Translations under genes and position numbers: made by a program
The notes under the pieces: generated by a model
Databases searched by the model: none
Told to the model about the DNA's origin: nothing
Seen by the model: the letters and a program-made list of their open reading frames with translations, nothing else
Shown: positions 1 through 64,000 of the stretch, one piece after another
Layout: each line of letters opens with the position of its first letter
Position numbering within the stretch: the first letter of the stretch is position 1
Origin: Malus domestica
Lineage: Eukaryota > Streptophyta > Magnoliopsida > Rosales > Rosaceae
Length of the DNA stretch: 64,000 bases
Direction: 5' to 3'
Assembly: GCF_042453785.1 (NCBI RefSeq)
Contig: NC_091670.1
Coordinates: 40,435,501-40,499,500, forward strand

Positions 1-821
1 TTCTTTTGGAAGACCATGCTTTCACTTTTTAAAGCAAAACAAATCTGATTAAGCTGCCTAAGATTCGCATCATTAGTCAAATCACTTGGAGAACCCAGAC
101 ATATTAGGTAAAGATCAATAACAGAAAAATGTGGGGGTCTCTGGGAGACTTATTCTACTCTATGTCATCGGTAACATATTCCGTTAGTTAATTATTCAGT
201 CTAACTTTTTCGCAATCTAAAAGCTTCCTTGCGTATTTAGTGCAGAAATTCTTTAATCATACTCTCAGCCCTTTCGCCTTTTAATACTAGCATTATTACC
301 TCCTCAGTGCCCTTAGTGGAACCGCTATCATATTCCCTCCAACAACTCTGAACTGTGCACCTTTTGTTTTTCTTCTTCCCTTTTGCCTGTTGCAGTTGAC
401 TATACCACTTCCCTTTTCTATTTTTTTTTTTCAGTTAAGATGTCAGATTCTAAAGTTCTTGCGGAATTCAGGGTAAGCAAGAATGACATGCGCTTGGATG
501 GCATTCAGATTAGAAACAAATGATAGATAACTAATACTTGATTCGATTCGTATCCGAGCGCATGTCGTTCTTGTTCAACAAAACTCCGTATATGTCATCC
601 TGATTAAACAATTCATCTGTTAGGGTTTGAATCGGCCGGTTCATATAACTCACACCAGATAAGACCCTTAACTCATTATCTTGCTAACTCTTCCCTTGAA
701 GTAGTCTTACTAATCTCCATTACACCATCATAATTAACCAAGGTAAATCTGGAAATTTACAAATCACAGACGTATACCGGATGAACTGGAACCCTTAATC
801 TATTCTAGTCATTACCCAAAT

Positions 822-932
822 ATGAACTACTTTACATTGTTCATTATAATGATTAAAGTAATGTGAACTACTTTACATTGTTCATTATAATGATTAAAGT
901 AATGTGAACTACTTTGCATTGTTCATTATAAT
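822..932. repeat. 41-bp tandem repeat, about 2.7 copies
   Basis: A 41-bp AT-rich unit starting TGAACTACTTTACATTG is repeated head to tail; the first two copies are identical and the third diverges after about 30 bp. It lies in the spacer upstream of the first gene. No coding potential is seen in positions 1-1000. Confidence 0.9.
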
Positions 933-1009
933 CTTTTGAGCTCCCTATCACTGTTACACGAATTCAACCAACATGGAAGTATCATAAAAAAAAAAAAAAA
1001 AAAAAAAGA

Positions 1010-1173
1010 GTAATCTTAGAGAGAGCAACTTTTTAAACCAAATTTTATAAATCATATGATGTGGTTATTGATGATTGAATTATTACTTAAGTATTGATTA
1101 ACGTGTTTATTTCTTATCTGTGACATGTCATATGGTTTGTAAATTTGGTCTAAAAAGTTGATCTACCTAACAT
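1010..1173. mobile_element. MITE-like inverted-repeat element
   Basis: The left arm (CAACTTTTTAAACCAAATTT) is matched by the inverted right arm (AAATTTGGTCTAAAAAGTTG), with further imperfect pairing inward. Size and structure fit a non-autonomous DNA transposon. No open frame. The remainder up to 1900 is AT-rich spacer with T-runs and no recognisable gene. Confidence 0.65.
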
Positions 1174-2109
1174 TATTTTAAAGAAAAATATCATTCAGTA
1201 ACAATTAGGGTTGAGTTTGGTTTTATTCCAGGTTTTTTTTCAGTTTGTTTTTATTTTGGTTTTTTTTTTTTCAATTTTTTTTGTTTTTGTTTTTAACCTA
1301 GGAATTGAGAGAAGAAGAAGAAAACTCTAGAGAATAAGGCTTTCAACATATTTGGGCCTAAAGTTGGGTTTTACAAATTAGACTAATGGTTGACTTGGAA
1401 TTGGCTTAGAAAATGAAAACCCAACATAAATAAATAAAAAATATAAGTTATATCTCATTTGGTTTAGTTTGTTTTGATTCGGTTTTTGAACCACCAAAAT
1501 CGAAGCTGAACCATAATTTTTTATTTGGTTTGTGTTTTTTTTATTTTTTTTGTTTCCATTCAATTTTCAATTTTGATTTGATATTCGTTTTACCTTTTTT
1601 ATTTTCATTTTTTCGAGTCCACCCCTAGTTATGATATCATTATCCTAGCTATAACGATTGTTAGTTGCATAAGAACCCATAGGCAAGCCGTTTAGTGGGA
1701 GAAATTTTTTATTGTAACGGGAACACAAGTGGTACATCACATGTTTTAATAAAAGTTGTGAGAAATTTTATATAGTGATACGCCTCTTTACCAATCACAC
1801 TAAAAAATATCTCTTGTAGAGGAGAGATTATTGGGTAGACCGTAGAGGCTTCCGTTCCCCGTCATTTGTACACTCAAATACACATGAAAAATAAATCCGC
1901 TACATTTAGGTCCACACAAGCCCATTTTGGTATCGAATTGTCATTGGTGTAGGTGTCAGGTTGACCCAAAAATAAAAGCATCCAAGTCAAACACACCTCG
2001 AACAAATCAACATCCAGCCAGCCAAAGAAGGTCACATCCTTCTCTCTCATCGCTCCGTCGCCTGCTGCTCTCCAAGCAGAGGAGCAAAAGCACTTTTCAG
2101 CTTCCAACG

Positions 2110-3138
2110 ATGGAGGAGCTAGAAAGCGTCACCACCACCAGCCCGACCCAATCGGGCCAACCCGAATCCCAACCCCGAGCCCAGCTCCCCCACTACTGGG
2201 GCACCACACCAGAGCAAGAATACTACAATCTCCAGGGCATCAAATCCTCCAAATCCTTCTACACCTCCCCCAGAGGCTTTAAGCTCTTCACCCGCCAATG
2301 GCTCCCCCTCCGCCGTCCTCGTGGTATCATCTTCATGGTCCACGGGTACGGCAACGATATCAGCTGGACCTTCCAAGCCACCCCGATCTTCCTCGCCCAA
2401 AACGGTTTTGCCTGCTTCGCTCTCGACCTCGAGGGCCACGGCGGCTCCGACGGCCTCCGCGCCTTCGTCCCCGACGTTGGCCTCGTGGTCAACGACTGCC
2501 TCTCGTTCTTCAATTTGGTCAAACAGCAGGACCCCCAATTTCAGGGACTCCCCTGTTTCTTATACGGCGAGTCCATGGGCGGCGCGATTTGCCTCCTCAT
2601 CCACTTCGCCGCCCCGGAGGCGTTCCAAGGCGCGATCTTGGTTGCCCCCATGTGTAAAATCTCCGATAAAGTAAAACCCACATGGCCGATTCCGGAAATT
2701 CTGACGTTCGTGGCGGGATACTTGCGGAGATTGGCGATCGTCCCGACCGCCGACCTGATGCGGAAGTCCGTTAAGGTGGAGGAGAAGAAGATCGTGGCCG
2801 ATATGAATCCGTCGAGATACCGGGGGAAGCCGAGGCTGGGGACGGTGGTGGAACTGCTGAGAGTGACGCAGCACGTGAGCGAGAGATTGGGGGATGTGAG
2901 TCTTCCGTTTATTGTGTTGCACGGCAGCGCAGATGTGGTGACGGACCCGGAGGTGAGCAAGGCGTTGTATGCGGCGGCGAAGAGCGAGGATAAGACGTTG
3001 AAGATTTATGAGGGGATGATGCATTCGCTGCTGTTTGGGGAGACTGATGAGAATGTGGAGGTTGTGAGGGGAGATATTTTGGGTTGGTTGAATCATCGGT
3101 GCGGAGGAGGCGGCCGCGGCGGCGAAAGAGATGAATGA
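2110..3138 (+). CDS. alpha/beta hydrolase, monoacylglycerol lipase / caffeoylshikimate esterase-like
   Basis: Intronless 342-residue protein of the Hydrolase_4 (lysophospholipase/MAGL) family. Seen: oxyanion-side motif VHGYGND near residue 75, nucleophile elbow GESMGG with Ser155, acid Asp275 in HGSADVV and catalytic His305 in MMHSLL, all in the order expected for the family; the length is typical. The plant family includes monoacylglycerol lipases and caffeoylshikimate esterase of lignin synthesis. The sequence alone does not say which substrate is used, and I lean to a MAGL-type member. The frame stays open upstream to 1927 but without an ATG; the first in-frame ATG, at 2110 (MEELESV), is taken as start. 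The N-terminal 30 residues are polar, with no signal peptide. The coding region is GC-rich against an AT-rich background, as in many intronless plant genes. Confidence 0.92.
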   Translation: MEELESVTTTSPTQSGQPESQPRAQLPHYWGTTPEQEYYNLQGIKSSKSFYTSPRGFKLFTRQWLPLRRPRGIIFMVHGYGNDISWTFQATPIFLAQNGFACFALDLEGHGGSDGLRAFVPDVGLVVNDCLSFFNLVKQQDPQFQGLPCFLYGESMGGAICLLIHFAAPEAFQGAILVAPMCKISDKVKPTWPIPEILTFVAGYLRRLAIVPTADLMRKSVKVEEKKIVADMNPSRYRGKPRLGTVVELLRVTQHVSERLGDVSLPFIVLHGSADVVTDPEVSKALYAAAKSEDKTLKIYEGMMHSLLFGETDENVEVVRGDILGWLNHRCGGGGRGGERDE

Positions 3139-4046
3139 CTTGAGATTATTGCATTAATTATTGATTGAAATACTGAAAGGATAGGTGCATTATATATTGA
3201 TGAACATGTATTGCTGTCATGATTCTGCGTTTTTTGTGTGTATTATTTGTTCTATATGTTAATTAAGACATGTCCAGAGTTGGATTCTCAGGATGCTCTG
3301 GACTCTCAGGGTTCGATTCCCACCCTTTCGAGGGAGAACTCCTGCCCTTTGAGTGAGGGAGAGTAGGATAATGAGGATACGCGCACTCCGCCTAGTACTC
3401 CATTCCTACTCTTTCCAACGGGAGGAAGGGTGAGGAGTATAGTTATATCCACTTGTAAATAAAGTCTCAAATTCGACTCACTCAGGTCTCATACTCATTC
3501 AACTGACGGGTTTGATACCTGATTATTATGATTATCAAAAGCCGAAAAATCCCAAGCCGTGATCTCATTTCATCGCATCTCAAATTGTCATTCACCATCA
3601 GCGTTAATTAAGATTAATCACTAAATCAATTTTCTAAGAATATAAACCTTTGGATTAATCATCAAATTTCACCAACACGAAACAAGCAAATTTTACATCC
3701 CAAACTTTCTGTACTCTCTACGAATTACAAATTAAAGAGACAAATCTTCACATCTTTCATTGCTTTAGACTACCTACTCCACATCCTATACAATATGATA
3801 ACGAACGACGAGGACGGGTAAAGAATAGAAATTGTTAAATGAATGATCATGTGATTCTATACAGACTATTAACATAATCTTCTAGTTGATAGCCCCATAC
3901 GCTACTTTTTAGATCTATTGTCAGATAGTCTTCGAGTATCAATCCCGCTGCTGCCAATGCCAAAAAAAAAAAAAATAACTATCGACGATACCTTTTTGTG
4001 TGTTAGCAAGCCAAAATCTCCTCGACCTATAAAAATCTCTCTCTAA
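3139..4046. other. spacer between convergent genes
   Basis: Contains the 3' flanks of the hydrolase (+) and the helicase-like gene (-), which converge here. Positions 3270-3480 hold a GC-richer block with a phrase resembling a tRNA T-arm (GGTTCGATTCCCACCC) but no complete cloverleaf; it may be a retroposon remnant. Nothing else recognised. Confidence 0.5.
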
Positions 4047-7000
4047 TCACATCATAAACAGGTACTTAAGATCCTCTACTGTCAGGCGAGTCTGTCCACC
4101 ACCCGTTTTATCCTCTCCAAATGCAGACGCAACCATCTCTCTCTTCTTTTGCTGTGGAAATCAACCGTATGTATCATAGTATCAGAATGGCAACGCACAG
4201 ATGGTGTTATCAGTCTAACAGCGAGATATACAAGATCATGAAAAGCACTCAACCATTCTTGCTAGTCCCGATCCTGACATGGGAAAGGGATAATATGCAA
4301 GAAATATGCCAGAAAGATCCTGACATGGGAAATGGATAATATGCAAGAAAGTTATTGTGACGATGGAAGGTTTCACTAAACAATGACAGTACCTGAAGGG
4401 CTAAAATACGATCTTCAACGGTGTCTTTAACAGTCAAACGCAAAACTGTAACAGGACGGGTCTGCCCAATCCGATGAGCTCTATCAATTGCTTGATCTTC
4501 TGTGGTAGGATTCCACCAAAGGTCCAAAAGAAGAACATGACAAGCTGCAACCATGTTGAGACCAAGACTAGCTGCTTTCAAAGACATAATCATGACTGTC
4601 ACCTACAAGAATCAGGGTCAAACTTCAGAACCATCGCGGACAAATGAAAATACCAACTAAAAAAATTACTTCAAAGATTATTAATGAATTCAAGATATCC
4701 TATTATTTCCACAAACCTCTGGAAGGGTGTTAAAATCCTTGACAGCTTTATCCCTAGCTGTTACTGACATTGTTCCATCGAGTCTTCTGTACTCAATGGA
4801 AGATGTTTTAAGACATGCTTCAAGCAAGTCCAGCATCCTCGTCCACTGTGAAAAGACTATTGCTTTCTCTCTAACTACCTTCTTTGTATTCTTAGAGCCC
4901 ACCACCACATCCAATTTCTGACTCTTAGGAACGTCCTCAAGTGGTTCAACCACAGAAATATCGGAAGAATTTTCAGAACAGCTGGCATTTCGATCAACTC
5001 TGTCCTCTAAGCAACTATTTCCAGAAATGCAACCCTGTGGTTTACACATTGAGCACAGAACCTCAAGAGCAGCCTTAATCTTGGAAGAATTGTATGAGCG
5101 ATCCTCGTAGAAAGTCTCTACAGCATCAAAAACTTCAGAACCAATGCTTTCTGGATTAGTCTGGTCAGAAAGAGAACTGTTCAAAGTGGCTTTTGAAAAC
5201 ACTGAAGAAGCGTGGAGTCGAACTTTGCAATTTGTGTTTGGGCACTGGTTATCATCACCGGTGAGATGTTCATTAATGCATTGGCTACAGAAGACATGAC
5301 CACATTCGGAAACAACAGCGTCTTCAGGTGGATCCTAAGAAAATAAAAACGTAGGTGTCAACAGGACATTTCCCCTAAGGAATGGTCTAAATGTTCTATA
5401 AAATTTAATCAATATTAACTTTTAAGACAATTCCTAACTTATTCTAAAAGAATCAAAAGATTCCCAACTGTAATCACCGCAAAAATTAAGAAAAAAATTT
5501 TGTAAAATAAACATAAGATATAATTCCTTTGACAATTATACAATATTTTCACCTCAAATTGCATTTATAAAGATACGAGAGTAGTGTCAAATTTAATATG
5601 CTCAGCATGGAAGGTCCTTCAGAAAAGAAAAGTATGCTCCACAAGAAAGTACATCACAATAACACAGTACCAACTATGTACATTAATTTGGAAGATCAGT
5701 AAATGCCATCCAACCATTTTAAAATACAACTATGAAATAAAAACAAAGGTTGAACACTTACACTGCAGATGCCACATATCGCCAAAGAAGCTTCTAAGCA
5801 ATTCAGAAGGGATTGTTGTTTATCAAGAGGAAGTTTCTTTGCCTTCTCAACTGAAGATCTCCATAAAGAATTTGAATCATACCGTCTAACAAGAAGAGGG
5901 TGATCACAAGCTTGTCGAAGACGCAAAAGCATCAACAAAATGTTAACATAATTTTGTTTGACAGTTCCCGCAGCTGCATATTCCTGACATGTGAAGCAAA
6001 TATATTTAAGAAAATGACCAAAATGAATTAAACATGGATACCACAAGCTCTGAATAAAAAAATAGAAAAGAAAAAGAAGCCAAAAGTCTCCTTTCAAGAG
6101 GAAAAAAGGGGCACATCAGAAAAATAAGAAAGCAAAACTGCTATCAACCCCAATATTAGCTTTGCACTAAACCATACTTCAAACTGAGCACGTGAATCAG
6201 CCTCTAGCCTTGAGTAGAAATCTCGTTCTTCCTTCGAAAACTCCACTCTTTTCAATTCTATGGATTTAGGTGGTAAATTAATAATTGGTTGTCCATCAAG
6301 AAGTGTGCCTACAGCAAAAAACTACCATCAGATGGAGATAATCAATGCTCATTAAATGGATGTCAACAATAAGAATTCCAGTGGAAACAAAATGATGAAC
6401 ACTTGGTTTTAATGTAAAAGCAAGTTCTGAAAGGAAATGCCTTGTGAATTCAATTCACATCACAGAACTTAAGCTTAATAAATAGTAATATATACCAGCA
6501 AATAAGAGTGACTGGTAAGAGACAGTTCACTCGTGGCTAAAATCAACACATACCCAATGAATTTTACAAAGGCACGAAAAAAAACAACCAAGTAAAATTT
6601 TCGAACTAAGACTATTTTTATTCAAGGAGACACAATCAATGAGCAGAAACAATATATTTGGTCCCACCTTTTGTGCGGCGTAACATAATTGTCTTCAGTA
6701 CAGCTTGAAGTTTTCTGTACCCTTTTGTTGGATTCCTACTAATTGGGACCTTAATTGTAGAGATAAATGACTTGTATACAGCATAAGGGTCATATTTGAG
6801 AAATCTGAAGTAGCTATAAAGGTCATCAATTGCATTCTGGATAGGAGTGCCTGATAAGCACCACCTACGTTTAGCGCGAAGACCCCAACAGGCCCTAGCT
6901 ACTTGAGTTCTGTGATTCTTAATACTTTGAGCCTCATCCAGAACAACCCTAAACCATGCAACCTTAGCAAGAGGGCGAGCAACAGACTCGAGCACAGCAC

Positions 7001-10000
7001 TTTCTAATCCCTTCTTACCTTTTGAACCTTTATTTGAGGAACTTTGAGGGTATTTCCTTTTCTTACTGGAATGTGGACCATCGTACTCGTCTCGGTTTCC
7101 TTTCTCCTCATCATCGTCATCAACAAGAGGTTGCTTAGGAACCTCCATGCTGACAATTGAATAAGTTGTGAGGACAACATCATGCTTAGCCAGCTCCAAA
7201 GGATCCCTTGTCCGGTTGCTTCCATGGTAAACTAGCACCGAGAGATTAGCTTTTTCAGTTACCTTATTCTGCAACTCCTCGGCCCATTGCCGGAGGACAC
7301 TCGTGGGACAAACAACAAGTGTTCCAGCAGCTGGCCTTCCCTTTGCTTGTATCAAAGGTTTTATGCTCTCGTTTGGAGTTCCATTTGAAATAACTTCATG
7401 GGCATCAGCATGTTGCTTCCTTCCACCAATCTCAAAATGCATATCATTATCATTGTCCAAATCCAGAGTTTCCAGCTTTTGCTTTTTTACATCTTGACAA
7501 GCTCCATATGAAGGCCTTTCCTTAAGTATAAGTGCAATTGTCGATATTGTCTTTCCTAATCCCTGAAAAATGAAGATCACATATACATAATTATATTAGG
7601 CACAAGTACTTGAAAGATGGAAGTGGTGATAGCTAATCATTACTGAATAGTATAAACCTGATCATCCGCAAGAATTCCTCCAGAACAGTGCAAACTAGCT
7701 GTCTCTTTCTGAACCATCCATGACAATGCAATTCTCTGCCCACAACATGAATTAAATTAGATGGACCCTTTTCCGTGCATTCACCACAGACACATATATA
7801 TGCAAACCAGGTGTCCAAAACAATTAGTCACTGGTTCAAATAAAACTAGACTAGGCACAATGCGACGGACTCCTTAGAAGGAAAGAAAAACAAAACAAAA
7901 CAAACAACTATTCCAAATAACAAGTTGCTTATGACTTTTTAGCAAAAATAAAAACAAATCATAACATTTAATTGGTATGCCAAAACACTTAATTAGCAGA
8001 TGAAATAATCCAACTTCTAATTTAAGCTTGAAGATTTTGATTCCGTAACAAGAACCATATGGTAAACCTCCACAAATTATTCAATAGAACATGTGAAACT
8101 GGAAACTTTCTTTCCTGTCTATTGAAATACAGTAGAATAACCCTTTAATTTACCTAGCATTAAGGCAAAAACTATTCAAGGCACAATTGCCTTTTTATAG
8201 GTTGTTCATATTATATTTATCTAGAATAAAAGTCAAAAGAGAGGGTACAATTTAAAACCTGATGTCGTAACAGAGGAACTGCCAAAAGTCCATCTGGTGG
8301 AATAGCTTCTGACTTGGGCTGTGAAAGGTCCTGCACACAAAATTTATCTCACAAGATTTCAGATCTCAACTTCAGTGATGGGCACAAATTCTCACTTTTT
8401 CTTACTAAAACAAAGAACCAAAACCATATATAGGACATAATTCAGGCACACGATAGCATTTTGAAACATATTTCCAAAAACTTGCCATCAAATTATGAAT
8501 TCTAATGACCCATTTTGCAACATAAAGTTACTTGATCAGTTAACAATTTGACACAGAAAAAGTGATCCATCTTATGATATGAAGGCTGCTTAACAAATCA
8601 ACAATTTGACGCAAAAAAGTAATCCATAATATAGCTACTTGATAAATCAACTATTGAATGCAGAAAAAGTGATTCAGCTTAGGGTACATTTAAAAGAAAG
8701 AAAGCAAATCTCTGATTCAATTAAAAGGGCCACAAGACCCATGAACTGATATAGGCATTGTGGGAGGCATGAGATTTGAGACTAAATTGACAACATCATG
8801 CTCGTTCAGGGGGGTAAATGGCAGTTTACTCTGATAACAAAAACAATATTAAGGTTAGGGCTAACCTGCAATGCTACTCTCAAAACCAATTGTTCATCTC
8901 GTGTCTTGAATCTCATGCCTCCCACTCCTCCGTAATGATCACTCGGCATCAATTGTTGTGAATTAACAACAGTATTTCCAAGTGCTGGAGACTGTTTCAT
9001 GGGCGCAGCGTAATTAGTATTGCTAACCACTGAAGAGCGACTTGAGGGTGCAGGATGACTGATATGTTCAATAATACATACATCAACGTCATCATCTGCA
9101 GGGGATTTGTCAGAGAAGTTACTATGAATTGATTCAGGGCTGACTTTCGAAGGGTGCATGCTCTTAGAATGAGTGACTATATCCTTCATGTAACCCTGAC
9201 TCTTGCATGAAGTGAATGACTGAGCACCTTGAGAATAGGCATTTGAATTCACAGATTGTCCATCAACAGGGGATGTGGAACTTCCATGCTTAATATCTTG
9301 AGAAAGACAAGCTCTCTTACATGCACCAATCGTGACTTCTTCATTATCCAATGAGTTACCAAGATTCTGTGTTGATATACCAAAACCAGACTGCTTGAAG
9401 TCTTTCTCAAAAAAGTGATCATGAGCACTAAAAGAAGACTGTCTACTGACAGCTTCATCCATGCCTCGAAAAGAATGACACATAACACTACTTGGAGCAA
9501 CAAACTCATCATTCTTTTCATCCTTCACACCAATACTTTCCTTTTTGCTTGACATGTATGTCTGAGTAGAACTCAAAGGCTCAACTGATGCCTTATTGTC
9601 AACAGGAAAAGAGTCAGCATCGAATGAAGAATTTCCACTGATTGCTGACATACAATTACCATATCTCAAATTCCACTCCTTTCCATCTAAAACATCAATC
9701 ATTGACGGCTCAAAAACAGATCTACCAGTTATCACCTCCTGACCATTTAAATTCATCTTGCTAGTTGAGCATGAACTATCAGCTGGAAACTCCCCTGATT
9801 CATCCTTCACATTAGCCATCATTTCTTCATTAATCGGAAAATAATAACTGGTAGGACTATGATGCATTAAGACATCAGTGAAATATGTATTATCTAAGCT
9901 CATGCCACACATAGCAGTATAAGGGTCACTGAAAACATCAGAATTTTGACAGAGAGTAGAGCATATTTCCATAGAAGTGCAGGAATTATTTTCAGATGGC

Positions 10001-11659
10001 CCTAAGGTTTCCGTGGTATTTTGTCCCAAAGTGAAATAGGTTCTGGAACGTAAGCCCATGTTCTCAATATCGAGGCACTGCAAAGCATCTGCAATCAATC
10101 ATCAGAAGACATAAATTTGTGCTTCCACCTCAAAATTTAAAAACAATACAAAACACATATGTAATGATCTACATCAATAACTTCAAAAGCCCAGAAAAAA
10201 TGCAATTCTCTAGTCTATAGCAAATATGAAATATTAACATACATTCAGATTCAGCTTTCCCAGGCACATCAACTTCCCTCTGCAGGACATTCAGATCTCT
10301 GTGGTCCAAAACATGGTTGGCATGCCCTTCAGAAATACTAGACGACATACTACATGGCTGTGAAACTGCAACCCTCTCTGTAAAGCAAGTCTCATCGCTT
10401 GGAACCAAGGAAATCCAGTCTTTAAGACTCATAGAGTATGTATGCCCCAGAGAGCCAGTGTTTGCTGATGGTTGCATTTCTTTGTAATCAAAATTCATTT
10501 CATGGTTCCCTTTATAATCAAAAGAGCCATCAGGACCCCCTGCCCCAGAGTGCGAAGCTTCTGAGCTGTACGGATGATTCCACGCACCTGGACCCATTAA
10601 ATCAGTTTCTATTGGTGGTTCTTCTTTTACTGCTTGGGATCCTAAACAATCAACAGAGAAATAAGCAATCAGATGTGGTCAAACACATATGTTGCCAATA
10701 TAGAATCATAGATGTTCCAGAATACCACAACAATATAGAAGATAACGATGCCCTACTACAAAACAAAGCTGAGAAAACTATGTCATATATGGGAGAAACA
10801 ATAAAACATTAAAAAAGCTATAAAGTCAAAACAAAATACTAACCACTTAGGAGCTGAGCATCGGAAACTTCTTCAGCGTCCAATTGATTTTCCAACGACA
10901 AATCCTCTGGACAACTCTGCGGTTAATCCTCAAAAAGTTCCGCATTAAAGAAAAACAGGTGGGGCTAATAATTAATAGAGAAAAACATGAACACGAAAAA
11001 CGAAGACATATGTAAGTCTTATCTAAACTCAGTGTCAACAAAAAAGTGCTCGATGAAATGCTCAAATGCCTAGTTAATTAAATGTAGCAATAAACAAGAA
11101 CAAGAAAGGCATGTGTGAATTTATCTACAACAACAAAACGATGTGTGAATATGCTCATAAACCCCTTTGGTGCTTCCCCTTAGTAAACCCATTTCTACTA
11201 GTAATTTAAGCAGAAATTCGATCATTCTTATCCACAACACAATGATTTTTTTTCACTAGTAACCAGCTGAGATTAAGTGTTTCCACTAGAATTGCATGCA
11301 AATCCTTCAGCATGCACAAATACATACACGTACAGACTACAAGCTCAATCTTAAGTCGCACCCAATGGAATCGAAAACCCACTCCCGCAGGAATCCCAAA
11401 ACCCCCACAAGATTGCCTTATCTTTCACACCGCAGCCAAACATCGCAAAAAATCAAAGCTCCCAACACAAGCTGCAAACAAGTTCAATCCTTTCCTATAC
11501 AGTTGTAGTACCAAAAATTACCGTGGGTTCTTCATCGAGAAGGCGATAGAGCGTGTCGACATCTATGCACATCTCCTCGTCTTCGTCAAATTCCTCGCCT
11601 GCAAATCCATCGACGGCCGGTAACTCTCCCCAATTCGAGCAGTCCTCCGCCTTCAACAT
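4047..11659 (-). CDS. SWI2/SNF2 helicase-like protein with RING finger (CHR27/CHR28 type)
   Basis: Twelve coding exons on the minus strand, listed low to high: 4047-4151, 4393-4602, 4717-5334, 5762-5983, 6178-6308, 6668-7562, 7658-7735, 8259-8330, 8866-10088, 10243-10641, 10844-10916, 11522-11659. All have GT-AG borders and phases join to 1,387 residues. The N-terminal ~560 residues are acidic and Ser-rich. The SNF2 ATPase follows: DDQGLGKT Walker A at 658-666 and DEAQ Walker B at 870-873. A C3HC4 RING (Cys1073, Cys1076, Cys1088, His1090, Cys1093, Cys1096, Cys1108, Cys1113) is inserted before the helicase C lobe, which carries RAHRIGQ at 1324-1330. This order (SNF2_N, RING, Helicase_C) is the Rad5/16-like class. 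Arabidopsis CHR27/CHR28 (FRG) proteins of this type act in RNA-directed DNA methylation; the same role here is inference. Start chosen at MLKAEDC, the second of two nearby Met codons; an upstream Met at 11677 is possible. Confidence 0.93.
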
Positions 11660-13949
11660 ACTGTGAAACCCTAACACTAGCTTGCTCGCACCTTACAAAA
11701 AATCCCTAACCAGAACCAGAAGCAGTCAAATTACACTCGGAATTCCGAAACAAAAACCTGGATCCGAGCAATTGCAATCGCATTCTCAACGAAGCCGCCG
11801 AGAAAATCCAAAGAAATCGAGCGCGCAGAGAGAGAGAGAGAGAGAGAGAGAGGCAGAGTTCGGATCGTTGTCGATGTGAAGGCGTCTGAGAAAGTTCGCA
11901 AGGCGACTTTTGGTTTTATTACTTTGTTTTATTTATTTATTTATTTTGCTTTTCGTCGACAAAGTCTCGCACGGATCGTGAAGAATGCGGTGGCGCAGGT
12001 TTAGATTGGGTTTTGGGGATTTGGATTGGAGGGGTGCGCAGGTTAACGACTCGTTCCCTCCTTTTTTTTTTTTTTTTTCATGGGGGATTTCGTCGGGAGA
12101 CGTGTCGGTTCGTATACATATTTCGCCGTCGTTTGGTTTTCCTGCTTGAACTAGGAATTTTTTGGGTTAAATGATTTTGATTTGATTATTCGTAGAGGTG
12201 ACGATGTTTTTTTTGTCTCTTTTACAACCGACATAAGCATGAAAGAAAAAGAAAGATTATATGAAAATATCACGTGATCATAAAACTTCAGTTATATCTA
12301 TAACTATTGACCGATAATACAAAAGAGAAGCACGTTCAAAAAATATTGATAGAAAACAAACTCACACCGATACTCACTTGTTCTAATTGCTAAGGTACTA
12401 TGCAAGATTTCCAAAACCTAATTTGTTTTCTTTACGAATAAATTTCATACTGGAAATAGGGGTATGAACTAAATCACGCAATGAATTTATTATAAATTGA
12501 ATATGAGGTAAGTGAGGTTAAATAAGAAACTCGAAAATGTTACAATAATTTAAAGAAATAGGGGGTTTTTAATTCAATACGCATGGATAAAAACTCAATA
12601 TTCTATCTACTAAGATATTAAACCATATCCTATAGATGGAGTGATGAGTTTCTATCCATGTATGCATTCGAAACTCCTTCATTTAAATTATTGTAATAAT
12701 TTCAAACTTTTCTTTAATAATAATCAAATTAAAAAATACATTAAGTGGGACTGGTAATTTGTGCCTTGTGGTGTATATTAGGCGGAAAGTACCGGTTATA
12801 CCTAACCGGTCCGTTTTCGCGCCACTAATGTTGTACCTGCTTTTCTTATACTTTTGGAATTTTCTCATTCTTTTTATTACTTGGGGGTCTTTCTATTTAT
12901 TTGTTTTTTCAACAAAAGATATTATTTATACTAAAAGAGAGAAGATAAGTTTAGTCTTACAATGGACTAGTAATAATATGGTTCAAATTTGTCTTTGACA
13001 AGAATCGAATCTAAAACATTTACAAGTGTGAAATTTTTTTTCGAGAGCAGCAATTGAGAATCTCCATAAACAGAACTCAGGCAACCGAAACTTCATAGTA
13101 CGGTCTATTTGAAGGTAGTTTAAAATGGCTACGAGGTTTTATGACAACGTTTAATAGAAAAAACTTGAAAATACAAATAAAAAAAGAATTTCATTGCTCT
13201 AGTCTCCAATGCTTTTATACTTAAACTATTAGAACAAATTTATAATGCTTCAAACAATCGTTTATGAGGAGAAGTATTTTACGTAGAAATAGACGAGCCA
13301 TCCTTTTCGTGGACATTCTTTGTTCTCAAGCCCTTAGCCATGAACTCGCCTGCAGATCAAGATGTAGCCCGAAACTAAAGCCCGAACCTCGATTCGGGTT
13401 TTAAAACCCTACGGTTCCGTGAGCCCAAGTGGAATATAAGATTTGAGTGCATGCTCACGTGACACGTCAAAATTCAACCCAAAACCCGACCCGCTCGAGG
13501 TCAGGGCCCAATTAAGGGAACCCGAGAACAGTAGCCAGAGTGAAAGGTCAGAGAGCAGCGAGAAGAAAGGGATCGCCGGAATCCCAATCACTCGCGCACA
13601 CTCACACCCAAATCCCGAACCAATATACATATACAGACGCAATCGTCGCAAACCCAGCTACCCAGCAAACCCAGCACGCTTCGAAGGTACCTTTTTACTT
13701 CACTATAATTTTCTCGGCAAACAAACACTTTTCTTGGATTAAAATTTTCTCGGGAATATTATCACTCGGCTACAGTTGTAGGGTTTTTGGCGAGTCTAGG
13801 GGTTCTTGTTGCGATTTGAATCGGTGTTCAAAATTTGACAGGACGATTTGAAGGAAAGTAGTTGCTGGAGTTGAATAAATGGGCTTCGAGGCCGTGCACT
13901 GATGTCCCTGTTCTGGATTGTTGTTCATCAGCTTGCAGAGATCGAAGCA
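11660..13949. other. divergent intergenic region with GA microsatellite
   Basis: Holds the 5' flank of the helicase-like gene and the 5' flank/leader of the GID8 gene. A (GA)n tract at 11827-11852 lies just upstream of the helicase-like start, probably in its leader. The segment 13400-13900 is GC-richer and likely holds the GID8 promoter and 5' UTR. No gene recognised between 12000 and 13400, which is AT-rich. Confidence 0.5.
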
Positions 13950-16172
13950 ATGGTAAAGTTGAAATCTTGTTGTCGATTCTAATTTCTCTGTTTTAGCTGC
14001 TTAATTTCGAGTTTATAGAACGAGATTACGAGGTTGATTTGAGGTTGAATATGCAGTAATTAGGTCAATAAGCATTGCCATTGGCATGTTAAATCTGTAT
14101 ATCATTTGTATTTTTGTGCACAGGCCGCGTCGAAGAAAGTCATAACGAGGGAAGAGTGGGAGAAGAAGCTCAAGGATGTAAAAATTAGGAAAGAAGACAT
14201 GAATAAATTGGTGATGAACTTCCTTGTCACTGAGGGTTATGTGGATGCTGCTGAGAAATTCCGTAAGGAATCTGGAACCGAACGTATCCTTTTGTTTCCG
14301 TAGTGTAATGGCCTACTCTTATAATTGAGACATTGCTGGTGTGATTCATTTTGTACTATATGTTGTGGTGTTTCTCCTTATCGGTATATAGCAGATATTG
14401 ATCTTGCAACAATAACGGAACGCATGGCTGTCAAGAAGGCAGTACAATGCGGTAATGTGGAGGATGCGATTGAGAAAGTGAATGACTTAAACCCTGAGGT
14501 GGGATGTCAATTCTCAAATCTCCATGTTTTGTTCATGGAGTCTATACTTTTGATACCATTGATGAAAAACCTTTGTCTTTTCTTTCCTTTGATGGATCTT
14601 ATTGCTTTCTTTTATTCGGCCTTGCCAGTATCAAAGTTTGGCCTTGCATATCAAGTTGGGCAATTAGTTGGAATGATCAGTTTTTGACCTTTGTTTTCAG
14701 AAGTGATTGGTTTTTTGTAACAACGACATGTTGATCATATATCGATGACATAACGATCACACATCGATGATATAATGACGACATGGTAAAAACAAATCAT
14801 TTCTGCAACCAAACGTAAAAAACTAATCATTCCAGCTAATTGCCCTATTAAGTTTGGAAGTATAGTTTGAATAATTGTGACTCGTGTGTGTCGTACAAAC
14901 TATACATAAGGTTAACTGCCTCATTTGAATTCCCTTTGGAATTGAGGTTGTATGAATCATTGCTACATATTTTCATAGATTTGTGAATCAGGACATCAGG
15001 TTGAATATGCAGCATCATTGGGTATATGATGTAGCGATAAACTCCAACCACAAAGTTGCTGCATTCAACCTCGTAGAGTAAAAATATGCACATAACAAAT
15101 GCAGACCTGGTATTACATGGGTGGTTTACACTTTACAGTTACTTGTTTTGGTTTGTTTTTCTTGACATGCATGTACTTTAATGTGACATTCATTCGTAGG
15201 GAGGGTTCGTTTCCTCCTTTATATGATGTTTTATTTTCTTGCTTTATTTTGATCTCTTGTTTATATTAATGATGGCTCACAAGTAGTTTGTCACCTAATC
15301 AGAGTTCGTATCCTTTGATTTTTTTTATTTATCTTTAATGAGCATCCTGTTATTATTTCGATCGTAATCTTTATTAAAATTATTTAAAATATCTGTGCAA
15401 ATTCTGTCTGCAGATTCTGGATACAAATCCTCAATTATTTTTCCATCTCCAACAGCAAAGGTTGATAGAACTAATTCGGAATGGAAAAGTCGAAGAGGCT
15501 CTTGAGTTTGCTCAGGAAGAGCTAGCACCAAGGGGAGAAGAAAATGTAAGATTCGGCCCATTGCAACTTTCCTTGATTGACTATCATGTGTATAATTTGA
15601 TTATTTATTATTTAAGTTCCTTCCGGCTTCCTCCGTAACTCCATCCAACTGAATTGTGTTCGCTGTGTTGTTCGTATTATCTGGTCCTAAGTAGTACTTA
15701 TCAATACTGTTATGTGCAGCAAAGCTTTTTAGAAGAGTTGGAGAGGACTGTTGCACTGCTAGCTTTTGAAGATGTGAACAACTGTCCCGTCGGAGAGCTT
15801 CTCGACATATCACAGCGCCTAAAGACAGCAAGTGAGGTGAATGCAGCCATCCTTACCAGCCAGAGTCATGAAAAAGGTTAGTATGTTTGCTAAACTTTTA
15901 TTTGTTCTAGTTCCGGAGGAATTCTTCCATGAGCGTCTTTGAGACGAGACGATTAGATCTTTGAAAAAACATTTGATTGAGTCTATGCTAATCCAATACA
16001 AATCTCCATAGAGGCTAATAACCATCATATATTTCGCTGTTCTGTCACAGATCCGAAGCTTCCAAGCTTATTGAAGATGCTGTTATGGGCTCAGAACCAG
16101 CTTGATGAAAAAGCCGCTTATCCTCGGATAAACGATCTTTCCACTGCCAAGCTAGAAGACCCTACCGTCTAG
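13950..16172 (+). CDS. GID8: GID8-like LisH/CTLH/CRA protein (CTLH E3 ligase subunit)
   Basis: Six coding exons: 13950-13952, 14124-14283, 14392-14498, 15414-15545, 15720-15876, 16051-16172; GT-AG borders, 226 residues, all phases closed. LisH motif around residues 25-57, CTLH about 60-118, then the CRA region with [19 protein letters not shown] and [19 protein letters not shown]. Length and layout match yeast Gid8 / human GID8 (TWA1), scaffold subunits of the CTLH/GID ubiquitin ligase that binds the RanBPM-type subunit through LisH-CTLH. The first coding exon is only the ATG, followed at once by a GT donor; joining to GCC gives MAASKKV. Exon 3 has a tandem TAGCAG acceptor; the upstream AG gives E-P-D-I-D-L, fitting the EPxxDL pattern of known GID8 proteins. 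Confidence 0.95.
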
Positions 16173-16630
16173 ATGATCTCCAACCTCCTTGCATGGAGAG
16201 ATGGAGGATTAGGTTTCGTCTAGGCTTTCTCATGGGATGTCAAATGATGTATGTACCTTTGTTGCGAAAAATGACTATCTACACTCCTCTCAGATGCTGT
16301 TTCATTGCGATCTTTGTTTCCATTGTTGTTGAGAGATTGTGGATTATTTCTTTGGCTGTTTAAGGTGTAACATAAACAAATGATATGATTAACGCGACGG
16401 AGATTTAAATTGGGGTAGAGGTTTTTCGTCAAGTGATATAATTTAGCCCGAGAGATTTAAATTTGGGCACGCTGCTCCGACCAATTGACTTAACTTGGAT
16501 TCATTCATCGTTTGGACAATGACCATGCTTTTTGAACAAGCATGGGATTTTTTAACACAACACAAAACTAATTAAAAATAAAAATAGAACAGAACAATTT
16601 ACTTTCCTCCGCCATATTATTCCAAAAACA

Positions 16631-16927
16631 TCACTCGGAAATCACCCAAAGAATATAAACCCACCCAGAACTGCAGATATCCGAATCCGAATGATGCTGA
16701 GGTCTTGCATGTTTGAAAGCAGCATTTGCGCCTCCCTCCCCCGATTTCCAGCTTCCATCGTCGAAATTCAGGGCGTAGCTCGAAGGATCATACTGGAACG
16801 TCCTCAGCCGCTGCTTCCCAGAATTCTTGATAGCCTTCCTCAAAGCGGCTCTAACTCTCCAGAACAAGCTCCTGCACTGCTTCCTGCTGGATGCATTCAC
16901 CCAAACCAACTTTCCCACTAACCCCAT
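16631..16927 (-). CDS. small plant protein of unknown function
   Basis: Intronless 98-residue frame with ATG at 16925-16927 (MGLVGKLVWVN); another ATG lies two codons upstream (16933). It has a short hydrophobic start, a basic stretch (RKQCRSLFWRVRAALRKAIK) and an aromatic segment (FQYDPSSYALNFDDG), then a Gly/Ser/His tail. This resembles the style of a small plant-specific family seen in many dicots, but I do not recognise a named domain. The gene is convergent with GID8, about 460 bp downstream. A (GA)n tract at 17212-17225, near its upstream side, could be in its promoter or leader. Function unknown. Confidence 0.7.
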   Translation of the reverse strand: MGLVGKLVWVNASSRKQCRSLFWRVRAALRKAIKNSGKQRLRTFQYDPSSYALNFDDGSWKSGEGGANAAFKHARPQHHSDSDICSSGWVYILWVISE

Positions 16928-17559
16928 ATTCATACGTCAAAAACCGAGGATTAAACTCTCTTTTTTCCACTTTTTTCTGAAGAATTTGAGAGATGGGTTG
17001 CAATTTTTCCTTGTGGAAACTGGAAAGGCATAAAAAGGAGGAGAAGGAAGCTTTTGGAGAAAGGTTTAGATGGTGAATGCAATCTTTTTGGTCTTTCAAA
17101 GTAGCTATGCAGCTTGAGCTGCAAGCTGCAGTCCTACTACAAACTGATATACTTTTTTTCTTGAAAGTTACGTTGGGATGCTCAAATTCCGCTCTAAAGA
17201 GAGAAACGAGAGAGAGAGAGAGAGGAGTTACAGTGGACAGAGGGCAGTGGCAGTGGGCAGAGAGCCGAAGGTCGTATCACTATCACAGCAGCATGTGGTT
17301 GTCACAAATAACGAATCAATTATTTCACGGTTTTTTCTCGGTTTTTACATTTTTTCCCTATTTGAAGCCATATGACCATCTCCTTTATTAGGAATTTTTA
17401 CATGACCTTAAACCCTCTATAGCCCCTAGCAATTAGTGAAGCCTCAACCTTGAGAAGTGCTATTACTTACATTTTTCAGTACGACACCATGACATTCTAA
17501 ACAAATAACACAATCTTTTGTGTTTCTAAATAATATTACAGGAAAACTAATTAAAATTG

Positions 17560-17690
17560 TTTGAAAACTTTGAATTTTAACTATAAAGACAAAATAAATG
17601 GTAAATTAAACAGTACCAGAATTGACTTTTTAGTGTAAAAATATGGTTTTTCGTTAAAATAAACAGTACCGGGAGTTTTTTGTTAAAGTT
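17560..17690. repeat. AT-rich MITE-family copy
   Basis: Shares phrases such as GTTTTTCGTTAAAATAAACAGTACC and AAATAAATGGTAAA in diverged form with two sequences at 45714-45860 and 45948-46090, so it belongs to the same dispersed short-element family. Confidence 0.5.
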
Positions 17691-20600
17691 CTCAAATAAT
17701 ATTCCGCTATTAGTCCGACATGTTAGAGTAGTATATTAAGAGCTTAAGAAACTCTCTTGTCAATCCCATCCCAGTATAAAGTGTCACTATGTTATTAGCA
17801 TCAAAGAAGAATTATAAGTCTGAAACGACTCTTTGAAATGACAATAACATTTCTTAAAAACCTTGACGCTTCTTAGAACTCACTTGTACATTTACCTAGA
17901 TAACGAAATGATTTAAACTTCTAATCTTTTCATTTGAAAAGGAAAGCCTGATAATTCAAATCACACGTCCACTGCAACAGTGCAAAGAGGCTCTGAATTT
18001 AGGGTTATTGATTCACAAAATCATCAAGAAAATAATGGACAACGAAAATTTGGGGAAATCCAAACTCCAAAGTGAAAAAAAAAAAAAAAGTGCATTGAAG
18101 CTCTGCATTGAATAGTCAAATCAGAGTTTTTATTTTCCTCAAAACTGGTTTGTCTCCTTTTCCTTCTTTTTTGTCATCGTCTTCAAAGCCTTTTCTGCCT
18201 TCTTCCATATGCTCATTAAATTCCGTTTTGTCTCTCTCCACGGTTAATCGCGGCACTTTCCTCAGTCTCTGACTGTGCCTAATTCCACGCTACTCCCAAC
18301 CAGGTCCATTTCGGATGACCTGTCATTCTATCCCACAGAGCAAACCTTGTCTTAGTCCTTGGCAGCTGTTGGCACCTCTCTGCCTTCTTCTTTCTGTATG
18401 TAGCTTTCTCTGGTTAGGGTTTTGGTTGTTCTTAGTAAATTTGGATGATTTGGGAGAATAACTTCCATAGAACAGAGTGTTATTGTCGACAGTGTTACAA
18501 GTCAATCACACAATATTGTATGAGAAAATATGTAAGGCACTGGAAAGAAATTCCGTATATTGGAGAATGAGAAGGGAAGTCTCATTTTACATAACACAAC
18601 GGATAAGAATGAATAATGGACGAACACCCATGCATCCTGAGTGGAGAGCTAACATGAAGTGGGATGTATTTGAATAAAAGAAGAAACTCAACTGATCAAA
18701 GTTAAAACGCATGTAGGTATATATGCTTCTCTAGATGAGTAAAATACTGTTACAGTAGCATTCATGATGTATTTAAGTCTCTCTCACTAAGTGGAATATT
18801 TTGAGTGAAAGTTTTGCCAAATGGCATTTTCTTCAAGTTGGGGCCTCTTTGATGCCATACTTCAATGGTCCTTGGTTAGAGATAAGTTTTCATGGTGGAC
18901 CTCAAGACAATGGAGATTTTGTCTTGATCAAAGGTTGCATCTTGCAAATTAGGGCTAGGTATATGGGGTTGAAAACAACGTTTGCTAGCCCGAATTATCC
19001 ATGGCAGCGCACATTCAAATCTGTCAGCTCAAAAATTATTTTATCTTTCTCAGGTATACCTTAACCTGTACTTGTTGTTTCTTGTGTGAGATTTAGCTTT
19101 GTGCATTTTTTGATGGTGATCTGATCATCTGCTTTTACAACTTTCCTCATCAATCCTGGCCTTCTATTTCCTTTGCTCTATATACCATATTGACAATTCG
19201 TTATTTAATAAAAACTGAACCAAACGTTCTTAATAAAAAAAAAAAGAACGTCCTGTTCAGAAAACTGATAATTCTCTTGAACAAAATTGCACCCTTGACC
19301 ATGGATGATTTAGTTGGTCACATGCCTTGGTTACTGTTTGTTTCCCCAATATGTTAAGACTACTTTCTACTGTTTCAGAATCTGCATGATAAAAAGGCAG
19401 AGATAAAGTATGAGATCCCAGGAGCAAAAATAAATATAGTATTAAGCACTTTTACATATAAAATTAGAAATTAGTTTCTTGATAAGCAAACCCAAATCTA
19501 GAGGGATGATTCTGTGTTTCCTTGTTGTCAAAGCAAAGGATGACATATTCCAGAATATGTTCATGGATCATATATTAGGATCTCATGTGGATTTGCCCTA
19601 CTGAGGCCTTTTTTAAGTGCTTTTTCACAGTGCTGCTTCATGTATGTTTTGCCTAGAAGCCCTTCTCCCAACCCTTCTGTCTAAAAAGTGCTTGTGCTTC
19701 CTTTTTTTTATAATAAGTATGAATTTATTAGGGATTATATGATATTGTTAGTAATTAAAGGTCAGCAGCCCATGTGTTTAGATCACGGGGGACAAAAATG
19801 CTTTGGAGCAACCTATAGCATGGCAAACATTTCAGCAATCAGCTTTCTGTTGATTGACCAACCACTCAGTGCCATGCCAGCAATTCTAAACTAAGTTTGC
19901 AAATCTGAACTTTGTCCAATTATGGTAGTTTAGTTCAGATGTAAGGTAGGTTAATTAGATTGTGAATTTGAATTTGATTCTTTTTTTACATTAAAAATTT
20001 CTTACGTTGAACAATAGGATCAGGTGGACTGTCAAACTCATTTACAAATAAATAGCTATCTGTAGTTAATTAAGAACTGCTTGGCCTGGCGTAGATAAAA
20101 ACCTCACAGCAAGGGTCACATCCTTGTGTGAGTGAGTTGAACTGTCTGCCTGGTTCCACTATCAGAAACCTTAATTTCTCATAAATTAGAGCAATGTTTT
20201 AACTAACATTGAAAATCATTGACTATGATTAAAGTCCAGCATCAACTAAGTTAGTGAGTGAGGATAAGCTAAATTCAGATCACTTTCCATCTCTAAAACC
20301 CCAAAAAATAAATAATTAAAATCCTCTTGTATTTGAAGAATTCGGTTCCGCTAAGATATTCTCCATGGTATGCAAACATATCTTCCATCGGTACGAGTCA
20401 AAGTTGTGTTTTTTTCTATGGGAATTTAATAAATTAAATCAAATTTATCAAAGGTATTGGTTAACTTAAAGACATGTATACTTTCTACAAGTATTGATCT
20501 TTTTGCTTTTGTTGTTTTGTAAAAGCTAATTTGTCATTCTTTTCTGTAGAGATCTGAGCTCTCAGCATGACTACATGGTTGAACTCGAACTAGTAAGGTG

Positions 20601-21280
20601 CAAATCCTAAAAATTCCAAAACAGTAGAGACTGTAGAAAAAGAAGAAGAAAAACTTAGTAGGTAAAAAAAAATAGTGATCACCACACCACTTCACCATTT
20701 ACTCTCCCCTCAACATTTTCCATACCACACAAATGTATACAAGCAAACCACATAACCAAAGAAAGTACATAAAATTGGCTCTTTTTTTTTTCTTTAAAAA
20801 GGGGACAAATTGGTGGTTTCGCAATTGCAGTCCACTATTTTGGAGACAAAAAAGACTCACAGAGGTATTTCAACTTCCTCCTGACCATCTTCGTGTAACT
20901 CACCAGTGCCAAGACTTGCAGGGCATGCCGTATGGAATACAGACTTAAATTCATTTCCAACCACTTGAGCTATCCTATGATGTTTCTTAATAATTGGTTA
21001 ATTAGATATTGTAATTATTGCCCCTGTCACAATTAAATTGACCTCAATCAAAACTATAGCCCAAACAAAACCTAACCATCAGATAAAAGAGTGACTCAAC
21101 TCCACACTTATTTCTTTAATCTTTGCGATCCGATTCCCCCTTATTTTCTCTTCGAAATCTCCGGAAAACTTGATTATTTTACAAAATCGACAATGGAAGA
21201 GACAATAACCCGCCAAAACACTCTTATCACCTATTCCATCAATCAATACAAGAAACCATAGGTTTTCACATCAACCCTAG
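17691..21280. other. gene-poor intergenic stretch
   Basis: AT-rich with poly-A and poly-T runs. Only short, non-conserved frames are present (for example around 18480-18680 and 18800-19060, the latter without an ATG), none matching a known family. A pyrimidine-rich block lies at 18120-18420. I see no RNA gene or complete transposon. Confidence 0.5.
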
Positions 21281-21434
21281 TTTCTAGTCGATGTCCTCAA
21301 ACCACACATTTGTGGTATTCTCCGCTATCTCCATCTTATGTTCCCTTCATCTCTTATATTATATTTCCCATTTGCCAAAACACAAAACGAACACAAATTT
21401 ACAAATCCTAATAATCTCCTCCCAAGCAAGTCCA

Positions 21435-22553
21435 ATGGGTTCCCTCGCATCTCCCCCAAGACCCTCAACTCCACCACCCTCTTCGCCAAACCCTAATTCT
21501 CTATCCAATTTTAGGGTTTTTGCCACGTTTTGCTATAGAGAGCCCGCTCCAAACCTAAACATTTCTAATTGGATAGAATGCTACGATCCGTCGACCAACA
21601 TGTGGACGCATGCCAGCTCCATCCCCGGCCTCACTGAGAATCATGTCCTCAAGGGTTTTGCCATGGTGTCTTTACGTGACTCGGTTTACATAATTGGTGG
21701 TAGGGTTTGTAACAAGGAGAGAGCTCACACGTCGGACGAGTGCAGCGAGCTTGTCGACATGGACATTGAAGTCTCCTCCTCGGTCTTGCGCTACAATGTC
21801 GGGTCAAACCAGTGGTCTACCTGCGCGCCACTTGGCATCCCCCGGTGCGACTTCGCATGCACGGTCTCAGATAACAAGATCTACGTGGCGGGGGGAAAGG
21901 CCACGCTAGATTGCGCGAGGGGCATCCCGTTCGCCGAGGTGTACGATCCGGACCACGACGAGTGGACTCCGCTGCCGAACATGAGCACGTTGAGGTACAA
22001 GTGCGTTGGAGTGACGTGGATGGGCAAGATCTACGTGGTGGGGGGTTTCGCGGAGAAGGCTGACTCGGACGTGCCGGCCATTATGGTGCGCAGCTCCGCT
22101 GAGGTGTACGACCCGCTAGTAGGGAAGTGGGGCCTTATCGTGGGGATGTGGCAGCTGGACGTGCCACCTAATCAAATCTTGACCGTCGATGGACGGCTTT
22201 TCAGCTCGGGCGATTGCTACAAGCAATGGAAAGGCCACATAGAATCCTACGACGGCAAGCTCAACATATGGAATGAAGTTGAAGGGTCCCGCCTACAAAG
22301 CCTCACTGCATTGGGGCCACACGATCAAAACTGGGCACTGAGCCAAAGGCGTTACCTAACAATGGCAACCATTGGAGTGGATTTATACTTCTTGGCAGGG
22401 TATGGGATGGAGAGCGAATCATCAAGAACAATGTCGATCGTTCATAAATTCGATATATCTGCAACCAACGATGCATGGACGAGCATGGAGCCGATGGAGG
22501 AAGATGGAGAGAAAGAGCTCTGTGGGCATTGCTGTGTTGTTCAACTCTCATGA
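21435..22553 (+). CDS. kelch-repeat protein (galactose oxidase-like beta-propeller)
   Basis: Intronless, 372 residues from the ATG at 21435 (MGSLASPPRPS). Kelch signatures are visible: WIECYDPSTNMWTHASSIPG, SVYIIGGR, ECSELVD..VLRYNVGSNQWSTC, KIYVAGGK, AEVYDPDHDEWTPLPNMS, KIYVVGGF, AEVYDPLVGKWG and a final LYFLAGYG, consistent with a six-blade propeller. No F-box is seen, so it is not a standard F-box/kelch E3 adaptor. The same frame reaches an upstream ATG at 21291, which would add a 48-residue hydrophobic leader; that stretch has A/C-rich, UTR-like composition, so the downstream start is preferred, with doubt. The coding part is GC-rich and close to intact. Role unknown beyond probable protein binding. 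Confidence 0.88.
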   Translation: MGSLASPPRPSTPPPSSPNPNSLSNFRVFATFCYREPAPNLNISNWIECYDPSTNMWTHASSIPGLTENHVLKGFAMVSLRDSVYIIGGRVCNKERAHTSDECSELVDMDIEVSSSVLRYNVGSNQWSTCAPLGIPRCDFACTVSDNKIYVAGGKATLDCARGIPFAEVYDPDHDEWTPLPNMSTLRYKCVGVTWMGKIYVVGGFAEKADSDVPAIMVRSSAEVYDPLVGKWGLIVGMWQLDVPPNQILTVDGRLFSSGDCYKQWKGHIESYDGKLNIWNEVEGSRLQSLTALGPHDQNWALSQRRYLTMATIGVDLYFLAGYGMESESSRTMSIVHKFDISATNDAWTSMEPMEEDGEKELCGHCCVVQLS

Positions 22554-23070
22554 ATCTTGCCTTTTGCTTGTAGCAAAAGAAAGAAAGAAAAAAATTTGGT
22601 ACCTGCTTAATTAATTAGTTAATTATATTTATTACTAATAACTATTATTATGATCAAATTATATTATCTTTGTGTAAGGTTTTGCTGACTGATCTATAAG
22701 TTTTCACGGTAGCTGTCTTAATTAGTCGGATTATATGCTCAAGTTGTGAACTTTATGGAGCAGTCCTGATGATTTTGGATACCTTGTGACAAAATAAGAA
22801 GAAGAAAAAAATCGTTGTAAAATCTGTTTCCTATACTAGTTACTAGTTTATGAATTATACATATAGATCATTTCTTGAATTCGAATATTTTACAGTTGAG
22901 AAAGCATGTTGCTTGTGAATTTTTGTTCATGTTATCTGATCAAATGAAGAGTGCTATATGATGAACAGAATATCCATCCGGGACGACAATGTTTTACGAT
23001 GACATTTAGATGCATAAACGACAATAAACAAAACAAAATGTACTATACGAACTTTGTATTGCATTGTTAG
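22554..23070. other. spacer downstream of the kelch gene
   Basis: AT-rich 3' flank with AATTAATTAGTTAATTA-type runs near 22607-22640. No gene seen. Confidence 0.4.
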
Positions 23071-23293
23071 GGGGTTCGTTTGAAAATATTTTTAAAATGA
23101 CTGAAAGTACTTTTATTGAAAATATTTTTGAATTCTAAAGGCACTTGAAGTATTTCCTGCAAGAAGCCCATAAAAGCACTTCAAGTGTTTTTTTTTTCTT
23201 CAAAATTCACTTATATTTTTACTAAAACCTGATTTCAAAAACATTTTCACTAAAAACACATTCAACTATTTTAAAAATATTTTGAAACGGGCC
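23071..23293. mobile_element. MITE-like inverted-repeat element
   Basis: The left end GTTCGTTTGAAAATATTTTT is mirrored by the right end AAAAATATTTTGAAACGGGCC. The interior is AT-rich with further pairing. No coding capacity. Confidence 0.6.
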
Positions 23294-23639
23294 ATAAATT
23301 AGAAAATGAGATTTAACCTATGCCTATTAGAATTTCGTTTGTTTTCCAGCCACTTTGTAATGCTCGCTCAATCCGACTTCTAGGATGACACATTGTGTTG
23401 GCTGCCTAAAAAGATAACTGTAATTTATAGGTATAGGTATAGGGAATTAGGGTATGGGGCATTCTTGTTTCTGATCAAATGCATTCCATGGTGCTTTGTC
23501 CAAAATTAGAAAGAAACGAATGTGACCTGAATCATTACATATGCTATTTGCGAAGAAAGTTGGAGTTTTATTATAAAATTAATTGACAGTATAAAAAACA
23601 GTTCAACTTTTTGGAAGTCAATGTAAGGTCACTCATCTC

Positions 23640-24010
23640 ATTAATGTGATATTCATTTATTCTCAATACGCCATTTCATGTGTGGCGAATTTTTAAGCCT
23701 CACACATGGACAACACACACGAGTTGACTTGGAGCGCGTGTGGCCATTTGACTTCACACGTAGAATAACTTGCTCTTATACCATGAAGAAAGTTTGGGTT
23801 CCAATATAAAACAAATTAGCAATATAGAAACTAACTTAACCTCTTATAAGCCCATGTAAGGTCCATCTTCTCATCAATGTGGTATTAATTAATTCTCAAT
23901 AGTGCTCTTCGCTTTAGAAGTAAGAGGTCTTAGGTTTGAATATCATGAATGACGAATTCGATACAAAATTAGGGTGCCCATTGTGTGGCTTAGCCGAACT
24001 CTCCCTCCTC
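23640..24010. repeat. diverged retrotransposon/LTR-like fragments
   Basis: Two similar phrases (AATGTAAGGTCACTCATCTC... at 23620 and CATGTAAGGTCCATCTTCTC... at 23853, each followed by a T/A-rich ATTCTCAATA motif) are ~230 bp apart. A related sequence (GAATTTTTAAGCCT..TGTGGAC, ..ACATGAAGAAAGTT) recurs in the first intron of the LRR receptor at 38190-38390. Probably remnants of one dispersed element family. Confidence 0.5.
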
Positions 24011-24072
24011 CTAGCTTAAAAATATCGATGTATTAAAAAAATAGTTTGATAACGTTTTAAGTAAACTGTAAA

Positions 24073-24243
24073 GAGAAATGCTAAGAGTACTCTCTCAAGA
24101 GTAAGACTCTCTATGATCTCTCTGACACTTCATAGTTTAACGTCAATTTTCCTACCAACATTATAAAATATTGTGCCAAAAACACGAGGTGCCAAAGAGT
24201 TCATGAAAGTTTCTTTTTTTAGAGAATCCTCTTAGCATTTCTC
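24073..24243. mobile_element. MITE-like inverted-repeat element
   Basis: Terminal inverted repeats GAGAAATGCTAAGAG (left) and CTCTTAGCATTTCTC (right) are perfect over 15 bp, followed inward by ACTCTC/GAGAAT. About 171 bp, non-coding. Confidence 0.75.
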
Positions 24244-24730
24244 AACTGTAAATCATTTGCTATGTCTCTTCATCAACAAAGAGGTAAATTTAGTTGTTTC
24301 ATCATTTTCTTAAAATAAAATTATTATACTTAAACTTCAATTTCCAACAATACAATTTTTTAACCATTCGATATTTCAAACTACTTTCATTAAAAAGGGT
24401 CATTTAGCTCTAAACAATGTGAGAAATACACACATACAAACCGGTCTAATTCACATCTGCTTCAAATACCACGTAAACTAATTTTTCCCATCAGTCTACA
24501 TCAAAAAAAACTATGTTGCTCCCCTAATTGGGCCCTATCAAATGTCCCATGCCCCAAACCCGTTAATAAAAATCTAATTTTATTAGGCAATGCTTGGAAT
24601 CAAAAGCCCATATGGACCAACCCAATTTAGTTCTATCTATCTGGTGGGCCATACTCGGTTCTCAAAAGGGACCCACCTATCCATCCTCTTGTTTGTGTGA
24701 ATTTTCTTTTGCCCCTAAGAGTTAAGGGTT

Positions 24731-24977
24731 TTGGAATTGGATCCTCGCCGGATCCTCTCCTTGAGGAGTCTAGGGATCAACGCACACGGACCGTTGATAA
24801 AAAATCGTGCAGCCCCAAATAAATGATTTTTATATTTTTAAAAGTAAAGTAATCTCATTTCACGTGAAAATATATAAAAAAAGAAAAAAAATTATGATCG
24901 CATGATTTTTGATCAACGGTTCGTATGCGTTGATCCCTAAGATCCTAAGGAGGGGATCCGCTGAGATCCAATTCCAA
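24731..24977. mobile_element. MITE-like element with long inverted repeats
   Basis: TTGGAATTGGATC at the left is inverted as GATCCAATTCCAA at the right. Pairing continues inward (GGGATCAACGCACACGGACC versus GGTTCGTATGCGTTGATCCC). Non-coding. A related copy follows at about 25476-25668. Confidence 0.75.
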
Positions 24978-25475
24978 GTGTTTTAGGGCTTTTCAGCCCA
25001 AAATTTTGAGCTTGAAATTGGTCAAGGAGGTGTCCAGCTTTAGGCACCCTCAAAAGAAGAGAAAGCTGGAAACCAAAAAACTCAGCCGGAGAAAGCGAAA
25101 GCAAAAGATTCATCAATGAAACTCAAATCTCTGCACGAGCCACCCACACACAGAGACACCCAGAGTCGCACTCACTCACCTTTGGTCCTCTGTTGCTTCT
25201 ACTAATGGTCCCCAACCCTGGTGGTATGTCTTAGATATATGATTTCTACCCGATACATTACTGTAACGATATTTCAAATCAATAATATACTCTGAACCCA
25301 CCTCACTTTGTGTATCATGAAAAACGTACCCAAAAATTTGAAATATAACTATGTCTGCGCCACTAACCCATCCTCTTAAATACATATACAATTTGCGATT
25401 AGTTTGAGATATCGTTACAATTATAGCTTGAATGCAAGTAAAAGTCCGTCAGGTTTGAGGACACCCTCGTGGAGG

Positions 25476-25668
25476 GAGAATCCTCGCCGGATCCTCCAAT
25501 TACATAAGTTCATCATATATTGCACGGCTAGTTTTTGTTAGATACTGTTTATATTTAATTTTAAATAAAAAAATTTACAATGATTTCTCATCGAACGATG
25601 TACGATAAATGAATGTGATTGGAGGATTATCAAAATCCTCACAAAGAGAATCCGACGAGGATCCTCCT
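25476..25668. mobile_element. related MITE-like element, imperfect
   Basis: Shares GAATCCTCGCCGGATCCTCC with the element at 24731 and ends with GAATCCGACGAGGATCCTCC. An internal inverted pair (CCTCCAATTA / TGATTGGAGG) supports an inverted-repeat element of the same broad family. Confidence 0.55.
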
Positions 25669-26196
25669 GGACCCTTGTGGACCTCACCTCCTGACCCTGC
25701 AGGCCTATCATCTGACACTCCTATGCACTCCGATTATCTTTCCCAGTCCCCGTCAAAATTTCAAAAGAGCTTTTACAAATTTCTACTTGGACACGCCACC
25801 GCACGTGTAAACGGGTACACACACAAAACCCGCTGGTTTTGCACGCGTGAGAGAATGTACGGCGCTTTCTTACCTCACTCCCTCTCCGTCTACACCGCGT
25901 CGGCTGTACCGTGTAGCAACATCTGAAATCTCAGAAGCTGATGAGTTTTCGACCCGTGCGACTGTGACCATCTCAGACACATCAACGGCCAGATTTTGCA
26001 CCCTCGGAAACTGAATCTGAGCCGTTGACGTCGGGAGACAATCCTCGAGGACTTTTAGATGTTTCACATGTTGGTCAGGGACCTGAAAGCCCCGACATGG
26101 GAAGCTGATATGTCGGTCTCTTGTCATGGGAAAACGAGAGATGAAATTGAAGAGAGGGAGAGAGAGGAGAGAGAGAGAGAGTAGTCCAGTACATGC

Positions 26197-26237
26197 CACG
26201 TGTCGATGAGCGAGATGGATGCTTCGTATGCCACGTG
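26197..26237. promoter_or_regulatory. paired G-box motifs
   Basis: Two GCCACGTG motifs, CACGTG cores at 26197-26202 and 26232-26237, lie 35 bp apart beside a (GA)n tract (26149-26181). G-boxes are bound by plant bZIP and bHLH factors. The surrounding 25680-26420 block is GC-rich against AT-rich flanks and looks promoter-like, but I could not identify the gene it would serve. Confidence 0.4.
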
Positions 26238-26559
26238 GTAAAAGAGTTACTGTGGGGACCATTTGGGGTTGTAGGGTTTTGGGGGGGGCGTGATAGCAAC
26301 GTAGGCAGACAAAGTGCATGTGAAGGAGGTTAATGAAGGTTTAAGATGGGGCTTTAAGCTCGAGCTGGGGTCTCTTGTCGCACTGTTTAGGGATCCGTCC
26401 CTCCCCCTAGCGTGATCAAGTTGCCAACAAGAACAACAACCATCTGCATAGCATTTTGGATTTCGGTTTTTGATCGTTGATGAGATGTGAGTTCGAAATA
26501 TATGATCAAATGATAGAAACAGTTGTATGGGAGCTCTAGCTCGTCGATGACTGACCATA

Positions 26560-28020
26560 ATCTATTTGATAGACGATTATAAAATGTGCTGTAAACTTAG
26601 TCGATTCATGTTATTAGTGTTTGCATTCTCTCTCTGCGATGTACACCAACTTTAGAGTTTTTTGAACGTAAAGAAAATTTATCCTAACGATCCGTATGTC
26701 ACGAGGGACTAGGGTTGACACGAAATCAAGCGCATGCGGGGGAATTGCAAGGACCAAATCAAGCATTCATGTTGCCGTCTCCATCGGTTCCATATAACTG
26801 CAAGTCTGCAACTAGCTAGCACTCTGGATTATACCACATCAATTGCCATGTATGCCCCCTGTTGAGCCGGTTATTTCAGAAACTACCCCTTTGAGCATCA
26901 CCACACTCTTTGCGCCCTGAAAGAAGAGTGGCATTTCTGGTTAAATTCCACAAAACCAGTGGTATTTAGAGAGGAAAACCATAAAACAAGAGAGAAAATG
27001 TGTATTGGAGCTGGCATGGCCCAGGCCATCGAACAGTGATTTTCTTGAATATAAATTATTTGATTTTGTCTTCGGAAAGTAATAAAACACAGAAAAGATA
27101 TTCCTTGGGCCAAAAACTGTCTCTGCATCTTGTGGCTAGGAACTCAGATTTTTGCATTAATGCATGCATGTTGTATATCTTCAATCTTTCCAAAAGAAAC
27201 CAGGTCTCTAAAATATACAACAAAAGGTGATAATTTGTGGCCATGATTGTGAAATCGGACCCTATAAAAGTTTGGTTTCACAGAAAAAAATTGAAATAAA
27301 GCAAACATTTTTTGAGTCATCTCATATTCCGATTAAGAAATAAACGTCAGACTACTGTTCGTATGTTATAAATAATTTGTTGATATAATCGTTGTTAACA
27401 AAACATATTGATACAGTATCATATATATCTGGAGGTCATACATAGAGAATTTTGAGATTAAAAAGAAAGGAAAGAGCAAGAAACAAACTGATTCAAACTG
27501 TCTTATTGTTCAGCTAAGAAACAGAAGTTCAGACTATTTGTATGATATTAATAAGGTGTTATCTTATGCGAAACATATCAACGTACGTGTTATTAGTACA
27601 TTTACGATAATATTGATACAATATCAACTACATCGGGACGTCATGCACAAAAAAACTTCTAACTATCCGATGCAAAATGCATAATAAAACTTTCGGGAAA
27701 GAGGTTGACCAGTAAAAACCACCTCAACCTTTTTGGTAAAAGAGAGTAATTTGTGAAATGTAGAAAAACTTTAAAGCCATGGTACAAAAGTTAATGTAAA
27801 AGCCGATGTTTATCCCCAATCTTGGATAGAGAAAACTGAAAGGTCTTATTCAGTGGCTAACTATTGACAATTTGCCCTTATATTTTTCAATTTTAATTCC
27901 TGATCTTTAATTTATTTATTTTATAAATCAAGTACAAGGAAGCAAAAGCCATCCGAAATTTCATAGCTTTCTGAATATTTCTGATTTGTTTTTTCACTTC
28001 TCTGTGAAGACATCCCCTCC
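26560..28020. other. gene-less spacer
   Basis: AT-rich, no conserved coding frames, no inverted-repeat element with clear ends. Confidence 0.4.
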
Positions 28021-28022
28021 AT

Positions 28023-28069
28023 CTCTCTCTCTCTCTCTCTCTCTCTGTCTGTCTGTCTGTCTGTCTGTT
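28023..28069. repeat. compound (CT)n-(CTGT)n microsatellite
   Basis: (CT) repeats run from 28023 to about 28046 and pass directly into (GTCT) repeats to 28069. A second (CT)n tract is at about 28137-28155. Confidence 0.95.
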
Positions 28070-28285
28070 TTACCAGTTTAAGTACTCCCCCACAGCTTTG
28101 ATAATGGTGTAAACCCTTTACTGCTGTCACAAGCTCCTCTCTCTCTCTCTCTCTCCCCCCTCTGCTTCTCTCTCTAACTTAAAATGCTGTGAAATCTGAG
28201 AGCTCAATTAGAACTTTCATTAAAATGAGTCACGTGTCATGCACGTGGTGCTGAATCAAGGAGCAAATATGAAAAACCAAATGAC

Positions 28286-28494
28286 AAAAATTGTAGCAAC
28301 AGTCCCTTAACTTTAACCTAATTTGAGTAATGACCTCTCAACTTTAACTCAATTGTAGCAATAGTCATTCCAACATGATTCAAGACCATAGTTGCACGTC
28401 TTGATGAGTTAAGGGACCAATAATTATGAATTTTTAGTTGAGAGACCATTGCTTAATCTGAGCTAAAATTGAAGGGTGATTGCTACAATTTTCT
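28286..28494. mobile_element. MITE-like inverted-repeat element
   Basis: AAAAATTGTAGCAA at the left pairs with TTGCTACAATTTTCT at the right, and the arms share AGTCCCTTAACTTTAAC / GAGTTAAGGGACC phrases. About 209 bp and non-coding. Confidence 0.65.
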
Positions 28495-28499
28495 TACAA

Positions 28500-30390
28500 T
28501 CATAAGATGCAAATTATTTTTATATATTATTGGGTTTGGTTCCCCAAAAGAAGTGGCCGAAGAATGGGGATGACATGGAAATTTTCATGCTTTGTGTGTG
28601 GTTGGTTCACGGTTGTACAAACAATGTCATAAGTGGCAGTAGCAATTTAGCAAAAGCTAAGAAAAGTTAAAGTAGCAAGGAAACCACAAATTACAAGGCC
28701 CCTTGAAATGATTGAAACCGACTTCTCTAAGTTTTAGCATTTCTTTACATTATTCTAAAATTCTAATACACTTCAACACTACTTAACACTCAACTTGAGA
28801 AAACTTATAAGCAGGGTTCTCACTTTTTTTCTGTTGCCTAAATGACAATTTGACGCATATGTGAGACTAACTTATAAAAATATACACCGTTTAGCTCTTT
28901 ACGTAGAAGAAGTCGTTCTTACTTTGTAAATTATTGTTTGACGTGTGTACAAAATAACTAGTTAAAGTCACAAAAGAAGAGAGCTGATGCATGCGTATTA
29001 AACAATGATTTGTTTATAAGAAGAGATGACCTCAGCACATGTAAGAAATCAAGTTTTTTTTTTTTTGTTGTTAAAACTGTGGAGACAAGGTTTTTTTTCT
29101 TTCAAACATATAAAATGTGATTGTTTGCAAAAATGACTCGCTAAACATAGCTAAGTGTAGAATTATCAGAAAGACCGGTCAAAGATCCACTTCCAACAAC
29201 ATTGATCGTGTCCCAAATTTGGTAATTACTACCTGCACAATCCGTCAGGTGTGGAGTTTTATCAGAAAATGTCTCATTATTAGTTAGAGTTGAGTGTTAG
29301 AATATTTAAACTCTTATTTTCTCAAAGATACGCTTGATGTGAAATATTTCAACCCAAGTACGTTTTTACACAAACAAACTGGGGTTGTCAACATGGCAAC
29401 CGGTGCAACATCGCGATATTATCTATTTTAACATTTTTACGTGCCATTATTGGCGTAGACAAACTGTGGCATCCCGATATGTGTAGGAAAGCTTCTCTTG
29501 TGATCAAGAACAAGAGAAACTTGGCAGTATTTTTGGTGCAAGAAATCAATCAATTGTCTCAGGACTATATTGGTGCAGAATTGAGATTTTACATAAACTA
29601 GTACAAGAAAAAAGATTGAGATTCTTTTCTAGTCTCAAACTATGGAATCAACGAATTCAGTAATTTATACCGTTAAAAAAATAATAATCAAGGGCTGAGA
29701 GAGAAATGAGAACATAATTTTATTTGTGAAGTGAGTTGCATGATTTAAATTGAACAATCCGAATTATTAGATTTGCAAGCGCTGAAGTGTTAGTTAAGGA
29801 AGGATCTCAATCTCGAGAGATTTTTCAGTATAATTGATACATGAAATGATACATCACGTGTTACTAAATAAATTGTGGATTATATATGCTAAAAAGTTAA
29901 TATCTTAAAAAATAAAATTTCTTATTATTCATATTAAAATACGTAATGTACTACTTATATTCCCGTCACAACTAAAACTTTCTCCTCAATCCCAAGAAAA
30001 TATATAATGGACTGCCCAATACGTAGCTGTTGCAGCTGAAACCCTAAAAACAGACATCAATTACATGTCCAAATATCCATACAAATCTGTGACACCTTCG
30101 GTTAGGTAAATCAAATCTCCTTCTGCCCTCTTCAGTCACACAGTCAGGAACTTCATTTCTTACATCACTATATCGTACCCCAAATTCCCATATTGCCCAT
30201 CCACATAACAATTATTTACATATACTGAAGATCCATGAAAGCAAAAGCGTACACTAGGGATTTTAGCTTCTATGTTCTAAACCAAAAAAAAGAGATGGAG
30301 GTCCAAATTTAGGAGAGTAACTTGAGAAATTCAACGCTATCCCCTTAATAATCAACTTGAAATATCGTTACTGTGACATTTCGGCGGCAT
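28500..30390. other. gene-less spacer with an LTR-like trace
   Basis: AT-rich. Positions 29190-29340 contain phrases (TTTATCAGAAAATGTCTCATTATTAG, TGAGTGTTAGAATATTTAAAC in pieces) resembling plant copia LTR remnants such as those at 50330-50480. The 3' UTR of the next gene likely lies near 30250-30396. Confidence 0.4.
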
Positions 30391-30396
30391 TGCACC

Positions 30397-31368
30397 TTAT
30401 AAGAAAATAAAGCACTCCAAGGAAACATGTGGATTGTCGAGAGACTCATTGGTGGTGGGCCACGTACCCTCCTCCTTGTTGGGCTCCTCCACCACTCTCC
30501 GGGTCGGACCAGAACTCGAACTATCAATTGGACCAATTGCAGTTCGAGTCGGATACTTTCCGGATCTTCTGGCCGAGGGGCTCCGACCTGCATTGGCCCT
30601 ATTAACCCCACCGCCGTCCGTAATCCTCGTGGCGGGTGACCTAGACCTCCGACCGGAACTATCACCCGGATCACGCCGGTTGGACTCGGTTCTCGGCCCA
30701 CGCCTGGACATTGGCTGCTGACCCGGGCCCGGTTCTCTGCTCTGAACCAACCTCATTGATCCAGCACCATTTGGTCCATATCTCCGACCCGGAGAGGATT
30801 CGGTTCTCCGGGTCGGAGACTTACCCACAACCCGGTCTCTCCTTTGACCCGTTGAAGAGTCCCGGTTTTGTCGTAATTTCATCGGCGACCTGTTGACTAA
30901 CCTCTGATGAACCTCTTCGTCGTCGTCTCTGGTGACGGTGGTGGCCGACATGCTCTCACTCAGGCTGCAAATCTCCGACACCTCCGAGATCTCTCCTCCG
31001 CCGCCGCCATTGTTGTTGCAAATGGGTATTTTCTGCTCAATCTTTTCTGGGTCGAGTTTAGTTTTCAACGAAACGAACACTGGTAACTCTTCTTCGTCGG
31101 AAGCTGCTCTTTTTTCTTGATCTCGATCTAGTACTGGCTCGTGTTTGAATAGCGGCGGCGGCGAAGACTGCGGTAGAGGTTTGGGTTTGGGTTTCGGTGT
31201 CTCCGACAGCACTTCTTTCACTGTCTCTACGTCTACTGGCGGAGGTCCTCCACTCTCGCGGGCGGCGCCAGATCTTGACTCTTCATTGCCCACCAATGAA
31301 TGCCGGTGCTTCTGATCACCTAAAGCGGAGGACTTTCCGGCGGCGGCGGTGCTTAAACAGCAACCCAT
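30397..31368 (-). CDS. putative N-myristoylated Ser/Arg-rich protein of unknown function
   Basis: Intronless 323-residue protein starting MGCCLSTAAAG. Gly2 followed by Cys3-Cys4 is a typical myristoylation plus palmitoylation signal, so plasma-membrane attachment is expected (inference). The N-terminal third is Pro/Lys-rich (TPKPKPKPLPQSSPPP), the middle acidic (ISEVSEICSLSES), and residues ~155-290 are strongly basic and Ser/Arg/Pro-rich with SPTRR, SPGRRY and RRSRSPATR repeats. It ends in NPHVSLECFIFL, a hydrophobic tail that I associate with a plant family often annotated as serine/arginine repetitive matrix protein 1-like. No catalytic domain is visible. A (GA)n tract at 31525-31545 lies in the likely leader. 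Confidence 0.85.
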   Translation of the reverse strand: MGCCLSTAAAGKSSALGDQKHRHSLVGNEESRSGAARESGGPPPVDVETVKEVLSETPKPKPKPLPQSSPPPLFKHEPVLDRDQEKRAASDEEELPVFVSLKTKLDPEKIEQKIPICNNNGGGGGEISEVSEICSLSESMSATTVTRDDDEEVHQRLVNRSPMKLRQNRDSSTGQRRDRVVGKSPTRRTESSPGRRYGPNGAGSMRLVQSREPGPGQQPMSRRGPRTESNRRDPGDSSGRRSRSPATRITDGGGVNRANAGRSPSARRSGKYPTRTAIGPIDSSSSGPTRRVVEEPNKEEGTWPTTNESLDNPHVSLECFIFL

Positions 31369-31744
31369 TTGAAAAGATTCGAACTTTCAATCGAGAATGC
31401 AATCAGAAGCTAAACTGGAGAAGGCATTGTGGGTATTTTGTTACCGAAGTTGAGATCACAGGGCATGCAACAACGGTGGGTGGAGGTCTTAATCTATATA
31501 AATCGGGGAGAAAGAGAGAGGGGGTAGAGAGAGAGAGAGAGAGTGAAAGGACAGCTCAGGGTAGGGGGTGTTGTTTCTTGGAGTTTCTTGAGGAAACACT
31601 GAAAGCTTGGGAACATTGGAGGGTCAAAGAAACGTATTTATTGCAATGCAGATGCGGGACATTTTTGTATGGTCTCTCTCTCTTTCTGCAACTGTAGACA
31701 CAGATGAGGAGTGGACAAAAAGTTAAAAAAAGGAAATTTTTACT

Positions 31745-31934
31745 GCAGATTCTATGCCTCTTATTTTCTGTGCCATTCTATTTTGTATGATCACGTTAAT
31801 ATTTTATATTTTTTTATAAAGATAATAAAATAAAAATAATTAATAATATAAAATGTTAACATAATTTAATTATGATCACACAAACAAAAAAACATAGAAG
31901 GACACGAAGAGTGAAAGGGCATAGAATCTACCTC
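31745..31934. mobile_element. MULE-like MITE, family copy 1
   Basis: The arms GCAGATTCTATGCC and GGGCATAGAATCTACC are inverted and pairing continues through TGTGCC / GGACACGA. The interior carries GATCACGTTAATATTTTATA and its inverted TAAAATGTTAACATAATTTAA. Same family as the elements at 43134 and 53354, which share the GTCACGGTTAA core. Confidence 0.7.
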
Positions 31935-32021
31935 CTTTTTACTGGCCAAAAGAAAACAAGTGGAAAGGAAATCTAGCATACTAGCTACTACCACTGCACC
32001 GCTGCATTTGTTTATAAATAT

Positions 32022-32208
32022 GGAACCAGATCTTTTTCGGACTCAATAAAATTAAGTTTGTTAAGCAGGAAATCCGAACTATTAAAATTTAATCTAACGA
32101 TTACAAATAAAAAAATTTCTAAAAGTTTTAATAATTGTAATCATTTGATTAAATTTTAACAATCCGAATCCCCTACTCAATAGACTCAATATATTTGGAT
32201 CCGGTTCC
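32022..32208. mobile_element. MITE-like element with 8-bp direct flanks
   Basis: The ends GGAACCAGATC and GGATCCGGTTCC are inverted. Both sides are flanked by ATAAATAT (32014-32021 and 32209-32216), a candidate 8-bp target duplication. Internal arms (AAATTTAATCTAACGATTAC / GTAATCATTTGATTAAATTT) also pair. Confidence 0.75.
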
Positions 32209-32660
32209 ATAAATATGGTTCTTGTGATAATTGTCTCGTGATCTGTGGCTCATTATTTTAAATTTAGGGTGTAGAAAGTACTTTTAATAAAGTTTGCCTT
32301 TTGACAAAAAAAAGAAGAAGAAGTGCTTTATTAGAAATTGGAAATATTTATTAAAATTAATTGCTTCATTAAAAAATATTTCAAACGCTTTTACACCCAC
32401 CTGATAATGTTTTATCAGACAAATACAGTCAGAAATGTTTTTATTATCAAGTGAGATTTATTACATCTTAAAATATTTTCACTTAAATTGCATTAGTTGC
32501 TTAATGTACCGGTAAAATGACATCTCATATATAAAATACTCTAATACGACAAGATTTGGACACTACTAAATCCTTGACCGAGAATTTAACAGCTAAATTT
32601 CAATGCGTAAGATACTCTTAAACAAATACCATATACATAAGCTACATCATTGAAAAATGA

Positions 32661-32861
32661 AAGAGATTCTTTCTAGATCTATACATTCAGAGTCCAGAGA
32701 TCAAATGATTCAGGTCTTTAAATTTGATCATATGGTAAAAAAGTATTGTAATTTTAAATTTTTTTACTAACTTCTTTACTTTTAACCATTTAATTAAATT
32801 TTAAAAATCGAGATTATTTAATCTTTGGACTCCGAATGTATATATTCAAAGAATATCTCTT
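32661..32861. mobile_element. MITE-like inverted-repeat element
   Basis: The left arm AAGAGATTCTTTC..ATACATTCAGAGTCC is matched by the inverted right arm GGACTCCGAATGTAT..GAATATCTCTT. Non-coding, ~201 bp. Confidence 0.7.
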
Positions 32862-32899
32862 CCCGTTAAAAAATGGAAAGCTTTTTAATTAGATAGCGC

Positions 32900-34800
32900 C
32901 GCATGAAAAATGTTGTTATACAATTCCCAAGCGTCCATCATGTACATGGGAATGTGCAAGAAAGACAAATGCCATGTCCAATCAGTATGGGACTGTACCC
33001 TGCAGTTCCATGGCCAGACTACCACAAGCAATTGAATTTGGACTGGACCAACAAAGGTGGTGGGTAGGCGTCCTTGTAACTTGTAAATGTTCATACGGCT
33101 TTGAATATTCAAATAGGACCCCCGTAGATCATGAACCAGAAGGGTGGAACAACACTTTACTTCCCACGTACATTTCTTTATTTTTACTGTTATATTTAAT
33201 AAGTTACATGAAAACAAACAACGAACGTGATCAAATATGAATTTGTAAGAGAAAATTCAGTATAGTACGCTCTAGAGTAGTTTATACATATTAGTACTAA
33301 TATATTGACCGATGTTTTTAGTTATCCGATAAGGAATGCACACTCATTTACATTGCGTATAACTTTTATTTATACCTATGATTGAGATATCGAGGATAAA
33401 TATCACCATGAAAGTAACACATGAGTATAATTTTAGGGATAAAATTTGTACTTAATCTTATCAGCACAACCAAGATGTTAATGTGGTATGCATGATGAAT
33501 TATGAACCAGATGACATGTGACATACTAATTTGTGGACACTGTGATTGCCATGACAAATGAGAGAGAGACTATGAGATTAAGCAGACGAGGACATGCAGG
33601 AAAATGGACAGGTCATCTCCTCCTCCATTTTGCAAAACAGTTATGTGAGATCTGCAGTAAAACAGTGTGGGATGGATGTAAACTTGGCATATTAAAAAGT
33701 AAATGGATAGACAGAGTCGCGCAGAGAGCCACAGACAGAAACGTGTGATAAAAGAAGAAGCAAAGGATTTTGAAGAAACGTGGCTTCATGTGCATGTATT
33801 ATTGTCCTCTGCAGAATTCACCTGCCTGCAGAAACGAGACCTAAACCCTAAACACAGAACCAGAAGTTGCAACTTGCATGCATACCAGAAAAAGCATGGT
33901 CCCTCCCACACCCGAACAAAATAATGCGCATATTTATTGGTATGTAAACAACTGTGGTTTTGTTTATTTATTTATGGCTGATTTTGCCATGCATACCAAA
34001 GGAGATATTCCGATTAAGAGAGAGCTTTCATGTTTGGTATGTTTGGGCTTGTCAATGTTGTCATGCGAAATAGCAAACAACTGTTGTGGTGAATTTAACA
34101 TTGGGCTGGTTCGGCCTTGGAGGGAGTTTGGATCAACAAGAGATTGAAGAACATCACCAACCCACATCTAGTCTGAATGATTAATGAGTTATATGATTTT
34201 AGGGTTTGTTCATGGCAAATTCTTGGGTTTGTCGGTCGGGTCACGTAATTGTGCACCCCATACACAAACGTAAAGAAGGCCCCAGTATTGCATTTTCTCC
34301 TCTCTCTACTTTACTGTGGTTTTATTATTTTGAAGATTTGTTTAGGATAAATTCTAAAGTTTGCTTGTCGGACCACGTGATTGTGTAGTCACACATACAT
34401 GTAAAAGGTTCAATATTATCTTTTTCTTCTTGTACCAACATAAGTTTTTATCCTTGTATTATACTTCAAGCGATCGAACTCTAAACTAATTACTCCACCC
34501 TCCCTCGCCACTTAGATTAACGCCAATGACTTGTTAACCTTCAATCGTTGGTGTGTGAACCTTCTTTTAAGAAACATATATAAATATACTATACTAATAA
34601 AACAATGCTCCAAGTTACGACTTCTGTCGTTGTTTATCTACTTGAATCAGCTAGACTACGAGCTGCTTCGAGACAAGTATGTCTGTGAAGTGTCTATTTC
34701 TTTGCTCGTCTCAGGGATAATAATCAAACTCTTGAGGAGAGAGAAAACTGACCTGTGAAAGGTGTAGCTACTTAAGTGCCATACAGGCTGTTGCTAATTA
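32900..34800. other. gene-less spacer
   Basis: Only short unconserved frames. Two related ~100-bp phrases (GGGTTTGTCGGTCGGGTCACGTAATTGTG near 34225 and TTGCTTGTCGGACCACGTGATTGTG near 34361, both diverged) suggest a weak local duplication. Confidence 0.35.
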
Positions 34801-34814
34801 AGTTTTGCATAATC

Positions 34815-35010
34815 GGGTGCATTTTTATTCACCACTCTTAGATGCGCTGGTGATGCTCTCATCCTATTTATCACTGTTAAATGAGTTAACATTTCGAGAT
34901 TAATTTGCGTCTATCTACTATAAGTATCTCGAAATTTAAATTCATCTAATGATGATAAATAGGATGGTGAACGTCACCATCACTTAAGAGTGATGAGCAA
35001 AAATATCGTT
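34815..35010. mobile_element. hAT-like MITE with 8-bp TSD
   Basis: The 196-bp element is flanked by GCATAATC on both sides (34807-34814 and 35011-35018). The inverted ends GGGTGCATTTTTATTCACCACTC (left, imperfect) and GAGTGATGAGCAAAAATATCGTT (right) pair, as do GCTCTCATCCTATTTATC / GATAAATAGGATGG inside. An 8-bp TSD fits the hAT superfamily. Confidence 0.8.
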
Positions 35011-35230
35011 GCATAATCACATTTCAAGATGTGGAAGAATTCAATTATTTGCTCATTTCTGTGCAAAGCGTGATCTTGAAGCTTAATTATGTGGACCAAA
35101 GTTTGCTAAGTTACAATTACAAATGTACCATGCATACATTAAGATAAAGCTACTAATTATTCAAAGAGTACAATGATTGATTGCTGCGTGCTGTTTGTAT
35201 CATTGATTAAAATTGATAAAGCATTGGTCA

Positions 35231-35253
35231 ATATATATATATATATATATATA
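35231..35253. repeat. (AT)n microsatellite
   Basis: Uninterrupted AT dinucleotides. The flanking DNA to 37350 is AT-rich spacer without a recognisable gene. Confidence 0.9.
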
Positions 35254-37805
35254 GAAGCATAAAGGGATTCCCTGCCTACAAGTCCAACTTTATCTAAAAA
35301 TTACATTAAGCAACATTGGAAAGATTTTTCAGCCTACCGGACCACAGTACGTACGATACACAAAGTGTAATAATACAATTAGTTAGAAACTTGGAAAAAA
35401 AAAATTCAACCAATTGTATCATAACACTTGCCACTTGGTGTACTGCGCCGGTGTTCCCTTCACAACAAAAAAGTTCTCCAAACATTAGTTGGTCAAAACA
35501 ATGTTTTTACCTTCTTGTACTCTAGTTCGAATTCTCTTCTCTCTACATTTAATGTAGTATAGAATAAAAATTGCTTGTCAAGAAAATAATTAATATTATA
35601 GATTTTTAAAATGACAAGGTTGGGCTTTTACTAATACTGATAATAGCTGAGTCTTAGTTGAGTCTTAGCTTGTAACTAAGTAAGATACTAAAGCAATTAG
35701 CTAGATGAAGAATTAGTTAAAGAGGTTGAGATACTCATTATCAACTCATTTGAGATCATATTAAGCACATTTGAAGCTATCGGATTAATAAAGCATAAAT
35801 CCATCCTCCATTGATAAGTAGCAAATCGCAAGTACTCATTTCTCAAATTGCATGTGGTTCAATGTTTTAGGATTTTTACCCAAGCATTTCAAGTTAAAAA
35901 CTCTCTCTCTTCTAAATTAGTAATAATTTTGAACTCTCCCCCTCCCTTATCAATAGTAAATCCTCACTTCTCAACTTCTATTGACAAAAACCTAAGTCTG
36001 ATCGCTAATTATGGCACTCATCATGCATTGGTGCGTGCAGAGAGAAAATTATGGGTCTCGTCGTGATTGATATCTCATGTGGAAGTTGACGTGAGAATCA
36101 CATGGGTCCTTTGCATGAATTGCATATAAATGGTTGGGATTTGGTGCAATATTATTAACCATCTTACAATAAATTATAAAACAATACGTTCTCTCACCAA
36201 GTTAACATCGCAGATTATATTGATATGGAAAATGCTCTTGAGATCATATCTTAAAGATTATATTTTGTAAATCAAATGATGTGGTGGTTAATAATTATAT
36301 TTATTTTTAATGAATTAAAGAAATAATCAAACTATCAACCGTCACATCATGTAGTATAAAAATATAACTCTCTAACATCACCCAATTTATAATTATGCAC
36401 GGTTGAGACAAAGCTTACCAAAATGAAATTTGAACTCCCAAGCTATTTAAATTATAAAATAACCATGTTGGTAAGGAGAATTATTGACCTACATTGTTAT
36501 TAAATTCATATTTCTTAGAAATTAATCCACTACGTAATTAGTCCAAATATTGTCAAAAACCCTTTGGTAAATAGGATCGAGCATGTCGGTTTTTTTCCTT
36601 CCATCTTCTTTTTTCGTGTTTCTTTAGGAACCTAGTTTCCTATATTCAACCCATAGTGTACATGTAATAGGTCTTATGTGATATAAATGTACTTTAAATA
36701 GTAGGAAAATCGTAAGAGAGATTGTAAAGGAGAACAACAAGAGATTGATACATTTATTCACCATCAGAATTGTATATTTTTGCTAGTGAAATTTCTTAAA
36801 CATCGTCAGACCTTGTTAATTTTCAATGTTGCTTGTATTTTGCTATTTTTTTCGTGTAGATTTTAATTGTTTAAATTTATCATAGTTTATAATATAATTG
36901 TTTTGATCAGAGCCGAATTCATATTTAAAAAGAAGAATTAGACTAAATTTACCTTGAGAACTGTGCTTTCTTTGTTTGTTTCAAAATTTCCAAACCTACA
37001 AACTTGTTAAGAAGAGAAACTTTTTAGTATGCCGAGAATATGACCCGATACACCAGGTAATATAACACAATTGGTTAAATTTATTTTTCAAATTTTAAAC
37101 TAATTATATCGTAGCACTTGGTGTATCGAAAATACGACCAGCACACTGACGTTAAGAAGATAGAAAAATTTCATTGACTGAGCACAAAATTAGGTTATTT
37201 TGAGTATGAGTGGAGATCAACTTTTAAGAAAAAAAGAACAAGCGCGGGCACCTAACGGCAATATAATACAAGACAATGTCCAAGAAACAAAAACCCAAAG
37301 ACTAAAAAGAAACGGTTCGATTTCTTTTTAAATTTTTGAAAAAATAAAAAACGCATCTTTGAAAAAGATACATATGAATATGATGTATACAGAGCACTCC
37401 CCTATGGCTTTTCTCGAAAAGACAGAGCTAACTGTTCAACTCACTGTCTCTTTGTTTCTTCTTCCTCAGCTGCTGCTGCTGCTACTTTCTTTTATCTCTC
37501 AAACCCCGTTAAAGACTTTATTTTTGTTCGCTAATCTCAAGTTATTAGCCAAATTTGAGTTCAGCTCTTCAGTTTTCAGCCCATGGAGTTTCTGAAAATT
37601 TGAACTTTTTAGCTGGGTTTTGAAATTTGTAACCTTTTGTACGAGTTGTGTTTTTGTGTTCAAGGGGTTTTCTGTTTGTTTCCTGAGAAAATAAAAGAAA
37701 ATAAAGGCAGAAAAAAAGCTGGGTTTCGTGTTCAAGGGGTTTTCTGCTTATTTCCTGAGAAAGTAAGGAGATTAAAAGGTTGGGTTTTTCTTGGAGCAGC
37801 CTAAG

Positions 37806-40800
37806 ATGGTTCGTGTGCGGTGGGAAATGCGCACGCAGTTGTTGATTGGGTTGATGCTGATTCTCACTGTGCCAGCTTCTGTTGCACTGACTGATTCTCA
37901 AGATGGTAAGTATGAAATTCTCAATTTCTGAGCTGAATTTATATGCTTTGGTAGTCATCTGTTTGTTTCTCGGGAAAATTTGAGCTAAGTAAACTGAAAG
38001 CAAAATACTTGAAAATATGATTTGGTGGTCCTCTGTTTGTTTATTGGGAAAATTTGAGCTGAATTGAAAGAAAAATACTTGGAATATGCTTTGATAGTCA
38101 TCTGTTTATTTCTTGGGAAAAATTGAACTATACTGAGTGCAAAATGCTTGAACATATGCTGTGATAGTGATATGGTTGTTCCTCACGGATGGTGAATTTT
38201 TAAGCCTAACGTGTGGACACAAACATAGTGACATGGACATGTGGGACAACATACCGTTAAAACATGAAGAAAGTTAAGGTCCCACCATAAACCAATTGAC
38301 GATACGAGGAGTAGCCCAAGTACTTAAAAGCATATGCAAAGTCCTTTCTTTTCGCAATGTGGGATTAACACTCTCAACAATTAGTCCTCTGTTTGTTTAT
38401 CGGGAATCCTTTAACTCAACTGCGAGCAAAATACTTAGAATAGATTTTCCTTTTTTTGTTCTTTCTCATAATTTGCTGTTTCTGTGTTTATATTTCTTGA
38501 AGTCTTGGAGGTTTTTGCATTTCAATGGATGAAGATTCAAACTATTTAAAAACTGTGAACTTTACTCCTGATTTTTAATTGAGTTTGCGAACGTCATGCT
38601 CTGAATGATTATGTTGTGCGTTTTTGTCTTTCAGTTATCGCAATGAATAGTTTATTCGTTGCTCTAGGCTACCCTCCTCTTCCAGGGTGGCTTCTTGTTG
38701 GAGGAGACCCATGTGGGGATAACTGGCAAGGTGTTGGCTGCGTCTTCTCAAACATAACATCACTGTAGGTTGATTTCCTTCTTTTGTAAATAGTGCAAAC
38801 TAATCTTTTAAGCCATATGTTCTGAACTATTTGTTTGGATTAACAGAAAGCTTAATGGAGCCAACTTGGGAGGACAGTTGGGTGATAGCTTGGCACTCTT
38901 CGGGTCCATCATAGAAATGTGAGTCTCATTTTCAATTTTCATCATCGTAAAGGGTGGACAAACTGTCTGGCAATGGCTGCTTGCATTCGCTTGTTTACAT
39001 TTATGTACATATCTATGTGTAATCTTATGAAACTTTGTTCTATTTTATGGACCAGAGATTTCAGCAATAACCATATTGGAGGGAGTATTCCAACATCGTT
39101 TCCCCTGACAGTCAGGAATGTGTATGTCTGCACCCCAACTCGTTTTTGTTCGATTGTTTAGCTGTTTGTCTATCCTTTTGTGCATGTTTCCTTAACAAAG
39201 TTCTATCTTGTACTTCCCCTGCTTTAGTTCACTATCAAATAATCAGTTCAATGGAAGCATCCCAGGCGGCGGTTTGTCATCATCAGCACAGTTGTTGGAA
39301 TTGTAAGATTCATTCAACAACTTCTTTTCTTGGTGTTGTATTGTTATTTAATATGCTGTCTTGTTCTCATTGCAATATGATTATATTTCTTATATTACTT
39401 CAGGTCGTTAGACAATAACCATCTTAGTGGAGAAATACCAGATGCCTTTCAACCGCTCACCATTTTGAATAGATTGTACGACTTTTTCATTCATTCAATC
39501 TGTTTTTCCTTTGTTTTACAATTCGTACTTTTGGTCATAACGATATATCATTGTGCAGGGATCTGTCTGGCAATAATTTAAGTGGTCAATTGTGCCCCTC
39601 ATTGGCAAATTTGTCATCTCTTTCCACATTGTGAGTTATGATGGTGCTTGATATAAATTTTTGGTCCATTCAAGACAACTTAAGATTTTTGGATAGTGGT
39701 GTCCGACATTTTTTTATTTTCAGATTTCTCATCATCTATTTACTATCCGTGCATAATCTCTGCTAACTGTTAAGTATTTCTTGAATGCAGGCACTTACAG
39801 AACAATAACCTGGTTGGAACCCTTGATGTGTTACAGGATCTTCCCCTACAGGATTTGTAAATTCTTACATCCCTTATAACTTAAATTACTTTGTCTGATG
39901 GCTTTTTATTTGCATGTTTACCTTAAGTGGATTTCGTTTTAGTTCGCCAACCAATTCGCTGCTCTCTTCAGCAACTCAAAATTGTTATTTTCTGATGTAG
40001 GAACATTGAAAACAATTTATTCTCTGGGCCAATACCTCCAAAGTTGCTTGGCATTCCTAATTTCAGGTAAACCCGAGGGACTACAAAATTTCTGATGGAA
40101 CCTTCCACAGAAAAACCATGCATGCTTATATTGTCATCACTTTCCGTCTCAGTGTATTCATGTTGAACGTTCATGTTGTTTCCTTTTTTCTTCATTCCTT
40201 TGTCAAACGCCCCCAGAAATTACTGAATGCACTATAGTTTACATCTCTTTCTACTTTTACTAATGCTGACACCTGTGGGTGCAGAAAAGATGGAAATCCT
40301 TTCAATACTACTATTATTCCATCACCTCTACCACCAGCACCTTCGTTTGTAGCCGGGGCACCTACTTCTTCTCAACTACCTTGGCAACAGGCTAATGGTC
40401 CTTCTTCGCCAGCAATGCTAACTACTGCTAGAACTAGGAAATTTTTTACAACTAAGACAGTGATGTGGATTGCTATTGGGGGGATTGGGATTCTAGTAGT
40501 TATTGTACTAATTTTATGTCTTCTAGTAAGATGTTTCAAAGGAAGGAGACGGAGCAAGGAAGAAAAGAAGCATGAGATTAGTGCATATAAGATCCCTAAA
40601 GTGAATAAGAATTACAGTGAATCGTCACTTCAGGAAGGTGGTCAAATGGAGAAGGGTAACTTAATTTCTATTAGTTTTACTAAAACATAAGTTTCTCTGT
40701 TTACATTATATATAAAAGAAAGGTAACTTTCTGAACTTCTTTTACAGTCCCAAAAGAGGCAGTTATGAAACCACTGGATGACTATGGAGTGGACAGCAAC

Positions 40801-42793
40801 AGAGTGGTTGCAGTTCCAAAGCCACAAAAAGAAAAAAATATAGAGGTGGAAAGTTCTGCAGAAAGTTCGATACATAAGAAGGATCATTCAATTGACATGA
40901 CAGACGTGAGTGCAGAATTTTTGCCACGACCACCCCCTCCCCCATTTTTCCTTGCCAACAAGGACACTGGAAATTTGGTTGGGCCTGCTAGAGTAACTGC
41001 AAGCAGGATTCCCATGAAATCGCCGGACCTAAGCTCTGTACAAGTGTTTACTGTTGGATCACTTCAGCAATATACTAATAGCTTCTCTGAAGAAAATTAT
41101 ATTGGAGCAGGCATGCTTGGCAGTGTTTATAGGGTTACGCTTCCTGACCAAAAGGTACGATTCCTTTGATTTTACGTTAACTTATCTTCTGGAACTACGA
41201 ACTGGTCATTTGGTCGTGTGGCTTATTTTTCCTTCTACTGTAGACTCTGTTTGTTCTTTGGCAGTTGGGGTGATGATGCTGGTTTCTTGATTGCTTTGTT
41301 TGGCTTCCTCATTTCTTATGTCTCTGCCCTGGCATCTAACCCCTCACTTTTTAATTTTTTTTGTAGATTTTGGCGGTCAAGAAACTGGACAGTACAGCAT
41401 GCACACAGCAGAGCGATGATGAATTTCTTGATTTAGTGTCTAATATCTCTAAAGCAAAACATGCTAATATCGTGAAACTAGTGGGTTACTGTGCTGAGCA
41501 TGGCCAACGGCTACTTGTGTATGAGTATTGCAGAAACGGGACTCTCCATGATGCACTGCATACTGATGATGAAATCCATCATAAGCTTACATGGAGTGTG
41601 CGCATCCGCGTTGCACTTGGAGCTGCAAGAGCTCTTGAGTAAGTAGAGCAATGACTCAAAACCAAAATCTCTGTACTTTATTATTTTTGACATGTGCACT
41701 TGTGCAAAAGAGCTGGCCTTCCACCTAGGTTATTAATCTTATCTTTTACTTTTGGTATAGGTATTTGCATGAGGCCTGTCAGCCACCCATTGTGCACCAT
41801 AATTTCAGGTCTGCCAATCTTCTCCTTGATGAAGAGCTTGAAGTACGTGTCTCGGACTGTGGTTTAGCTCCTCTGATATTGTCTCCCTCAGTAAGTCTTG
41901 TAACGTTCTGGTTTGAAACCTTGATATTATACTTGCAAGTAATAAGCTGACTTGTTGGGTGGAGCCAACTGACTGTTGGAGATAAGAGTGCAATTTAAGC
42001 TATATATAGAGTTGGCTTAATCTATAGCTGATTTGTGTTCGTTGACTCTCAGATGTCTGGGCACCTCCTCACTACTTATGGTTCTGCTGCCCCGGAATTT
42101 GACTCAGGAAGTTATACTCACCAAAGTGATGTCTACAGCTTTGGGGTTGTAATGTTGGAGCTCCTTACAGGGAGGAAGGCCTATGACAGGTTGGCAATTA
42201 CATCAAGAACTAATATGCGTGTTTCTCGCACCTTTCACTGTTAAGTATGTTTGCCTCAGCTGAACTTAGCTATCATTCACAATTTTGTCTTCTCCTGTTA
42301 TTAAAAAATCTAGGTCACGGCCTCGTGGGGAGCAGTATTTGGTTAGATGGGCGGTTCCGAAGCTTCATGACATTGATGCATTATCAAGGATGGTTGACCC
42401 CTCTCTAAATGGAGCATATACAATGAAGTCTTTATCCCGTTTTGCTGATATCATTTCCTCCTGCGTACAAGTGAGTTTCTTCGTCCCTTTTTCCTCCCAC
42501 CAACTTTTTGTGTTCTTGCTAGACGTGCTTCAGGAATATAAAACTTAAGAAAACGTACCACTGAAGTGTTTACGCAGAAGTTTTGTGCGTGTTTTGTTAC
42601 GTATCCTGTTCACATCGGAAGCAACGTATTATTTTCCTCAAAGCAACACTTCAATGTTAAATATTTTCAAGGACTCCTTGGTGTTCCGTTAAGCGATAAA
42701 TTCACCTTATATCCAATCTTTCTTGCACAGAGGGAGCCAGAATTCCGGCCACGAATATCTGAAATTGTCCAGGAACTCCTACAAATGGTGTAA
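37806..42793 (+). CDS. STRUBBELIG-RECEPTOR FAMILY LRR receptor-like (pseudo)kinase
   Basis: Sixteen coding exons: 37806-37905, 38635-38764, 38847-38918, 39056-39121, 39228-39302, 39404-39475, 39559-39630, 39791-39856, 40001-40066, 40285-40655, 40748-41154, 41367-41638, 41761-41890, 42053-42189, 42314-42470, 42731-42793; 751 residues, all phases join. Signal peptide ~1-27; N-terminal LRR cap ([19 protein letters not shown]); about seven LRRs encoded by 66-75-bp single-repeat exons; Pro-rich stretch; transmembrane helix ~300-322 followed by RCFKGRRR; juxtamembrane Pro-run (RPPPPPFFL); protein kinase ~365-751. The layout and exon pattern are those of SUB/SRF receptors, closest in style to SRF3. 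The VAIK lysine is kept (Lys504), but the HRD Asp is replaced (HHN, 602-604) and DFG is DCG (622-624), so phosphotransfer is probably lost, as reported for SUB. Intron 1 carries a repeat fragment (38190-38390). Confidence 0.94.
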
Positions 42794-43133
42794 TCAGAGC
42801 CTCCAACCTCCAGCAATCAATCAATTGAGGATAAAATCTTAACCGGAAAACGTTTCAAGTCAGGTGGTGAGCTTGCCCGAGCTGCAAGTTAGGTCTGAAA
42901 GGGACTTTGGAGTTGTGTGACGGGTGAAGCCGCAGCAGCATACTCTAGACCTCTTTTGACATAATTTAGTGTACTCATTTGTTTTCTCTTATCAATGGGA
43001 AGGTGCTGCTAATGTAATTTATTTATTTATTTATTTTTAACAATTTCTGTGTGAATCGTGGATTGAAAAATCGCTGCGACCAAAATTTCGGAAAATCAGG
43101 TCCGACAATGAAAATGGGGGGTTACAGCTTTCA

Positions 43134-43329
43134 GGAGGCAGATTCTTTGCCCTCCCAGTTCCTGTGCCCTTCTATTTATGTGGTCACGGTTAAGCTACGT
43201 CAACATTTTATATTATTAATTTTTTTTGTCTTATTCTCTATAAAAAAAATATAAAATATTGACGTGATTTAACCATGATTACATAAAACGGGAGGGCACG
43301 GGGGGTGGAAAGGCAGAGAATCTGCCTCC
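43134..43329. mobile_element. MULE-like MITE, family copy 2
   Basis: The ends GGAGGCAGATTCTTTGCC and GGCAGAGAATCTGCCTCC are inverted. The interior has GTGGTCACGGTTAAGCTACG and its inverted counterpart near 43265. Lies about 340 bp past the receptor stop codon. The 9-bp target duplication is not clear at this copy. Confidence 0.75.
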
Positions 43330-43432
43330 TTTCATGAAATGTAGCCGAAATTCTTTATAAAAACTGATATTTACGAATTTAAGCGTTAAATTATGGCTAT
43401 TAATGATAAAAACTCGTACTCATTTCATAGTG

Positions 43433-43684
43433 GATTGATTTCCCACCAGCTATTCATTTATACGAGCCTGGATATCCCATTAATTTAGATGAATTTGATG
43501 GTTCAAGCATTTCGTGACACCGGACGTGGCCGAACCATATTCGATGGGAGGAGCGAAGATTGATTTCCCACCAGCTATTCATTTATACGAGCCTGGATAT
43601 ATCCCATTAAGTTAGATGAATTTGATGGTTCAAGCATTTCGTGACACCGGACGTGGCCGAACCATATTCGATGGGAGGAGCGAA
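43433..43684. repeat. recent ~125-bp tandem duplication
   Basis: Positions 43433-43557 and 43558-43684 are near-identical (a 2-bp insertion and one or two substitutions), from GATTGATTTCCCACCAGC to GGGAGGAGCGAA. A short frame over the second copy has no recognisable domain. Confidence 0.95.
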
Positions 43685-44380
43685 TGTGTCCCTTTTTATC
43701 TTAGTAAATGGGCATGGGTTAATCCAAACCCACTTGTTTTGCCCAATGCCCATCCTTATTGTTCGGCCTTGGATATGTCTTCGTTCAATATGATTGTGGA
43801 TCGATTAAGGAACGCATCTCGGTCAAAAGCTTCCCGTCATGAGTGCAATACTTAGAGGACCGGGCCGGATGCACGACTTAATTGAATTAGGCTGGATACA
43901 CCACTTAGGAAATCTGACAAGGATGCATCCAAGGAAGAAAATATCGGTAATATCGGAAATATCGGTAGTCTGAAAACACGGAAATATCGATGGAAATATC
44001 GGGATAATATCGATATCGATAAAAATTACATGGAAACCACGGAAATTGTAAGAAAAACTTGGAAATTTTTATTGAAACTTTACAGGATGTTTATTTAGTC
44101 AATTATCTATTAGTTTATCACAAAAAATTGGAAGGAAATGCATTGCATGATGGATTTAACTGATTTAAGTTGATTATATAGCGAGCTGGCAAACATTGTA
44201 AGTGTAGAAAATATGTAGTAATTAATGAAATAAGTTTAAACACACCATAATCATTTATATATAATGAATTAGTACAATATTTTACACTTTATACATTGTA
44301 TGGTAAGATACATGAGTGACTTAGTATCACATAGAGTGAACGTGGTGAGTAGTTCAAAAGTAGATACTTGAAAAGAAATT

Positions 44381-44681
44381 AATCAAATTTTAGTATGATG
44401 TAATTATTTGGACTTGATTTAAAATAGAAATTTATCATATATAATATATGTAACTGAAAAAAAAATAATCAAATTTTAATATGATGTAATTATTTGGACT
44501 TGATTTAAAATAGAAATTTATCATATAGAATATATGTAACTGAAAAAAAAATAATCAAATTTTAATATGATATAATTATTTGGACTTGATTTAAAATAGA
44601 AATTTATCATATAGAATATATGTAACTGAAAAAAAAATTAATCAAATTTTAATATGATGTAATTATTTGGACTTGATTTCT
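44381..44681. repeat. 86-bp tandem repeat, about 3.5 copies
   Basis: Units begin AATCAAATTTTAATATGATG at 44381, 44467, 44553 and 44640. Copies are nearly identical; the last is truncated after GGACTTGATTT. Lies inside the hAT-like element. Confidence 0.95.
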
Positions 44682-44889
44682 CTTTATACATATATTCTTC
44701 TTCCTATTTTCTAGTATTTCAGTTTAGTAAGTGATTTTAAATTTCGGAGACGAAATTCTTTTAAGAGGGGTAGATTGTTACACCCACCCCAATTTAAATT
44801 GTATTTTCACTAAGTTTGAGTTTATCTTGCTTTTAAAATTATTTTTAGATCTTAATAGGTGTGCCCAGGGGGCCCACCTTGCTTTTGTG

Positions 44890-45480
44890 TCCCCGTCTCT
44901 CTTTTCTCTCAGATCTCTCTTTTCCCTCACTCTCTCATCTCTACCGTGCTCTCTCTCTGCACTCTCTCCTTCTCCCCGTGAACCAACCCACACGCCACAC
45001 CCTCACTTCCACACCACTTCAACGGCGACACCTCCTCATCGCTCTCTGCACTCTCTGCACTCTCTCATTCTCCCCGTGAACAACCCTCATTCTCCCTCTT
45101 CGCCCTCTCTGCACTCTCTGCACTCTCTGCATCTCTGCACTCTTTCCTTCTCCCCGTGAACAACCCACACCCTCACTTCCACACCACATCAACGGCGACA
45201 CCACCTCATCGCCATCTCCGTCTCTACGTCTCTGTCTCTGCCTCGGTCTCTCCGTCTCCGTCTCTCCGTCTTCGTCTCTGCCTCGGTCTCTCCGTCTCCG
45301 TCTCTCCCTCGGTCTCTCTCTCTGCCTCGGTCTCTCCGTCTCCGTCTCTCCCTCGGTCTCTCCGTCTCCGTCTCTCCCTCGGTCTCTCCGTCTTCGTCTC
45401 TCCCTCGATCTGGTTTCTGGATCCTTCTTCTTCGATCTGGTTTCTGGATCCATCTTCTTCGATCTGGTTTCTGGATCCCT
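44890..45480. repeat. CT-rich satellite-like block
   Basis: Degenerate tandem units of CTCTGCACTCT (45040-45140) and CTCCGTCTCTCCCTCGGTCT (45230-45410), then three copies of a GATCTGGTTTCTGGATCC phrase (45410-45478). Long open frames on both strands here are by-products of the low complexity and are not called as genes. Confidence 0.85.
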
Positions 45481-45713
45481 TTCTCACCTCCCGGCGGCGG
45501 CGACAACGACGAATATCGCGATAATATCGCTAATATCGGTAATATCGCGATATTAGCGATATTATCGCGATATTTTAAAGATATTTTATTTTTACTAAAA
45601 AAAATATCGCCGGGTCAAAAAAACGATATTATCGGCGATATTTCGCCGATAATATCGATATTTAATTCCTTGGATGCATCAGACCCTCCACGGATAAAAT
45701 AAAAGAACTTTAA

Positions 45714-46090
45714 TGAAAAGTTCTTGATACTGTTTATTTTAATGAAAAATCACATTTTTATACTAAAAAGTTAATTTTGGTACTATTCACTTTACCCTTT
45801 ATTTTGTCCTTATCGTTAAAACTCAAAGTTTTCAAGTCTTTTTCATTAGTTTTCCTATAAAATAACTTACAATTACCAAAACACTAACCGATTAGGACAT
45901 CTCTCATATGGGGTGGGCAAGACCATTGTGCGGTCTAAAATATATAAGGAAAACTAACGAAAAGTCCAAACAAAACTTTAGTTTTAATGAAAAATGACAA
46001 ATAAAGGTGTAGTAATAGTACCAGGGAAAGGTAAAAATGTGATTTTTCGTTAAAAGTGAACCATACCGGAAGTGTTTTGTTAAAACTCAC
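45714..46090. repeat. two copies of one short element in inverted orientation
   Basis: 45714-45860 and 45948-46090 are imperfect reverse complements of each other (ends AGTTTTCCTATA versus TATAAGGAAAACT). Both match the copy at 17560-17690 through the AATGAAAAATCACATTTTTA / AAAATGTGATTTTTCGTTAA core. Confidence 0.65.
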
Positions 46091-46958
46091 TAAATATATG
46101 GACTTGCACGGGAAAACTAGGAATTAGAAATAAGCCCAAAACTGAAATAGGTCTGTAACGCCGTTGCACTATTCCAAACCCTAGCTAGAATTTATGCATT
46201 GTATGGGTGCATATCATTCTTTGCCTTTTTATACAAGGCAGTCAGCTAGGCCTCATTGTCCTATCTTGCGTCGCCTTCATAGAATTCATGCTTGCAAGAC
46301 CTCAAGGCCGAGGCAAAACGTAAACAACATAGACCATCTTATCAAAAAGAAGACAAATTAATTACACATCACTGACTTGAGATTTTATTGCCATTCCTGA
46401 CTTGAGATTTTATTGCCATTCCTGTTTTCTGGCACTTAAAAGTCAGTACCATTGATCATTAGAAAACCAAAAAGGTTAAGAATATCAGAAGTACTCCAAG
46501 TTAAAGCAATAAGTTAATTACCTGATTTGCACACCATCGACTGCCAGTTTTCGAGCCAAGTGTTTAACAGGCAATTCGTGACTTGTTTCCCGTTTTTGCA
46601 TGCATGGACTCGTAGATGATCGATTCTGGGGCGTCAGATTTTGACGTGGGTTCCCGCATGATTTCTAGAATCGGGGATACATAACATAGCTACTTGACAA
46701 AAAAGGGACAAGATCCCACCCTAAGGAAGAAATCTTCACCTTTCCTAAACTAGGGTTGTACTAGAGTGAAAAACAAGTATTGCCCTAATTCAAACTCTTC
46801 ACGTTCAGTGTGTACTGTTATAATAAGAGACTCTGCCCTAATGCACATACGTTTTTATTGAGGTCGATTGTTCTGACATCCATTGCGTGAATAGACATCA
46901 ACGCGCGCGCAGCTCCAAACTTTTTGAGCTGTTGTCACGCCCAATTAACTTGCATAAT

Positions 46959-48482
46959 ATGGATGTGCATCTTGGGCCGGTACCACAGGACCAGCCACAG
47001 GGGCCACCAGAGGACCAGCCACAGGGGCCGAATGCCGCAGCGAATGTCCCTGGAGATAATGAAGGGGACACACTTCTTTCAGTTCATCGCGACTCAAACT
47101 TGCGACAGTTTATGTTTGCGTTGGACTTGGGGCTGTTTGACAGTGTGCAACAGTTGGAGATTCTCATTAGAGATACCTTTACCACCCTATATAACTTGCG
47201 TGGATGGCGGATTCCAGACGACTTGACATTTGTGTACTCATCCCAGTTATTTGGAGGAGACACATACACTACAGGTCAGGCTATGGCATTGGAATGGCAA
47301 GTCTTTCGTCAGCTCATCCGATACATGGTTACTGATGATTATATCTTCGGTAGAACTGTCCCGTTCTATAGAGTTTTGCTGACAGGGATGCAAAGAGAAC
47401 GAGGAAGTGTCAATATCAGGCCTTTTGACATCGTTAGTGCAGAACAATATATGCTCACCCGAATGTATTCGCCGGAGGACGGGCCGCCTCCATTGCAGCA
47501 TGCCTTTTCCTACAAACTGTCTCTCCCTGGAATTCTAGGCATCTACGAATGTCCTAGGGATCACGTGGTCAACATTCCACATGAGGATGTTGAGCGTGGT
47601 CTGCAGTGTGTCTTCTGTGCGGATATTGGTCCGAATATTAACAACAATATTGGTCCGAACATTGACAATGTTGGTTTCTTTGCTGGTGAAGGTGGGGACG
47701 GGCCGCCGCAGGGCCAGCAACAAGAGGAGAATACTGCAGCGAATGTCCCTGGAGTTAACGAAGGGGACAGGCTTATTTCAGTTGATCTCAACTCGAACGT
47801 GTGGCAGTTTTTGTTTATGTTGGACCTGACGCTGTTTGGCAGTGTGCAAGAGTTGGAGATTCTCATTGCAACTACCTGTAGGTGCCTATATAACCTCCGT
47901 GGATGGAGGATTCCTGACGACTGGACAATTGTGTACTCTCCTGGGTTATTAGGAGGAGACAGATACACCAGGGAGCAGGCTATGGAACTGACATGGCCAG
48001 CCTTTTGTCAGCTCATCCGGTACGTGGTTATGGATGACTTTTTCCACGCTAGACTTGTTCCGTTCCGTAGAGTTTTTCCAAGCGGAGAGACGAGATTTCG
48101 AGGAGATGTCAATGTCAGGCCTTTTGACATCGATCGCGCTGAACAATATATGCTCGCACGCATGTACGTGCAATTAGACGGGGAGCCGCCTCTGCCCGGG
48201 CCTCCATTGCTGCATGCATTTTCCTACATATTCTCTTCCCCTGGAGATCAAGGCCACACAGAATTGCCGAGGGATGACGTGGTCAACAATATGCCTCTGG
48301 AGCATGTTGAGCAAAATCTGCAGGCTGTCTGGTGCCGGGATATGGATCTGCTATACATTCAAAATATTAACGTTAACAATATTGATTGGCCGGAGGCGGT
48401 CGAGTTTGCCGGTGCAGTAGGAGATGAGGCGGCCGAGTTTGCTGGTGCAGAATTGGAGGCGGAAAGCGTGGGTTCCAGTTAA
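46959..48482 (+). CDS. orphan protein with two tandem copies of an unknown domain
   Basis: Intronless, 507 residues from the first in-frame ATG (MDVHLGPVPQ); the frame is open ~70 bp further upstream but without ATG. Leader with PQGPPEDQPQGP repeats, then domain copy 1 (~residues 27-225) and copy 2 (~258-455). Each has ANVPG.NEGD, a conserved LDL.LF.SVQ.LEIL block, CLYNLRGWRIPDDW / TLYNLRGWRIPDDL, FRQLIRYMV / FCQLIRYVV, RPFDI..AEQYML.RMY, HAFSY, and a closing PRD.VVN...E.VE..LQ segment with Cys. Between them is an Asn/Ile repeat (GPNINNNIGPNIDNVG) and a second Gln-rich spacer; the tail is acidic with EFAGA repeats. I do not recognise the domain: no signal peptide, membrane segment or catalytic motif is evident. 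The frame is fully open and both copies diverge mostly at similar residues, which argues for a real protein. Confidence 0.75.
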   Translation: MDVHLGPVPQDQPQGPPEDQPQGPNAAANVPGDNEGDTLLSVHRDSNLRQFMFALDLGLFDSVQQLEILIRDTFTTLYNLRGWRIPDDLTFVYSSQLFGGDTYTTGQAMALEWQVFRQLIRYMVTDDYIFGRTVPFYRVLLTGMQRERGSVNIRPFDIVSAEQYMLTRMYSPEDGPPPLQHAFSYKLSLPGILGIYECPRDHVVNIPHEDVERGLQCVFCADIGPNINNNIGPNIDNVGFFAGEGGDGPPQGQQQEENTAANVPGVNEGDRLISVDLNSNVWQFLFMLDLTLFGSVQELEILIATTCRCLYNLRGWRIPDDWTIVYSPGLLGGDRYTREQAMELTWPAFCQLIRYVVMDDFFHARLVPFRRVFPSGETRFRGDVNVRPFDIDRAEQYMLARMYVQLDGEPPLPGPPLLHAFSYIFSSPGDQGHTELPRDDVVNNMPLEHVEQNLQAVWCRDMDLLYIQNINVNNIDWPEAVEFAGAVGDEAAEFAGAELEAESVGSS

Positions 48483-48872
48483 TAGTGCTCCAATATGAGA
48501 AATTTTTAGTTGTGACTGGAATATGAATGGTACACCACATGTTTCTATGTAAGTGGTAAAAAATTTTAATTTTTAAGTTATTAACCTTTTAACACACATG
48601 TCTCACCATTTATATGAAAACATGTACTGTGCTGAAAAATCTCTCCTCCAATAATGTAAGCGTGGGTTGTAGAACTGGCTATTATTAGGTTAATTCTAGG
48701 ATATATATACACACACACACACATGAGTTTGCCTTTATTCATATTTTTCGTGAAATTCTTCATTCTACAATGTTTTTGATAGCTTATGGTGCAACGTGGA
48801 ATTTTCCGTATAATAAATAATAACTTACGAGTACAAATAATACAAGGGATACTTTGGATGCGGTCCATAATC

Positions 48873-49756
48873 CTTAACATTCTTTGATTAAAACCTTAAT
48901 AGTATTCAAAGTTTGATCAAGGTCCATTGACTTTGTACACCTCATTATATTACTATTAATATTAATATTTTTATAGTTTTGATATTAATTGTTTGATATT
49001 TTATGAGATTTAAAATTCTATAAATTTAAAATCCCTCATTATAATACTATTAGAAACGGTTACAATAAAAAAATTCAAACATTTTGATTGAATAAATGGA
49101 TAAAAACTATGTAAATAATAAATGGCAAAAGAATGTATCCATAGTGTTAAAAATTGGTACATTTTACAAAAAAAATTGGTACATTTCACATATAACAAAG
49201 TGGTACATTAATAAAGAAGAATGAGTACATTATAAATAAATTAGGGTACAGATAAAAGATTAAAAATTATGAGTACAAATGAATTTTTAAAAATATAGGC
49301 GCTAAAAGAAATTAATACATGGGTACAAAATAAAACTAAAAAAAAATACTACAAATTAAAAAAAATATGTTGCAAATTAAAAGTGGGTACAAACTAAAAA
49401 TATAAATATATGATACAAAGTTTAGGCATAAAACATAAATATACCATATGTAATTTTTCTATCATTGATTAAATATACAATGTCATGTAACGGTATACAC
49501 ATGGGTACAAACACAAATAAAACTTTAAAAAATATGGGCACAAAAATAAACTAATATATGGGTGCAAATTAAAAATGAAAAGAAAATTGGTACAAATTAA
49601 AAAAATATTTGCAACATTTTTAACACTAAAAGAATATATTTAAAAATAAAAATATTTTATTATTCACATAATTAATGATGTTATTAGTACCCAATGACCT
49701 TGATCAAAAATTCAAAATCAATAGAATTTTAATCAATAGAGTAACAAAAAGAATGA
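48873..49756. mobile_element. AT-rich inverted-repeat element
   Basis: The left arm (TTTGATTAAAACC..TTTGATCAAGGTCCATTG) and right arm (CAATGACCTTGATCAAAAAT..TTTAATCAATAGAG) are inverted. The interior is very AT-rich with many short GGTACAAA/GGTACATT phrases and no coding frame. Confidence 0.55.
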
Positions 49757-50044
49757 TGTGAACTTAATTTTCCCATAATACAATTATGAACAAGGCTCCT
49801 AAACTTAAGGAGAGCTGGTTCCCTTATTTAACACGCCATCTTTATTATGCTCGCGCAAACTTGACGATCGAGAGAAGACAAGTTTGAACCGGATAAAGAG
49901 GAACAGTTGCTTGGAGAGTTCTTTGGTGAGACTATTTGCGGGTTGATTCAGAGAAGGAATGAAGAACAATTTGTGCATTCCAAGTTTGACACATGAACAA
50001 AATGATAATCTAATTCAATATGCTTAGTGGAAGCATGGAACAAC

Positions 50045-50480
50045 TGATAAATTTTGTAGGCCGAAACATGATCTACCACCAATATTGTTTTGTCATAAGA
50101 CCTAAGTGGGATCATATTCTCCAACATGCGCTCTCACAAGTGGTTCCACAAGGGGTCACAAGAGAAACCAATTCTTACATAAGGAACTGATCAAGTAATT
50201 ACTGGAACTAACTTCAATCTTTGAAAGCCCAACTTTAGGAAGCATTCGAGCCCAGGGCGTGTCGATGGAATAACCTGCTCTGATACTATGATAAATTTTG
50301 TAGACTCAAGTATAGTTCACCACCAATATCACCGATATTGATCCAACTTAACCATCTGTTACTAGGTGTTTGAGTTTTATCACAAAAGATCTCAGTAATA
50401 TTAGGAGTGAAAACTCTCATATATTAATTGTACATTATTTTGTCATATTATTGATGTGGGATCCTATTCTCCAACAATAA
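50045..50480. repeat. copia-type LTR remnants
   Basis: Two related pieces (GATAAATTTTGTAGGCCG..ACCACCAATATTG and GATAAATTTTGTAGACTC..CACCACCAATATC) begin ~240 bp apart. TGCTCTGATACTATGATAAA at 50277 resembles an inverted tRNA-iMet primer site, and GATGTGGGATCCTATTCTCCAAC ends the second piece (given here only as a location guide). No coding part remains. Confidence 0.5.
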
Positions 50481-50775
50481 TGAATTTGTCGCCATATAAG
50501 TGCACTTCCCGAAGTACACAGGTCGGCAAGGTTGCGGAGAAGTACAATTCCCAAAGTGACTACGAAACCCAAATGGATTCTCTACACATGCATGAGCTAA
50601 ATCACGATACTTAGAGGTGTTTTGAATGAAATTAGGTCTGTGAAATTCATTCTCAACATGCCCCTTAAGTTTTGAATGAAATTTCCAAAGTGACTACGAA
50701 ACCCAAATGGATTCTCAGTACATCTCCATATAATATGAGATTAGGTCCGTGATTCTTTATTACCTTGCCGTACAT

Positions 50776-50850
50776 ATAAATTGATGTTGCAATGTGTCGT
50801 AGTTTGAAAATTTGCATGGAACGACAATCATCTCTAATATGAACTAAAAA
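50776..50850 (+). pseudogene. trace of a third ATG8-like 5' end
   Basis: TTTGAAAATTTGCATGGAAC followed by GACAATC resembles the segment just upstream of the start codons of the two ATG8-like copies (TTTGAAAATTTGCAG, then G.AAC..CAATC). The start codon region here has decayed (CTAATATGAAC in place of GATATGGCA). No downstream exons found. Confidence 0.45.
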
Positions 50851-51523
50851 ATTGGGATATGAGTTAGCAGCGTTAACCTAAACAAGACGTTAGCCTTTTT
50901 GCATTACCATGTGTCTTATTTCTGTTGTTTCGTACTTATAATTTCTCCAGGATAAGAAGGTTTAGGGTTGCTTTTAAAAACGCATCACAGCCGCTGATAT
51001 TCACCTACAAAAATAAGTGGTAGAGATTTGATTAAATCGGATCATGCGCACAATATCCCATAGCCTAGCCAGCTTCGTGGTCGGTTGCAACACCCGGAAT
51101 AAAAAAGAGGAACGTATTAGGATATAAATAGTGATAAGATGTAGTAGAGACCTCGCGTTGTCAGAGAAGGGAAAGAAAAAAGACACAGAGAAGAGACCTT
51201 GTGTTTGAAACTCGGAATTGGACATAACCTGCAGAACAGGTCTGTTGCCCGATATCAAACCCTAAATTTATGTATCGTATGCGTACGAGTATATGGTTAT
51301 TTGCCTTCATACATATGATTCCCTCGATCCCTCTTCGGTTGATTTGGACCCTCTGTTAATTTTTCCAGTTTGAATTCTTTCATTACCAAAACCCTAGTCG
51401 ATCCCTTTTTTCTCTTTGATATATTTTATTTTCTTTCTGAAATTATTCATCCCACAACTTATTTCTTGCCGTAACTTATTTCGTTGTTTGAAAATTTGCA
51501 GGCAACGACAATCCTAATCCGAT

Positions 51524-53111
51524 ATGGCACAGAGCTCTTTTGCTGAATATGCTCGGGGTTGGTTGGTTTGTTTTGTTTTTTAACTAGTTACTAATATAAT
51601 ATATGTAATACTCATGTGCCTATTTTGGTTTTTTTTTTAAAAAAAAAAAAATATTTGGTGGTAATTTTGAATGTTTAGTATGTGAGTTTTGTTCCTCTTT
51701 GAATTGTAAATTTGTAAGTTGCTTATTGATTAAAGTTCGTTTATTAAAACACAAAAAATAAAACAAAACAAAACAAGAAAATGGAAATTAAGATTGGTGC
51801 TTCTGTTTGGTGTGAATTTTGGAAATTCGTGATTAGTTTTCTTTCTCACATATAGCTGTATTCTTCCAAATTTTTTTTGGGATTATAGGAAACTTTGCGG
51901 TTTCAAGGACCATTATTGAGTTAGAGCCTTGGAAAGCCAGAGGATGGGTAATAATTTCACTCAATCTATTTCCTACGATGAATTCTGTGGATGAACTATG
52001 TTTTGATTTAACCTGCATGCATGTGGTTTGCGGAGAAGGGTGGGATATTTGAGAAATTGCAGGAGACTGCCGTGAAGGAGAATGCGAAGGCTTGGATTGA
52101 GGCGAGGCCTGACATTCTTGACAAGGAGATTGCCATGAGAAAGATGGAGTTAGTTGCCAATTCCCTTGTTCTTTTTCGTTATCATGACTTGTATATTGCT
52201 TCAATAGATTGGGATTGTTGTTTTAATATTCATGCTTTTGATATATGTTCAGGCCATATTTTAAGAGATGCAAACGTGAACTTCGTACTTGTCCAGAAGC
52301 TAGGGAATTGAGGCAAAAACGTCCAAACTTTGTACCAGTAGGAATTTATTTTTTAGCTACTTCCCATGCGTTCATTCATTTGATAATATACTATATTCTA
52401 ATTTGTGATCTCATGCAGGTGATTGTGGAGAAGCATGGAAGGAGTGACATTCCTGACATTGAGTTGGTTAAGTTAGTTTCCAATTCCCTTTTGCTTTAGT
52501 GATCTTTATTTTCGTTGTTACCATGCAGTCGTTTATGCTTTTGGTATATGTTCGGAAATTTATCGGAAAAAGAAAGAAGACCAGTTGCCTTCATAGTTCC
52601 TTGTCCTAAATTAATGAAGGGGTTCTCTTCTCACAATTTTATTGCATATTCTGTATTTTTGTCTGCAGATTCAATGTCCATGGTGAGCTGCCACTTGGAG
52701 AATTTGTTTATTATATTCGGGGACGGATTGGGTGGCTCAACGTAGACAACATAGACAAGCCTATATTTGTCTCTTTTAAGAACACAGAACCTCCTGCTGG
52801 TGAGTTTCCACTCGTTTTTTTTTAATATATCACCTTGTTCCCAAAGTTAAAACTGTGTTTGTGGTTATAACTATTCGAATATTGTTATAGGTGCCTTGAT
52901 GTCTGAAGTCGATGTGGAAAACAAGGGTGAAGATGGATTTCTTCACGTGACCTACAGTGGAGAAGGGAATGGCCCTGAATCCATCAATCATGAGCAAGAA
53001 TGGAGAGAGAAGACAATGCCTGGACCTGACTTATTGTTGCGGAGAGGGAGAGGGCTTGCTGGGAAGACAATGCGGGAGCTCTCTCAGTCATTGATTCGAC
53101 TACATGCTTAG
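51524..53111 (+). CDS. divergent ATG8-like (ubiquitin-fold) protein, copy A
   Basis: Seven exons: 51524-51557, 51889-51947, 52036-52148, 52253-52337, 52419-52471, 52669-52799, 52891-53111; 231 residues, all phases join. Residues ~70-186 align with plant ATG8: FKRCKREL..EARELRQKRP, then VPVIVEKHGRSDIPDIE (ATG8 has IPVIVEKAxRSDIPDID), GEFVYYIRGRI (GQFVYVVRKRI), IFVSFKN, GALMSEV and EDGFLHVTYSGE. Introns fall where plant ATG8 genes have them (before VIVEK, after the IDKKK equivalent, before GALMS). ATG8 is lipidated and recruits cargo to autophagosomes. Differences: ~70 extra N-terminal residues from three exons, ATG8 docking-site Tyr-Leu replaced by Phe-Asn (116-117), a 4-residue insertion after GRI, and ~45 extra residues past the position of the ATG8 C-terminal Gly (Gly186), without the usual Phe before it. 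The exon 3 acceptor (TTTGCGGAG) is weak; that junction is the least sure. Confidence 0.8.
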
Positions 53112-53353
53112 TCCTTTTAGTTTTAAATCCTGCTTAGTAATTATGTTTATGTCTAATTCTGGTTATGTGCCAAGACGAGAAAGAGGTGTTTTGAGTCTGT
53201 TCTTAATAAGTGTTTTGAGACTGTACTTTGGCTAAATCTACAAAACTTTCCCCATACATAATCCTCCAAGCGTACCACTGGATGACTGGAAGAATTTGAG
53301 TCTCGTTTTAAATGAACATCATGGAGCATCATTGTGTTGGGGCTTAAAAAGAT

Positions 53354-53574
53354 GGACAAGGATTGTCTGCCCTCCTAGTTGTGGTGCCCTTCCATACCCT
53401 CCTATTTTGTGCGGTCACGGTTAAACCACGTCAATATTTTATATTTTAATTATTTTTTGTCTTATTATCTCATTAAAAAATTAATATAAAATATTGACGT
53501 GGCTTAACCGTGACCGCACAAAATAGGAGGGCATGGAAGGGCACCACAACTAGGAGGGCAGACAATCCAAGTCC
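53354..53574. mobile_element. MULE-like MITE, family copy 3, nested in the copia LTR
   Basis: 221 bp with long inverted arms (GGACAAGGATTGTCTGCCC left, GGGCAGACAATCCAAGTCC right), flanked by the perfect 9-bp TSD TAAAAAGAT (53345-53353 and 53575-53583). A 9-bp TSD with long arms fits Mutator-like MITEs. The intact right LTR lacks it, which proves insertion after the copia element. Confidence 0.93.
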
Positions 53575-53608
53575 TAAAAAGATTTCACTACTTTGGAGAT
53601 GTTTATCT

Positions 53609-54267
53609 TGTTGTGCTAGGATAGCACCAAACCCGTTGGAACCAACTCAAGCTAACCCACAGGAAATTTATCAAATGAAAATGTAAGAACAAAATATAAA
53701 AGAACACCAAGATTTTAACGAGGTTCCTCAACAGTCAGTGTAACTGGAGTACGTCCTCGGAGCAGTAGGAGCTCACCCAATAATCCACTATCAACCAAAT
53801 GGGAGTTTACAAAGTGTTGACAATCTCACAACCCAAAAGCCCAATACACCCAATAGCTCTCACACACCAAAGAAACAAATAGAGAAAGAAATATAATGAA
53901 TAATTTCTTCTCTATACATATAGCTCAAAGCTATTACAACAACAACTACTTTGGTTGATGATTACTAATCAAATGAAGCAGCAGCTTCTTCTTCTGTTTT
54001 GGGCTCTCTGCAACTCTCCCTTCTCTCTGCAGAAAATAAGCTCTCTATATCTAGCTTCAAAGGCAACAACACCAAGTCTTGAACCAAAAACCCACGGGTG
54101 TTAAAGGTAAAAGAAAAAGAAAAAACTTTTCACCCAAAACAAGGAAGAGACACAATGATGTTGTCCATCTTTTCTCTTTTCAACAAACATCATCATGTTG
54201 TTTTTTTTTTCTTTCTTTGTTTAATAGCCGAAAGGTTTTTTGGACACTTGTGGCCATTAATTCAACA
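53609..54267. mobile_element. solo LTR nested in the copia left LTR
   Basis: 659 bp starting TGTTGTGCTAGG and ending TTAATTCAACA, with 5-bp TSD TATCT on both sides (53604-53608 and 54268-54272). The sequence is absent from the right LTR of the host element. No internal coding region or primer site remains, as expected after LTR-LTR recombination. It carries a phrase typical of plant copia LTRs (GATTTTAACGAGGTTC). Confidence 0.88.
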
Positions 54268-54772
54268 TATCTCACAAAGAAGAATGTAATGCAACGGAAT
54301 TGATAGGCAAGAGAAAGAAAGAATACTCAAAGTATTACACGAGATATTTATTTACTCACAAACTTAGTACAAAAGGAAATACTCAAACACTCTTAGAAGC
54401 TTTGTTGCTTCTTCTCACTTCTCACTACTTGCTCTCTTGGTTGGTTCAAATGGTGTGGATGCCTTCTCCTTTTATAAGCATGGATGGAACCTTGGAGAAG
54501 CATGGAAGCATCATGCTAGAGATATCTAGATAATTCCACTACCTTCCTAAGCTAGAATTATCTACATTAATCTTGTATGTTGGTGGAATCCTCACCATTC
54601 TTTTAGACTCTTCCACCAACTTGAACTTTGCTAGAATTCTCTAGAATGTGCATGGATCTTCCTTTGTGTATGGGCCGGATCAATTGTCTTGGGCCAAGAC
54701 AAGATTATATTTCAACATCCCCCCTTAATCTTGTCTTGTGATGCCGATTGATTTCCTCAATCTAACAAAGTC

Positions 54773-55989
54773 TTATTGTTTGAGTGGCTTGGTGAATATG
54801 TTGGCGACTTGGTCTTGAGACTTCACGTATTCCACTTGCACATCCTTTCTTGCAATACACTCTCTTATGTAATGATAGCGGGTATCTATGTGTTTGCTCA
54901 TGTCATGGAATACTGGATTCTTTGCTAGAGCTATTGCAGACTTGTTGTCGACATAGATCTCCGTTGGCTCTTCTTGTGGCATGCTTAATTCTTTCAGCAA
55001 ATTTCTCACCCAGATTGCATGACAAACACATAAGGTAGCAGCTACGTATTCAGCTTCGCAGGTAGAGAGAGTGACAATCGATTGCTTCTTCGACATCCAT
55101 GTGAATGCAGTGTCTCCCATAAAGAACACAAATCTAGTAGTGCTTTTCTATCGTCGGAATCTCCTGCCCAATCACTGTCGCTATATCCAACAAGTTTGTA
55201 GTTACTAGAACTTGAATAGAACAAGCCAAAGTTAACAGTACCTTTAAGGTATCGAAGAATTCTTTTGACGGTCTTCAAATGTGTAGTTGTGGGATTCTCC
55301 ATGTAGCGACTGACTAATCCAACGGCATAGAGAATGTCTGGTCTTGTGCAAGTCAAGTAGCATAAGCTTCCAACTAGACTTTTGAAAAATGTTGGATCTA
55401 CGTTTTTTCCTTTGTCATGCTTGGTTAGTTTGACTCTGCACTCCACTGGCGTGCTTATGGGCTTGCAGTTGTCCATTTTGAACTTTTTTAGTATCTCCTT
55501 TGTGTAGCTTTCTTGGGAGATGAAAATGCCTTCTTCGTTCTGCTTTACTTCAATGCCTAGGTAGTATGCCATTAGCCCGATGTTGGTCATCTTGAATTCT
55601 TTAGTCATCACTCTTTTGAACTTTTCAAACATGCTTAGATTACTTCCGGTGAAGATTAGATCATCCACATATAAGCACACAATTAGAATATCTCCATCTT
55701 TGACTTTGATGTAGAAAGCATGTTCATGAGGGCACTTAATGAAGTTGTTTTCTTGAAAGTACTTGTCGATGTGACTATTCCATGCTCGTGGCGCTTGTTT
55801 TAACCCATATAGGGCTTTCTTCAGCTTCAGAACTTTATCTTCATACCCTTTGATTTTATAGCTTGATGGTTGCTGAATGTAGACTTTTTCTTCAAGGACT
55901 CCATTTAGGAAAGCGGACTTCACATCCATTTGTTGAATCTTCCATTTGTTTTGAGCTGCTAAAGAAATTAGTAATCGTATAGTTTTCAA
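54773..55989 (-). pseudogene. copia reverse transcriptase and RNase H
   Basis: RT frame 55042-55989 begins inside the domain and carries QMDVKSAFLNG, LYGLKQAPRAW, LYVDDLIF and SDWAGD. RNase H (54773-55129), with KQSIVTLSTCEAEYVA, DNKSAIALAKNP and IFTKPL, lies in another frame. The change falls near 55140-55150 and looks like a single-base deletion in an A run. Upstream, more frame breaks separate it from the integrase part. Confidence 0.9.
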
Positions 55990-56255
55990 CCGAGCAACGG
56001 GTGCAATACCTCATCATAGTCGATTCTGGCTCTTTGACTATAGCGATTCGCACTAATCTTGCCTTGTATCTTTCGACCTCTTCGTTGGCATTTTTCTTTA
56101 TGTTGTACACCCACTTGACTCCGATGGCTTTGTGTCATTTCGGAAGAATAGCGAGTTCCCATGTATCGTTCTTCTGGATTGCTTCAATTTCTTCATCCAT
56201 TGCTTTCCTCCACTTAATATCTTGCACTGCTTCTTGGAAGTCAACTGGTTCACAA

Positions 56256-57169
56256 TCAGGAAAGAGACAGAAAAAGTGTAGGATTATCGAGTCTTTCAGC
56301 TACCTCATAGAGATCTCGTAGACTTCTTGTGCGTGGTACTTCTCTTTCATTTAGACTCTCACTTAATGATGCTGATGCTGGTGAATTGCCATGATTGGTT
56401 GATGTTGATGAAGCATGTGGAGTAGTAGATTCTTGTTGAACCTCTCTTGCTTGCTCCATCATCCCTTGTTCATTCTCTTTTTCAAACTGAGGAAAGAAGT
56501 GAAGATCACCTGCATGAGAGCCAAAATCCCATTCTCCTTCTTCATCGAACATCACGTCTCGACTGATCACCGTTTTCCCATTGTTTGGATTATACAACTT
56601 ATAGCCTTTTGAATTTGAGTCATAGCCAATGAAGATAAACTTCTCACTTTTTTCGTCGAGTTTGGTTCTCCTCTCGTCTAGTACATGTACATGGGCTATG
56701 CTTCCAAAAACTCTTAGATGAGAGATACCTGGTTTTCTTCCACTCCATGCTTCTTGCGGAGTCTTTCCCCACACACTTCTTGTTGGAGACCGATTGGATA
56801 AGTATACAGCACATGATATAGCTTCTGCCCACAACTCATTAGGCAATCTTTTACTTTTGAGCATGCTTCGAGCCATGTCGAGGATGGTTCGATTTTTCTT
56901 TCTGCCACACCATTTTGTTGAAGGGATCTTGGAACTGTCAAAGGTCGATGAATTCCATTGGCTTCACAGAATTCTTGAAATTCATTTGAAGTGAATTTTC
57001 CTCCTCGATCAGATCTCATGGCTTTGATCTTGCAACCACTTTCTTTTTCTACGGAAACTTTGAACTTCTTAAATGCTCTAAATACCTCTGATTTCTGCTT
57101 CAAGAAATACACCCAGATTTTCCTTGAAAGATCATCAATAAAGAGAAGGAAATAATTATTTTTAACCAA
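56256..57169 (-). pseudogene. copia integrase core and C-terminal part
   Basis: The core has FIDDLSRKIWVYFLKQK, SDRGGKFTSNEFQEFC and QQNGVAERK. The reading then shifts frame near 56870 and continues as LPNELWAEAISCAVYL and FGSIAHVHV..KLDEKSEKFIFIGYD. Broken into two frames by at least one small indel; further stops lie between 57170 and 57400. Confidence 0.88.
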
Positions 57170-57397
57170 AGAGCTTGATTTTATTGAACCTCACACATCG
57201 GTGTGAATGAGCTCGAGTGGCTTCTGGGCTCTTATGGTCGACTCATTTGGAAAGCTTTTCCTGAACTGTTTCCCAAGTAAACATCATTCGCAAGCTTGAT
57301 CAGGGCGACTGATGCACGGTAAGCCTCTCACCATCTCCTTCTTGGATAATAACTCCAGTCCCCCAAAGTTAAGATGCCCAAAACGAAGATGCCAAAG

Positions 57398-57763
57398 CTA
57401 GGATGTGTCTTTGTAACTTGTTTTGAGGCACTTTGCAACATCATTTTGAATATTCATAGGAAACATCCTATTCTTTGACATTTTCACCTTGGCAATTAAT
57501 CTTCCTTTGTCATCTCTAAGAAAAAGGCAATAATTTTTCATGTGAATATCATAACCTTTTTCTAAGAGTTGACACAAGCTTAAAATGTTGCTTTTCATAT
57601 TGGGCACGTAGTAGACATTTGAAATTAATTGGTGACCGCCATTTTTCAGGAGAATTAGGATGTTATCTTTTCCTTTGACAGGTATTTTGGATTCGTCTCC
57701 AAAAGAAACGTTGCCACTCACCGATTCATTAAGCTCTACGAACATGCTTCTTCTTCCGCACAT
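57398..57763 (-). pseudogene. copia GAG-pre-integrase / protease-end segment
   Basis: Contains a segment in the style of the end of copia protease and the GAG-pre-integrase domain ([31 protein letters not shown]). A stop codon separates it from the gag frame just upstream. The protease active-site region around 57770-57800 reads DTSASNHM where DTGASNHM is usual. Confidence 0.8.
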
Positions 57764-57802
57764 GTGGTTGCTGGCGCTGGTGTCAAGGTAGCATGTATAG
57801 TC

Positions 57803-58477
57803 TTAGTTTCCATCATTGTTCATGCATGCTAGTAGCACAACGCCATTATCTTCTTTCTCTTCTTTCACATAATTGACCTTCTCATCAGGCTTGTTGCTTG
57901 GAGCTCTACATTCCCAAGCATAATGCCCAAACTTTTGACAATTGTAGCATTGAACTTGAGATTTTTCATACCTTAAGTTTGAGCGCCCTCTTCCACGACC
58001 TTTTGTTGAGCTTCCTCCTTTTTCGTAGTTGATATGGTTGTTGAAGTTCCAACCACGTCCACGTCCATGTCCTCGTCTGCGACCTCGACCACAACTTCTT
58101 TCGTAATGGCTTCTCTTGTTGTCGAAGCTTTCTTCTTTCTTCTTTGGCTGGACATGCGTCTTGAGGAGCTGCTCATCATTCCTTTGCCTTTTCTTATGTT
58201 TCTCTTCATATGCTTGTAGCGAACCCATTAATTGCTCTATACTAATTTCTTCCAAGTTTTTAGTTTCTTCAATCGTCACGACAAGGTGCTCGAACTTGGG
58301 GTCCAACGAACGTAGTATCTTCTCCATAATTCTAACATCTTCCAACTTTTCTCCGTTTCTTTTTAATTGATTGGAAACGGCTAAGACTCTTGAGAAATAA
58401 TCAGAGATTGATTCAGACCCTTTCATTTGTAAAGATTCGAACTCACCTCTTAATACTTGAAGACGAACCTTTTTCAC
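57803..58477 (-). pseudogene. copia gag with zinc knuckle
   Basis: 224-residue frame with the copia gag UBN2-like region ([38 protein letters not shown]), an Arg/Gly-rich stretch and the CCHC knuckle [14 protein letters not shown]. The N-terminal part of gag (58478-58800) carries frame breaks. Confidence 0.9.
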
Positions 58478-58817
58478 TTGTTCAGCTCCTTTGTAAGAGG
58501 TTTGAAGCTTCTCCTATGCTTGCTTGGCCGAGGTTGCACTCGAGACCTTCTCAAAGCCATTGTCATCCAATGCTTGGTAGATGAGGTAGAGAGCCTTCTT
58601 GTCTCTCTTTCTTGAATCTTTCAAACTCTCCTTTTGGGGTTTGGACAGAGTAGCTTTATCTTATGGCTCAGTGTAGCCTTTCTCCACGACTTCCCATACA
58701 TCGTGTGCTCCCAAAAGGGCCTTTATTTTAATACTCAAATTATCGAAGTTGTTGTTGTCGAGCACTGGAACTTGGAAGGCTGCCATAGCGTTGCTAGCCA
58801 TAGCTCTGATACCACTT

Positions 58818-59306
58818 TGTTTGGGCTTAAAAAGACTTCACTACTTTGGAGATGTTTATCTCACAAAGAAGAATGTAATGCAGCGGAATTGATAGGCAAG
58901 AGAAAGAAAGAATACTCAAAGTATTACACAAGATTTTTATTTACTCACAAACTTAGTACAAGAGGAAACACTCACACACTCTTAGAAGCTTTGTTGCTTC
59001 TTTTCACTTCTCACTACTTGCTCTCTTGGTTGGTTCAAATGGTGTGGATGCCTTCTCATTTTATAGGCATGGATGGAACCTTGGAGAAACATGGAAGCAT
59101 CATGCTAGAGATATCTAGATAATTCCACTACCTTCCTAAGTTAGAATTATCTACATTAATCTTGTATGTTGGTGGAATCCTCACCATTCTTCTAGACTCT
59201 TCCACCAACTTGAACTTTGCTAGAATTCTTTAGCATGTGCATGGATCTTTCTTTATGTATGGGCCAGATCAATTGTCTTGGACCAAGACAAGATTACATT
59301 TCAACA
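58818..59306 (-). repeat. 5' LTR of the copia element (intact copy)
   Basis: 489 bp, TG...CA on the plus strand (TGTTTGGGC...TTTCAACA). It is not interrupted and serves as the reference for recognising the two insertions in the left LTR. Confidence 0.92.
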
Positions 59307-59465
59307 CATTGAACATCAACGATGAAGGTGCTAGTAGTTTCCGAAGTGAATATAGAATATACTGGACGAGTAATGGACAAGAATCGGCATGCTCTTGACA
59401 TATATGGGAGCTCTCATCATAAGTAGTTATTTGAAAATTTCGTACATACGAGGTTGATCATAGTG

Positions 59466-59620
59466 ATTATGGCAAGTGTCTTCGCCCATGAGCGGTAGGT
59501 CTTTGGTTCGAGACTTGGGAGCAGCCTCTCCATAAATGGGGGTAAGGCTAGCCGACATTCACCTCTCCCAGACCCTGCGTAAAGCGGGAGCCTTGTGCAC
59601 TGGGTATGACCTTTATTGTT
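59466..59620 (+). mobile_element. Au-SINE-like retroposon
   Basis: Contains a pol III B-box-like GGTTCGAGAC, then GCAGCCTCTCCATAAATGGG, GGTAAGGCTAG, CCCAGACCCTGCGTAAAGCG and GGGAGCCTTGTGCACTGGGT, which together are diagnostic of plant Au SINEs, ending in a T-rich tail. The 5' boundary and target duplication are not clear. Confidence 0.8.
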
Positions 59621-60485
59621 ATTTATTTTCTGGGTAATACAATTCGTAGGGAGCTTTGCCTATGCCTTAACCTCTTTCAAGCTTGAAAATCCTCTCTGGT
59701 CTTTTTCCTGTCTGTTAATTATAATTGGGATAGGATAGTGAGCCCTAGCTCCCCACATAATTAGGGTTTATGATAAACCCTAAACCCGCAATTTATCCAA
59801 AGTTTACTAATTTGGATTATGACTGCCGAACAGTGGAGAGATGTTCAGTCGGTGAACAAGCACAACAATTTGTGAACCTTGGTTGAGAAAATCTTATGTA
59901 TGATGGCAAACAATCATATACTTGTAGACGCATATTAAGATACATAAATTTTAGGTTTGATAGCGGGCAACAAACCTGTTTTGTGTCATGTCAAATTCTG
60001 ACATTTGAACACGATGTCTCTATACTAACATCTTAGGGGTGTAGCGTATTAAGATTTATATGGATTTTTGTTATCATTGAGATCTGCCTTCGCGTGAGTA
60101 GACGTCAGAAGCTCGAACCTTGTTTTCTTTGCCCGTAAAAAACCCTAGAAGATCTTAAATACAGTGGTGAGTCTTCGAAAGTTGCAAAACAAAAGTATTT
60201 TCATTTCTTTTTCTTTCAATAGAACATAGAGCTTATATTTTAGGCGTACTTGTGATTCTGTGCCTTTAAATATCTCTCTCCTCGTTTGATTGATTTTGGC
60301 CGTCTGTTATTTTCCCAGTTCTCAACCATCAACAATCAAATCCCTAATCCATTTATGTCAAGTCCTTAGTTTTTTGTTTTCCCTTATTTTTTCTTATAAT
60401 TCTAATTGTCTAATTGATTGAAATTGGACTTGTTAGTTATATTTATAAATTGTTTTTTCTTTTGTATTATTTTCTCAGTGAGGCT

Positions 60486-60549
60486 AGCCGACATTCACCT
60501 CTCCCAGACCCTGCGTAAAGCGGGAGCCTTGTGCACTGGGTACGACGAC
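60486..60549 (+). mobile_element. 5'-truncated Au-SINE copy with long target duplication
   Basis: The last ~65 bp of the SINE (AGCCGACATTCACC to GGGTACGACGAC) match the element at 59550-59610. Direct repeats of 27 bp (60459-60485 and 60550-60576, beginning CTTTTGTATTATTTTCTCAG) flank it. Long target duplications and 5' truncation are hallmarks of L1-type retroposition. Confidence 0.8.
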
Positions 60550-60912
60550 CTTTTGTATTATTTTCTCAGTGAGGCTTAACAGACAAAGAAAACAGTGGAT
60601 ACTTCCACTAGTTGAGTAGAAGGTGACGACCTTAATGAAACAACTATGAAGGTGGCTATTAGCTACATCAGCGCTCAAATTCTTTCATCGTCCCTGGCAT
60701 CGATGATCAACCCCGGGAACATTTAGGTTTTGATCTTCAGCCATCCTAGTCCTCAGGACCCAACACAATATTATTCATTCTTATATATTTCCTTTAAAAG
60801 ATGCAAAAGGTGTTGATACGTCCTATCCACATAGAAAGCTTACCCTCTTCCACTGTTATTTTGTGATGTTTCGTTGTTTGAAAATTTGCAGGGAACAGCA
60901 ATCATACTCGAT

Positions 60913-62311
60913 ATGGCAAAAAGCTCTGTCGATGCTGAATATGCTCGGGGTCTGTTCATCTGTTTTTAACTAGTTAATTTTATAGTTTTTGCAATACTCA
61001 TATGCCTATTTTGTTTGTTTTAAATATTTTGATGTTAATTTTTGGATGTTTAATATTTCCACCAGAGTTATGATATTTGTTCCTTTTTGAATTGGAAGTT
61101 GCTTTATTGAAAGAAAAAGAAGAAGACATAAATTATGATTTTCTGCTTCTGTTTGGTGTGAATTTTGAATCTTGATGATTGTTTTCTTTCCATTTTTTTT
61201 GGAATAAAGGAAACTTTGCGATTTCAAGGCCCATTGGTGTGTTAAAGTGAAAGGATGGGTACGAATTTTACTCGGTCAATATCCTATGCACGTTTGCATT
61301 TTTTGAACGCAGTACTACTTTGAGCTTCCATACATGTGATTTGCGGAGAAGGGTGGTATGTATGATAAGTTGCAGGAGACTATCATGAAGGAGAATGCCG
61401 CTTGGATTGCCGCGAGGCCTGACATTCCTGGCAAGGAGGATGCCATGAGGAATATTGAGTTAGTTGCCAATTCCCTTGTTGTCTTGAGTTGTCTTGATTA
61501 ATTTGTACTGCTTCAATAGATTGGGATGTTGTTTTTCCATTTACGCTTTTGATATGTGTTCAGGTTATATATTAAGATATTCAAACACAAACTCCATACT
61601 TGTGCAAAAGCTTGGGAGTTAAGGGAGAAGCGTCGAGGCTTTGTACCAGTAAGAATTTCACCCTGTCAAATTTATGTTTTACTTCCTCTCCATGCGTTCA
61701 TTCAATTGGATACATATTATAATTTGAGCTCCCATACAGGTGATTGTGAAGGATGGAAGGAGTGACATTCCTTACGTTGAGTATGACAAGTTAATTTCCA
61801 ATTCCCTTTTGCTTTAGTTATCTTATTTTTGTTGTTACCGTGGATTAGTCGTTTATGTTTTCGGTATATGTTCGGAAATTCATCTGCAAAGGAAGAAGAC
61901 ATTTGTGTTCATAGTTCCTTGTCTTATACGAAGGCGGGTTCTTATTGCCTGTTCTGTTAATTTAATTTCTGTCTACAGAATGCTTGTCCACGGTGAGCTG
62001 CCTCTTGGTGAATATAGTTATTTCATTCGGGCATGGATCGGGTGGCTCAACATAGACACCATAGACAAGCCTATTTTTGTTTCCTTCAAGAACATTGAGC
62101 CTCCCATTGGTGAGTTCAAACTCAACCTTATTTTAGTTTTAGGCTTAAATATGCCATCTTGTTCCCAAAGTTAAAGTTGTGGCTGTTGAAATAATACTTC
62201 CAATGTTTTGATAGGTGCCTTGATGTCTGAAGTCGATGAGCAAAACAAGGACGAAGATGGATTCCTCCATGTCACCTACGGTGGAGAAGGGAAGGCCCAT
62301 GGAACCATCAA

Positions 62312-62348
<37 letters not shown>
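60913..62348 (+). pseudogene. divergent ATG8-like, copy B (damaged)
   Basis: Same exon plan as copy A: 60913-60949, 61210-61258, 61349-61458, 61564-61648, 61740-61789, 61979-62109, 62215-62348. The ATG8-like core is open: RRGFVPVIVKDGRSDIPYVE, GELPLGEYSYFIR, DKPIFVSFKN, GALMSEVDEQNKDEDGFLHV, TYGGEG. Exon 2 is 10 bp shorter than in copy A and reads into TGA at 61248-61250. The C-terminal extension has been overrun by a (GA)n microsatellite (62316-62345) that codes Glu-Arg repeats and ends at TAG 62346-62348. A shorter product starting from the Met in exon 3 cannot be excluded, so this may be a gene with altered N-terminus rather than a dead copy. Confidence 0.75.
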
Positions 62349-62351
<3 letters not shown>

Positions 62352-62362
62352 GAGAGAGAAGA
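62316..62362. repeat. (GA)n microsatellite inside ATG8-like copy B
   Basis: GA dinucleotides with a single T interruption at 62346. Copy A has no such tract at the matching site (GAGCAAGAATGGAGAGAGAAG). Confidence 0.95.
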
Positions 62363-62679
62363 CAACGCCTGGGTCTAATTTATTGTTGCGGAGAGGAGTT
62401 ATGCCAATTTCAAGGTGTAATGGAAAACTACACCAATAAACCAAAATAATATATATTTTTCTTCAACCACTTGCTTAGTTATTATATTTTTCTTTTATCG
62501 ATTTCAAATTTCTATGTCCAAGATGAGAAGTTATGCTAATTTCATAAATGAATCACTTTTCTCCCAAAATAATGCAATTGACAAGGATACAATACATTGT
62601 TGTCTAACTCTTTTATAATTCCCTCAAAACGAAAAAGTATTCACACCTATCTTCAAATGTATTGAACTCCGTCACTCTT

Positions 62680-63367
62680 AGAGCACTTTAACCTCTAACA
62701 AATGTGCTAGCCCAAAGTCTATTTTTTAGGCTAGCGCCCCCCCCCCCCCTCCCCCAAAAAAACCCACTCCATCACCCAATAGGTTGGCCCAAAATGGAGG
62801 CCAGCTTTGAGCCCAGCACATAATGGACTGAGTAAGAGACCGGCCTACATAACTCAAGGCTGATGTCAGCTATGTGATTTTTTTTTTTGCCGCTGGCGTG
62901 TGGGATATACATGCGTGTGGGCGCGCATTCCAGCATTAAAAAAAAGGGGAGAATCTTAAGGGCCATGTGTCCACTTTTGGGCTGTTGGGTTTCCTTTTTT
63001 GAAATCCAACGGTCCAGATTAATTAACTTAATAAAAAATTATAAAAAATTGTTTAAAAAAAAAAGAAGATTTTTTTTTATATATAAATACCTAACCATCT
63101 TTTACAAAAAATGTACTTTTGGAAAATGACACGTGACGAGACAAGATTAGATAAAAATTCTATCCGAAAATAAAAATAAATTTATTTTTATTATTTTATA
63201 AAAATATTAATAATATTTTAATACGAATTGACTAAACTCTTGCCTCATTTTTTTAAGGGTAGAGGTGCACTTGGTCAATTATTGTTCATTGGAGTCAATT
63301 ACTATTCATTTTGGTGGATTAGTTGAACTTTAGGCCAGCTCATTTTTCAAAGGTAGAGTTGCTCTAA
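62680..63367. mobile_element. non-autonomous inverted-repeat element
   Basis: The left end TTAGAGCACTTTAACCTCTAA and right end AGGTAGAGTTGCTCTAA are inverted, and pairing extends through TGCTAGCCCAAAG / CTTTAGGCCAGCTC. The interior has a poly-C run (62741-62752) and is AT-rich in its right half. No coding frame. Confidence 0.65.
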
Positions 63368-64000
63368 TAGTAACCATACGAACATGAAGTATCATTAATT
63401 AACCCAAATAATCCTCTACGCACCACACCATACAACATACCTAATATCGGTTTGCAACTTTCTGGGCAAATTCCCGCACACAAATGATGTCACCAAACTG
63501 ATTCCAATTACATGATGTATTAAGAACAACAATTACACACATAAACGTGCACGCAAAGGTGGCCTTTTCGTACAAATGATCACCATTTGATGTCATCCAG
63601 ATCCAAGTTTTAAACCATGCATCTCGCACTGCATGGGCGCGGGGCACGTGCGGGGCAAAAACCGACGTCAAACGCAGGCAGGAGGACTCAGGATTCCCAT
63701 AACCTAAACATTTCGACTTGTGCGTTTTCTTGGAGTCATCAACTAGCCATGCCTTCCAAGTTATTATTTGCAGCAGATTAAACTAACAAGTAATTAAGCA
63801 GCAGCACCAACAAACTTTCAGCTTCGAAACCACTCCAAGTCCAACCTTCCCAATCCATAATATTTTTTGGGATGTGATATCTATTCATTCTTTTTTATTT
63901 CTTCCACATTTTTTTAGTTTTCAGTTGTCGGATCGGATGAATTGAAGAAGATCAACGAACATAATTTATCAAGGGGTGTGTGAGAAGTAAAAAAAATGTG
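63368..64000. other. terminal spacer
   Basis: No recognisable gene or element. The interval contains a GC-rich GGGGCACGTGCGGGG motif at about 63640. A gene could begin beyond the window edge. Confidence 0.35.

Follow-up and report, generated by a model that had tools for sequence, protein, structure and literature searches.

Two adjacent ATG8-derived genes separated by a Copia-type element

The window, a 64,000-nucleotide stretch of the Malus domestica genome, contains two adjacent ATG8-derived genes, copy 1 (51524-53111) and copy 2 (60913-62348). Copy 1 was modeled as seven exons with an open frame of 222 aa. Each copy has six introns, and those of copy 1 are all GT-AG (6/6). The features are as follows.

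Copy 1, exon 1: 51502..51557, + strand, end of the 5' UTR and start codon (ATG 51524), MAQSSFAEYAR(G)
Copy 1, exon 2: 51889..51947, + strand, alpha1, ...IIELEPWKARGW
Copy 1, exon 3: 52063..52148, + strand, beta1, ETAVKENA...MRKM; the following intron is paralogous to the intron after exon 5
Copy 1, exon 4: 52253..52337, + strand, alpha2, N-terminal helix region to FVP; ATG8 domain match
Copy 1, exon 5: 52419..52471, + strand, beta2, VIVEKHGRSDIPDIELV; ATG8 domain match
Copy 1, exon 6: 52669..52799, + strand, gamma, FNVHGELPLGEF...PIFVSFKNTEPPA; docking-site changes and a 4-aa insertion
Copy 1, exon 7: 52891..53111, + strand, delta, ALMSEV...HVTYSGE followed by a tail of 48 aa; lacks Phe-Gly, stop TAG 53109-53111
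Intervening LTR element, Copia-type: 54268..59306, - strand, LTRs 54268-54717 and 58857-59306, 95.8% alike
Copy 2, exon 1: 60892..60949, + strand, ATG 60913, MAKSSVDAEYAR(G)
Copy 2, exon 2, homologous extent: 61210..61258, + strand, splicing after 61238 needed to keep the frame
Copy 2, exon 3: 61376..61458, + strand, beta1; in-frame ATG at 61385
Copy 2, exon 4: 61564..61648, + strand, alpha2; ATG8 domain match
Copy 2, exon 5: 61740..61789, + strand, beta2; ATG8 domain match
Copy 2, exon 6: 61979..62109, + strand, gamma; ATG8 domain match
Copy 2, exon 7: 62215..62348, + strand, delta; stop TAG 62346-62348 within a GA microsatellite

The original prediction, which had described a tandem pair of ATG8-like genes, listed ATG8 motifs that we found complete in both copies, in the given order and at the given places: VPVIVEKHGRSDIPDIE/VPVIVKDGRSDIPYVE, then GELPLGEFVYYIR/GELPLGEYSYFIR, IFVSFKN, GALMSEV and EDGFLHVTY. 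It had also claimed the intron positions of plant ATG8 genes, and these matched the ordinary ATG8 gene on C5, with shared introns between P and VIV, directly behind the RSDIP-exon K, and following PPx. Furthermore, failure to match the Pfam Atg8 profile had been named as grounds for rejecting the prediction; both spliced proteins matched PF02991 (copy 1, 2.5e-18, 66.6 bits; copy 2, 1.2e-11, 45.1 bits) above its curated cut-off of 27 bits, and copy 1 hit plant ATG8 chains in the PDB (4e-24). The proposed descent from ATG8, with a remodelled N-terminus and altered docking residues, is thereby supported.

A genome-wide Pfam scan run exon by exon gave 33 matches at E<=1e-3, neither window copy among them; the spliced proteins were needed to reveal the ATG8 match. 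Exon 6 scanned alone gave no Pfam family for either copy, as expected for 43 aa. Pfam located a single ATG8-domain stretch in each window copy, so that neither is a tandem ubiquitin-like protein, and both spliced models are longer (222 and 182 aa) than the family norm of about 117-122 aa. A chance motif match was ruled out by the Pfam and PDB matches, a processed pseudogene by the introns that the pair kept, and fusion of copy 1 to a second module by the closure of its frame at its own stop.

The exons of the two copies differ in length by 3 nt each in exons 1, 3 and 5. In exon 2, copy 2 falls 10 nt short of copy 1, and splicing at the homologous donor takes the frame into a stop. The end point at 62348 is reached through another donor at 61239 (GTGTTA), which yields an uninterrupted frame of 182 aa. 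We also observed that the GA-repeat tail of copy 2 matched the RRP7 profile at 0.0084, below the cut-off.

Intron remnants point to one parent gene

Matches of introns and UTR against 12 ATG8 loci fell on the C5/C10 gene in 10/12 cases, at corresponding positions. In copy 1, introns 3 and 5 matched one and the same canonical intron, as well as each other; the canonical intron that precedes the VIVEK exon had matches in intron 4 of that copy and in intron 2 of copy 2. Upstream of copy 1 exon 1, we found the intron end GTTTGAAA(A)TTTGCAG, the same as before the MAKSSFKLEHTL exon of the canonical C5/C10 ATG8. The intron remnants support a single parent, the ATG8 gene pair now on C5/C10, and the paralogy between introns supports a duplicated ATG8 exon pair (REKYPDRIP-type/VIVEK-type) as the probable source of the N-terminal extension.

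Like the window genes, the canonical clade-I gene (C5:45.470/C10:42.175 Mb) has the ubiquitin-like domain, the same exon order and intron positions, and the introns whose remnants they carry. It differs in its length of about 118 aa, whereas the window genes have 222/182 aa, a duplicated N-terminal exon pair and no Phe-Gly. The tail of copy 1 shares EQEW with the canonical C5 gene, reading SINHEQEW, in common with the C4 loci, where the C5 gene has SFEEQEW.

Loss of the C-terminal Phe-Gly and changes at the docking sites

The C-terminal Phe-Gly (Gly116) is the site that ATG4 exposes for lipidation. It is missing in both copies, which read SGEGNGPESINHEQEW (copy 1) and GGEGKAHGTINHE (copy 2) where the parent gene has SGENVFGS. 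This loss makes it likely that the window pair has lost its autophagy function.

We examined the LIR docking site, comprising yeast Y49 and L50 with the pockets, together with the opposite UIM site (F77, F79), using positions given in the available part of PMC7615515 and transferred here from LC3B to yeast numbering. In hand-read alignments, copy 1 kept E17, P30, I32, K48, F104, F60, I64 and F77 and carried the changes I21L, Y49F, L50N, P52H, V63Y and F79S; L50, P52 and F79 distinguish the canonical clade-I protein from copy 1. The predicted docking change from Tyr-Leu to Phe-Asn holds for copy 1 and fails for copy 2, which has Met-Leu.

The window pair belongs to a dispersed family

About 20 such places, window pair included, came up when this genome was searched three times at the protein level. 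Rather than the singular tandem novelty that had been proposed, the pair occupies two of these places, several of which are visibly broken (read by eye: C14b, both C12 loci, C5:45.33, C10:42.05 and C16:27.13). In a tree of 25 rows, all 13/13 aligned family rows formed one group apart from the 12 ordinary ATG8 loci (support 100/99), and the tree did not single out a parent among the latter. The three rows of clade-II ATG8h/i grouped apart (100/100), which rules out membership of the window pair in clade II. ATG8 is highly conserved; exon 6 here is only 36-40% identical to the nine canonical loci.

Exons of the LEPW/LDPWN type, as in copy 1 exon 2, also occur at the C14, C6, C4, C2, C12 and C10:41.958 loci, and beta1 of the window genes resembles beta1 of the C4 loci. 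The C6 copy joins the LDPWN exon and beta1 without introns and aligned with residues 45-222 of the 225-residue spliced C14 model (81%, 3.1e-96, one internal stop); this intronless copy points to RNA from the sister gene at C14. The relative at C10:41.958 reads as an open 14-exon gene with a predicted 346-aa chain and two ATG8 domains. A weak match of the APG12 profile (0.016, below the cut-off) was seen on the relative C4a.

Selection and evolutionary rates

Past purifying selection on the family is detectable but weak. In codon models, omega was 0.456 for the ubiquitin-like core of six members (lnL -1111.79 vs -1120.78 at omega 1) and 0.634 for the window pair with C4a (lnL -1047.25 vs -1049.46 at omega 1). 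The pairwise intervals for omega included 1 in 7/13 cases, C4a and C4b differ by 12 replacement and 1 silent change, and at kappa 4 an omega <=0.51 was reached by 8.9% of neutral runs. The window pair gave omega 0.5-0.6, and the canonical C5/C10 homeologues 0.20, a value derived from 7 silent changes and 5 replacements.

The synonymous distance between copy 1 and copy 2 is 0.35. In neutral simulations at half this distance (d=0.17), the copy 1 frame stayed free of stops in 2.4% of 4000 runs, and at d=0.10 in 8.8%. In four overlapping relative-rate tests, copy 2 was faster with C4a (16 v 36 unique sites, p=0.008; 10 v 31, p=0.0015) and with the canonical C5 gene (13 v 27, p=0.04), and the test with C14a gave 17 v 23 (p=0.43).

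Discussion

The window pair is best read as part of a birth-and-death family of putatively non-lipidatable ATG8-derived proteins. The ATG8 gene now on C5/C10 would have been copied in this plant lineage, and the internal duplication of its exon pair would have produced the N-terminal extension; the copies then dispersed, as the family loci show. The ubiquitin-like domain is retained in sequence, and the PDB matches suggest the fold. Having lost Phe-Gly, the proteins should remain soluble. Copy 1, perhaps a working gene, would keep in its docking groove most of the pocket residues that were checked, with replacements at L50 and P52 and, across on the other face, at F79. Its product may bind part of the ATG8 partner set and, as a lipid-free mimic, compete with ATG8 for partners or divert them, without building autophagosomes. 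Copy 2 is probably failing as a gene. We give this scheme as a whole, a C5/C10-derived non-lipidatable family with copy 1 as a working partner-binding mimic, a probability of about 0.5.

A serious contender, though one we would not bet on, is that both copies are relics of a burst of ATG8 duplicates that was once constrained and is now decaying, copy 2 first, with no present function. The frame of copy 2 breaks in exon 2 with the homologous donor, its stop is carried by a microsatellite, it evolves faster in three of the four tests, omega of the pair exceeds that of the canonical homeologues, and several sister loci are broken, as decay predicts. However, copy 1 is open over seven exons despite its distance from copy 2, omega of the family core lies below 1, and the C10:41.958 relative still offers an open two-domain reading. 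Conversely, copy 2 might have been rescued by the new donor at 61239, leaving both genes fully active. The uninterrupted frame agrees with such a rescue, but the faster evolution of copy 2 speaks against it, as does the donor itself (GGT|GTGTTA), which we take, unscored, to fit the plant consensus poorly; we consider it unlikely. We give still less credence to a third reading, in which exons 1-3 are non-coding and the product starts from a Met that closes exon 3 in copy 1 or lies inside it in copy 2, giving a divergent ATG8 of near ordinary size. Exons 4-7 do suffice for the ATG8 domain, and copy 2 has the ATG at 61385; against this, the 5' UTR intron ends alike ahead of exon 1 and of its canonical counterpart, the C6 copy of the sister gene joins the LDPWN exon to beta1, and beta1 has its likeness in the C4 loci.

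The non-lipidatable family that we favor can be set beside several known systems. ISG15 and FAT10 are animal tandem ubiquitin-like proteins of another type that are conjugated through a C-terminal Gly; their two-domain likeness extends only to the C10:41.958 relative, the window genes having one such domain. Clade-II ATG8h/i proteins such as MdATG8i (PMC4879346) share the ATG8 domain and intron positions, but clade II ends at the Gly. As far as the accessible text of PMC9973341 goes, a divergent apicomplexan Atg8 with a non-autophagic role shows similar reuse, although it is a parasite gene and not an expanded plant family. The accessible portions of PMC13285569 and PMC8429490 describe, respectively, 'Poly-ATG8' as conjugated chains and nine ATG8 genes in strawberry (F. 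vesca). Among the matches listed, open-licence PMC titles and the beginnings of abstracts named neither a divergent ATG8 family from apple or another member of the Rosaceae nor genes with two ATG8 domains.

We tentatively raise the rather doubtful idea of a lineage-specific, lipid-free ATG8-derived family, some members carrying two ATG8 domains head to tail, that acts as soluble decoys or adaptors and would be a plant analogue of ISG15/FAT10 built from ATG8. How many ATG8 genes are counted in such a genome depends on the search, as the exon-by-exon scan without the window pair illustrates. Such a family would bear on how far plant isoforms can diverge in use and, if the interpretation is true, a family that retained the ubiquitin-like domain but gave up lipidation, and that seemingly fuses two domains, would make it possible to ask which ATG8 tasks need a membrane anchor.

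Gene structure and ATG8 descent of the window pair

In the window (G000:C10:40435501-40499500), copy 1 comprises seven coding exons (51524-53111) with 222 open codons and GT-AG borders in all six introns. Copy 2 (60913-62348) has the same number and kinds of exons. Relative to copy 1, its exons 4 and 6 have the same length and exons 1, 3 and 5 each differ by 3 nt, whereas exon 2 is shorter by 10 nt; splicing at the homologous donor therefore leads to a stop. With a donor at 61239 the frame is open again, yielding 182 aa and reaching 62348, the end originally predicted for this gene. Exon 3 of copy 2 also holds an in-frame ATG at 61385. Its stop codon lies inside a GA microsatellite (62316-62361), hence the C-terminus may differ among individuals.

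On sequence grounds, both copies are ATG8 by descent. The predicted proteins match the Pfam ATG8 family (copy 1, 2.5e-18; copy 2, exons 3-7, 1.2e-11), and the best solved-structure matches of copy 1 are ATG8 chains (5l83, 4.2e-24; 7dht, ATG8f, 4.7e-24), which we take to be plant proteins. Furthermore, the introns occupy the same positions as in the ordinary ATG8 gene on C5, in keeping with the original prediction. An exon-by-exon Pfam scan of the 651-Mb, 19-contig genome returned 33 matches at E<=1e-3, neither window copy among them.

A Copia-type LTR element separates the copies (54268-59306; LTRs 95.8% alike), with gag and reverse transcriptase domains in separate short frames. Elsewhere in the window, an open frame of 531 codons (46887-48482) contains an internal 0.6-kb tandem duplication (47001-47595 vs 47700-48312, 76%); a Pfam scan of this frame found no family above its cut-off.

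A dispersed family with predicted two-domain members

The pair had been described as tandem. The two copies are neighbours, but they are not a lone pair, as such ATG8-like genes occur in at least 20 places of the genome, window pair included (hand count of places reaching E<=1e-3 in one or more searches). The count rests on protein searches with copy 1, a spliced C14 model and a C12 composite, ordinary ATG8 genes excluded; C12:22.2125 and C12:22.2199 (contig:Mb) were counted together, C11:12.5514-12.5546 as one, and C3:24.65 and C3:30.27 on a single stretch each. As the searches score best candidates only, family counts are lower bounds. Five of the 20 places lie near the canonical pair C5:45.470/C10:42.175, four within 220 kb on C10 and one within 145 kb on C5, and a further weak match (C5:45.473, best E 0.0089) lies 3 kb from the canonical C5 gene.

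Some members appear to carry two ATG8 modules. The most complete model is:

G000:C10:41957899-41960684, minus strand, locus L063: hand-assembled 14-exon gene model with two ATG8 domains

This model, built from DNA alone with splice sites picked to follow the family exons and keep frame, has GT-AG borders in 13 of 13 introns, consistent phases and 346 open codons plus a stop; the predicted 346-aa protein has two ATG8 stretches in Pfam (3.6e-36 in all). Two-module layouts are also seen at C12 (twice), C10:42.05 and C5:45.33; C10:41.966, C10:42.08 and C11:12.55 show such a layout in search rows alone. The four read by eye are all damaged: both C12 loci carry insertions, and C5:45.33 and C10:42.05 are interrupted by stops or frame breaks. 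C16:27.13 is a copied 3' part (96.5% over 1.4 kb) with a 1-nt loss in the last gamma exon (exon 6 type), and C14b has lost a splice acceptor and part of one exon.

Five further places (C14:16.91, C9:9.82, C10:28.78, C16:18.58 and C2:19.97) hold the last ATG8 exon only, inside a repeat (L044, L046, L047, L050, L051; in four pairs compared, pieces spanning 1.4-2.0 kb are 88-94% alike), which probably reflects exon capture by a mobile element. Clade-II (ATG8h/i-type) copies (L020-L025) are clustered locally at C13:10.60-10.89 Mb and C16:10.43 Mb, and some of them are partial or interrupted by a stop. On C4 (17.20 and 17.17 Mb; L033/L034 with L038/L042), two copies 98-99% alike have a frame that is open from exon 2 through to the stop; no exon 1 was found in either.

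Single origin and probable parent gene

In a tree of 13 family, nine canonical and three clade-II rows, all from this genome, the family rows formed one side of a branch (support 100/99; 100% of 200 bootstrap trees). The window copies were sisters (97/94); the end branches of six family rows are long, which makes the exact position of these rows unsure. The tree left out the second module of C5:45.33, the loci C10:42.08, C16:27.13 and C10:41.958, all unfetched loci and, among fetched loci, L021, L022, L024, L025 (clade-II, partial), L026, L028, L060 and L061.

The tree does not single out one canonical gene as the nearest. Intron remnants point to C5:45.470/C10:42.175: comparing 14 window intron/UTR pieces with 12 ATG8 loci gave 12 matches, 10 of them to this pair at corresponding positions and the other two to L019 and L020. 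SINHEQEW, present in copy 1 and at the C4 loci, echoes the SFEEQEW(L) end of the canonical C5 gene, whose C10 partner is shorter at this end. The canonical homeologues differ by dS 0.093 (dN 0.018) vs dS 0.347 for the window pair, which would thus predate the homeologue duplication if clocks were similar.

Source of the new N-terminus

Within each gene, introns 3 and 5 start alike, with 88% identity over 26 nt for copy 1 and 84% over 37 nt for copy 2. Introns 3 and 5 of copy 1 and intron 5 of copy 2 match the canonical intron that follows the VIVEK exon. The canonical intron preceding this exon is matched by copy 1 intron 4 and by copy 2 intron 2, in the second case with a match that also covers the beginning of the exon. 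Because these matches, short as they are (20-44 nt), are mutually consistent, we propose that an exon pair was duplicated within the gene, and that its first copy would have drifted into the LEPWK/LDPWN exon (exon 2) and the ETAVKENA exon (exon 3, beta1).

An intronless, nearly open C14-type copy at C6:22.73 Mb (L018, 3815-4580) bears on these exons. It shares 10 blocks with C14:4.61, eight in C14 exon order; of the other two, one matches the last ATG8 exon a second time, and one lies upstream, out of order, in what may be repeat sequence unrelated to the gene. A search with the protein model spliced from C14 gave a single continuous match to C6 (residues 45-222 of 225, 81% identical, 3.1e-96, one stop). 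The C6 copy is probably the fossil cDNA from a sister gene, which would support LDPWN and beta1 as spliced exons of the family, while saying nothing direct about the window copies. C14 blocks past the last ATG8 exon (2397-2523, 2606-2652) are likewise joined in C6, suggesting that the transcript continued into a second, degenerate module. Neither a poly-A tail nor target-site repeats were found there by eye.

Selective constraint

Past constraint on the window copies is probable but weak, and stronger for copy 1. Between the copies (148 codons), dS was 0.347 and dN 0.178 (ratio 0.51, bootstrap 0.30-0.88). Across 13 pairwise ratios, the interval was below 1 in six and included 1 in seven, as for C4a-C4b (12 replacement vs 1 silent change). 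Codon models, with the best of five fixed kappas as null, gave 0.456 for the core of six members, C6 copy included (2 x delta lnL 18.0 vs ratio 1); for the window pair plus C4a they gave 0.634 over exons 4-7 (4.4) and 0.527 for the core only (5.6). Neutral simulation produced ratios <=0.51 in 2.5% of runs at kappa 2, 0.4% at kappa 1 and 8.9% at kappa 4. With substitutions only, the copy 1 frame stayed stop-free in 27% (d=0.05), 8.8% (0.10), 2.4% (0.17) and 0.5% (0.25) of runs, and that of copy 2 (exons 3-7) in 9.8% at d=0.17. Copy 2 was faster in three of four overlapping relative-rate tests.

Docking sites and likely role

Two docking-face residues of yeast ATG8, Y49 and L50, and two on its opposite face, F77 and F79, are essential for autophagy according to PMC7615515. 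By hand reading on alignments, copy 1 retains E17, P30, I32, K48, F60, I64, F77 and F104 and carries I21L, Y49F, L50N, P52H, V63Y and F79S, with four additional residues after position 70 and a Pro aligned to Gly116. The predicted Tyr-Leu to Phe-Asn docking change thus applies to copy 1, but not to copy 2, which has Y49M and retains L50. In the C4 and C14 relatives the Gly is retained, but the preceding Phe is not. With the terminal Phe-Gly missing, lipidation of the window proteins is very unlikely. Were these proteins produced, they would be expected to act as soluble binders resembling ATG8; our best guess is that they would compete for ATG8 partners.
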